Of a DNA stretch of 41,965 bases, positions 1-41,965 are shown piece after piece. The notes below the pieces were generated by a model. The model saw only the letters and a list, made by a program, of their open reading frames with translations, made no database searches and was not told the DNA's origin. A program made the position numbers and the translations under genes. The DNA comes from Planctomycetota bacterium (lineage in GTDB: Bacteria; Planctomycetota; Phycisphaerae; Sedimentisphaerales; Anaerobacaceae), in the NCBI GenBank assembly GCA_020351025.1, contig CP070728.1, forward strand, positions 1,051,447 through 1,093,411. Reading direction: 5' to 3'. The first letter of the stretch is position 1, and each line of letters opens with the position of its first letter.

Positions 1-1626
1 GGTTACGTTGTGGAAAACGGAGTCATTACGATAGCAACATTGGAGGCGCTTCCGAGCCCATTGGTAACATTGGTCTATGATGTGACGGATTTACTTGGCC
101 GACCAGCCGATTATTATGCACAAAGTCCAGAAGAAGTTACCGCAGACGTTGAGATGGCCGGTGCGGAAGGTTTCGAGATAGAAGAGGAACTTGATAGGGA
201 ACAAATGGCTGAGTTGGCAGTACTCCGAGCCGAAGCCTTGGTTACGCTTATTCAGGAAACCGTCGAACCGGATAGCTGGTATGTTACCGGTGGCGAAGGC
301 ACGATAATAATTCACGAAAATAAAAAGCTTATTGTCCTGCAGACACGCAAAGTTCATAATGAGATTGACAAACTGCTTGGAGAGTTGCGTAAGGCACTCG
401 GCCATCAAGTTGCTATTGAGGCCAGGTTCTTATTGGTTGGTGAGAATTTCCTCGAAGATATCGGTCTGGATCTCAATATCTACCGTTCGCCCTTGGGGGC
501 ACTTGAAACAATATGGTTAGAAGATCCGGAGTGGTTGGAGGGCATTGGTAAGGCAATATTCCCTGACAATCCCGGTTTTGCACTTCCAACCGATCCATGT
601 TTTATAGCATACGCCCCGTATCTTGCGGATTGGGCAGGTTGGTTTCCTGGATACAACCCGCTGACGGACGGGTACCCGATTCCATATACTGAGGGCAATC
701 CTGACTTCGGACCCGACCCCAAATGGGGTGACGATCCTAACGCACCAATAATATTGCTCAACCCCCTGCGTGAAATTTTTCGAACGCCTGTTCCCGACAC
801 AGGGATACCGGGCCAAGAATTTATTCTGGACGAGGATAAGTTTCGCTTTTTCCAGCAACATCGTCAGCACACTTGGCCTGAGGATACAGAAGTACCCGGC
901 AGTTGGGGTTCACTTTTAAGGTCTGCCGCGGGATATGGCGAATTTGCCGGCCTTGAGATGGGCATTGGTGGAATGATTTTAGATACCCTGCAGGTTGATT
1001 TGCTGCTTAGGGCAACTCAAGCCCACAGAGATGCGACGTTTTTGAATGCCCCCAGAGTTAGTGTTTTAAGTGGCGAATCTGCGACATTGCGTGTTCAGAA
1101 GATTATGTGGTATCCGACAGATTTTGAATTTGACATTGAGGAAATCGGCGAATTAGGTGATATTCTCTGGACCCTTGAATTTGAGGATGCTGCTGTAATA
1201 ACAGGCTCGATTCTCAATATTACGCCCACAATTACACCCGACAAGAAAAATATCCTGCTTAATATTGTCACGGAATTGCGGGATTTCCTTGGTTGGGAAC
1301 AGCATGCAGTCTTAGGTCCTCAGACCAGCCTTGGCCGGGGTGCTTGGACCATAGTGTATCCTACAACGGAACTGTCACGGGTTGAAACACGGGTAAGCGT
1401 ACCTGACGGTGGTACGCTGCTTTTAGGCGGCCATAAGCTGACCGCAGAAGTTGAGCTCGAGTCAGGAGTTCCGGTATTGAGCAAGATACCTATTATTGGA
1501 AGAGCATTTAGTAACCGCAGCAAAGTGAAGGACCAGAGGATTTTGCTGATATTGGTTCAGCCGAAGATTATTCTCCGGGAAGAAGCCGAGGCTGGAGCAG
1601 TTGCATCGATGCGAGAGAACTATTGA
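1..1626 (+). CDS. Secretin (GspD/PilQ-type outer-membrane channel), 5' truncated
   Basis: The reading frame is open to the first base of the window, so the N-terminus lies outside; 541 residues are visible. The C-terminal third is a classical secretin domain: the segment starting VAIEARFLLV, then FLNAPRVSVLSGESATLRV, the VSVPDGGTLLLGGH strand and the closing VPVLSKIPIIGRAFSNRS signature. The upstream part (YDVTDLL, about residues 24-30) resembles the N-domain linker of planctomycete type II/III secretion-like proteins. Family knowledge: secretins form multimeric outer-membrane pores for type II secretion or type IV pili; which applies here cannot be seen because no other secretion gene lies in the window. 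An acidic, aromatic and Pro-rich stretch at about residues 165-300 separates the N-domain part from the barrel and is not part of the usual fold. The gene ends in TGA and is followed by a strong hairpin terminator. Confidence 0.85.
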   Translation, partial: GYVVENGVITIATLEALPSPLVTLVYDVTDLLGRPADYYAQSPEEVTADVEMAGAEGFEIEEELDREQMAELAVLRAEALVTLIQETVEPDSWYVTGGEGTIIIHENKKLIVLQTRKVHNEIDKLLGELRKALGHQVAIEARFLLVGENFLEDIGLDLNIYRSPLGALETIWLEDPEWLEGIGKAIFPDNPGFALPTDPCFIAYAPYLADWAGWFPGYNPLTDGYPIPYTEGNPDFGPDPKWGDDPNAPIILLNPLREIFRTPVPDTGIPGQEFILDEDKFRFFQQHRQHTWPEDTEVPGSWGSLLRSAAGYGEFAGLEMGIGGMILDTLQVDLLLRATQAHRDATFLNAPRVSVLSGESATLRVQKIMWYPTDFEFDIEEIGELGDILWTLEFEDAAVITGSILNITPTITPDKKNILLNIVTELRDFLGWEQHAVLGPQTSLGRGAWTIVYPTTELSRVETRVSVPDGGTLLLGGHKLTAEVELESGVPVLSKIPIIGRAFSNRSKVKDQRILLILVQPKIILREEAEAGAVASMRENY

Positions 1627-1645
1627 TTCGATTGTAAGAGTGAAC

Positions 1646-1676
1646 AAAAGGGGTGTAATAATTACACCCCTTTTTT
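1646..1676. terminator. Bidirectional intrinsic terminator between secretin and aroC
   Basis: A perfect 10-bp inverted repeat (ggggtgtaat / attacacccc) around a single central base is flanked by AAAA on the left and TTTTTT on the right. It can therefore terminate transcription from both sides. It lies about 20 nt after the secretin stop and about 75 nt beyond the aroC stop on the opposite strand. Confidence 0.85.
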
Positions 1677-1751
1677 AGTATATTGCTGTTTTTCGGCTAA
1701 GGATTATTTGGCGGCTGTTTGTGTGTCGGGGGCGTATTTTTTCCCCGATTC

Positions 1752-3074
1752 TCATTTCCCTTTCAGCGTCTGGTAGCCGTAGTGTGCCATTAGATGGTCA
1801 AGTATTACCATAGCGGTGTAGTTCTCGGCAACAGGCCAGATCCGCGCCACTATCGTTGGGTCACGCCGGGTGATGGCTGCCAGATCCTTGTTCTCAAGTG
1901 TATACTTATCGATTGTCTTCTGTGGTTTGTCGATTGTAGGTGTTGGTTTGACTGTGAGCCTGACAACAATTGGTTGGCCTGTCGAAAGACCGCCTGTAAT
2001 ACCGCCGGCATTGTTTGACTCGAAAATAACCTGTTTTCCTTCAGCGTGCATCTGGTCATTGGATTGACTGCCGGTCATATCCCTGACGCCAAAACCGGCA
2101 CCGACCTCTACGCCTTTAACTGCACCGATGCCAAGCATCTTGCCAAGTTCGGCATCAAGTTTGTAGAACACCGGCTCACCGAGACCTGTGGGGACACCGG
2201 TTACGATGACTTCGACCACACCACCGGATGAATCCCCCGCGGCAGCGATGCGGTTGCAGACATCAACCATTGCGTTGGCGGTATCAATGTCGGGACAGTT
2301 TAATATCGGATGAACACCGTATTTATTCTTAACCTTGGCAGGCTTTATCTTTGGAGCCTTATCACGGATGGCATCGATTTCCTGCTCAATCTCAGTCAAT
2401 ACTTTAATTTTTTCGAGGAATCGCATATCCATCGTTACGCGGCCTTTGACGTAGATTTCCTGATAAAATGGGTCGAGGTCTCGCCGCATTTTTTTATAGT
2501 TTTTTGTGTAGTTAAGCGTTTGGTCGTGCGATATGTCGGGGCATCGAACACCCGCGAGTTCCTTAACGTAGGCGTACACTTCAATGCCACATTTTTTTAG
2601 AACTTTCTTTGCGACATAGCCTGAGGCTACAATAGTGGACGTATATCTTCCGCTAAATATTCCAGCTCCTATAGCATCGTCGTCGGGGCCGTATTTGATA
2701 AATGAAGCGTAGGAGGCGTGGCCTGGCCTCGGTGTACGGTTTGTGTCCTGGTATTGTTTTATGTGAATAAAGTGTCGGTCGAGGTTGGGAATCAGAATCG
2801 TAAGCGGAGTGCCGTTAGTATGGTTTTTATTCCCTGCACCTTCGATGGTGTCGGCTGCGTTTAGTCCGGAGTAGACAATTGGCAGGTCGGGCTCTTTTCG
2901 TGGGCTGCTTAATTCGTCGGCACCGGGCTTGCGTAGTAGCAAATCGCCATAGATTTCCTGTTCTGTTAGGAGCATTCCGGGCGGATGGCCCTGTATAACG
3001 GCCGTCAGGCCTTCCTGATATGAACCACCGGCAATTGTTACTTGGAATATCCGTCCTATGTGACAACCAATCAT
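1752..3074 (-). CDS. aroC: Chorismate synthase, divergent and enlarged (440 aa)
   Basis: Predicted to convert 5-enolpyruvylshikimate-3-phosphate to chorismate, an FMN-dependent reaction. Family features seen are RPGHASYASFIKYG (about residues 115-130), GDSSGGVVE, TGLGEPVFYKLDA, AVKGVEVGAGF, NNAGGITGGLSTGQ and KPTPTI. The protein is longer than the usual roughly 360 residues because of a charged, Lys-rich insertion at about residues 180-255. The N-terminal signature is altered. Where the family has FGESHG, this protein reads AGGSYQ in an ungapped alignment, so one of the two invariant active-site histidines is Tyr19. SARETA reads SGRYTS and GRHDP reads TRRDP. The second invariant His (RPGHA) is kept. 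The ATG has an AGGAG ribosome site 8 nt upstream. It lies 13 nt after aroA, which supports the assignment. Confidence 0.88.
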   Translation of the reverse strand: MIGCHIGRIFQVTIAGGSYQEGLTAVIQGHPPGMLLTEQEIYGDLLLRKPGADELSSPRKEPDLPIVYSGLNAADTIEGAGNKNHTNGTPLTILIPNLDRHFIHIKQYQDTNRTPRPGHASYASFIKYGPDDDAIGAGIFSGRYTSTIVASGYVAKKVLKKCGIEVYAYVKELAGVRCPDISHDQTLNYTKNYKKMRRDLDPFYQEIYVKGRVTMDMRFLEKIKVLTEIEQEIDAIRDKAPKIKPAKVKNKYGVHPILNCPDIDTANAMVDVCNRIAAAGDSSGGVVEVIVTGVPTGLGEPVFYKLDAELGKMLGIGAVKGVEVGAGFGVRDMTGSQSNDQMHAEGKQVIFESNNAGGITGGLSTGQPIVVRLTVKPTPTIDKPQKTIDKYTLENKDLAAITRRDPTIVARIWPVAENYTAMVILDHLMAHYGYQTLKGK

Positions 3075-3087
3075 TTTTTTTCTCCTG

Positions 3088-4365
3088 TTATTTTTTTTGC
3101 ATATTTGCGCCCAGACTTTTCATCAACTCGACAAAGGTGGGGAAAGTAACACTTATTGCTTCAGCATTATCGATGGTGCTTTGACCGTCAATAGCCATCC
3201 CTGCCAGCGTCAGGGCCATTACTATTCTGTGGTCCGCCCAGCCATGCAGCAGGGCTGGTTTAGGTCTACTGTGGCGTATTATAAGCCCGTCAGGTAGTTG
3301 TTCAACATCTATAGCCATTTTTTTCAGTTCACAGGCCACCGCATTGATTCGGTCTGTTTCCTTGGCTCTTGCCTGGGGGGCATTAGTCAGCTTTGTAGTA
3401 CCTTCAGCAAAAGCGGCGGTAGCAGCCATCGCAGGTAGTGCATCTGGGGTTTGGTTCATATCTATCTCGATACCCTTAAGCTTAGCGGCTTTGACAGTTA
3501 TAAAGTCTTTCCCAATCCTAATATCAGCACCCATTTCTGTTAAATAATCAACCACTGCCTTGTCTGGTTGGCTATCTGATAAATCCAGGCCTAACAGAGT
3601 TACCTCATCTGCTATCAATGCAGCGGCGCAGAGAAAGAACGTGGCACCGGAAAAATCGCCAGGAATCGTGAGGTCAAAACCCTTGTATCTTTGGCCCCCT
3701 TTGATTTTGAAAAGCCGCATATTCTCATTTTGGTATTCAATGCGCTGTTTATCGAGCCAATCGAGTGTCATTTGCACATAGCCGGGCTCATTTAACAAAG
3801 TAACGTCTATTTCGGTGTCTTGTGCCGCTATAGGTGTACACAGAAGCAGACTGGATAGATATTGGCTGGTAGATGCCGCAATGGTGGTTTTCCCGCCGGA
3901 CAGCTGTCCGGTTACTTTGACAGGTGCCTTGCCGTTGTTTTTCAGGCTGATGCACCTTGCTCCCAGATTATTCAAGGCCTGTATCAACGGGCCGATAGGG
4001 CGGGCCTGAATTTGCTCATCCCCCGTCAGTATTGTGCTTTTGCCGCTCTTGGCTAAAGCGGCTGAACCCATTGCAATCCGTAAAGTTGTGCCTGAGTTGC
4101 CCACATTGATAATTTCATCCGCAGCAGTGGCCTGTCCACCCACGCCTGTTACTGTCCAGAACTTTGCGTTGGATGTGTCAATGTTAGCACCTAAAGAGCG
4201 GTAGCAGTCGACGGCTGCTTGAGTATCGTTCGATACTAACGGATTGCGAATGATACTTTGGCCCTTGGCTAAGGACGCAATTGTAACAGCGCGGATAGTG
4301 TGCGATTTGGAGGCCGGGATGGTCACCTCACCTTTCAACCGTGATTTTCTTACTATCAGCTGCAT
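3088..4365 (-). CDS. aroA: 3-phosphoshikimate 1-carboxyvinyltransferase (EPSP synthase)
   Basis: Transfers the enolpyruvyl group of PEP to shikimate-3-phosphate, the penultimate step to chorismate, in the cytoplasm. The 425-residue length is normal. Family motifs run in order: IPASKSHTIRA near the N-terminus (substrate-binding Lys-Ser), GNSGTTLRIAMG at about 85-100 (the usual form is GNAGTAMR), RPIGPLIQALNNLGA, TSQYLSSLLL, IPGDFSGATFFL, ARAKETDRI and WADHRIVMALTLAG near the C-terminus. It is first in an aroA-aroC pair with a 13-nt gap, so the two enzymes acting in sequence are probably co-transcribed. No strong Shine-Dalgarno sequence precedes the ATG. The 136 nt between it and the upstream protease gene hold no obvious terminator, so read-through from the protease promoter is possible. 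Confidence 0.95.
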   Translation of the reverse strand: MQLIVRKSRLKGEVTIPASKSHTIRAVTIASLAKGQSIIRNPLVSNDTQAAVDCYRSLGANIDTSNAKFWTVTGVGGQATAADEIINVGNSGTTLRIAMGSAALAKSGKSTILTGDEQIQARPIGPLIQALNNLGARCISLKNNGKAPVKVTGQLSGGKTTIAASTSQYLSSLLLCTPIAAQDTEIDVTLLNEPGYVQMTLDWLDKQRIEYQNENMRLFKIKGGQRYKGFDLTIPGDFSGATFFLCAAALIADEVTLLGLDLSDSQPDKAVVDYLTEMGADIRIGKDFITVKAAKLKGIEIDMNQTPDALPAMAATAAFAEGTTKLTNAPQARAKETDRINAVACELKKMAIDVEQLPDGLIIRHSRPKPALLHGWADHRIVMALTLAGMAIDGQSTIDNAEAISVTFPTFVELMKSLGANMQKK

Positions 4366-4501
4366 AATAAACTAACAAACTGCACAAAGGCGAAAGACCA
4401 AAACTCCGCAAACCAACCTAATAAACTTATGACTTGTGCTCTTTATTACCAGAAATGGCGAGGAATTAAAAGAAGTTTTTGACTTTGGGGTTATCTGTGG
4501 G

Positions 4502-6271
4502 TTATTTGAGCTCGTTTTCTTCTGCTGTGTGCCGATCGGCTTGTGTGCTTATGTGTTCCCTAAGGATTTGGAAATCCTCGGCGTCGATTTTACCGTCGGT
4601 GTTGATATCGCCGAACTGATAGCTTTCTGGTGCTTTTATACTGACCATAAAATTATTCAACAGTGTATTGAAGTCCAGCTCATCGACGATGCCGTCGGAA
4701 TTTAGGTCATACCAAGAGATGCCGTGACCTTCTTGCTTGACGCTGACGCTCCAGGCTATGCCATATCGCTGGCTTATCTCCGGCTTGTTCGCCTCGTTAA
4801 GGTCACTATAGAAGACCGCAATTTCATAATTGGTGTAATTGGGATCTGTCCTGCAGTAAATGTGCTCAAGGTTATCAACCTTGCTGTCGCTGTAGTCGAG
4901 CAGGTAGTAGTTTTCAGGATTCTCTTTGTTAACAGCCCATAGTTCAAGTCGCAGATTGGCGTCTTTCTCCGGTAGTGGCTCAAAAGGATAAGCGCTGGTG
5001 TAATGCTTATTCCAAACAAGCGTAGCGGTAATAAATTTGTCGGCCGGCTCTGCAACCGTGACCCTATAAAAGTTTAACGGTTTTTTGTCTTTTTGGAGAT
5101 GGTTTAAGTCCCATCCAATTGTTGGAACGTCCCCAGGTTTTTTTATACCTGCAATTAGATGTTTGTAGGCACCAACGGCGTTTAACATTCCTGAGCCTTG
5201 AATATAGTCGAGGGGAACCTGATGGTCATCGTCGGTTCCCAGCCTGCCCTTGTGCCAGTAGGGCAGTTTCGTTGCAGAATTTACTAAAAGAGCTTTTATT
5301 ACGCAGTTACCGCCGTAAGGTGAAATAGCGGCATTCAAACTTGAGTCCTGTTTTGCTTTTTGAACGAGAAGACCGATTGTCCCTGCTACTATCGGTGTTG
5401 AGAAGCTCGACCAGTTACCTGTCGGCTTGTAATGGTTGGGCTCGTTTGCGTCAGCGGCCAGGCAGTTGCCGGGAGCGACGATATCAGGCTTACATCGCCC
5501 ATCGTCAGTTGGGCCGCAACTGGAATGCTCCGGATAAGCAAAGCAGAATTGTGACAGGTTGTTTGGGAGGTTTTCGGTGTTTACAGAATCAACGACTCCA
5601 ACGCCAATAACATTAGCACCGGCACCAGGGTAAAGTAGAGGGTCATAAACATGGGAGCCGTTTCCTATACCGGCGACTACAATCAGCCCAAACTGTTCAG
5701 CCATAGATTCGATTCCTCTTGTCCACCAGTCTTCAAACTGTTTTCCGAAGCTGGCGGTCAAAATATCCGCATCAGGAGCTGAGCCGGCAAATATGTTGTT
5801 GGCTAAAAAATGCCAGAACTCGTAGATGTCGGCCTCGGCCTGCGGTGCAGCACCTTGGTAATAGAATTGTCCGAGCCGGGGATTAAATGCTTCATGGTCT
5901 TTGCCGAACAGTATTGAGCAAATAGCTGTTGAGTGTGGTGATATGCCAGCTGGCAGTTCGTCCTGGCCGTAAAAGCTAAATTGCCTATTCTTTAGGCAGT
6001 CGTGCTCTGTGCTTGGGCGATAATCGTTTTGTGGTTCTCCATTGATATAGGTAATGCTTCTGCAGATGACAGCGAATTTGGTGCCGAAACCCGTCAAATT
6101 GGGGTCGAGCTCTCTGAGGGTATATATTCCCGCTGCATTTAAGCCTTGTGGCTGCAGTATCTTATCTGTCTGTTGCTTTTCAGATGCGTCAGCAGCGTTA
6201 GCTGCTATCAGCGTTGCTATTACACAAGCGACCAGGCACAAGGCGAGCAATTTTTTGGCTCTGTCAGCCAT
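4502..6271 (-). CDS. Secreted subtilisin-like (S8) protease with C-terminal dockerin
   Basis: Start chosen at the ATG at 6271 because a near-perfect GGAGGAAGG site lies just upstream; an upstream in-frame extension has none. The 589-residue product starts with a signal peptide (MADRAKKLLALCLVACVIA...). The S8 fold is recognisable from the His motif PHSTAICSI (H113), a VVAGIGNGS oxyanion segment, KPDIVAPG and the Ser motif WSSFSTPIVAG (S289). The position expected to hold the catalytic Asp reads AVICRSI (C70) instead of AVID[ST]G. The C-terminus (about 525-580) holds two dockerin-type calcium repeats, DLNSDGIVDELDF and DINTDGKIDAEDF. Dockerins normally bind cohesins on scaffoldins or cell-surface proteins; no cohesin is visible here. 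Secreted and probably surface-tethered; whether it is an active peptidase is open. Confidence 0.85.
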   Translation of the reverse strand: MADRAKKLLALCLVACVIATLIAANAADASEKQQTDKILQPQGLNAAGIYTLRELDPNLTGFGTKFAVICRSITYINGEPQNDYRPSTEHDCLKNRQFSFYGQDELPAGISPHSTAICSILFGKDHEAFNPRLGQFYYQGAAPQAEADIYEFWHFLANNIFAGSAPDADILTASFGKQFEDWWTRGIESMAEQFGLIVVAGIGNGSHVYDPLLYPGAGANVIGVGVVDSVNTENLPNNLSQFCFAYPEHSSCGPTDDGRCKPDIVAPGNCLAADANEPNHYKPTGNWSSFSTPIVAGTIGLLVQKAKQDSSLNAAISPYGGNCVIKALLVNSATKLPYWHKGRLGTDDDHQVPLDYIQGSGMLNAVGAYKHLIAGIKKPGDVPTIGWDLNHLQKDKKPLNFYRVTVAEPADKFITATLVWNKHYTSAYPFEPLPEKDANLRLELWAVNKENPENYYLLDYSDSKVDNLEHIYCRTDPNYTNYEIAVFYSDLNEANKPEISQRYGIAWSVSVKQEGHGISWYDLNSDGIVDELDFNTLLNNFMVSIKAPESYQFGDINTDGKIDAEDFQILREHISTQADRHTAEENELK

Positions 6272-6311
6272 TACCTTCCTCCCAAAGAAGGCAAAAAGGA
6301 CCAAAAACAGG

Positions 6312-6344
6312 AAGCTGCCCGGAACACCCGGGTGAAGACAGCTT
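6312..6344 (-). promoter_or_regulatory. Hairpin in the 5' leader of the protease gene
   Basis: On the minus strand, aagctg pairs with cagctt, and inside it cccgg pairs with ccggg around a 5-nt loop, with a 6-nt bulge on the 5' side. It lies between the predicted promoter and the start codon. Whether it is functional is unknown. Confidence 0.4.
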
Positions 6345-6384
6345 AAACCCAATTGTCTCCTATCATTAGATTCCTGTTAGTGCG

Positions 6385-6413
6385 ATTATACCAAAAAGCC
6401 ACCTTTTATTCAA
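6385..6413 (-). promoter_or_regulatory. Sigma-70-type promoter for the protease (and possibly aroA-aroC)
   Basis: Minus-strand TTGAAT (-35), 17-nt spacer, then perfect TATAAT (-10) preceded by TGG (extended -10). The expected start is near 6378, giving a leader of about 107 nt before the protease ATG at 6271. Confidence 0.6.
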
Positions 6414-6493
6414 GTAGATTACCAGCTTGTTTTGGGGTGCAGCATTTTCAGTATTAAAAAATCGGGTTTACCCAAAAACTTGTATTGGAATCC

Positions 6494-6522
6494 TTGCTTT
6501 TATCGAACGTTGCTGCTATACT
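6494..6522 (+). promoter_or_regulatory. Promoter of the pyr operon
   Basis: TTGCTT, 17-nt spacer, TATACT, with an extended -10 TGC directly upstream. Expected transcription start is near 6529, leaving only about 38 nt of leader before pyrR. Confidence 0.55.
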
Positions 6523-6566
6523 CGCAGCGAATTTTGGCTCATTTTAGCAGAGGATTAGTTGCTGTT

Positions 6567-7094
6567 ATGAAGGTAATCTTAGATTCCGGGCAAATCGAGC
6601 GAATTCTTCAGGATTTGGCAAGTCGTATTATTTCCGAGACACCGGCTAAATTTGATATTGCTGCGATCGGCATTCGCAGCAGAGGTGAAATTCTTGCACA
6701 GCGATTATCAAACCGGCTATCGAAAGAGCTGGGTAAAGATGTTCCGTGTGGAACTCTCGATATAACGCTTTACAGGGACGACCTGAATTCGCCGCAGGGT
6801 AATGCTCAGCCGCAGGTCCGAACTACCGAAATCGGTTTCAATATAGATGACAAAATAATTGTCTTGGTTGATGATGTTCTCTATACGGGGCGCTCAACAC
6901 GCGCAGCAATGGATGCACTTATAGATTTGGGAAGACCAAAGGCGATAAAATTGGCGGTACTTGTTGACAGGGTCGGCAGGGAGCTGCCAATACAGGCTGA
7001 TTACGCCGGTTACAAAACTGATATTACCCCCGGCAAATTGGTACAGGTAAATCTCATCGAATCTGACGGAAAAGATGAAGTCGTAATTGAGTAA
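6567..7094 (+). CDS. pyrR: PyrR-type pyrimidine regulator / uracil phosphoribosyltransferase
   Basis: Start placed at the ATG of MKVILDSGQIERIL, preceded by an AGAGGA-type site 12 nt upstream. The frame is open further upstream but without a start context. The 175-residue length matches the family. The PRPP-binding loop VLVDDVLYTGRSTRAAMDAL (about residues 95-115) and LDITLYRDD are typical of PyrR. Family knowledge: PyrR binds pyr mRNA in response to UMP in many bacteria and also has uracil phosphoribosyltransferase activity. It is the first gene of an apparent pyrR-pyrB-pyrC operon, 25 nt before pyrB. The predicted leader is too short to contain a usual PyrR attenuator, so the regulatory role is uncertain here. 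Confidence 0.92.
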   Translation: MKVILDSGQIERILQDLASRIISETPAKFDIAAIGIRSRGEILAQRLSNRLSKELGKDVPCGTLDITLYRDDLNSPQGNAQPQVRTTEIGFNIDDKIIVLVDDVLYTGRSTRAAMDALIDLGRPKAIKLAVLVDRVGRELPIQADYAGYKTDITPGKLVQVNLIESDGKDEVVIE

Positions 7095-7119
7095 AAGAGC
7101 ATAAACGAATCAAAAGTTC

Positions 7120-8079
7120 ATGGCGTTAAAAAGAAAAAGTAAACAATTGAGATGGCGGCGAAAGCACTTGCTCGGCTTGCGTGAGTTAAGCGCCGAAGAG
7201 ATTACACATATTCTTGACACAGCGAAAGGTTTTGCACAAATCAGCACTCGCTCGGTAAAGAAGGCTCCGCCTTTACGAGGAAAAGTTGTCGTGAATCTAT
7301 TTTTTGAAGACAGCACGCGAACGAGAAACAGCTTTGCCTTAGCTGCCAGCAGATTAAGCGCCGACGTTGTCGAGTTCACCAAGAAGGCAAGCTCGGTCAC
7401 TAAAGGCGAAACGCTTTTGGATACCGCTAAAAACCTCGAAGCTATGGGTATTGATATAGTAGTGATTCGTCACAGTGCCGCTGGTGCGCCGAGGTTATTG
7501 AGCAGGAATATCAACGCCGGTGTCATCAATGCCGGCGATGGGTATTGTGAGCACCCGACACAGGGTCTCCTGGACGTCTATACAATTCGTAAAATCAAAG
7601 GCACTCTTGAAGGTTTAAAAATTGCGATTGTCGGCGATATAGCCCACTCCCGTGTTGCCCGAAGTGATATGTGGGCGATGAGCAAGCTCGGTGCCGAAGT
7701 TACCTTCGTTGGACCGCCCACACTTATTCCAGGCGAGGTCGACAAGCTGCCGGTCAAAGTCAGCTATTCGCTCGATGAGGTTATTGAAAAGGTTGATGTG
7801 ATAAATATGCTCCGAATTCAGTTTGAGCGGCTCGGTGGTAATCCTTTCCCTTCGGTGCGCGAATACTCACATTATTTCGGCCTGACCGTAGAGCGTATGA
7901 AGCGGGCGAAGCCCGATATACTGGTTATGCACCCCGGACCGATTAACAGAGGCCTTGAGATTGAAAGTGAAGTAGCCGACGGAAGTAACAGCGTGATATT
8001 AGAACAGGTCAAAAACGGCCTGGCTGTAAGAATGGCTGTTTTATTTCTGGTCAATCAAGCAGCCGCACAAGCAGATTGA
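7120..8079 (+). CDS. pyrB: Aspartate carbamoyltransferase catalytic subunit
   Basis: Condenses carbamoyl phosphate with aspartate in the first committed step of pyrimidine synthesis. The carbamoyl-phosphate loop reads FFEDSTRTRNSF at about residues 65-76 (a D instead of the more common P, which I recall from other planctomycete enzymes). It is followed by KGETLLDTAKNLEAMG, IRHSAAGAP, the HPTQGLLD loop at about 146-153, the VGDIAHSRVARS segment and HPGPINRG near the C-terminus. The length (319 aa) fits a catalytic chain; no pyrI regulatory subunit is present. It lies between pyrR and pyrC, with 7 nt or less to the latter. Confidence 0.96.
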   Translation: MALKRKSKQLRWRRKHLLGLRELSAEEITHILDTAKGFAQISTRSVKKAPPLRGKVVVNLFFEDSTRTRNSFALAASRLSADVVEFTKKASSVTKGETLLDTAKNLEAMGIDIVVIRHSAAGAPRLLSRNINAGVINAGDGYCEHPTQGLLDVYTIRKIKGTLEGLKIAIVGDIAHSRVARSDMWAMSKLGAEVTFVGPPTLIPGEVDKLPVKVSYSLDEVIEKVDVINMLRIQFERLGGNPFPSVREYSHYFGLTVERMKRAKPDILVMHPGPINRGLEIESEVADGSNSVILEQVKNGLAVRMAVLFLVNQAAAQAD

Positions 8080-8086
8080 TTATTTT

Positions 8087-9382
8087 GTGCTGAAGTATAT
8101 GAGTTCTGAATTATTAATAAAAAATGGTCGGGTAATAGACCCTGCGAACGGCATCGATAAAGAATGCGATGTGCTTATCCTCGACGAGAAAATTGCCGAG
8201 GTTGGCAAAATCGAAAAGAAAGCGCAAACGGTTATCGATGCTACCGGCAAATTAGTGGTGCCCGGCCTGATTGATATTCACGTTCACTTTCGCGAACCCG
8301 GCGATGAGGAGGAAGAGACGATAGCAAGCGGCTCATCGGCGGCAGTTGCAGCCGGTTTTACTTCGGTTGTCTGTATGCCGAACACAAGGCCACCTATCGA
8401 AAATGAAACCGACATTGAGTATGTTCATCGAAAGGCCAGACAAGCCAGGAAGACCCATGTCTATACGATGGGCGCTATAACCAAAAACAGGGAGGGAGTT
8501 GAGCTTGCTGAGATGGGATTTATGGCAGAGGCAGGGGCCGTTGGTTTTACCGATGATGGCAATGGCGTTCAGGACCCTGCCGTTATGCTGCGGGCACTTA
8601 AATATGCTGCTATGTTTGACATTGTGATAGCCCAACATTGTCAGAATAATGGTTTTGCCGGCAACGGTGTAATGAATGCCGGTTACTACTCGACGATACT
8701 TGGCCTACCAGGGACTGATGCGATGGCTGAAGAGATGATGCTCTGGCGGGATATTGAGCTTGTCAGGAAAGCAAATGTTCGCTACCACGCCCAGCATATA
8801 TCGACAGCCGGCTCGGTTGAACTGTTAAGGGCTGCCAAGAAGGATTCCTTGCCGATTACCTGTGAGGTAACACCTCATAATCTGCTTTTGACCGAACAGT
8901 GCTGCGCCGAATATGACACCAACTATAAAGTCAACCCGCCGCTGCGAACCGAAAAGGACATCGAAGCCCTGAATCAAGCGGTTTCCGAAGGACTTGTTGA
9001 CGCTTTAGTTACCGACCACGCCCCGCATTTGCAAAGTGAGAAGGAGCTGGAATTTCTGGCTGCACCTTTCGGTATAGCTTCTTTGGAATGTGCTCTCGGT
9101 CTTTATGTCAAGGCATTATTAGAGCCGGGCATTCTGGACTGGTCCGGCCTTATCGAATTGATGTCTGCAAGGCCTGCAAAAATAATCGGCGTGGACAGGG
9201 GCACGCTCGGCAAGGGTAAGCAGGGTGATGTTACTATTATCGACCCCGATGCTGAGTATAAGGTTGATATAACCAGGTTCCGCTCTAAGAGCAGAAACTG
9301 CCCCTACAACGGTTGGAAACTCAAAGGCCAAGTAGAAAAGACAATCGTCGGCGGAGAAATAAGATTTTCTGCGGATTCCTGA
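8087..9382 (+). CDS. pyrC: Dihydroorotase (class I)
   Basis: Zinc amidohydrolase that cyclises carbamoyl aspartate to dihydroorotate. The metal-binding HVHFREPG lies at about residues 62-70. Other features are CMPNTRPPIE, a CEVTPHNLLLT segment carrying a metal-ligand His, and TDHAPHLQSEK, which carries the catalytic Asp; APFGIASLE completes the class I pattern. The 431-aa frame opens with GTG at 8087. An ATG at 8099 (MSSELLIKNG) is an equally good start, and neither has a clear ribosome site. It is translationally close to pyrB upstream and is followed after 3 nt by a NYN-domain gene. Confidence 0.96.
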   Translation: MLKYMSSELLIKNGRVIDPANGIDKECDVLILDEKIAEVGKIEKKAQTVIDATGKLVVPGLIDIHVHFREPGDEEEETIASGSSAAVAAGFTSVVCMPNTRPPIENETDIEYVHRKARQARKTHVYTMGAITKNREGVELAEMGFMAEAGAVGFTDDGNGVQDPAVMLRALKYAAMFDIVIAQHCQNNGFAGNGVMNAGYYSTILGLPGTDAMAEEMMLWRDIELVRKANVRYHAQHISTAGSVELLRAAKKDSLPITCEVTPHNLLLTEQCCAEYDTNYKVNPPLRTEKDIEALNQAVSEGLVDALVTDHAPHLQSEKELEFLAAPFGIASLECALGLYVKALLEPGILDWSGLIELMSARPAKIIGVDRGTLGKGKQGDVTIIDPDAEYKVDITRFRSKSRNCPYNGWKLKGQVEKTIVGGEIRFSADS

Positions 9383-9385
9383 CAG

Positions 9386-9868
9386 ATGCCGATTGTTATC
9401 GATGGTCATAATCTGCTGCATTCAATTCAGAAGGCAGGCGGAGGCCCCGAGCAAATCAGCGATGTTAGTTTGTGCCGGATTATAAACGAGTATTTGAAAC
9501 TGACCGGAGAAAGGGGGGAAATGGTTTTTGACGGTACCGGGCCACGGGATAAGAGCGTATTCGAAAATATAAGTAATCTTGAAGTATTTTTTGCAGGTCT
9601 GGGCACTGACGCCGATACAGTAATCGAGGGTAAGATAAAAGCAAACACTGCGCCAAGGAGATTGACAGTTGTAAGTAGCGACCGAAGAGTCCAAAGCGCG
9701 GCCCGGGCAAGGAAGGCAATAGTGGTAAAGGCGCTGGTTTTCTGGAATGACCTCTGTAAACGCTTGAGCCGCAGGGAAAAAACACCAAAAGAACCAACAG
9801 CAAAACGCGAAGGGCTAACTGAGAGCGAAACGGAACAATGGCTTAAAATCTTTGGTCTTGAAAAATAA
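9386..9868 (+). CDS. YacP-like NYN-domain (PIN-fold) ribonuclease
   Basis: 160 residues starting MPIVIDGHNLLHSI, the first acidic strand of the NYN/PIN fold. Further family features are EMVFDGTGP at about 44-52, GTDADTVIEG at about 72-81, and VVSSDRRVQSAAR at about 94-106; together these supply the conserved acidic residues. The family includes Bacillus Rae1/YacP, a ribosome-associated mRNA endonuclease. That activity is inferred by family only. The Lys/Arg-rich C-terminal tail could contact RNA. It starts 3 nt after the pyrC stop and is therefore probably co-transcribed with the pyrimidine operon. No functional reason for that linkage is visible. Confidence 0.8.
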   Translation: MPIVIDGHNLLHSIQKAGGGPEQISDVSLCRIINEYLKLTGERGEMVFDGTGPRDKSVFENISNLEVFFAGLGTDADTVIEGKIKANTAPRRLTVVSSDRRVQSAARARKAIVVKALVFWNDLCKRLSRREKTPKEPTAKREGLTESETEQWLKIFGLEK

Positions 9869-9902
9869 CGTTATCTTAATTCAATTCTTGCGAAAGTTTC
9901 CA

Positions 9903-9931
9903 TTGCCTAAAACACCGAAAAGTTGTATAAA
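9903..9931 (+). promoter_or_regulatory. Candidate nifJ promoter
   Basis: TTGCCT, 17-nt spacer, TATAAA. It sits in the 155-nt gap before nifJ and would give a leader of about 85 nt. A TTGACG at 9952 lacks a properly spaced -10. Confidence 0.45.
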
Positions 9932-10023
9932 AACATTTCTTAAAGGGTAGTTTGACGGCCAATTGTGGTTATAAAGGTCATCTAATTTATTTGTGGTTCT
10001 TATTTTAACAAGTTGGAGAAGCT

Positions 10024-13000
10024 ATGAAGCGCAAAATGGTTACAATTGATGGGAATGCTGCCGCAGCCCATGTGGCCCACGCAACTAATGAAGTGATTGC
10101 AATATATCCAATTACACCAAGCTCGCCAATGGGTGAAATCGCCGATGCAAAGACAGCAAAAGGCGAGCCGAATATCTGGGGAACGGTTCCCTCTGTTACG
10201 GAGATGCAGTCGGAAGGCGGAGCAGCAGGTGCGGTCCATGGCGCGTTGGCAACAGGTGCCTTGACAACGACTTTTACAGCATCGCAGGGGCTTTTGCTGA
10301 TGATTCCCAATATGTATAAGATAGCAGGAGAGCTGCTGCCGACTGTCTTTCACATCTCAGCGCGTTCTTTAGCCTGCCAGGCACTTTCAATTTTCGGCGA
10401 CCAATCCGACGTAATGGCTTGCCGCCAGACTGGTTTTGCTTTTATCTGTTCCTGTAATGTTCAGGAAGTTATGGATTTTGCGCTTATCGCTCAGCAGGCA
10501 ACGCTGGCCTCGCAAGTGCCGTTCCTACATTTCTTTGATGGCTTTAGAACCAGCCATGAGGTTCAAAAGGTTGAGGAACTGACGTTTGATGATATGCGGG
10601 CTGTGATTAATGATGAGCTTGTCGCTCAGCACAAAGCAAGAGCTCTCTCGCCTGATAGACCACAGATTTCCGGCACAGCTCAGAATCCCGATGTTTACTT
10701 TCAGGGTAGAGAAACAGTCAACAAGTTTTACCTTGCAGTGCCACAAATTGTTCAGGAAACGATGGACAAGTTCGCAAAAGTCGTTGGGCGAAGCTATCAT
10801 TTGTTTGATTACATCGGCCGGGCAGATGCAGAGAAAGTTATTGTTATTATGGGTTCTGGCGCCGATACCGTTCACGAAACGGTTGAGTTCCTCGCATCTA
10901 AAGGCGAAAAGGTCGGCGTTGTTAAGGTGCGTCTTTATAGGCCCTTCAGCGGCAATGATTTTGTCAACTGCCTGCCAAAAACCGTCAAAAAGGTTGCGGT
11001 GCTCGATAGAACAAAAGAGCCTGGTTCGCTTGGCGAGCCTCTTTATCTCGATGTCCGCACAGCTATCGGTGAGGTGATGGCTGAAGGTAAAGCCCCCTTT
11101 GATAAATATCCTTTAATTGTCGGCGGTCGATACGGTCTGGGCTCGAAGGAATTTACACCAGCTATGGTAAAGGCCGTTTTCGATAACCTCGATGCTAAAG
11201 CACCGAAAAATGGCTTTACTGTGGGTATCGTAGACGATATTACGAATACAAGCCTGGAAGTTGATGAATCTTTCGAGATAGAAAGTGAAGGGCTCTTCTC
11301 AGGAATGTTCTGGGGCCTTGGTGCAGATGGAACTGTCGGTGCAAATAGAAACTCCATAAAGATTATTGGCGAGTTGACCGACAACTACGCGCAGGGCTAC
11401 TTTGTTTATGACTCGAGAAAAGCTGGTACTGTTACCATTTCACACCTGCGGTTTGGAAAGCAGCTAATTCGAAGACCCTATCTCGTAACCAAAGCTGATT
11501 TTGTTGCCTGCCATAATCCGAGTTTCCTCGAAAAGTTTGATATGCTTTCAACAGCTCGCGAAGGGGGGACCTTCCTGCTAACCAGCATGCACGGTAAAGA
11601 TGAAGTCTGGGACACTCTGCCTCAGGAAGTGCAAAAGCAGATGCTCGAAAAAAAGCTGAAGTTTTATGTTATTGATGCTATTTCGCTTGCGCAGGAGATT
11701 GGTCTGGGACCGAGAATCAATGTAATTATGCAAACTGCCTTTTTCAAAATTGCCAATATCATTCCCTTGGACACGGCCGTAAAGGCCATCAAGGACGCAA
11801 TCAGAAAAACCTATGGCAAGAAGGGTGAAAAAATCGTTGAAATGAATAATGCTGCTGTAGATGGTGCTCTCGAAAAAATCTATGAGGTTGACGTCCCCGA
11901 CAACGTAACGAGCAGAAAAAAAATGCGACCGCCGGTCCCGGAAGATGCTCCCGATTTCGTCAAAGACCTTACCGGTGAACTTATAGCACTTCGTGGTGAC
12001 AAGGTCCCCGTTAGTAAGATGCCGCCCGACGGCAAATTCCCCTCCGGCACAACACAATATGAAAAGCGAAACATCGCTGTAAATATACCCCAGTGGGAGC
12101 CTGATATTTGTATTCAGTGTGGCCTGTGCTCTTTGGTTTGCCCGCACGCTGCTATAAGGATTAAAGCTTATGACGAGAAATACCTAAAAGACACACCTGA
12201 GACGTTCAGAAGCGCCGATGCGAAAGGCAGAGATTTTGCCGGTATGAAATTCACTGTTCAGGTGGCGCCCGAAGACTGCACAGGTTGTGGTGCCTGTGTC
12301 CTTAATTGCCCTGCACAGGAGAAAGACGAAAACAAACAACCGACGGGTAGAAAGGCAATTAATATGGTCCTGCAGGAACCAATTCGCAGCACCGAGCGAG
12401 ATAATTATAAATATTTTCTCTCGATTCCAAATACAGACCCGAGCCTTTTTAAGGCTAATTCCGTAAAGGGTAGTCAATTGATTCAGCCTTTATTTGAGTA
12501 TTCCGGGGCTTGCGCCGGATGTGGGGAAACGGCTTATGTTAAGCTGCTAACACAGCTGTTTGGTGACAGGGCTATGATTGGAAATGCCACAGGCTGCTCG
12601 TCAATTTACGGCGGCAATCTGCCCACTACTCCTTACAGAAAAAGGTCTGACGGCAGAGGACCGATATGGAGCAATAGCTTGTTTGAGGATAACGCTGAGT
12701 TTGCCATGGGCATGCGGCTTACAGTTGACAAATTCAAAGAGCGGGCGCTCGATTTGCTCAAAAAGGTGACAGACGCAGGCTGCGTTGATGCCAAGCTTGC
12801 TGAAGAAATCCGAGAAGCAACCTTGGCCAATGAACCAGGGCAAGCCGCTATTGAACAGCAGCGAGCTCGCGTAGAAAAGCTAAAAGACCAATCTAAAAAG
12901 AGCGACTGTGCAGATTGCAGAGAGTTTCTGTGTGTTGCAGAATATCTTGTACGCAAATCTGTCTGGGCTGTTGGCGGTGATGGATGGGCCTATGACATTG

Positions 13001-13614
13001 GGTATGGTGGCCTCGACCATGTCTTGGCAAGTGGTTCCGATGTCAATTTGCTTGTTTTAGATACGGAGGTTTATTCCAATACCGGTGGTCAGATGTCAAA
13101 GTCCACGCCAAGAGGAGCTGTAGCTAAATTTGCAGCTGGGGGAAAACCAGCACCTAAAAAAGACCTCGGACTTTTAGCTATGACCTATGGGAGCATTTTC
13201 GTAGCCAAAGTGGCAATAGGGGCTAATGCTAATCAAACGGTAAAGGCGTTCGTTGAGGCCGAAGGGTATCCGGGACCATCACTTATAATAGCCTATTCAC
13301 ACTGTATCGCTCACGGTATCAATATGACAGCTGGCTATCAGGAGCAGAAAAAGGCAGTTGCCTGTGGCTATTGGCCGTTGTATCGTTTTGACCCACAAGT
13401 TAAAGAACAAGGAAAGAACCCGCTACAGCTTGACTCAAAAGCCCCAACTTTAGACTTTGAGGAATATGCTTATGGGCAGAATCGCTACCGAACGCTCCGA
13501 CAATCAAAGCCCGAAACAGCAGAAAAACTGCTCAGACTTGCAACAAGCGATGCAACCCAAAGGTTTGCCTTAATGGAGCAGCTTGCGAAGCTGTCCTGTG
13601 AGCCTGAGAAATAA
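10024..13614 (+). CDS. nifJ: Pyruvate:ferredoxin (flavodoxin) oxidoreductase, single-chain
   Basis: Oxidatively decarboxylates pyruvate to acetyl-CoA and reduces ferredoxin or flavodoxin, a hallmark of anaerobic metabolism. At 1196 residues it is the fused homodimeric form. Visible in order: the N-terminal pyrimidine-binding domain (IDGNAAAAHVAHATNE, YPITPSSPMGE); the central domain; two [4Fe-4S] motifs CIQCGLCSLVCP (about 695) and CTGCGACVLNCP (about 752); the proximal-cluster/TPP domain with CAGCGET (about 829) and GDGWAYDIGYGGLDH (about 984); and DTEVYSNTGGQMSKSTP. A GGAGA site precedes the ATG. The gene appears complete with all cofactor motifs. Its own promoter is likely, as the preceding gap contains a -35/-10 pair. 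Confidence 0.97.
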   Translation: MKRKMVTIDGNAAAAHVAHATNEVIAIYPITPSSPMGEIADAKTAKGEPNIWGTVPSVTEMQSEGGAAGAVHGALATGALTTTFTASQGLLLMIPNMYKIAGELLPTVFHISARSLACQALSIFGDQSDVMACRQTGFAFICSCNVQEVMDFALIAQQATLASQVPFLHFFDGFRTSHEVQKVEELTFDDMRAVINDELVAQHKARALSPDRPQISGTAQNPDVYFQGRETVNKFYLAVPQIVQETMDKFAKVVGRSYHLFDYIGRADAEKVIVIMGSGADTVHETVEFLASKGEKVGVVKVRLYRPFSGNDFVNCLPKTVKKVAVLDRTKEPGSLGEPLYLDVRTAIGEVMAEGKAPFDKYPLIVGGRYGLGSKEFTPAMVKAVFDNLDAKAPKNGFTVGIVDDITNTSLEVDESFEIESEGLFSGMFWGLGADGTVGANRNSIKIIGELTDNYAQGYFVYDSRKAGTVTISHLRFGKQLIRRPYLVTKADFVACHNPSFLEKFDMLSTAREGGTFLLTSMHGKDEVWDTLPQEVQKQMLEKKLKFYVIDAISLAQEIGLGPRINVIMQTAFFKIANIIPLDTAVKAIKDAIRKTYGKKGEKIVEMNNAAVDGALEKIYEVDVPDNVTSRKKMRPPVPEDAPDFVKDLTGELIALRGDKVPVSKMPPDGKFPSGTTQYEKRNIAVNIPQWEPDICIQCGLCSLVCPHAAIRIKAYDEKYLKDTPETFRSADAKGRDFAGMKFTVQVAPEDCTGCGACVLNCPAQEKDENKQPTGRKAINMVLQEPIRSTERDNYKYFLSIPNTDPSLFKANSVKGSQLIQPLFEYSGACAGCGETAYVKLLTQLFGDRAMIGNATGCSSIYGGNLPTTPYRKRSDGRGPIWSNSLFEDNAEFAMGMRLTVDKFKERALDLLKKVTDAGCVDAKLAEEIREATLANEPGQAAIEQQRARVEKLKDQSKKSDCADCREFLCVAEYLVRKSVWAVGGDGWAYDIGYGGLDHVLASGSDVNLLVLDTEVYSNTGGQMSKSTPRGAVAKFAAGGKPAPKKDLGLLAMTYGSIFVAKVAIGANANQTVKAFVEAEGYPGPSLIIAYSHCIAHGINMTAGYQEQKKAVACGYWPLYRFDPQVKEQGKNPLQLDSKAPTLDFEEYAYGQNRYRTLRQSKPETAEKLLRLATSDATQRFALMEQLAKLSCEPEK

Positions 13615-13651
13615 TTGTGTGGTATATATGATAGATTAACAGGAGGACGAA

Positions 13652-14446
13652 ATGGTTAATCGGTTGGCTAATGTGCTATGTTGGCTGGTTCTTATGGTTG
13701 TTCTTATTGTACTTGGGTGTCAGCAGAAGCAAGTAGCAGATGCGTCGGCTTATGAGCCGGACGTTGCAGAGCGTGTTGTTGCGGGTACTTATGCAACTCG
13801 AGCGATTAGAGCTACCGGCGGGTACCAGTCCTGGCTAAAAACGAAAAGCATCGAGCTTGACTGTGTGGCGACTTTTTATAACGCCGATGGTAGTTTTTAC
13901 CTTACTGAGCAGCATCACGAAGTTTGCCCTTGGTTGGATTCTATTCGTATCTCAGCTCGAGAGCCACAGGGTAGGCTCGTCTGGCAATTATCGGGAGAAA
14001 GCTTTCGTGTATTAGAGGCAAACGTGCCGTTTGGTCTCTTGCCAACACCAATATATGCTCGTGATTTTGCCGAGGTGGTGCTCAATATGACAACGGCGCC
14101 CATACGCTTTCTCGATAGTAGAGTTGAGTTTGACGAGGCGCTCGCGCCGGTCAGGATGGAAGGATTGTGGTACTATCCGATTGAGAAGGTCAGCAGAGAC
14201 CTCAAACCATATTGGTCACAGGTGACTTTATATCAGAACAAGGACACGTCTTTCGTTGATATAATTTGGTTGGCTGATGTTGAAAAGGACCGTTACTTGA
14301 CTGTTCGCGGATATGATTATAGCAAGATTGATAAAAAGACCCTTTTGGTTCCTACAAAGATAGAGATATTCAAAACCAACGCGAAAGGTGTTTTGCAGCA
14401 GCGTTTGGTTACGATAGATTATTACTCGTTAAAGTCCACAGAGTAA
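13652..14446 (+). CDS. Lipoprotein of unknown function
   Basis: 264 residues with a hydrophobic N-terminus (LCWLVLMVVLIVLGC) ending in a lipobox whose Cys is about residue 23, so it is probably a membrane-anchored lipoprotein. A strong AGGAGG ribosome site lies 5-6 nt upstream of the ATG. The body is beta-strand-like and polar, with segments such as SIELDCVATFYNADGSF and RLVWQLSGESFRVLE. This faintly recalls LolA/LppX-type lipoprotein-carrier folds, but I cannot name a family. It follows nifJ by 37 nt and may be co-transcribed; no functional link to pyruvate metabolism is evident. Confidence 0.75.
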   Translation: MVNRLANVLCWLVLMVVLIVLGCQQKQVADASAYEPDVAERVVAGTYATRAIRATGGYQSWLKTKSIELDCVATFYNADGSFYLTEQHHEVCPWLDSIRISAREPQGRLVWQLSGESFRVLEANVPFGLLPTPIYARDFAEVVLNMTTAPIRFLDSRVEFDEALAPVRMEGLWYYPIEKVSRDLKPYWSQVTLYQNKDTSFVDIIWLADVEKDRYLTVRGYDYSKIDKKTLLVPTKIEIFKTNAKGVLQQRLVTIDYYSLKSTE

Positions 14447-14749
14447 AGGGTTCACCTACCAGCGTTTCTGCAGGATGTGGTAGTTACTAAGGAATACCGC
14501 CAACCTGAGCTACAGATGCACTCAAAACGTAAACTTCGGTGGAAGCATTTCGTTTTGTCAGCAAGTAAGTAGTGCAAATCAGGGAATAAGTCTATTTTTC
14601 CCAGGGGTTGTAAGCTTCTTATCCATATTGATACGGCTATTATTATCGGGTTCCAACAAAGAAGCAAAAGCGAACAAATTCAGCCCTTATAAGGTATAAA
14701 TAATTTATGTATGACTTTCCTAAAGGCTAAGAGCAGCTTTCAACTATCT

Positions 14750-14782
14750 GGCAAAGCCGGTTAGTCTCATAACCGGTTTGCC
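14750..14782. other. Long hairpin with one bulge
   Basis: ggcaaagccggtta pairs with taaccggtttgcc (one bulged C) around a short gtctca loop, giving about 13 bp. It lies 15 nt before a terminator-like hairpin, which makes a small RNA end or a 3' UTR structure possible. Confidence 0.5.
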
Positions 14783-14796
14783 TGTCTATAGTTGCG

Positions 14797-14821
14797 TCTG
14801 ACAGAAGTCAGGGTTTTTTTT
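14797..14821 (+). terminator. Weak intrinsic terminator
   Basis: ctgac-agaa-gtcag stem-loop followed after two G by eight T. It could end the lipoprotein transcript (about 350 nt after its stop) or an unannotated short RNA. Confidence 0.5.
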
Positions 14822-15073
14822 AAAGCCGTCTTTGCTTTTGCTACCTGAGAATTATAGGACATGAGTGTTTTTATGCTGATATTCAAAAAAGGCATTTAAT
14901 TTCTTTGTAATAGCGGCTTTATCGCAGTTAAAAAAAGTTAAGCAAATACCGTGTTAAACCGATAAATTTCATCAAGTGCACAAGACATAAAGGTATAAAT
15001 CATAAGCGCATACGTTTCGTTTGCGCGGGTGTTCTTGGGTCTTAGTACAATATATCTTGGAAGTTGGGGTAAC

Positions 15074-16660
15074 ATGAAAACTGCACGGGATGTAGCGGTT
15101 GTATGTATTGTGAGTATTTACTTGGCTGGTTGCGGTAACCGGTTTTTTGACCCGGCACAGATAGGCAGATTTCGTCCTGTTCCATCAGTTAACGTAATAT
15201 TGGATTCGCTGGGTGTGGCGGAGGAGGAACCATCGGTCTGGGAAGGAGCAGAACAGCCACGTCCGATAGATGTTATGATGATTGAGACTGACTACATGTT
15301 TAGACCCGGTGATATTGTGAGGGTATCCATATTCGAATTGCTTCAAGAAGGGGCTCCATTTATAAACGATTATGTTGTTACCGAAACCGGCAAGTTATCC
15401 ATACCGGAGGTTGGTGTGGTTGAAGCGGCAGGCTTGAGTGAATCCCAGCTTGAAGAGGAAATACGCCAGATTCTTTCGCCGAGTGTATTAAAAGAACCTT
15501 CGGTTGTTGTAACGTTGCTCAGTTCAGAAAAGCGCACGTTTTCGATATGGGGTGATGGTGTAGCACGCCCGAGTAGATACGTGATTCCTCGATATGATTT
15601 TAGGTTGACGGATGCAATTGCAACAGCGGGGGGGGTCGGGCAATTTAATGTTAGTTATCTTTATGTTTCACGCCCTGTTACGGGCGAAGAAGTAATCACT
15701 GAGCCTGTTGAGCCGGAACTTGTCCGGCCCGCTGAGCCAGAAGAACTTGTCGAACCTGAACGGGAGATGCTGGAGATAATAGCACCGCGAGCAAAAAGAC
15801 ATGTTTCTGGAAATAACTTGGTTGTAGCTTCCACGGAAATGATAACAGATACCGAACTCGCCGAGTTGGCCTTGCCGCAAGGTTTTGAGCCGTTTGGCAA
15901 TGAGCTATTGAGCCAGACGAGTCTGGAGAGCTTGTTGGAATCATCAGCGGAACAAGTTGGTCGTGAGACGATAAATAACCCAATAAATCCGGATGAAACA
16001 GGTCCTATCGAGTGGATTTTCCAGGATGGCAGGTGGATACCCATTCAGGTTGGGCGGCCGAAACCTACAGAGCCCATAGCCAAAGTAGAGCCCGGCAAAG
16101 TAACTGAGCCCCTAAGGGAACAACTGCCGGAGGTGTTCGGCTGGGACCAGATTGGAACAGGGGGCGTCCAGAGGCGGGTTATAAAGATTTCTGCAGATAG
16201 GCTGCTTAGCGGTGACCCAAGGTATAATATTGTGATAAGGTCTGGGGATAGTATTCATGTGCCCGTTGATGTTATCGGTGAATTTGTTATTATGGGCAAT
16301 GTTAATGCACAAGGATACATTAATCTTACAGGCCGACCGATGACTTTGAAAATGGCCATAGCAGCAGCGGGTGGTCTGGGACCTTTGGCGTGGCCAAAAC
16401 GCTGCGAAGTTATAAGAAGAATCGGCAGGGATAAAGAAGAAATCGTGATGGTGGATTTGGATAAAATCTCACGTGGCGAACAACCGGATTTCTTTATCAA
16501 GCCGAATGATTTGGTCAATGTCGGCACACATCCGACCTCAAGATGGCGTGCGGTTTTGCGAAATGCCTTCAGAGCAACTTATGGCTTCGGTTTTGTTTAC
16601 GACCGTAATTTTGCTGATAGAGATTTCGGAACTCGAAGGCCTATACCCCACTGGTTCTAA
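15074..16660 (+). CDS. Wza-like polysaccharide export lipoprotein with SLBB domains
   Basis: Start set at the ATG of MKTARDVAVVCIV because it gives a proper lipoprotein signal ending in LAGC (Cys about residue 20); an upstream GTG-type extension spoils this. The polysaccharide export domain is seen at about 75-140 (FRPGDIVRVSIFE ... YVVTETGKLSIPEVGVVEAAGL). SLBB-type segments follow (WGDGVARPSRYVIP; a second near VIMGNVNAQGYINLTGRP). A Glu/Pro-rich linker at about 195-370 makes it longer (528 aa) than typical Wza proteins. Family role: outer-membrane channel for capsule or exopolysaccharide, working with a Wzc-type kinase, which is encoded four genes downstream. It is first in the exosortase cluster, 15 nt before the exosortase gene. 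Confidence 0.88.
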   Translation: MKTARDVAVVCIVSIYLAGCGNRFFDPAQIGRFRPVPSVNVILDSLGVAEEEPSVWEGAEQPRPIDVMMIETDYMFRPGDIVRVSIFELLQEGAPFINDYVVTETGKLSIPEVGVVEAAGLSESQLEEEIRQILSPSVLKEPSVVVTLLSSEKRTFSIWGDGVARPSRYVIPRYDFRLTDAIATAGGVGQFNVSYLYVSRPVTGEEVITEPVEPELVRPAEPEELVEPEREMLEIIAPRAKRHVSGNNLVVASTEMITDTELAELALPQGFEPFGNELLSQTSLESLLESSAEQVGRETINNPINPDETGPIEWIFQDGRWIPIQVGRPKPTEPIAKVEPGKVTEPLREQLPEVFGWDQIGTGGVQRRVIKISADRLLSGDPRYNIVIRSGDSIHVPVDVIGEFVIMGNVNAQGYINLTGRPMTLKMAIAAAGGLGPLAWPKRCEVIRRIGRDKEEIVMVDLDKISRGEQPDFFIKPNDLVNVGTHPTSRWRAVLRNAFRATYGFGFVYDRNFADRDFGTRRPIPHWF

Positions 16661-16675
16661 CCGAATTGTTTAGTT

Positions 16676-17674
16676 ATGACAGACAGTGTTGCTTCTTTTA
16701 TTTCAGAGGGACCCGACCGTAAACGCAGGGAGGAAGCTCCGGAAACTGACAGGACCAGAGCTGTTCGCACACATTGGCAGGAACTTGGAGTGCATACCTA
16801 CGTTAAAGTATTGATAATTGGAGGGCTGTTTTACTATCTTTTTCACAATGAAATTCAAACAGTTGTCCGCAGATGGTCCGACCCCAGTTGGTCTCACGGT
16901 TTTCTAATCCCACTTTTCAGCTTATACTTCATTAACCAGCAAAAAAACAAGATTCTGAATCTTCACACTAAGCCGAATTATTTGGGTTTGGTTTTCATCA
17001 TTTGTTGCATCATGTTTTATTTTTTTAACACGGTCAGTCCTTCCGGATTTGGGTACTTTCGGCCAATCAGCATGATAGCGACTCTCGGTGCAATTGTTTT
17101 GTTTCTGGGGGGATGGAGTTTAGTTAAATATACTTGGCTTCCCATCGGATTCTTGGTTTTTGCCGTTCCATTGCCGACCAGATATTATGTCAGTTTGACT
17201 ATACCTATGCGACAGTTAGCAGCCAAGCTGGCCGCTACTTTATTGAATTTAGTTAATGGGCTCGAAGCTGTTGCAAGTGGTGTAGTAATAGATGTGATTT
17301 ATAAGGGGCATCGGCTCGAGCCTCCACTTAATGTAGCTGAGGCCTGCAGTGGAATGCGATTGCTGATGGCCTTTTTGGCTTTGGGTGTTGCTATGGCGTA
17401 TTTGCACTATAGACCAATATGGCAGCGGCTCATTTTGTTGGCCAGTACAATTCCAATTGCTATATTTTGCAATGTCGTTCGTGTAACTGTAACCGGTTTT
17501 ATCTATATACTGATACATCCCAGGTATGCTCAAGGTTTATACCACGACTTGCTCGGCTTGGGGATGTTACCATTGGCTTTTGGCTTATACGGCCTGCTCG
17601 CGTGGTTCTTATCGAGTTTGTTTATTGAGGAAACCGAGGCTGTTACTGAGGATATTGTTACTCGAAGGTGGTAA
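16676..17674 (+). CDS. Exosortase
   Basis: Integral membrane cysteine transpeptidase-like enzyme that recognises PEP-CTERM tails. The 332-residue product has a charged cytoplasmic start followed by about eight hydrophobic segments. The three expected catalytic residues are all present: Cys224 in AEACSGMR, Arg269 in NVVRVTVTG and His290 in YHDLLG. The WSDPSWSHGFLIP segment near residue 67 is also typical of the family. It overlaps the EpsI-like gene by a few bases, the usual exosortase arrangement. Two PEP-CTERM proteins encoded 10 kb downstream are candidate substrates. The exact Xrt subtype is not assigned. Confidence 0.95.
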   Translation: MTDSVASFISEGPDRKRREEAPETDRTRAVRTHWQELGVHTYVKVLIIGGLFYYLFHNEIQTVVRRWSDPSWSHGFLIPLFSLYFINQQKNKILNLHTKPNYLGLVFIICCIMFYFFNTVSPSGFGYFRPISMIATLGAIVLFLGGWSLVKYTWLPIGFLVFAVPLPTRYYVSLTIPMRQLAAKLAATLLNLVNGLEAVASGVVIDVIYKGHRLEPPLNVAEACSGMRLLMAFLALGVAMAYLHYRPIWQRLILLASTIPIAIFCNVVRVTVTGFIYILIHPRYAQGLYHDLLGLGMLPLAFGLYGLLAWFLSSLFIEETEAVTEDIVTRRW

Positions 17675-18477
17675 AGAATAAAACGGGATACCAGATGTGG
17701 GATACAATATATAGAACTTACTTTAAACCGGCTTTTTTGATATGTGCTGCAGTACTTGCAATAGCAGCAAGCGGTATGTCCATTGCAATAAAAACATTCG
17801 GTGTATACTTGAAAAAAGAACCCTTGCCGTTGAAAAAACCTTTAGACCTTTTGGCTGAAAAAGGCTTGGGGCCTTATGTGGTCGTATCAAAGAACATAAT
17901 CGAAGAGGAAGAGATTATTAAAAGCTTGGGTACGAGAGATTATATTCAGTGGATTCTGGAGGATACTAAAGCACAAGCCGATAGTGCCGTTCGTAAATGT
18001 GCGTTGTTTATTACTTATTACGAGCTTCCTGATGCCGTGCCCCATGTGCCGGAAGAATGTTATATGGGCAGCGGCTTCCAAAAATTGGCTTCTGATAGCG
18101 TGACGTTCAATTGTCGTTCGGCAATTGATAATCATCAATTTTCCATCCCGGGCAGATACCTCATCTTTGCTGGAACCGGTTTTAATCACTGGCAAAGTGC
18201 TACAAAATTTCCGGTTTTGTACTTTTTTAGCGTAAATGGAGATTATAGTAACAGTAGAGAGAATGCCCGTATAGCCCTAAATAAGAACATTTTCAGCAAG
18301 TATTCGTACTTTTCTAAAGTTGAATGGAAATTTTTTAATACGAAGTTTGGGGCATCGGTTTACCCCGGCGCAGAAGAGGCAGTTGAGGCAAGCCAAAAGC
18401 TCTTGGGCGTAATCTTGCCTGTGTTGGAAAAAGAGCACTGGCCGATTCTGGATGGTAGCAAGGCCCCCGCTGATTAA
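17668..18477 (+). CDS. Exosortase-associated EpsI-like protein
   Basis: A partner protein often fused or adjacent to exosortases (EpsI/DUF3485-type). One N-terminal membrane segment (about 20-42), then a periplasmic domain with the characteristic VPHVPEECYMGSGF at about residues 125-140 and a Cys-containing FNCRSAI strand. The family is needed for exopolysaccharide or sorting systems, but its biochemical role is not settled. The frame starts with GTG at 17668, overlapping the exosortase stop; an ATG at 17695 (MWDTIYRTYF) is an alternative. No strong ribosome site distinguishes them, and overlap suggests translational coupling. Confidence 0.88.
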   Translation: MVKNKTGYQMWDTIYRTYFKPAFLICAAVLAIAASGMSIAIKTFGVYLKKEPLPLKKPLDLLAEKGLGPYVVVSKNIIEEEEIIKSLGTRDYIQWILEDTKAQADSAVRKCALFITYYELPDAVPHVPEECYMGSGFQKLASDSVTFNCRSAIDNHQFSIPGRYLIFAGTGFNHWQSATKFPVLYFFSVNGDYSNSRENARIALNKNIFSKYSYFSKVEWKFFNTKFGASVYPGAEEAVEASQKLLGVILPVLEKEHWPILDGSKAPAD

Positions 18478-18597
18478 TAACTCGGAGGGCACAATTAAAA
18501 GTGATTTTGCTTTGTATAGAGCGTTTATTGGTCTGTTATAAGAAGTAAGGTCTGTCTTGTTAAGTGTGAAACAGGTTACAAATAAGAGGTTAAGTTT

Positions 18598-21500
18598 ATG
18601 GCGAGAAAAAGACTGAATAAAAAAGTTGCACTTGTTGGCTCCGGCTTTTTCGTACTTGTGGTACTCGTTGTTATTGCCTTCATTTTGTATTTGAGCCGAG
18701 ACCCGGAAAAGTTCATCAAAGACGGCGACCTAGCGATAACAGCGGCGCGCGAGGCAACCGATGAGGAGGTAAAAACAGAAGAATACAAACGTGCCGAACG
18801 CAGCTATCACAAAGCACGCAGTCTTGCTAAAACCGATTCGCTTAGAGTAGAGATACTTTTTAAACTTGCGGGTCTTTATCTTGAAACCGAACAATGGCGT
18901 AATGTCGTCGGATGCTGGAATGCAATAATCAGGATAGACCCTCAGAACATCAAAGCTCGATTTGGACGATTAAAGTATCTTTACTCAATGGCTGACAGCT
19001 TCACAATGGCTGGTGGCGGCGGCGGTGGAATTTGGCAGGAGATCGAGTTACAAGCATCTGAGTTTATTGATATAGCAGAGGGTGCAAACTTACTCGCAGA
19101 AGATACAACTAAGTGGGAATCCTTTGAAATCAAAGAAAGAGAACCAGCACCTCAGCGAATAGGTTCATACATGTATCTGCTTAGAGGTAGAGCTTTGTTT
19201 GAATTAGCGAAACTGGGGGCAGTGACAGACCCTGAGGCTTCGCTATCAAACGCAATCAATGATTTGGAGAAGGCTCGGGAACTTGAACTAACTCAGCCCC
19301 AGATTTATTGGTATATTGCACAAGCGTACCTCACAAGGGGTGAGATTTTAGCTTCAAGAGGCAGCCTTGAAGAAAGAGATAAAGCCAAAGAGCAGGCTGA
19401 ACAACTCTTGGAGCAAGCGGTTGAAGTTACGGGCGAAGATGTAAGAGCATATACTAATCTACTGGCGATGAAACGTGGACTTCTTGAAACAAGTGCTGCC
19501 ACGCCTATACAAGAGCAAATCGCATCTCTCGAGCCTGAATACCTATCCCTTGTGGAGAAGTTTGATTCAAGTGCGGAGGCTCATTCGGCACTGGCTGGCT
19601 TTTATATGCGTTTAGGCCCAAAAAGTCTTGAACAGGCTATTGATGCGATTGAAAAGGCAATTGAGTTAGACGAGCAAAATGTAGGTTACATTAGAGCGGC
19701 AGCAAATTTGTACTATCGCAAGTTTTCGGTTTATGGGCAAAAGCCGTTCCTATATAAAGCAATAGAAATCGCCAAACACGCACTTACCTTGCCCGACGCA
19801 CAGGATAACCCCGGACCCCAAAGACTTATAAGCAGAGCAAACAGAATCTCATTGTATTCTTTTCTTGCAAACTCCTGTATTGAGCAGGTACTTGAGCCCT
19901 GTGAAGTAAGAACGGAAGCTCAAACCAAAGAATGGCTGACGCATGCTGAACAGGCCGTGTACGAGATTGAGCAGCTTGTAGGCAGCGGTGAAGACCCGCA
20001 GGTTATCAGGTGGCGCGGAATGCTCGAACTTGCAAGGGGCGATAGAACACTTGCAATCAAGAGCCTGTATGCAGCTTATGAGCAACTTACAGCGGCTGGT
20101 GGTAGAAATGAGATGCTTTCCTATACTCTTGCGAAGCTTTTTGAAAATACTACCGAACTTGGAGCGGCCAGTGAGTTTTTCGCCAGTGCATTGCGCCGGC
20201 CCGGTGGAATTGACGACAGAAAGCCTGAGGCTCTTTTGGATTATGCAGATGTGATGTTAAAACTAAGATACTACCGCAGGGCTTTTAATGTAGTGAACTT
20301 TTTTGAAGACCAATATTGGCCTAACGATAGAAGCCACATGTTGCGCATCAAAGCTTTAATTGGTGCAGGGCAGTTTGACCAGGCAGAAGAGGAATTAAAC
20401 AAGAGGCAGCCAAATGACCCAAATACAATTGAATTTAACCTCGAACTGGCGCAGGCTAAAATCGGCCAACTTGAAAGGTATATAGAACAAAAAAATATGC
20501 AGAAAACTGTCACTGCTATTTTCCGGCAGGCCTCTGATATCGAAAAAGAAAGTCTCGAACCGCAAATCGCTGAATTGAAAAACTATAAATCCCTCAGAGC
20601 ACAATTGGCAGGAAAACTACTGGCAGTAGAACCAAGCTCGGTTGATGAAGATACCATTTCTGCTGTTTGTGATAATTACATTGCGGAAGGTGACATTGAG
20701 CAGGCTAAAAATTTGGTCGGTCAATGTATAGATATTTTTCCTGATAATACAACAATTCTGTTTTACAAACGAATCCTTCACGAACCCCAGCCGGACAAAA
20801 TTTCCCAACAAAAACGTAGTGAAATACAGCAGCAGGTTCTATTAAATATTGCTGACCCTCGCGCTAAAGCTATGAAACTTGGATTATTCTACCTGAAAAA
20901 TAACGAACTTAACCGAGCGGCTGTAGAATTTAAAAAGGTTCTTGAAATGGAACCTTTGCAGGAAGAAAATATTGCTAAGCCAGCTCCCTATGAATCTAAC
21001 GAAACAACAGACTCACGTCGTCTTGCCGCCGGTTACCTTTCTGATATAGCACTTGAGATGAAAGATTCAAACCTGGCAGAAGAAATTGTAGAACTCGCAC
21101 AACGTGATGATCTTGATGGTTGTGAAGGAAGGTTCTTTGCCGCAGTTGTTGCTTTTACTAAACAGGAGTATGAAGATGCTTTGACAAACCTCGAACAATG
21201 TTTGAAGCAAAGACCTATCTTCTCTCCAGCACTTTTGCTCAGAAGTAAGACGCACGCTGCATTGGGGAATGAGCACGCATCTGTTGCAGATGCTCAGGTT
21301 TCATTATCTTTGAATCCCTTGGATCCAACTATTGCGAAAGGATTGTGGTCTGTGCTTTATCAGCGAAATCAAAAACTTGGTGACAATGTATCTTCTGACC
21401 AGCTAATTGAAACCAGGGCTGCTTTAGACAGGGCGGTTGCACGAAATCCGGATGATTTAGACTTACTCAGCGACTACGCGGAATATATTTTCTCGAAGGA

Positions 21501-23529
21501 GCCCTTGAGAGCATTAGCCATTCGCCAGAAGTTGCAAACAATCGCTCCAAGTGTACAAAATTCTGTTTTGCTTGGTAGGCAGGCAACGAGAATAGCTCTT
21601 GGCGTAGCGGATTCCCAACGCAAAGAAGCATTGTTCGATATTGCTCAATCTTCTTTCGAGCAGGCCAAGGAAATGGACCAGCAAAGTGAGGAAATGCTTT
21701 ATAACTATTCAGAATACTATCGCGTCAGAGGACAGGAAAAACAAGCCGAGCAATTGCTGTTGGATTCCCAAAACCCGAATTTGCTCTGGCGTTATTATTT
21801 CCGAACTGGTCGACTTGAAGATGCCGAGAACGTGTTGCAGCAGACATATAAAGCACAGCCGGAAGACGAGGATATGGTCAGAGGTCTTTTGCTTCTTGCA
21901 GAAGAAACCGCAGATCAGGAGACAGTAAAAAAATATTCTGAAGAGCTTTTATCGCTCGATGAAAATATCGAAAGCTATCTTATTCAGATTCAAACCTTCC
22001 TCAGAGTTGGTCTACTTAAAGAAGCTGAATATAAATTGCAGAGCTTTAAAGAAAAATTCCCAGCTGAGCCCCGTGCACTGTTGCTTGAGGCCATGTTAGC
22101 AATGAAACAGGGACGAGTCAAAGAGGCGTTGGAACTCACGAATCGAAGTCTTGAAACTGGTCAGGATAATCCAGTTGCCTGGCGCCTCAGAGGCGAAATA
22201 AACTTCTTAATGGCAGATTATGCCCAGGCGATCATAGACCTTAATAGGAGCAAGGCATTGTCTGATGAACCTGTTACCCGGATTTCACTGGCGAGGGCTT
22301 ATCTGCGGGCAGCTCGAAGTGAAGATGCTATAACCGAACTTAAAAGTGCAATCGAGCGTCCACAAGCTTCCACACAAGCTACAGAATTGCTTGAGCGGGT
22401 ATATTTACAGCTCGGCAGAACAGAAGCACTGAAGAGTTTCTATGATGAGAATCTAACAAAATTCCCTGATAGCGTGTATTGGTATAACCGAGCAGGAGCA
22501 TTCGCCATAGCAGAAGGTCGCTTCGGTAGGGCAGAGCAATTGTACGCACAAGCATGGCAAAAGGGTAAGGATAGTGGCGGAGATGACGCAGAAGCGGCAC
22601 TCGACGGATATTTGCGGGCACTTCTACTAAATGGAAAATTGGATAAAGTCTTTGAGGAAGCTCGCGGGTTTGTTGATACCGATTTTGCCTCCATAGCATA
22701 TTTACGGATGGCCGAGGCGAAGTTGAAATTGGGGGATGAAGAAAACGCCATGCAATATTCACGAAAAGCATTGGATAAAGCATTTGCGGAAACAAATGAC
22801 ATTCTTGTCACTGATATTTTGCAGAGAATGTACTCGCTGCTCGGAGCCCAAAAGGTACTTCAGATTTGCAAGGAAAAGCTCGAAGCTAACTCCAATTCAT
22901 TTGCTGCTAATTTTGCTATGTTTGATTTAATGAGGATTAACGGTGAGTACAACAAGGCTATAGATTATCTTGACAAATGCCTGCAGATAATCGGACCTGA
23001 TAGTCCGCACATAACTGATTATATAATGAAAAAGACGATGGTTTTATATTTGGCTTACGGCAAGACTTCCGATAATAGTTATCTTGAGAGGGCTATAGCA
23101 GAATACGAAAGTTTATTAGATAAACTGCCGAATAATACGAGTGTCTTGAATAATTTAGCGTATATGTTGGCCGAGGCAAATGTGCAGGTCGAAACGGCGC
23201 TTGAATATGCCAGGCGGGCTTATCAAGCAATGCCGAATAACCCCGGCTTTTTGGATACTTATGCATATGCGTTGTATAAAAATCGCAGATTCTTAGAGGC
23301 AGAACAGTTCTTGCGGTCTGCTCTGCAGCAGTTTGAAGCCCAACGCATTAGAATACCACCGGAAGTTTATGAGCATTTGGCTTTGATAAAAGAGGAACTT
23401 GGGGCAACAGCTGAGGCAATTGATGCGTACAATCAAGCGTTGGAAGCAGGAGGAGATGAATTATCGCAGCCGGTCAAACAGCGGATAAATTCGGCTATTG
23501 ACCGCCTTTTGCAGCAAAGCGAGAAATAG
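18598..23529 (+). CDS. Giant TPR-repeat protein of the exosortase cluster
   Basis: 1643 residues. A basic start (MARKRLNKKVAL) and a single membrane helix at about 11-33 anchor the protein, leaving the rest probably periplasmic. The body is a long run of helical tetratricopeptide-like repeats with the typical W/L-A-Y-A-P pattern, for example AAGYLSDIALEMKDSNLAEE and ALEYARRAYQAMPNNPGFLD near the C-terminus. A run of six glycines lies at about residue 139. Large TPR proteins are recurring members of PEP-CTERM/exosortase loci (PrsT-like) and of polysaccharide machines, where they act as scaffolds; that role is inferred. A GAGG site lies upstream of the ATG. It is preceded by a 120-nt gap and followed 36 nt later by the Wzc-like kinase gene. 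Confidence 0.85.
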   Translation: MARKRLNKKVALVGSGFFVLVVLVVIAFILYLSRDPEKFIKDGDLAITAAREATDEEVKTEEYKRAERSYHKARSLAKTDSLRVEILFKLAGLYLETEQWRNVVGCWNAIIRIDPQNIKARFGRLKYLYSMADSFTMAGGGGGGIWQEIELQASEFIDIAEGANLLAEDTTKWESFEIKEREPAPQRIGSYMYLLRGRALFELAKLGAVTDPEASLSNAINDLEKARELELTQPQIYWYIAQAYLTRGEILASRGSLEERDKAKEQAEQLLEQAVEVTGEDVRAYTNLLAMKRGLLETSAATPIQEQIASLEPEYLSLVEKFDSSAEAHSALAGFYMRLGPKSLEQAIDAIEKAIELDEQNVGYIRAAANLYYRKFSVYGQKPFLYKAIEIAKHALTLPDAQDNPGPQRLISRANRISLYSFLANSCIEQVLEPCEVRTEAQTKEWLTHAEQAVYEIEQLVGSGEDPQVIRWRGMLELARGDRTLAIKSLYAAYEQLTAAGGRNEMLSYTLAKLFENTTELGAASEFFASALRRPGGIDDRKPEALLDYADVMLKLRYYRRAFNVVNFFEDQYWPNDRSHMLRIKALIGAGQFDQAEEELNKRQPNDPNTIEFNLELAQAKIGQLERYIEQKNMQKTVTAIFRQASDIEKESLEPQIAELKNYKSLRAQLAGKLLAVEPSSVDEDTISAVCDNYIAEGDIEQAKNLVGQCIDIFPDNTTILFYKRILHEPQPDKISQQKRSEIQQQVLLNIADPRAKAMKLGLFYLKNNELNRAAVEFKKVLEMEPLQEENIAKPAPYESNETTDSRRLAAGYLSDIALEMKDSNLAEEIVELAQRDDLDGCEGRFFAAVVAFTKQEYEDALTNLEQCLKQRPIFSPALLLRSKTHAALGNEHASVADAQVSLSLNPLDPTIAKGLWSVLYQRNQKLGDNVSSDQLIETRAALDRAVARNPDDLDLLSDYAEYIFSKEPLRALAIRQKLQTIAPSVQNSVLLGRQATRIALGVADSQRKEALFDIAQSSFEQAKEMDQQSEEMLYNYSEYYRVRGQEKQAEQLLLDSQNPNLLWRYYFRTGRLEDAENVLQQTYKAQPEDEDMVRGLLLLAEETADQETVKKYSEELLSLDENIESYLIQIQTFLRVGLLKEAEYKLQSFKEKFPAEPRALLLEAMLAMKQGRVKEALELTNRSLETGQDNPVAWRLRGEINFLMADYAQAIIDLNRSKALSDEPVTRISLARAYLRAARSEDAITELKSAIERPQASTQATELLERVYLQLGRTEALKSFYDENLTKFPDSVYWYNRAGAFAIAEGRFGRAEQLYAQAWQKGKDSGGDDAEAALDGYLRALLLNGKLDKVFEEARGFVDTDFASIAYLRMAEAKLKLGDEENAMQYSRKALDKAFAETNDILVTDILQRMYSLLGAQKVLQICKEKLEANSNSFAANFAMFDLMRINGEYNKAIDYLDKCLQIIGPDSPHITDYIMKKTMVLYLAYGKTSDNSYLERAIAEYESLLDKLPNNTSVLNNLAYMLAEANVQVETALEYARRAYQAMPNNPGFLDTYAYALYKNRRFLEAEQFLRSALQQFEAQRIRIPPEVYEHLALIKEELGATAEAIDAYNQALEAGGDELSQPVKQRINSAIDRLLQQSEK

Positions 23530-23565
23530 CCTTCGAGGCAATATACGATACGCGAAATATAAAAT

Positions 23566-25806
23566 ATGGAAGAGCAAAGACAAGTACCTGTAAACAAAAT
23601 GGCAAGACCGGCTGGCGCAAGGGTAATACCTGCTGCTGCAGCGCTAACGCCTAAGGAAGTTGTTGGAATATTGCGTCGGCATATGCTGCTGATAGTCTCT
23701 CTGACCATATTAGGCGTTATTGTCGGCGGTGCCTCATGGTACCTTTTGCTTAGGTATGTTCCAAGATATACCGCCCAAACCTTTGTTAGAGTTCTGCCGC
23801 CCATAGAAAAAGACCCTATGATGATTACTGCTGCTCAGGTACAAAAGGATATTCAATATGGTTATCGTGTATCAATGACTAACCTTATACAACAGCAGAG
23901 TAATCTAATGGAGTTGATTGCCAGGGATAAAATTCAGCAAACAAAGTGGTTTCAGCGTTTCGGTGAAATTAGGGATAAACGTATCAGAAAAGCCTTTAAA
24001 AATTTGCAGAAGCGATTTGCTGCTTTTGCCCACAGGGATGCAGATTATATTGTGGTTTCGATGACCTGCGGAGATCCAACAGAAGCTGCACTGATTGTCA
24101 ACGAAATGGTGGCTTTGTTTCTTGAGTCGCAGGGAGGTAAAAAACGAGCAGAAGTTGCTGATAAATTGGCAAGGCTTACCCCACAACGCGATAGTGTTCA
24201 GAGAGAACTCGATGCGGCTGAAAGAGCCCTGGATGACGTTCGTACGGCATTCGGTTTAACCGATCTTGAAGAGCGCCAAGGGCAACGATTTCAGCATACA
24301 ATTACCTTGAGGCTGAATGATTTGGAGCTTCAGCAAAACGACCTGACTCTGGAAATAAGCCAGGTGCAGGCGGATATAGAAAATCTTAGAGAGCTGGCAA
24401 TAGGACCTATTAATGAGCAAATTGAGCATCGAATAGAAACTGACCCGGTTATGATTATCCTTGCGCAGCAGCTTGCCTTTCAAGAGGCCGAATTATCTGG
24501 CAGACTTACAAGATTTGGTGAAAATCACAGGGTCGTGCGACAAAGCCGCGAACTGATAGACGAAATCAGGCAGAAAAGACAAATCAGAAAAGCTGAAATT
24601 GCAGAACAGACCCGCCAGTCTCTTCTTCAGGATGCAGAGGACCAATTGATTGTATTACAGCAGAGATACGCAGAATTAGAAAATATGAGACAGGAGTGGG
24701 AAGCAAAAAAAAGAGACCTTGATTTGGCCCGCGTACAGTATCGACAGCGGGAAGCTATTAGGGACGAACGAAAGATAATGCTCGATTCAATCAAAGAACA
24801 GATTGATAAGCTCAGAATCATGCGCGAAGACCCGGAGACTCCTAAGGTCCAGTTTGTTGGAAGCGCTCCCGAGCCTCTTGAAGTAAGTTTTCCAAGGTGG
24901 CAAATCTTTTTCCCCGCCGGAACAATGTTGGGATTTATGTTCGGCGTGGGGCTTGCCTTCCTTCTTGAGCTGCTCAATGACCTTGTCCGAACGCCAAGGG
25001 ACGTAGCGAGGTATCTGCACATCCCGGTTTTGGGTGTTATTCCTGATGTGGCTGAAGACCGACAAATTGCTGGCATCCACCCCTGCCTGGTTGTTCGCCA
25101 GGCACCTTATTCTATTACCAGCGAATCCTACAGGCGATGCAGGACAAACTTAAAGTTGTCCAGCTTCGCCGAGTCTTTGAAGGTCTTGCTAGTTACCAGT
25201 GGTGCCTCCGGCGAAGGCAAGACCTCGGTTGCGGTTAATCTTGCGGAAACCTTCGTTGCAGAAAATAAAGAAGTGCTGCTGATAGACGCTAATTTTAGAA
25301 GACCCGCTTTAACCTCGCTCTTTCCAAAGCAAAAAGTCGAAAGCGAGACAAACGAACACCCGGAGTTTGGGCTCAGCATTTTGCTTACAGGATTGTGTGG
25401 TTACAGGGAGATTATACGACCCAGTGGTATCGAGGGCCTGTCTATAATTGACACAGGTCCCTTGCCTTCCAACCCCACTGAATTGCTTGGCGGCGCGCAA
25501 ATGACTCAGTTGCTTAAGCATCAGCGCCAAAACTTCGATTATATTATCATTGACGGCCCACCCGTACTGCTGGTAAGTGATGCTAAGCTCCTGACAAAAG
25601 TTGCTGATGGTACTGTTTTGGTATTCAATGCCGCAGCCACAAGAAGAGGTGCTGCACAGAGGACTATCCGTGAACTTAGAGAAGTAGATGCCAAAATAGT
25701 TGGCTGTGTGCTCTTTGCAGTAAAGGCTATGAAGGGTGGATACTTCCGCGAGCAGTTCAGGTCTTACCGGGAATACGAAAAACTACAGCTTGCTCACGCG
25801 ACCTGA
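23566..25806 (+). CDS. Wzc-like chain-length regulator fused to bacterial tyrosine kinase
   Basis: The 746-residue protein has a short cytoplasmic start, a first membrane helix at about 43-65, a Wzz-type domain, a long coiled-coil region (about 190-430, rich in Q, R, E and D) and a second helix at about 450-467 next to a Pro-containing segment. The C-terminal BY-kinase domain carries Walker A SGASGEGKTS (about 542-551), Walker A' LLIDANFRRP (about 571-580) and Walker B YIIIDGPP (about 659-666). The tail has the expected tyrosine cluster (YFREQFRSYREYEKL). Family role: controls polymer length and export, partnering with the Wza-like protein at the head of the cluster. No separate phosphatase is seen in the window. 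Confidence 0.93.
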   Translation: MEEQRQVPVNKMARPAGARVIPAAAALTPKEVVGILRRHMLLIVSLTILGVIVGGASWYLLLRYVPRYTAQTFVRVLPPIEKDPMMITAAQVQKDIQYGYRVSMTNLIQQQSNLMELIARDKIQQTKWFQRFGEIRDKRIRKAFKNLQKRFAAFAHRDADYIVVSMTCGDPTEAALIVNEMVALFLESQGGKKRAEVADKLARLTPQRDSVQRELDAAERALDDVRTAFGLTDLEERQGQRFQHTITLRLNDLELQQNDLTLEISQVQADIENLRELAIGPINEQIEHRIETDPVMIILAQQLAFQEAELSGRLTRFGENHRVVRQSRELIDEIRQKRQIRKAEIAEQTRQSLLQDAEDQLIVLQQRYAELENMRQEWEAKKRDLDLARVQYRQREAIRDERKIMLDSIKEQIDKLRIMREDPETPKVQFVGSAPEPLEVSFPRWQIFFPAGTMLGFMFGVGLAFLLELLNDLVRTPRDVARYLHIPVLGVIPDVAEDRQIAGIHPCLVVRQAPYSITSESYRRCRTNLKLSSFAESLKVLLVTSGASGEGKTSVAVNLAETFVAENKEVLLIDANFRRPALTSLFPKQKVESETNEHPEFGLSILLTGLCGYREIIRPSGIEGLSIIDTGPLPSNPTELLGGAQMTQLLKHQRQNFDYIIIDGPPVLLVSDAKLLTKVADGTVLVFNAAATRRGAAQRTIRELREVDAKIVGCVLFAVKAMKGGYFREQFRSYREYEKLQLAHAT

Positions 25807-25823
25807 TTGAGCGGTGCATCTTA

Positions 25824-25882
25824 TTGCAATTGTGAGTCAAGCCTCGAATCACAAGCAACGATGCACAAATCACGAATTTGTG
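25824..25882. other. Two consecutive hairpins before the epimerase gene
   Basis: 25824-25858: ttgc-aa-ttgtga pairs with tcacaa-gcaa (2-nt bulge, 13-nt loop). 25864-25882: perfect 7-bp stem cacaaat/atttgtg with a 5-nt loop, ending just before the GAAAGG ribosome site. No U-tract follows, so they are not terminators; an mRNA processing or translation role is possible. Confidence 0.45.
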
Positions 25883-25895
25883 AAAGGCTTCTTCG

Positions 25896-26834
25896 ATGGA
25901 AAGATTTTTGGTAACCGGCGGAGCCGGCTTTATTGGTTCGAATATCTGCCGCAAACTCGTCTCACAAGGCTGTTTCGTAAGGGTCGTAGATAATCTGCTA
26001 ACCGGTAAAAAGAGTAATCTCACCGACATAATAGATAAGATTGAATTTATAGAAGCTGATATGGGTGATGAAAAAATCGCCCGTAAAGTTATGAAAAATG
26101 TTGACTACTGTTTGCACCAGGGTGCCTTGCCTTCCGTGCCTCGCAGTGTTGACGACCCTGCCGCCACGCACAGACATTGCCTCAACGCGACCTTCACACT
26201 TCTTTTAGCTGCTCGTGATGCCGGCGTAAAGCGCTTTGTTTACGCATCGAGTTCCGCCACGTACGGCGATACTCCGACTTTACCGAAGCTCGAAACGATG
26301 ACGCCTCAACCGCTTTCGCCTTATGCAGCCGCAAAGCTCGCCGGTGAATATTACTGCTCTGTTTTTTATAAGGTTTTTGGCCTTGAGACTATCTCGCTCC
26401 GCTATTTTAATGTCTTCGGCCCAAACCAGGACCCGTCCAGCCAATATGCCGCTGCCGTACCTGCTTTTGTTACAGCTATCTTACAAGATAAATCCCCGAC
26501 GGTTTTTGGCGATGGCCAGCAGAGCCGCGATTTCACCTACGTCGACAATGTCGTAGAGGCCAACCTCCTCGCAGCAAGGGCAGAACGCACCGAAGGCGAC
26601 GTCCTTAATATCGCCTGCGAAAAAGCCGTAACCGTCAATGAAATTATCGAAGTGATTAATGACCTACTCGGCAAAAATATTAAACCTGTCTATACCGACC
26701 CACGCCCGGGTGACGTTAAACATTCTCTCGCTGATATCTCACTCGCCCGCAAAATAATCGGCTATAAACCAATCGTACATTTCAAGGATGGCCTGCAAAA
26801 AGCAATAAACTGGTACCGACAAAACCTTGTGTAG
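25896..26834 (+). CDS. NAD-dependent nucleotide-sugar 4-epimerase (extended SDR)
   Basis: 312 residues with the nucleotide-binding GGAGFIGSN at the N-terminus, the SSSATYGD strand carrying the catalytic Ser region (about 118-125), YAAAK (Tyr/Lys pair, about 148) and RYFNVFGPNQDPSSQYAAAVPAF, typical of UDP-GlcNAc/UDP-glucose 4-epimerases of the WbpP/Gne branch. It probably supplies an epimerised sugar for the surface polymer; the substrate is not certain. It lies 89 nt after the tyrosine kinase gene in the same direction. A codon bias toward C-ending codons, compared with the preceding TPR gene, hints at a different history but is not proof. Confidence 0.9.
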   Translation: MERFLVTGGAGFIGSNICRKLVSQGCFVRVVDNLLTGKKSNLTDIIDKIEFIEADMGDEKIARKVMKNVDYCLHQGALPSVPRSVDDPAATHRHCLNATFTLLLAARDAGVKRFVYASSSATYGDTPTLPKLETMTPQPLSPYAAAKLAGEYYCSVFYKVFGLETISLRYFNVFGPNQDPSSQYAAAVPAFVTAILQDKSPTVFGDGQQSRDFTYVDNVVEANLLAARAERTEGDVLNIACEKAVTVNEIIEVINDLLGKNIKPVYTDPRPGDVKHSLADISLARKIIGYKPIVHFKDGLQKAINWYRQNLV

Positions 26835-26862
26835 ATAGTTTGTGGCTCGTGAATACAAAAAT

Positions 26863-27267
26863 CTACTTAAGTTGCTCCTTCAGTTCCTCTGCGTTTTGGA
26901 TCAGCTCTTCTCTTGTTGGCTGTTCTTGCGGGCAAAGTGTGAATGTCCATTCGTAAGTGTCCACGATTCTCTCCGGGTTCAACACGCTGGCGAAGAAGTC
27001 AAACGGAAAGTCATCATACCATGGCGACTCCAGCTTGCGGTGCGTCTTTAGAGTCTGGTAGCCCTCTTTGCTTATCCTCACATTATAGTCGCCATACCAT
27101 TCAAAAGATACCGTGACAGGCGAGACACCTACCTCCTCATCATTTAAAAATACAATCGCCTCTTGAGGCTCAGTATTAATTGTCAGCTGACGTTCCACGC
27201 ACCCGCCGAGAATCAAAGCAGCAATCAAAATAACGGATCGTATGCTGACTGAGTTATATTTTCGCAT
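26863..27267 (-). CDS. PEGA-domain lipoprotein
   Basis: Start set at the ATG at 27267, preceded by AAAGGA; the TTG two codons upstream is an unlikely start. The 134-residue product has a lipoprotein signal (SVILIAALILGGC) and then a PEGA-type domain: LTINTEPQEAIVFLNDEEVG followed by SPVTVSFEWYGDYNVRISKEGY. PEGA domains are small beta folds of bacterial surface proteins with no fixed activity. The C-terminal part is Glu-rich and helical. It is convergent with the epimerase (28-nt gap). A TATAAT at 27355-27360 on the minus strand may be its -10 box, though no good -35 was found. Confidence 0.8.
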   Translation of the reverse strand: MRKYNSVSIRSVILIAALILGGCVERQLTINTEPQEAIVFLNDEEVGVSPVTVSFEWYGDYNVRISKEGYQTLKTHRKLESPWYDDFPFDFFASVLNPERIVDTYEWTFTLCPQEQPTREELIQNAEELKEQLK

Positions 27268-27527
27268 ATCCAAAATCCTTTATATTCGGTGCTAAGTTCC
27301 AGCGTTATTGCGAGCAGTCTAGATGAATCGGAACGACGAAACAATCTCGAACCTATTATAATTGAAAAACGAAGAGACAAAAGACAAAATCCCGCAGTCA
27401 CCGGAAATCGTCAACACTTCATTTTGGTTAACATATGGTAATTTGGCCGATAAAATTGCCTGACAATAGGCTTAAAAGCCCGTTTCTTGTCAAAACAAAG
27501 CTGTTTCGACACCTATTGAAATTTTAC

Positions 27528-27556
27528 TTGACATCACATCTCTGATCTGCTACAAT
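27528..27556 (+). promoter_or_regulatory. Strong sigma-70-type promoter for the PEP-CTERM pair
   Basis: Consensus TTGACA, exactly 17 nt, then TACAAT (5 of 6). Expected start near 27563, with a leader of about 115 nt before the ATG at 27678. Confidence 0.75.
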
Positions 27557-27590
27557 TACATCATAATTTAGGGGTGTGAAAACTCACCAT

Positions 27591-27607
27591 TGGGTCAATT
27601 TGACCCA
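27591..27607. promoter_or_regulatory. Perfect inverted repeat in the leader
   Basis: tgggtca-att-tgaccca: 7-bp arms with a 3-nt centre, about 28-44 nt after the expected transcription start. It could be an operator or an mRNA hairpin. The second gene of the pair lacks it. Confidence 0.5.
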
Positions 27608-27610
27608 CCA

Positions 27611-27627
27611 AAGAGAGAGAAAACAAA
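27611..27627 (+). repeat. Duplicated leader element, copy 1
   Basis: aagagagagaaaacaaa, 67 nt before the start of the first PEP-CTERM gene. The following bases also resemble copy 2 (ctgcgct, then T-rich and tagc). Confidence 0.7.
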
Positions 27628-27677
27628 CTGTTATTTTCTGCGCTGTTTTTGTAGCAAGATTGAAGAATGGTGATGAG

Positions 27678-28493
27678 ATGTTGAAAGACAGATTATTCCT
27701 GATATTGTGTTTTGCGTTCATCTGTATCGGTACTACCACCGGTGCCCCTGTTATCCTCAACGAGTACAACGCTGTCTCGAGCACCAACTTTCTAAATGGT
27801 GGTGATGAAACCGCTGACCAGGATGACGGTTACGCATCGGACTCCTACTTCGGTCGCGTCCAGGGCAATGGCGGTGACTGGTTCGAATTAGTTGTAATTC
27901 AGGACCATCTCGATATGCGCAGTTGGAGGTTGACTATTTCCTGGCTTGAGGGCTTAAGTCGTGTCTCTGAAGTATTGAATCTAAGCAACCATAGCATCTG
28001 GTCTGATTTACGTAGCGGTACGATTATAACCATATCCGAGGATTTGCCCGATGATGTCAGCTACAATCCAATCTACAACCCTCAAGACCCACAGGCTGGT
28101 GACTGGTGGATTAATGTCCGAGCCAACGCAGACTATGGCTCCGGAACCTACATAGAAAACCAAAACTTTCCTGTTAACAATGATGATTGGCAGCTAACCG
28201 TAAAAACTGCCACAAACATCATTCAATTTGGCCCCTGTGGAGAGGGTGTGGCTCCCAATGCAGGTGTTAATCCTACTGAGATATTTAGACTCGAAGCCGA
28301 CCCTAGTGCATCTGTCACCCGGGATTCCGTTTATTATGACGACGGCATAAGCCTTAGTACCTTTGGCTCCCCAAACCAATGGGGTAGTAGCGTGCAGGAT
28401 TTTAGCCAGTTGCGAAGCGTCGTCCCAGAGCCTGCCACCGTCTTACTCCTCGGCCTCGGCAGCCTGGCACTATTGAAAAATCGCAGACGTTAA
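27678..28493 (+). CDS. PEP-CTERM protein with lamin-tail-like domain, paralog 1
   Basis: Start at the ATG of MLKDRLFLILCFAFICIG, which gives a signal peptide; the upstream open frame is leader. The 271-residue secreted protein begins with APVILNEYNAV and contains NGGDWFELVVIQDH, a pattern like the lamin-tail domain found on bacterial surface proteins. A conserved middle segment (SDLRSGTIITISEDLPDDVS) and GDWWINVRAN are shared with paralog 2. The C-terminus is a full PEP-CTERM sorting signal: VVPEPATVLLLGLGS, a short hydrophobic helix and LLKNRRR. It is a probable substrate of the exosortase encoded at 16676-17674. No catalytic motif is seen. Confidence 0.9.
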   Translation: MLKDRLFLILCFAFICIGTTTGAPVILNEYNAVSSTNFLNGGDETADQDDGYASDSYFGRVQGNGGDWFELVVIQDHLDMRSWRLTISWLEGLSRVSEVLNLSNHSIWSDLRSGTIITISEDLPDDVSYNPIYNPQDPQAGDWWINVRANADYGSGTYIENQNFPVNNDDWQLTVKTATNIIQFGPCGEGVAPNAGVNPTEIFRLEADPSASVTRDSVYYDDGISLSTFGSPNQWGSSVQDFSQLRSVVPEPATVLLLGLGSLALLKNRRR

Positions 28494-28523
28494 GCTTACA
28501 CTACTTGCCAAATAACCTATACG

Positions 28524-28540
28524 AAGAGAGAGAAAACAAA
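28524..28540 (+). repeat. Duplicated leader element, copy 2
   Basis: Identical 17-nt string aagagagagaaaacaaa, 65 nt before the start of the second PEP-CTERM gene, nearly the same spacing as copy 1. Confidence 0.7.
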
Positions 28541-28588
28541 ATATATTACCTGCGCTATTTTTATAGCCAATGGAAGAAAGTTGATAGA

Positions 28589-29383
28589 ATGTTGAAAGCT
28601 AAGGTATTTTCGATATTTTGTTTTCTCCTGCTTTTAATATCCACTACCTTCGGCTCTCCTATTATCCTTAACGAATATAATGCTGTAGGGCCGACTAAAT
28701 ATCTTGGAGCCGCTGGGTCCGATGACTATTGGGGCAGAGTAGCAGGCAACGGCGGTGATTGGTTCGAGTTGGTTGTTATCCAGGACCACCTCAATATGCG
28801 CCGTTGGAAGTTTACTATGTCACATTATGACGCCTCTTTAAAAAAGTATGTCTACGAAACATTAAATCTGACAAATCACAGCATCTGGTCTGATTTACGC
28901 AGCGGTACGATTATCACCATATCCGAGGATTTGCCGGATAATGTCAGCTACAATCCAATCTACGACCCCCATAACCCCTCAGCCGGAGATTGGTGGATTA
29001 ACGTCAGAGCTAATGATTTTCCTGATGGTACAGGAACCTACATAGATAGACAAAGTTTTACAGTCGATAGCGAAGATTGGGTCCTAAGAATAAAGAAAGC
29101 CGATGGCACGGTTGTTTTTGGCCCCGTCGGTGAAAGCGTTAATTTAACCGGCCCTTTGATCGGCGATAATGAGATATTCAGGCTCGAGGAAGACCCCAGT
29201 GCATCAATTACTCCCTTTTCGAATTACGATGATGCTCAAGAATTGAGCACATTTGGAACTCCAAACCGATGGGGTAGTAACGTACAGGATTTCAGCCAGT
29301 TGCGAAGCGTCGTACCGGAGCCAGCCACCGTCTTACTCCTTGGTCTGGGTAGCTTGGTCATGCTGAGAAAACGAAAACGTTAA
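28589..29383 (+). CDS. PEP-CTERM protein with lamin-tail-like domain, paralog 2
   Basis: Start at MLKAKVFSIFCFLLLLIS (signal peptide), 264 residues. It closely matches its upstream neighbour along the whole length: SPIILNEYNAV, GNGGDWFELVVIQDH, SIWSDLRSGTIITISEDLPD, WWINVRAN and the C-terminal VVPEPATVLLLGLGS followed by MLRKRKR. The pair arose by tandem duplication that also copied the leader. The differences are concentrated in loops, for example the GGDETADQDDG insert of paralog 1 is absent here. It is probably co-transcribed with paralog 1 (95-nt gap, no terminator visible). It converges on the oxidoreductase gene. Confidence 0.9.
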   Translation: MLKAKVFSIFCFLLLLISTTFGSPIILNEYNAVGPTKYLGAAGSDDYWGRVAGNGGDWFELVVIQDHLNMRRWKFTMSHYDASLKKYVYETLNLTNHSIWSDLRSGTIITISEDLPDNVSYNPIYDPHNPSAGDWWINVRANDFPDGTGTYIDRQSFTVDSEDWVLRIKKADGTVVFGPVGESVNLTGPLIGDNEIFRLEEDPSASITPFSNYDDAQELSTFGTPNRWGSNVQDFSQLRSVVPEPATVLLLGLGSLVMLRKRKR

Positions 29384-29457
29384 GCAAGCCCCTTATACGC
29401 CAAATCACCCTCAAATCGCATCTGCACTAATTCTACACTGGCCCTGACACTATCCAC

Positions 29458-30702
29458 CTATTTGCACAGAACCTCAGCGCCTTTACCCTGCGCTATGAGC
29501 GATGTATACGAGTCAAGTTCTTTCTGTATCGCTGAATCAGTCAAATCAATGGTCCTCTGTCGCTCTGCCGCCATATATCCTGCCTGACAGAGCTTGGTTA
29601 TCTCAAGTCCGTACTCCCAGTTTAAAAGCCCATCTTTACCCACCAAAAATGCCTTACGTGCATCCACAAGCTCATCAGCATAGCCGTACAAGTCTGCTTC
29701 ATTTGGCTGTACTGCTAATAGTCCTCGTGAGGCAGTTGCTTTTTCAAGAGCTGCCTCAGCATCTGCCACTGCCTCTGCCGCAATATCACCTATGAAAACC
29801 TCTAACGGCGATTTCAGTGAATTGACCTCAAAAGCATAACCAGGCCCAAGACCTTCCATCAGAAGCCGCAATCCCTGCTTATCGTACATCCATGAATTCG
29901 TAAACTGGGCTTTAGTGCTCTGGCCGGTGTCCGGGTTACGAAATGTAACTATCCCCGTACAGAAATCCTCAGCTGGCGTCTTGGAGTAATCAATACCTGT
30001 TCTATCCAACAAGTCCTTCCGATATCTTGGCTGGCCCCACTTAAGTAGTGCTGTCTCTGCATTGATAGAAACTGGTTCAAGGTATGTAACAGGCTTGCCC
30101 ACAGGGGTCAAACAAAACCAGCTCACAGCTATACTATGGCATGCCATATCAGATAATACACCACCACCCTGGCGGGTTGGGTCCCAGAACCACGGCTCAT
30201 GCGGCCCAGCATGCTCCTCGGAACTACGAACCAATGCTATTGGCCCCATAGCCTTTTGCTCCGGCTCAAGCTGGGAAAGTGCATTTCTGATGGCTTTCAT
30301 ATGAATTTGGTTCTCAAAGTAGGCTGTGGGAACCTTCGATTCCTTACCTAAAGCAACTAACCTTTTCGCCTCAGCAACCGTACGGGCCAGTGGCTTCTCA
30401 CAGATAAGACCCTTCAGTTCCGCGCCTGCCTTTACCGCTTCGACTATTTGCTCAACCAGCTCTACACGTGATGGGTTCGGTGCAAACACGCCTACCGCGT
30501 CGCAGTTCTTGCACAATTCCGCCACATTCGGGTATACCTTGCAGTCTCCGAGCTCATTTTCCTTTGCAAATGCCGCCAGCTTTTCAGCCCATTTCAGTGA
30601 ATGCACTCCCGCAAGGTCAATACCTCGTACCATCTTAAGCGCCCTTGCGTGAAAATGTGCTACAAATCCCGCCCCGATAAAACCAAGTTTAAGCCTTTCC
30701 AT
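29458..30702 (-). CDS. Gfo/Idh/MocA-family oxidoreductase
   Basis: Start set at the ATG of MERLKLGFIGAGFVAHFHA (GAGGAAA upstream); a TTG five codons earlier is less likely. The 414-residue product has the Rossmann GFIGAGFVAHFHARA at the N-terminus and the CEKPLA catalytic-lysine motif at about residues 105-110. Next comes the C-terminal substrate domain with GGGVLSDMACHSIAVSWF, where the His of the usual [DG]xxxH motif is present. The family covers NAD(P)-dependent sugar, inositol and related dehydrogenases; the substrate is not identifiable here. A perfect inverted repeat lies just upstream and may bind a regulator. It is divergent from pheT. Confidence 0.88.
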   Translation of the reverse strand: MERLKLGFIGAGFVAHFHARALKMVRGIDLAGVHSLKWAEKLAAFAKENELGDCKVYPNVAELCKNCDAVGVFAPNPSRVELVEQIVEAVKAGAELKGLICEKPLARTVAEAKRLVALGKESKVPTAYFENQIHMKAIRNALSQLEPEQKAMGPIALVRSSEEHAGPHEPWFWDPTRQGGGVLSDMACHSIAVSWFCLTPVGKPVTYLEPVSINAETALLKWGQPRYRKDLLDRTGIDYSKTPAEDFCTGIVTFRNPDTGQSTKAQFTNSWMYDKQGLRLLMEGLGPGYAFEVNSLKSPLEVFIGDIAAEAVADAEAALEKATASRGLLAVQPNEADLYGYADELVDARKAFLVGKDGLLNWEYGLEITKLCQAGYMAAERQRTIDLTDSAIQKELDSYTSLIAQGKGAEVLCK

Positions 30703-30732
30703 TATAATTTTCCTCAATTTTCAACTTGCTTA

Positions 30733-30752
30733 ATATTCAATATAGTGAATAT
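30733..30752. promoter_or_regulatory. Candidate operator upstream of the oxidoreductase
   Basis: Inverted repeat atattca-atatag-tgaatat, 31-50 nt before the start codon of the minus-strand oxidoreductase. Typical size for a dimeric regulator site; no cognate regulator gene lies in the window. Confidence 0.4.
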
Positions 30753-30893
30753 CTCCACCTATACTTTGCCATAACACATTAGCTTGAAAAGCCTTCATAT
30801 CAAGTGTTTTTTTCAGATTTGTTATTAAGGCAAACCACACCCCCGCTTATCGGAATGCAGGGCAAAACTGCATAAAACACAAATTCAAAATCA

Positions 30894-30922
30894 TTGACAT
30901 TACGGTCTTTGCTGGTTAAGTT
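30894..30922 (+). promoter_or_regulatory. Candidate pheT promoter
   Basis: Consensus TTGACA, 17-nt spacer, weak -10 TAAGTT. It is 36 nt before the pheT ATG. Confidence 0.4.
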
Positions 30923-30957
30923 ATGGTCAAATTTGAGCTTTTGGTGGTATTTTCGCT

Positions 30958-32976
30958 ATGAAAGTTTTATTGAGTTGGTTACGTGATTATATAAATCTAG
31001 ACTCACCTGCAGAGCAAATCGCTGAGCTCTTGAGCGATTTAGGACTGCCCTGCGAGGGAATCAGATACATCGGTGACGATGCTCTAATCGATGTCGAGGT
31101 AACAAGCAACCGTGGCGATTGCTTAAGCTATATCGGTATCGCCCGTGAACTGGCTGCCGCCACCGGCAAAGAGTTAAAAATCCCAAAAGTTGTCTTGAAA
31201 GAATCAGACAAAGACGTCAGCCATTATTGCAGTGTGGAAATTGCCGAACCGGAATTGTGCTGCCGATATACCGCTCGAATTATCGATGGCGTAAAGGTAG
31301 GCCCATCGCCTGACTGGCTCAAAAAACGCATTGAAGCTGTTGGTATGCGAAGCGTCGATAACGTTGTTGACGCAACCAACTATGCTATGTTGGAGTCCGG
31401 CCAGCCACCACACGCCTTTGACTATGAAAAAATTGCCGATGGCAAAATAATAGTAAGAAAACCAATCCCCGGCGAGCAAATCGTCAGTATCGATGGCACA
31501 AAGTGCGACCTTGCTGCAGATATGCTTATCATTGCCGACACCAATCGCCCAGTCGCCATAGCAGGCGTTATGGGCGGCCTCGATACCGAAGTAAGTGACA
31601 AAACAAAAACGATTCTTTTAGAAGATGCATATTTTAGCCCCGTCAGTGTCCGAACAACATCACGCAGGCTCGGCCTGCCTTCAGAAGCCGCCTTTAGGTT
31701 CGAACGCTCCGTTGATATCGAAAATATTGATTGGGCCTCAAAAAGAACTGCTCAACTGATTACACAGGCAGCAGGTGGAAAAGTCGCCAAAGGCCTCGTC
31801 GACGCTTATCCCAAAAAGCCGCAGCGAAAAGAGGTAGTCCTGCGTCTTAGCCGTTTGAACAAACTCCTTGGCATCGAGATTCCCCCCGAAGAGGCAATAA
31901 AAATCCTTTCGAGCTTAAATTACAACCCAAACCAAAAGGATGATTCAATAGCTTGCTTAGTTCCTTCATGGCGGCGCGCTGACGTTTATCGTGAGGCGGA
32001 CTTAATTGAAGAAGTCGCCCGCGTCTATGGCTATAACAAGATACCTACAGAGCAAAAAATACAAGTCCAGGTCGTCCCCGTGGAATCCCAACATAAACTG
32101 ACAAACTTGCTCGGAACATACCTTAATGGCTGTGGCTTCTGCGAAACAATCAGCGTAGGTTTCGTCGATAGTTCAACTGCTGAACTGTTTGTAACCGGCG
32201 ATGCCAAGCAGCATTTAGCCGTAAAAGATGAATCAAGAAAAAGTGCCAATATCCTTCGACAGACACTCATTGGCTCTTTGCTTGCCGTCCTGAAAACAAA
32301 CTTAAATGCCCAAAATACCCCCTGCAGAATCTTTGAAATTGCTGATACCTTTGTGCCGACCGGCAAAAGTGAAAACTTGCCGATTGAGAAGACTAAACTG
32401 GCTCTTGTCTGTGACAGTGACATGCGAGACCTGCGTGGCGTCCTTGACGGACTCATAAAGACCATTAACAAAAATGCTAAGATTGCTTTTGCTCCTGTTG
32501 ATTTGGCCTGGGCCCAAACCGGTGCCCAAATCTTCGTAAACGATAACTCTATCGGCACCGCAGGTGTCGTCTCTCAGAAAGTTAAAGAAAAATTTGATTT
32601 CAAAGACCTCTCACCTGTTTCTGCAGAGCTCGACTTTGAATCGCTTCTCAATTTCCATCTTGGCCAAATAAAGGTTGTGCCAATCCCAAAATTTCCTTCC
32701 ATTCAGAGAGACCTTTCTATTGTCGTTGATGAAGCCGTCTCTTGGGCTGATATCATCAAAGCTGTAAACAAAAAAGCAATAGGCCAACTGGAAAATGTTA
32801 GCTTTGTCGGTATATACCGTGGCAAGGGTATCCCCACCGGCAAAAAAAGTGTTACATTTACACTCACGTTTAGAGATGAAGACGGAACCTTGACCCATGA
32901 AACCGTCGACCGCTTCCAGCAGGATATTCTAAAAAGCTTGAGTGATTCCGTCGAAGCGGAACTGCGGACCTTATAG
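30958..32976 (+). CDS. pheT: Phenylalanine-tRNA ligase beta subunit, short form
   Basis: 672 residues, shorter than the usual roughly 800. The first 40 residues match the family (MKVLLSWLRDYINLDSP) but then run directly into DALIDVEVTSNRGDCLSYIGIARELA, so the tRNA-binding OB-fold (EMAP-like) domain usually inserted there is absent. The B3/4 editing domain is present (RVDN-type region SVDNVVDATNYAM, about 135-150; PHAFDYEKI). B5, the catalytic-like core (SWRRADVYREADLIEEVARVYGY) and the C-terminal ferredoxin-fold anticodon-binding domain (KFPSIQRDLSIVVDE to the end) follow. The partner gene pheS is not adjacent, unlike in most bacteria. Only 5 nt separate it from the convergent trehalose glycosyltransferase gene. 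Confidence 0.95.
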   Translation: MKVLLSWLRDYINLDSPAEQIAELLSDLGLPCEGIRYIGDDALIDVEVTSNRGDCLSYIGIARELAAATGKELKIPKVVLKESDKDVSHYCSVEIAEPELCCRYTARIIDGVKVGPSPDWLKKRIEAVGMRSVDNVVDATNYAMLESGQPPHAFDYEKIADGKIIVRKPIPGEQIVSIDGTKCDLAADMLIIADTNRPVAIAGVMGGLDTEVSDKTKTILLEDAYFSPVSVRTTSRRLGLPSEAAFRFERSVDIENIDWASKRTAQLITQAAGGKVAKGLVDAYPKKPQRKEVVLRLSRLNKLLGIEIPPEEAIKILSSLNYNPNQKDDSIACLVPSWRRADVYREADLIEEVARVYGYNKIPTEQKIQVQVVPVESQHKLTNLLGTYLNGCGFCETISVGFVDSSTAELFVTGDAKQHLAVKDESRKSANILRQTLIGSLLAVLKTNLNAQNTPCRIFEIADTFVPTGKSENLPIEKTKLALVCDSDMRDLRGVLDGLIKTINKNAKIAFAPVDLAWAQTGAQIFVNDNSIGTAGVVSQKVKEKFDFKDLSPVSAELDFESLLNFHLGQIKVVPIPKFPSIQRDLSIVVDEAVSWADIIKAVNKKAIGQLENVSFVGIYRGKGIPTGKKSVTFTLTFRDEDGTLTHETVDRFQQDILKSLSDSVEAELRTL

Positions 32977-32981
32977 ATTGT

Positions 32982-34193
32982 TTACTCGTTCATTATTGAA
33001 TTTAGCATATACAGGTAGTCTGATAGCAGCCGGGTTATAAGAAATTTTTGCCTTACAGTTTCCTTCCCTTCCTTACCTAACTTTTCTCTTTCTTTGGGAT
33101 TTTTAAGCAAATATATTACACGGTCCGCAAATCCTTCTATATCTTTGGGTTCGAGCAAAAATCCGTTTTTGCCGTCTTTTATTTGGCCGGGTATGCCGCC
33201 AACATTTGACGCTACTACTGCAGCACCCTTCCACAGTGCCTCAGTAACGGATAAGCAGAATCCCTCCTTTACCGACTTTTGTATTATCACGCTTGAAAAT
33301 CTTTGGATGGAATTCACTAATATCTCGTTATTGCCGACAACAAATAAAACGTCACCCTTTTCGATGTATCGCTTAGCTTTGCGATAAACCCTGTTGTAGA
33401 TTTGAACACCTTCTGGGTCATCGCTCGCAAGGTTATAGCAGAAAACCAATCTGCAGTCGACCTTCTCTTTGACTCGAGCGTATATATCCAGAACACCATT
33501 TGGGTCTTTCCATGGGTCCAGTCTCGATACCTGGGTAATTACAGGTTTATCAATTGGAATCCCAGCCTTGCTTACATATTTTTGTATTGTTTTGTCACTC
33601 AGCTCCTTGTTTTTCAAATTTAACGGGTTAATGGCAGGAAACATCAGCCTTTGGTTTACAGGCAGGTCCTCTTTGAAGTATTTTTTGCTTGATACAACAA
33701 TTTGGTCATATTTCAAAAGAAATCCTTTTAGAAAATCCCACAATTGTCTATGTGGGTTGGTTAGGTCTATATGACAACGCCATATCCAAGGCTGTCGTTT
33801 TGTATAGAACTTTATAAGTGGTAGCGGCTGAGGGTCATGCACGATTACGCAGTCGTGATGAAGGTGAGTGAATCTTGAAAAACTATTATTTACTTGCAAA
33901 TATAACTGTTTCTTCCTCTCGGAAAGGTTTAGGTTCCCACCTTGAAGGGCATTATGAAATTTCTTCGTAACGTCGAAAAAGTCTGGACTACCATGAAGTA
34001 TTCGCCAACCCGTATTGATACCAACATCATTCATCAAAAGCACAAGTGAGTGCAGAATCTCAGCAACTCCGCCGCCTTGATAAGTAGAGTTAACGTGGAC
34101 TATATGTTTGCCATAAAGCCTTTTGGCCCTGTTGTAAATCTCCGCCAGTTTTTTATCGGGCACAATCGCGCGAAAATCCTCGAGGCTTAACAT
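32982..34193 (-). CDS. treT: Trehalose synthase-type glycosyltransferase (TreT, GT4)
   Basis: 403 residues of a GT-B retaining glycosyltransferase. The N-terminal half has the TreT hallmark HVNSTYQGGGVAEILHSLV and TGWRILHGSPDFFDVTKKFH; the C-terminal half has QVSRLDPWKDPNGV (about 235-248) and the nucleotide-sugar site SVKEGFCLSVTEALWKGAAVVA (split by family as E-x7-E). Family role: makes trehalose from NDP-glucose and glucose (reversible). Its ribosome site lies inside the end of the upstream otsAB gene (1-nt gap), which implies translational coupling. No frame damage is seen. Confidence 0.85.
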   Translation of the reverse strand: MLSLEDFRAIVPDKKLAEIYNRAKRLYGKHIVHVNSTYQGGGVAEILHSLVLLMNDVGINTGWRILHGSPDFFDVTKKFHNALQGGNLNLSERKKQLYLQVNNSFSRFTHLHHDCVIVHDPQPLPLIKFYTKRQPWIWRCHIDLTNPHRQLWDFLKGFLLKYDQIVVSSKKYFKEDLPVNQRLMFPAINPLNLKNKELSDKTIQKYVSKAGIPIDKPVITQVSRLDPWKDPNGVLDIYARVKEKVDCRLVFCYNLASDDPEGVQIYNRVYRKAKRYIEKGDVLFVVGNNEILVNSIQRFSSVIIQKSVKEGFCLSVTEALWKGAAVVASNVGGIPGQIKDGKNGFLLEPKDIEGFADRVIYLLKNPKEREKLGKEGKETVRQKFLITRLLSDYLYMLNSIMNE

Positions 34194-34194
34194 A

Positions 34195-36378
34195 CTATTC
34201 TCCTGCCATTTCCTTCAGTAAATTCCTGATTTCATCTACCTTATCTACATTAAAGCGTGCCTTTGAAATACCCAAGCCAACTTTTAATGTATACCCGCCC
34301 TCAGGCATCACTGCAAACATCTCTTCATCGGTATAATCGTCACCCGCCGACAAAATAAAATCCCAATCTTCTCTTCCGAGCCACTGCTTTGCGGCACGAC
34401 CCTTATTTATCCCAAGATGCCTTACCTCAAGTATCTTATTGCCTTCGAATACCCCAACATCCATATTCGCTGTCAGGTTCACAAGGGCGTCTCTCAGCTC
34501 CTGAGTCCTAATATAGGACAGCTCAGGGTCTGACCGGCGAAAGTGCCAGACAAGCGAAAAGTCCTTTTCTTCCATCGACGAACGAGGCGTCCTATCTGTG
34601 TAAAGCTCCAGTATTGGCCTGATTGTATCCTTCCAGTCCTCACGTAACGGCTCTATACACGCCCAATCTTTATCTCTAAGCCTAATCCAGGCACCATGTT
34701 CGGCGATTAATGTTATCCTTAGACCACCGAGCCACTGATTTATCGTCGCTTTATCACGTCCACTTATCAATACCACTTCGTTTTTAGGATTATCGGATAA
34801 ACTCTTTAAAAGGTTCATTATTTCTGTATCCGGTCCAGCCTGCTCGGGTCTACCGCTAAAGCCAACAAGAGTACCATCGTAATCCAAAAATAGTAGCCGT
34901 TTTTTACCTCTGCGAAATTCGCTAATTAATCTATGCCTTATGTCTTCGGACAGCCGACGCACTGTTACCTCTTGTTGTGTCTTCTTTATTTCAGTCAGGG
35001 CACTTAAAAAGTCACTAATCCATCGTGAAACGTCGTAGCGCTTAAGGCGATTTTGCATTAGCCGGTTTCGCTCCAACTGTTCAGAAACGGGCATCTCGAT
35101 AGCTTCTTTTATAGCCTGTACTATCTCTTCTTTATTATTAGCATTAACTATAATAGCCTCTCCTAACTCACTTGCTGCTCCTGTCATCTCACTCAGCACT
35201 AAAACACCTCTGCCGTCGGTCTTCCCAGCAACAAACTCTTTTGCTATTAAATTCATTCCATCTCGCAAAGGTGTAACTAAGGCAACATCAGCAACGTGAT
35301 ATAACGCTGAAAGCTTCTCGAAGGCAAGGCTCCGGTAAAGATACCAAACCGGCATCCAGCCGTACACCCCGTATTCACCATTGAGCCTTCCTACAAGCTG
35401 CTCGAGCCGGCTCCTAAGCGCAATATATTCCCCAACACGTGTCCGTGATGGAACTGCTACCATAATTAACGTAACTTTCCCCCGGTATTTGGGATTCTTA
35501 CAAAGAAACAAATCGAACGCCTCCAACCGTTCTATAATACCCTTCGTATAGTCCAATCGGTCTATTGATAGAACTATTTTCCGCTCCCCTATTTTCTGGC
35601 GGATTCTCTTGACCTCTTGCTGAACTGAAGAAAGCATCGATGCTTGCGAATATTTTTTATAGTCTATTCCCAAAGGAAATGCATCTACTTTTACTATACG
35701 GTCATCTATGCTCAGTTTTCCCAATGTATGTTCGAGACCTGCTATGCGACATACACTGCGCAAAAAATGTCGGGCATAGTCGTGTGTATGAAATCCTATC
35801 AGGTCTGCTCCCAAAAGCCCGTTTACAATTTCTTTACGCCACGGCAATAACCGAAACAGCTCAAATGATGGAAACGGTATATGTAGAAAAAAACCTATTT
35901 GTTGACCAGGCAGCTTCTGCCGTACCAGTTCGGGAACAAGCATAAGGTGGTAATCATGTATCCATATCCTATCTCCCTTTTTAGCAATCTTCACAACTTC
36001 ATCGCAAAATATTTGATTGACCTGCTTGTATGTCACCCAGAAACGGTTTTCGTATATCGTACGCAAGGGAAAATAGTGAAAAAGAGGCCAAATTGTCTTA
36101 TTGGAAAAACCCTGATAATAGTTCTCAACTTGTTTTTTTGTAAGAAAAATTGGAATATAGTGCTCTTTGCTTAATCTTCTGCTGATTTCAGTTCTATCTT
36201 TATCCGTTAGCTTCTTGCCTGTCATCCCGGACCATCCTATCCAGAAGCTTTCATGTGTTTGGGAAACAGAAGAAAGTCCCGTCGCAAGACCACCTGGGCT
36301 AAGACGAAAGTTAAGCTCGCCAGAGCGCTTTGTGACGCTGATTGGCAATCTGTTTGAAACAACAATTAATCTTGGCAT
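34195..36378 (-). CDS. otsA: Trehalose-6-phosphate synthase / phosphatase fusion (OtsA-OtsB)
   Basis: 727 residues. The N-terminal GT20 domain (about 1-480) shows SNRLPISVTK, GGLATGLSS, WIHDYHLMLVPELVR, FLHIPFPSFELFRLLP and DRLDYTKGI, all typical of trehalose-6-phosphate synthases. The C-terminal HAD phosphatase (about 485-727) has the nucleophile motif LLFLDYDGTL (about 495) and GDDYTDEEMF (about 685). It makes trehalose-6-phosphate from UDP-glucose and glucose-6-phosphate and then dephosphorylates it. An AGAGGGG site precedes the ATG. It is followed directly by treT, so two independent trehalose routes appear in one transcript. Confidence 0.94.
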   Translation of the reverse strand: MPRLIVVSNRLPISVTKRSGELNFRLSPGGLATGLSSVSQTHESFWIGWSGMTGKKLTDKDRTEISRRLSKEHYIPIFLTKKQVENYYQGFSNKTIWPLFHYFPLRTIYENRFWVTYKQVNQIFCDEVVKIAKKGDRIWIHDYHLMLVPELVRQKLPGQQIGFFLHIPFPSFELFRLLPWRKEIVNGLLGADLIGFHTHDYARHFLRSVCRIAGLEHTLGKLSIDDRIVKVDAFPLGIDYKKYSQASMLSSVQQEVKRIRQKIGERKIVLSIDRLDYTKGIIERLEAFDLFLCKNPKYRGKVTLIMVAVPSRTRVGEYIALRSRLEQLVGRLNGEYGVYGWMPVWYLYRSLAFEKLSALYHVADVALVTPLRDGMNLIAKEFVAGKTDGRGVLVLSEMTGAASELGEAIIVNANNKEEIVQAIKEAIEMPVSEQLERNRLMQNRLKRYDVSRWISDFLSALTEIKKTQQEVTVRRLSEDIRHRLISEFRRGKKRLLFLDYDGTLVGFSGRPEQAGPDTEIMNLLKSLSDNPKNEVVLISGRDKATINQWLGGLRITLIAEHGAWIRLRDKDWACIEPLREDWKDTIRPILELYTDRTPRSSMEEKDFSLVWHFRRSDPELSYIRTQELRDALVNLTANMDVGVFEGNKILEVRHLGINKGRAAKQWLGREDWDFILSAGDDYTDEEMFAVMPEGGYTLKVGLGISKARFNVDKVDEIRNLLKEMAGE

Positions 36379-36688
36379 AGTCCCCTCTTAGTGCATGCAG
36401 CACAGCCTGCCCTACAAACGAATATCATATCTATTAGCTCGGTGGGTTTTTTGGTAAAATTTCGTGAAAACATATGTTATTTCTACAGTATAGGAAAATG
36501 ACAAATAATTACAAGATTGAAAGTTAATAAATTGTCCGCTCCCATGTATTGTTGAAAAACACTAAAATGACCTTATCGAGCCAAAAGAAGATGTTTTTCA
36601 CGAAATAACATAAGCTTTAAGTTTTGGTTTGACTGAAACGAAAACTTTAGTTAACGTTAAAATTCATTTTTGTTATCGAAAATATAGT
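36379..36688. other. 310-nt divergent intergenic region
   Basis: Between otsAB (minus) and the TMTC-like gene (plus). It is AT-rich. A TTGACT at 36629 with a poor -10 is the only plus-strand promoter candidate, and gtgc-atgca-gcac forms a small hairpin near the otsAB start. Nothing else was recognised. Confidence 0.4.
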
Positions 36689-38461
36689 ATGGGAAAAAAC
36701 AAAAAGCGCACAACAAAAACACCTTATGCCGCTAAAAATTCATCATCCCACCCGCTCGCTATTGCCGTTATTATTCTTTTCGCAACATTAGCCGTTTATT
36801 GGCAGGTCTTGAGTCACGAATTTATTAATTTGGATGACAACAAATACGTTGCAGAAAATCCTCGCGTCCAACAAGGATTAACTTGGGAAAATGTCAAATG
36901 GGCCTTTACAACAAAACACGCCAGCAACTGGCACCCTTTGACCTGGCTTAGTCATATGTTGGATTGTCACTTATTCGCCTTGAATCCAGCGGGGCATCAT
37001 TTGGGTAATTTGCTCTTTCATCTGCTAAACACGCTGCTATTGTTGTTGGTCCTTCATCGCTTGACAAACGACCTTTGGCCCAGCGCCTTCGTGGCAGCAC
37101 TGTTTGCGTTGCATCCTTTACAAGCAGAGTCTGTGGCATGGGTTGCAGAACGAAAGAATGTTTTGGGTATGTTTTTCTGGCTACTCACAATGGGGGCATA
37201 CCACGGATATGCCGAGCGTCCGGGCTTTATGAGGTATGTATTGGTTGTAATCTTGTTTGCCTTCGGTCTAATGGCCAAGCCTATGCTCGTAACAGTTCCT
37301 TTTGTTTTACTCCTGCTGGACTACTGGCCGCTAAGACGCCTCGGGACTGATGTACCGAAGCCATCTGTCGGAACTGCTAAGCATCACAGGTCAACCTTTG
37401 GGCTTATCTTGCTTGAAAAAGTGCCTCTCTTGGTTTTAGCGGTTGTCTCAGGCGCCTTTACACTGCGGGCCCAGCAGGCTGTAACAGTCTCTTTACGGGC
37501 GCTTGACCTGCATTCTCGTATAGCTAATGCGCTGATATCATATCTCGTTTATCTAAGAATGACGATTTGGCCTGCGAAACTTGCCGTATTTTATCCTCAC
37601 ATAGGAAAGCTTCTCCTGTGGCAGGAAGCGGCAGCAGCTGCTGTCTTGGTAGTATTGACGGTTTTAGTGATTTGGGTGCGCCGTCGCTATCGTTATTTGC
37701 TCGTTGGCTGGTTGTGGTATTTGGGGACACTGATTCCGGTAATTGGTATCATTCAGGTTGGCACTCAAAAATATGCAGACCGCTACGCATATGTGCCTTT
37801 GGTTGGCATCTTTATTATTATTGCTTGGGGTGTACCTGATATTCTAAAACGCGTACGCTACAAAAAAACGGCATTGGCAATATCATCAGCTGCTCTGCTG
37901 TCGGCTCTGGCGGTTTGTACTTCCTTTCAGGTGAGCTACTGGCACGACAGCATCACTTTATATGAACATGCCCTGAAAGTGACACAGGATAATCACTTGG
38001 CGCACAACAACCTGGGAGTAGCCCTGAAAAATCGCGGCAGGCTCAATGAGGCTATGGCACAATGGAGATTAGCGCTGGAGGTCTTTCCTCTCTACGGTGA
38101 TGCAATTGCCAACTTGGCACCGGAGCTCGTCGAAAGAGGCCGAGCTGACGAGGCAATTAAGTATTGTAACGACTTCATTCAGCAAGGTCGGGATCATTGC
38201 CAGGTACGAAATAACCTCGGAAATGCATTTAGAGAAAAAGGTGAAATTGATGAGGCCATTAAGCATTATCAAAGAGCACTACAGCTGAAGCCAAACGCTT
38301 GGCAGGTCCACTACAATCTTGGCTTGGTCTTAACTGAGAAACTAAACTTTACTGAAGCCGTCAAACATTTTCAAGAAGCACTACGCTTTTCTCATAATAA
38401 CCCCATTGTAAGTAAAGCACTCAGTGATGCAATGAACAAGAAACGCCAATTAAGTGATTGA
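36689..38461 (+). CDS. TMTC-like multispanning membrane protein with C-terminal TPRs
   Basis: Start placed at the ATG of MGKNKKRTTKTPYAAK; a TTG 20 codons earlier is less plausible. The 590-residue protein has about ten hydrophobic segments in the first 420 residues, with a loop HEFINLDDNKYVAENPRVQ after the first helix that matches the glycosyltransferase-C-like family including eukaryotic TMTC1-4 O-mannosyltransferases (an LDD acidic motif follows the first helix). FALHPLQAESVAWVAERKN is also typical. The C-terminus (about 440-585) has four TPRs, e.g. AHNNLGVALKNRGRLNEAMA. Role inferred: lipid-linked sugar transfer to proteins. It is separate from the exosortase cluster. Confidence 0.82.
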   Translation: MGKNKKRTTKTPYAAKNSSSHPLAIAVIILFATLAVYWQVLSHEFINLDDNKYVAENPRVQQGLTWENVKWAFTTKHASNWHPLTWLSHMLDCHLFALNPAGHHLGNLLFHLLNTLLLLLVLHRLTNDLWPSAFVAALFALHPLQAESVAWVAERKNVLGMFFWLLTMGAYHGYAERPGFMRYVLVVILFAFGLMAKPMLVTVPFVLLLLDYWPLRRLGTDVPKPSVGTAKHHRSTFGLILLEKVPLLVLAVVSGAFTLRAQQAVTVSLRALDLHSRIANALISYLVYLRMTIWPAKLAVFYPHIGKLLLWQEAAAAAVLVVLTVLVIWVRRRYRYLLVGWLWYLGTLIPVIGIIQVGTQKYADRYAYVPLVGIFIIIAWGVPDILKRVRYKKTALAISSAALLSALAVCTSFQVSYWHDSITLYEHALKVTQDNHLAHNNLGVALKNRGRLNEAMAQWRLALEVFPLYGDAIANLAPELVERGRADEAIKYCNDFIQQGRDHCQVRNNLGNAFREKGEIDEAIKHYQRALQLKPNAWQVHYNLGLVLTEKLNFTEAVKHFQEALRFSHNNPIVSKALSDAMNKKRQLSD

Positions 38462-38574
38462 CAAAAGACTCCCAGCGAAGTCCCCAAATTCAGATTTTTC
38501 ACTCTGAAATTAACTTTGAAAAAACGGCAAATTAATTAAAAAACCAGCATAATCGACTCAAAGCCGCCATTTTA

Positions 38575-38601
38575 ACTACGCTCTTCAGCGAGTGTTTTTT
38601 T
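38575..38601 (+). terminator. Intrinsic terminator after the TMTC-like gene
   Basis: act-(a)-cgct pairs with agcg-agt around a 4-nt loop (7 bp, one bulge), followed by gttttttt. It lies about 115 nt after the stop codon and just before the promoter at 38608. Confidence 0.5.
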
Positions 38602-38607
38602 CTTGAT

Positions 38608-38635
38608 TTGAACTCTGAAATTTGGTATATATAAT
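38608..38635 (+). promoter_or_regulatory. Promoter of the orphan RNA candidate
   Basis: TTGAAC, 16-nt spacer, perfect TATAAT at 38630-38635. An overlapping pair TTGATT (38603), 17 nt, TATATA (38626) is also possible and would start the transcript near 38638, exactly where the closing helix begins. Confidence 0.65.
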
Positions 38636-38637
38636 GT

Positions 38638-38870
38638 TGCTGGCTGACCTCTGCTGTGTACGTATTGAAATAAGATTTGAAAAAACCGATACCCGTACTC
38701 AGGGAAATCGGGCCTTGATGGATCGAAAATGCCTACTCGATAGGACTTTCGGACACAAGCAACGATTACCCACTTTGAAATACTGGGTTTGTTCAGACAC
38801 TTTCTTACGGCGTCAGCGGTGGAAAGCCAAGCAGTTAATAAAAGGCCTGTTTATACAGGCCTTTTTCTTT
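38638..38870 (+). ncRNA. Candidate structured non-coding RNA (orphan)
   Basis: No credible coding sequence occupies this stretch, yet it has a promoter in front and a strong terminator behind. By hand it folds into a closed multibranch structure. The closing helix joins 38638-38656 with 38814-38833 (about 16 bp: tgct/agca, ggct/agcc, a GA/AA internal loop, then cctctgctg/cagcggtgg with one mismatch). Inside are three hairpins: 38686-38711 (ccgat/atcgg and ccc/ggg), 38724-38751 (cgaaa/tttcg and ccta/tagg) and 38761-38793 (aac/gtt and accca/tgggt). It does not match tmRNA, RNase P, SRP or a rod-like 6S RNA as I know them. Transcription and function are inferred. Confidence 0.55.
38842..38870 (+). 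terminator. Strong intrinsic terminator ending the RNA candidate
   Basis: Perfect 9-bp stem aaggcctgt/acaggcctt with a ttat loop, followed by a T-rich tract (tttctttttc). The 287 nt that follow, up to the next gene, show no further clear feature. Confidence 0.85.
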
Positions 38871-39157
38871 TTCACAATTCTCCCCCTTTGCAGAGCTGAG
38901 TGGTATCGACCTATCAAGGTCCCTTTATCCAAACGAATCCTCAAAAAATTACGTCTTTTCAACGGAAAAGTTCTTGCATAAATAACTGTAGGTTGGTAGT
39001 TTGCTCCCGGTTTATTTCCTGTCGAGTGGTAAACCTGAGCGGAAAGCGTCATAAGTGGTTTTCGACTATAAGCGGGCTTTGAAAAACCAAGAGTCTAATG
39101 TTGACTATCGACATCGTAAATCTAAGACGTAATTTATTCGGTATAGGGAGGAATATT

Positions 39158-39838
39158 ATGTCCAGAAATAAGATGTGCGTGTGGTTTGCTGTATTGGGTT
39201 TCGCCGCAGTGTGTGGTTTTTTTGTTGGGTGTAAAGGTTTGGCCATCCGACCAACTGCTGCACCATCGGATGTATTGGGCCCTTACGAACTCGACAGTGA
39301 TGGATTCATAACTGACTGGCTCGTCGTTGGGCCTTTTCCCAATCCCGGAGATAGACCGGACAACAAAGGCTTTCACGTCGATTACCTGAAAAACTATGGG
39401 GGCGAGGCAAATTATGTCCCCGTCAACGGTAATGAAGTAGCCAAAGACGACAAAACCATAGTAAAATGGGCGCAATACCAATCGAGACATTACTCCAGAA
39501 TCAACTTCTTCTCCATTGACCATCTTGGCCTCGGCTATAACGAAGAAGACATCCTTGTATACGCTGGTTGCTTGCTCGAATGTGAAAATGATATGCAGCT
39601 TGAATTAAAAATCGGCTCTGATGATGGTTATAAACTTTGGCTTGACCATAAACTTATTGGCCAGCAGCACATCTACCGTGCAGCTTACCAGGACCAGGAA
39701 ACATACCCCGTTAAACTTTTAAAGGGAACACACATTGTCCTTATAAAGGTCGACCAGGACTACGGTTCCTTTGAATTTATGATGCGAGTGGTCACTCCTG
39801 ATGGTAAAAGAGCAACAGGGATTAAGGTTTGGAACTGA
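39158..39838 (+). CDS. Lipoprotein with PA14-like beta-sandwich domain
   Basis: Start at the ATG of MSRNKMCVWFAVLGFAAV, preceded by an AGGGAGGA ribosome site. The 226-residue product has a lipobox FFVGC (Cys about residue 25). The segment DWLVVGPFPNPGDRPDN followed by a domain with LKIGSDDGYKLWLDHKLIG and LLKGTHIVLIKVDQDYG is a recurrent beta-sandwich module of planctomycete surface proteins related to PA14/carbohydrate-binding folds. The carbohydrate-binding role is inferred; no enzyme motif is visible. A promoter was not identified. It sits alone between the RNA candidate and the large leader. Confidence 0.8.
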   Translation: MSRNKMCVWFAVLGFAAVCGFFVGCKGLAIRPTAAPSDVLGPYELDSDGFITDWLVVGPFPNPGDRPDNKGFHVDYLKNYGGEANYVPVNGNEVAKDDKTIVKWAQYQSRHYSRINFFSIDHLGLGYNEEDILVYAGCLLECENDMQLELKIGSDDGYKLWLDHKLIGQQHIYRAAYQDQETYPVKLLKGTHIVLIKVDQDYGSFEFMMRVVTPDGKRATGIKVWN

Positions 39839-40050
39839 CACACCACGCATTTTTTGCCGAGTATTTTCGTGTTACCTAACCCTGTTTTTCGAAGCTAACT
39901 GGTAATATCCCGTCGGTAGTGTCTTCTGCTCATATCGGCCATTCCAGCACGCGAAGGGGGGCTTCAATTCGCACCTCCTGGGCTTAACCTGCTCATCATA
40001 ATGACAGGTGTTCTTAGGACACCCCTAAAGAGGAAAATTCTATAATTTTC

Positions 40051-40079
40051 TTGACAAATGAGTACGAATCGCGTAAATT
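40051..40079 (+). promoter_or_regulatory. Promoter of the large repeat-protein gene
   Basis: Consensus TTGACA, 17-nt spacer, TAAATT (4 of 6). Expected start near 40086. The 212 nt between the lipoprotein stop and this promoter contain a small hairpin (ggtgttc-tta-ggacacc, 40007-40023) without a U-tract. Confidence 0.65.
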
Positions 40080-40085
40080 CTAATT

Positions 40086-40431
40086 ATTGTGAGAGAGGTT
40101 CGCTTATCGCTTGTAAGCCTTTGGGCAACAAAAATGTGGTTTTTAGATTGCTTTCTTAACCACAGCGGTCATAAAGACCGCGAGGTTTACAGGTCAAAAC
40201 TGTCCCTTTTATAAAAAAATAAGACCAGCTCTCGAAAAGAGGAGAAAAAAACAAAACTAAGCCGTAATTGCCCTGGCCTTGGTTTCAAACAGGCACGAAA
40301 TATACTAATTAACTAACTTAATTAGGGAAGGTTATCCGTGCTTGTTGTACGAAGCGTGCCTGTTGTAAAATAACTGTTTTGGCGAAAAGCCAAAGAATCT
40401 TTGAAGTGTTTAGTGTTAAGGAGGAATTATT
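40086..40431 (+). promoter_or_regulatory. Long structured 5' leader (candidate riboregulator)
   Basis: About 346 nt between promoter and start codon with a series of helices: 40135-40141/40158-40164 (tgtggtt/aaccaca), 40165-40170/40176-40181 (gcggtc/gaccgc), 40229-40232/40238-40241 (ctct/agag), 40305-40312/40318-40325 (ctaattaa/ttaattag) and 40378-40383/40389-40394 (tttggc/gccaaa). The arm aacaggcacg at 40288-40297 pairs perfectly with cgtgcctgtt at 40355-40364 or, with one G-U, with cgtgcttgtt at 40337-40346, so two mutually exclusive folds exist. The first helix and hairpin loops resemble no riboswitch class I know. The ribosome site AAGGAGG lies just outside the last hairpin. Confidence 0.55.
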
Positions 40432-41965
40432 ATGTGTAGAAAATTATGTATTTTAGCATCTTTTGTTTTGGTACTTGCTTTTGGCGCTACAGCACAGGCT
40501 GCATCTATTGATATCAACAACCCGAGCTTCGAGTACGACTGTGACGGCAATCAGGTTCCGGGACATGGCACAGCCTGTGCCTGGCTAGAGAATGCCGAAG
40601 GAGCCGGAGGCTGGACAGGTGTAGATGTGATGTGCCCATACGCATTAGACTCAGACGACCCACTGCACTGCCATCGCTGGCCCGGACCAACCGACCCGTG
40701 TGGCACTGGAACCGATGTTGTCTATCAGTACATTCAACACGATTCAGGCTGCAACGTCTATCAAATCCTGGATATGAACAACTCAGATGCAAACGCTGTC
40801 ATCCAGGAAGGCAGGCGCTACACCCTTAGATTTGATGCGCTGGTTGGTGAACCTGGTGAAAGTGGTAATCAGATTAAAGGCGTACTGTTTTACGTGGCAG
40901 ACCCTTGCTATCCCGACGTAAATCATGTTGAGCTTGCCAGCAAAGTACACACAGTGCTGTGGATAGATAGACCCCTCAGTGTTTGTAAGGGTACAAGCAG
41001 GCTTGACTCACCAGGTGATTGCCCGGATTGGAACTATGACCTCAAGGTGGTTTTCGTAGCTCAAGCCGACAGCAACGGCAAAACATTGGGCATCAAGTTT
41101 CAATCTGTCGGTCAGTTGTATGATAATTACACCTTTGTCGATAATGTTCGGCTGGATTGGCAGTGGGCAACTCAGGCCTACAGCCCCAGTCCGGATGATG
41201 GCGCCGTTGATGTGCCCAAAGATGCAAATCTTATCTGGAGTCCGGGATTATGGGCTAAAGATACAAACGGGCACGATGTGTACTTCGGCTCTACCTGGGC
41301 TGAAGTAAATAGTGCCACCACCGCTTCTGCTGAATTCATGGGAAATCAAGATGCTAACGAGTATGACCCGGGAACAATGGTTCTGGGCGATACCTACTAC
41401 TGGCGTATCGATGAGGTAAATGAGAACTACGTCCCTGGTCCTGTGCCCGTGCCTCCGAATGGCCGCTGGAAAGGCGAAATCTGGAGCTTTACAGTTGAAG
41501 GACGCGCCAGAAATCCCTATCCTCCTGATGGCGCCGCCGAAGTGCCCAAAAACGTCATCCTTAGATGGACAGCGGGAGCCGAGTCTAAGTGGCACGATGT
41601 ATACTTCGGCACAAGTGAAGCCGATGTTACAGCTGCTACTACAGCTTCGTCGGAGTACAAGACCCGGCTGGACCTCGGCACCGAGCAGTACGATGCCGGA
41701 ACTAATGAAAATCCCCAGGTAGGCGAGCAGTACTTCTGGCGTATCGACGAGGTCAACACCCTAACAGTCAAGGGCCACGTCTGGGACTTCACCGTCGCAG
41801 ACTACATCCTTGTCGATGACTTTGACTTCTACGCCAACCCAACGGAGCTGCGAGCTGTATGGAAAGACTACTACAGCGCTATAGGCGGCGATGGAGTGGT
41901 CTGGGTTAACAAAGACGCAAACTACGCCGTCGATGGTAACTCGATGCTGTTTGAATACTGGAACA
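40432..41965 (+). CDS. Large secreted repeat protein, 3' truncated
   Basis: The frame runs from an ATG with an ideal AAGGAGGA site to the end of the window without a stop (511 codons visible). A signal peptide (MCRKLCILASFVLVLAFG ... AQA) is followed by an N-terminal beta-sandwich-like module (SIDINNPSFEYDCDG ... VDNVRLDW, about 25-245). Two repeats of about 110 residues come next, each with P..DGA.[VE]VP., HDVYFG[ST] and YFWRIDEVN or YYWRIDEVN. The last visible part (LVDDFDFYANPTELRAVWK) begins the next module, which in related planctomycete proteins precedes lectin-like or LamG domains. The C-terminal sorting signal, if any, is outside the window. Role: extracellular, probably carbohydrate- or matrix-related (inferred). 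Confidence 0.88.
   Translation, partial: MCRKLCILASFVLVLAFGATAQAASIDINNPSFEYDCDGNQVPGHGTACAWLENAEGAGGWTGVDVMCPYALDSDDPLHCHRWPGPTDPCGTGTDVVYQYIQHDSGCNVYQILDMNNSDANAVIQEGRRYTLRFDALVGEPGESGNQIKGVLFYVADPCYPDVNHVELASKVHTVLWIDRPLSVCKGTSRLDSPGDCPDWNYDLKVVFVAQADSNGKTLGIKFQSVGQLYDNYTFVDNVRLDWQWATQAYSPSPDDGAVDVPKDANLIWSPGLWAKDTNGHDVYFGSTWAEVNSATTASAEFMGNQDANEYDPGTMVLGDTYYWRIDEVNENYVPGPVPVPPNGRWKGEIWSFTVEGRARNPYPPDGAAEVPKNVILRWTAGAESKWHDVYFGTSEADVTAATTASSEYKTRLDLGTEQYDAGTNENPQVGEQYFWRIDEVNTLTVKGHVWDFTVADYILVDDFDFYANPTELRAVWKDYYSAIGGDGVVWVNKDANYAVDGNSMLFEYWN

Follow-up and report, generated by a model that had tools for sequence, protein, structure and literature searches.

We analysed a 41,965-nt stretch of planctomycete DNA (the window; contig CP070728.1, positions 1,051,447 to 1,093,411), in which a 233-nt segment at window positions 38638-38870 lies between two genes on the same (+) strand. 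Upstream is the gene for a TPR protein (36629-38461, +), whose TPR repeats were found in a domain search, and downstream is an uncharacterised ORF (39098-39838, +) with no match in Pfam or NCBIfam. Most of the loci that we fetched from relatives extend about 1.5 kb to either side of the RNA; among these loci, the downstream gene neighbours the RNA in a single relative (L019), and the upstream TPR gene does so in no case. Farther upstream, on the minus strand, a fused gene encodes a trehalose-phosphate synthase (GT20) and a trehalose-phosphatase (34195-36378).

The segment carries its own putative transcription signals, all on the + strand. A scan for promoters identified a sigma-70-type promoter at 38603-38635 matching the consensus at 10 of 12 positions, with a perfect TATAAT (38630-38635) and the hexamer TTGAAC (38608-38613) 16 nt upstream of it. 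The -10 box lies within TATATATAAT (38626-38635); reading the relatives by eye, the -35 box may instead be the overlapping TTGATT (38603-38608), used with TATATA (38626-38631). At the other end, the scan found an intrinsic terminator (38840-38870) whose hairpin, AAAAGGCCUG-UUUAUA-CAGGCCUUUU at 38840-38865, has 11 pairs including the A-U ends and is followed by the U-rich tail TCTTTTTC; folded alone, it has a z-score of -5.7. The distance from promoter to terminator is about 230 nt. Both signals are also conserved: just upstream of the corresponding RNA, 25 of 30 aligned copies have a hexamer resembling the -10 box and agreeing with it at 5 or more of its 6 positions, and in all 30 a terminator-like hairpin follows closely. 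In the window, a second hairpin of this kind, ACGCTC...GAGTGT followed by a T-run, lies just upstream of the promoter (38578-38600) and probably ends the transcript of the TPR gene.

Family assignment, fold and start motif

A sequence-only reading of this DNA had described the segment as an orphan RNA of unrecognised class, bounded by a promoter directly upstream and a terminator at its end; it proposed a search of Rfam, in which a hit would make the RNA known rather than new. The two boundary signals are in place as described. In the search of the whole window against Rfam, a single family scored above its gathering score: RF00013, the 6S (SsrS) RNA. The match (38645-38826, +) spans the full model with both ends complete (positions 1-187) and its score of 55.2 bits (E = 2e-8) exceeds the gathering score, 46.4, by only 9 bits. 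The segment is therefore neither an orphan nor a member of a new class; it is the ordinary 6S RNA gene of this planctomycete, and with one RF00013 match in the entire genome the RNA is single copy. Weaker matches to sraA, STnc350, the rimP leader, the Thr leader and RyhB were rejected as chance, because all five cover the terminator hairpin and fall far below their gathering scores.

The 233-nt segment is unusually stable, with a folding energy of -79.2 kcal/mol (z = -4.5) that was equalled by none of 200 shuffled sequences; corrected for GC content, its energy is lower than that of all 209 control windows of the same length. We aligned 30 copies, including the window's own, by sequence only with MAFFT and derived a consensus structure with RNAalifold. 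The consensus is a single unbranched rod made up of a closing stem, an inner stem, a central bubble and an apical stem. Compensatory changes occur in 29 of its 47 pairs, and 93.4% of cells are paired compared to 83.0% in shuffled alignments and 39-50% when the pairing partners are slid, although this consensus was drawn from the same alignment on which it was scored. As an unfitted control, we projected the Rfam structure onto the alignment: 77.0% of cells are paired compared to 71.6% (shuffled) and 38-48% (slid), and 31 pairs are changed on both sides compared to 22.5 after shuffling. The Rfam fold fits the middle of the apical part poorly (59.6% of cells paired in helix 3), a region in which the lineage follows a pairing of its own.

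In the window, the 5' strand of the closing stem (38640-38670) pairs with 38801-38831. In the consensus, this stem is made up of helices 1-3; the main helices have 10-11 pairs each, many compensatory changes occur, and 94-96% of cells are paired. The outermost pairs of the stem, upstream of 38649, come from the single-sequence fold only. Next to the bubble is the inner stem, in which UUGAAAAAACC (38677-38687) pairs with 38786-38796; it has 10 pairs, 5 of them with compensatory changes, and 89.9% of cells paired. The central bubble, unpaired in the consensus and lying between covarying stems, has two strands of 14 nt each: GAUACCCGUACUCA (38688-38701) on the 5' side and, opposite, ACUUUGAAAUACUG (38772-38785), which aligns with ACCUUGAACC-A in E. 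coli. The apical stem, with its internal loops and terminal loop (38702-38771), comprises consensus helices 5-8, with 90-99% of cells paired and compensatory changes in 12 pairs.

This fold agrees in part with what had been read from the sequence alone. The ends do pair with each other as described, and compensatory changes support the closing helix in 10 of 17 pairs even in the projected Rfam structure. In contrast, the multibranch fold with three separate hairpins gives way to the conserved 6S rod seen in the consensus of the 30 relatives. One local hairpin, CCCA...UGGG in the region 38768-38788, has no unusual stability alone (z = 0.01) and competes with the rod. The segment does have the character that had been proposed for it, that of a structured non-coding RNA, probably stand-alone, with promoter-like and terminator-like signals of its own; in relatives it is conserved and shows covariation.

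We also built a covariance model of the lineage (R1) from the copies of 30 relatives. In E. coli K-12, it recovers ssrS where that gene is annotated (5979-6172 in the fetched locus L036, annotated at 5984-6166) with 36.4 bits and an E-value of about 1e-9, a reverse test that is partly circular in that the members of the model were found with RF00013, which does not make a match in E. coli automatic. In the R1 alignment, the CCGAU motifs of the lineage and of E. coli coincide. The U of the E. coli motif is nucleotide 44, and U38690 of the window falls opposite it. In E. coli, U44 is the known start of the product RNA (pRNA). By alignment of this motif, U38690 is the predicted start in the window RNA, and the predicted pRNA would begin 5'-AUCGGUUUUUUC....

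Distribution in relatives and across the phylum

Among 60 relatives, 49 have an RF00013 match, in one place each and in 45 cases above the cut-off, so the RNA is conserved. Scores reach 74.9 bits within the same order and 86.9 within the phylum. Four of the 11 relatives missed by RF00013 (G014, G023, G037 and G045) yield the RNA with R1, so limited sensitivity explains some of the misses. Assembly gaps may account for others; several of the remaining genomes are 68-88% complete. Within the same class, three genomes from a single genus (G060, G084 and G128), 99-100% complete, have no 6S match by either RF00013 or R1, and in this genus the RNA may truly be lost or strongly diverged.

Across the phylum, we searched 294 sampled Planctomycetota genomes, each at least 90% complete, and found RF00013 matches at E ≤ 0.001 in 145, of which 74 are over the cut-off. 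One genome (G285) has two matches (C1:274203-274382 and C12:1007728-1007907); these could be two 6S RNAs, an assembly duplicate or a contaminant. A sequence pattern specific to the lineage, ACCGAT ... CCCACYTKGAAATAMTGGGTT, is present in 11 genome contigs; all the titles that name a group say Planctomycetota, planctomycete, Phycisphaerae or Phycisphaerales, and the other two read 'uncultured bacterium'.

For the window itself, annotating this conserved global regulator is routine, and the one modest use of the result concerns the distribution of 6S RNA. As cited in PMC5673643, Wehner et al. (2014) reported 6S RNA to be absent from Pirellula and Rhodopirellula. Such absence calls within the planctomycetes may partly reflect the sensitivity of the model. 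Here, in contrast, about half of the sampled genomes of the phylum do have a match, and several further relatives yield one with R1 only, so calls of 6S absence that rely on the general model should be rechecked in the Planctomycetota.

Proposed action and alternative readings

With a structure that imitates an open promoter, 6S RNA occupies the sigma-70 holoenzyme as growth slows; it is released when polymerase synthesizes a short pRNA from a strand of the bubble, unwinding the inner stem (PMC9130861, PMC10406553). By homology with the 6S RNAs of E. coli and B. subtilis, the window RNA would act in the same way. It would be transcribed alone from the sigma-70-type promoter and ended by the intrinsic terminator, giving an RNA of about 190-230 nt that would fold as a long rod, the central bubble imitating an open promoter; a stand-alone transcript of about 180-200 nt is expected of the 6S family. 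Mainly when growth slows, it would bind the holoenzyme of the housekeeping sigma factor and block this enzyme at promoters on DNA. Once nucleotides return, polymerase would copy the 5' bubble strand from about U38690, and synthesis of the pRNA would unwind the inner stem and free the enzyme. The anatomy of the RNA is consistent with every step: pRNA synthesis would begin from a nucleotide at the bubble's edge, and its template, after the first bases, runs on into the inner stem at UUGAAAAAACC. The genome also encodes proteins with sigma-70 region 2 (11 matches). We put the probability of this joint explanation, an ssrS gene with its own promoter and terminator, a rod fold and 6S action by homology, at about 0.97.

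A 3' hairpin forms in E. coli 6S RNA on release (PMC10406553), and the CCCA...UGGG hairpin may be its counterpart here. It is conceivable, if unlikely, that the rebuilt apical stem of the lineage and its own version of the 3' bubble strand, CCCACYUUGAAAUAMUGGGUU, reflect altered contacts with a polymerase or sigma factor of planctomycetes, or a change in the release hairpin.

The original idea of a structured small RNA of a new class, whose likeness to 6S RNA would then be only superficial, draws on the modest bit score and on the departure of the mid-apical stem from the Rfam pairing. Set against these, the match covers all 187 positions of the model, many relatives score far higher, R1 finds E. 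coli ssrS, and the window RNA and E. coli have the pRNA motif CCGAU in common; a new class is highly improbable, and was rejected on the Rfam match together with the recovery of ssrS. The segment had also been said to hold no plausible reading frame. This was too strong as to the frame itself: one is open across the segment, an ORF of 119 aa with a TTG start (38622-38981), and translated comparisons with it pick up relatives. Those translated matches sit on the RNA itself, however, and track its nucleotide conservation, and the changes in the stems are compensatory. A coding role for this ORF is very improbable: it has no Pfam or NCBIfam match, and of the 30 copies, counting that of the window, just 6 have any frame open across the RF00013 match, the other 24 having stops in all three frames. 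These stops in relatives practically rule out a small protein-coding gene in place of the RNA, a reading to which we give almost no weight. The 119-aa frame crosses the 6S RNA by chance.

It is scarcely credible that the RNA is 6S-like with a changed function, such as Ms1 of the actinobacteria, which binds the core enzyme and not the holoenzyme. Ms1 is structurally related to 6S RNA and likewise binds RNA polymerase, but it is about 300 nt long and carries additional hairpins at both its 5' and its 3' end (PMC9130861). The window RNA, in contrast, has the size of a 6S RNA and the form of a plain 6S rod, matches RF00013 and keeps the pRNA start motif.

The closest known system to the 6S RNA of the window is E. 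coli ssrS, the type represented by RF00013. The two are alike in size, in a rod with a closing stem, central bubble and apical stem, in the CCGAU start motif, in having promoter and terminator signals of their own, and in being single copy. They differ in that the window sequence has diverged and its mid-apical stem pairs unlike the Rfam consensus, and in their setting: E. coli ssrS is flanked by zapA and fau, whereas the window copy lies between the gene for a TPR protein and an uncharacterised gene.
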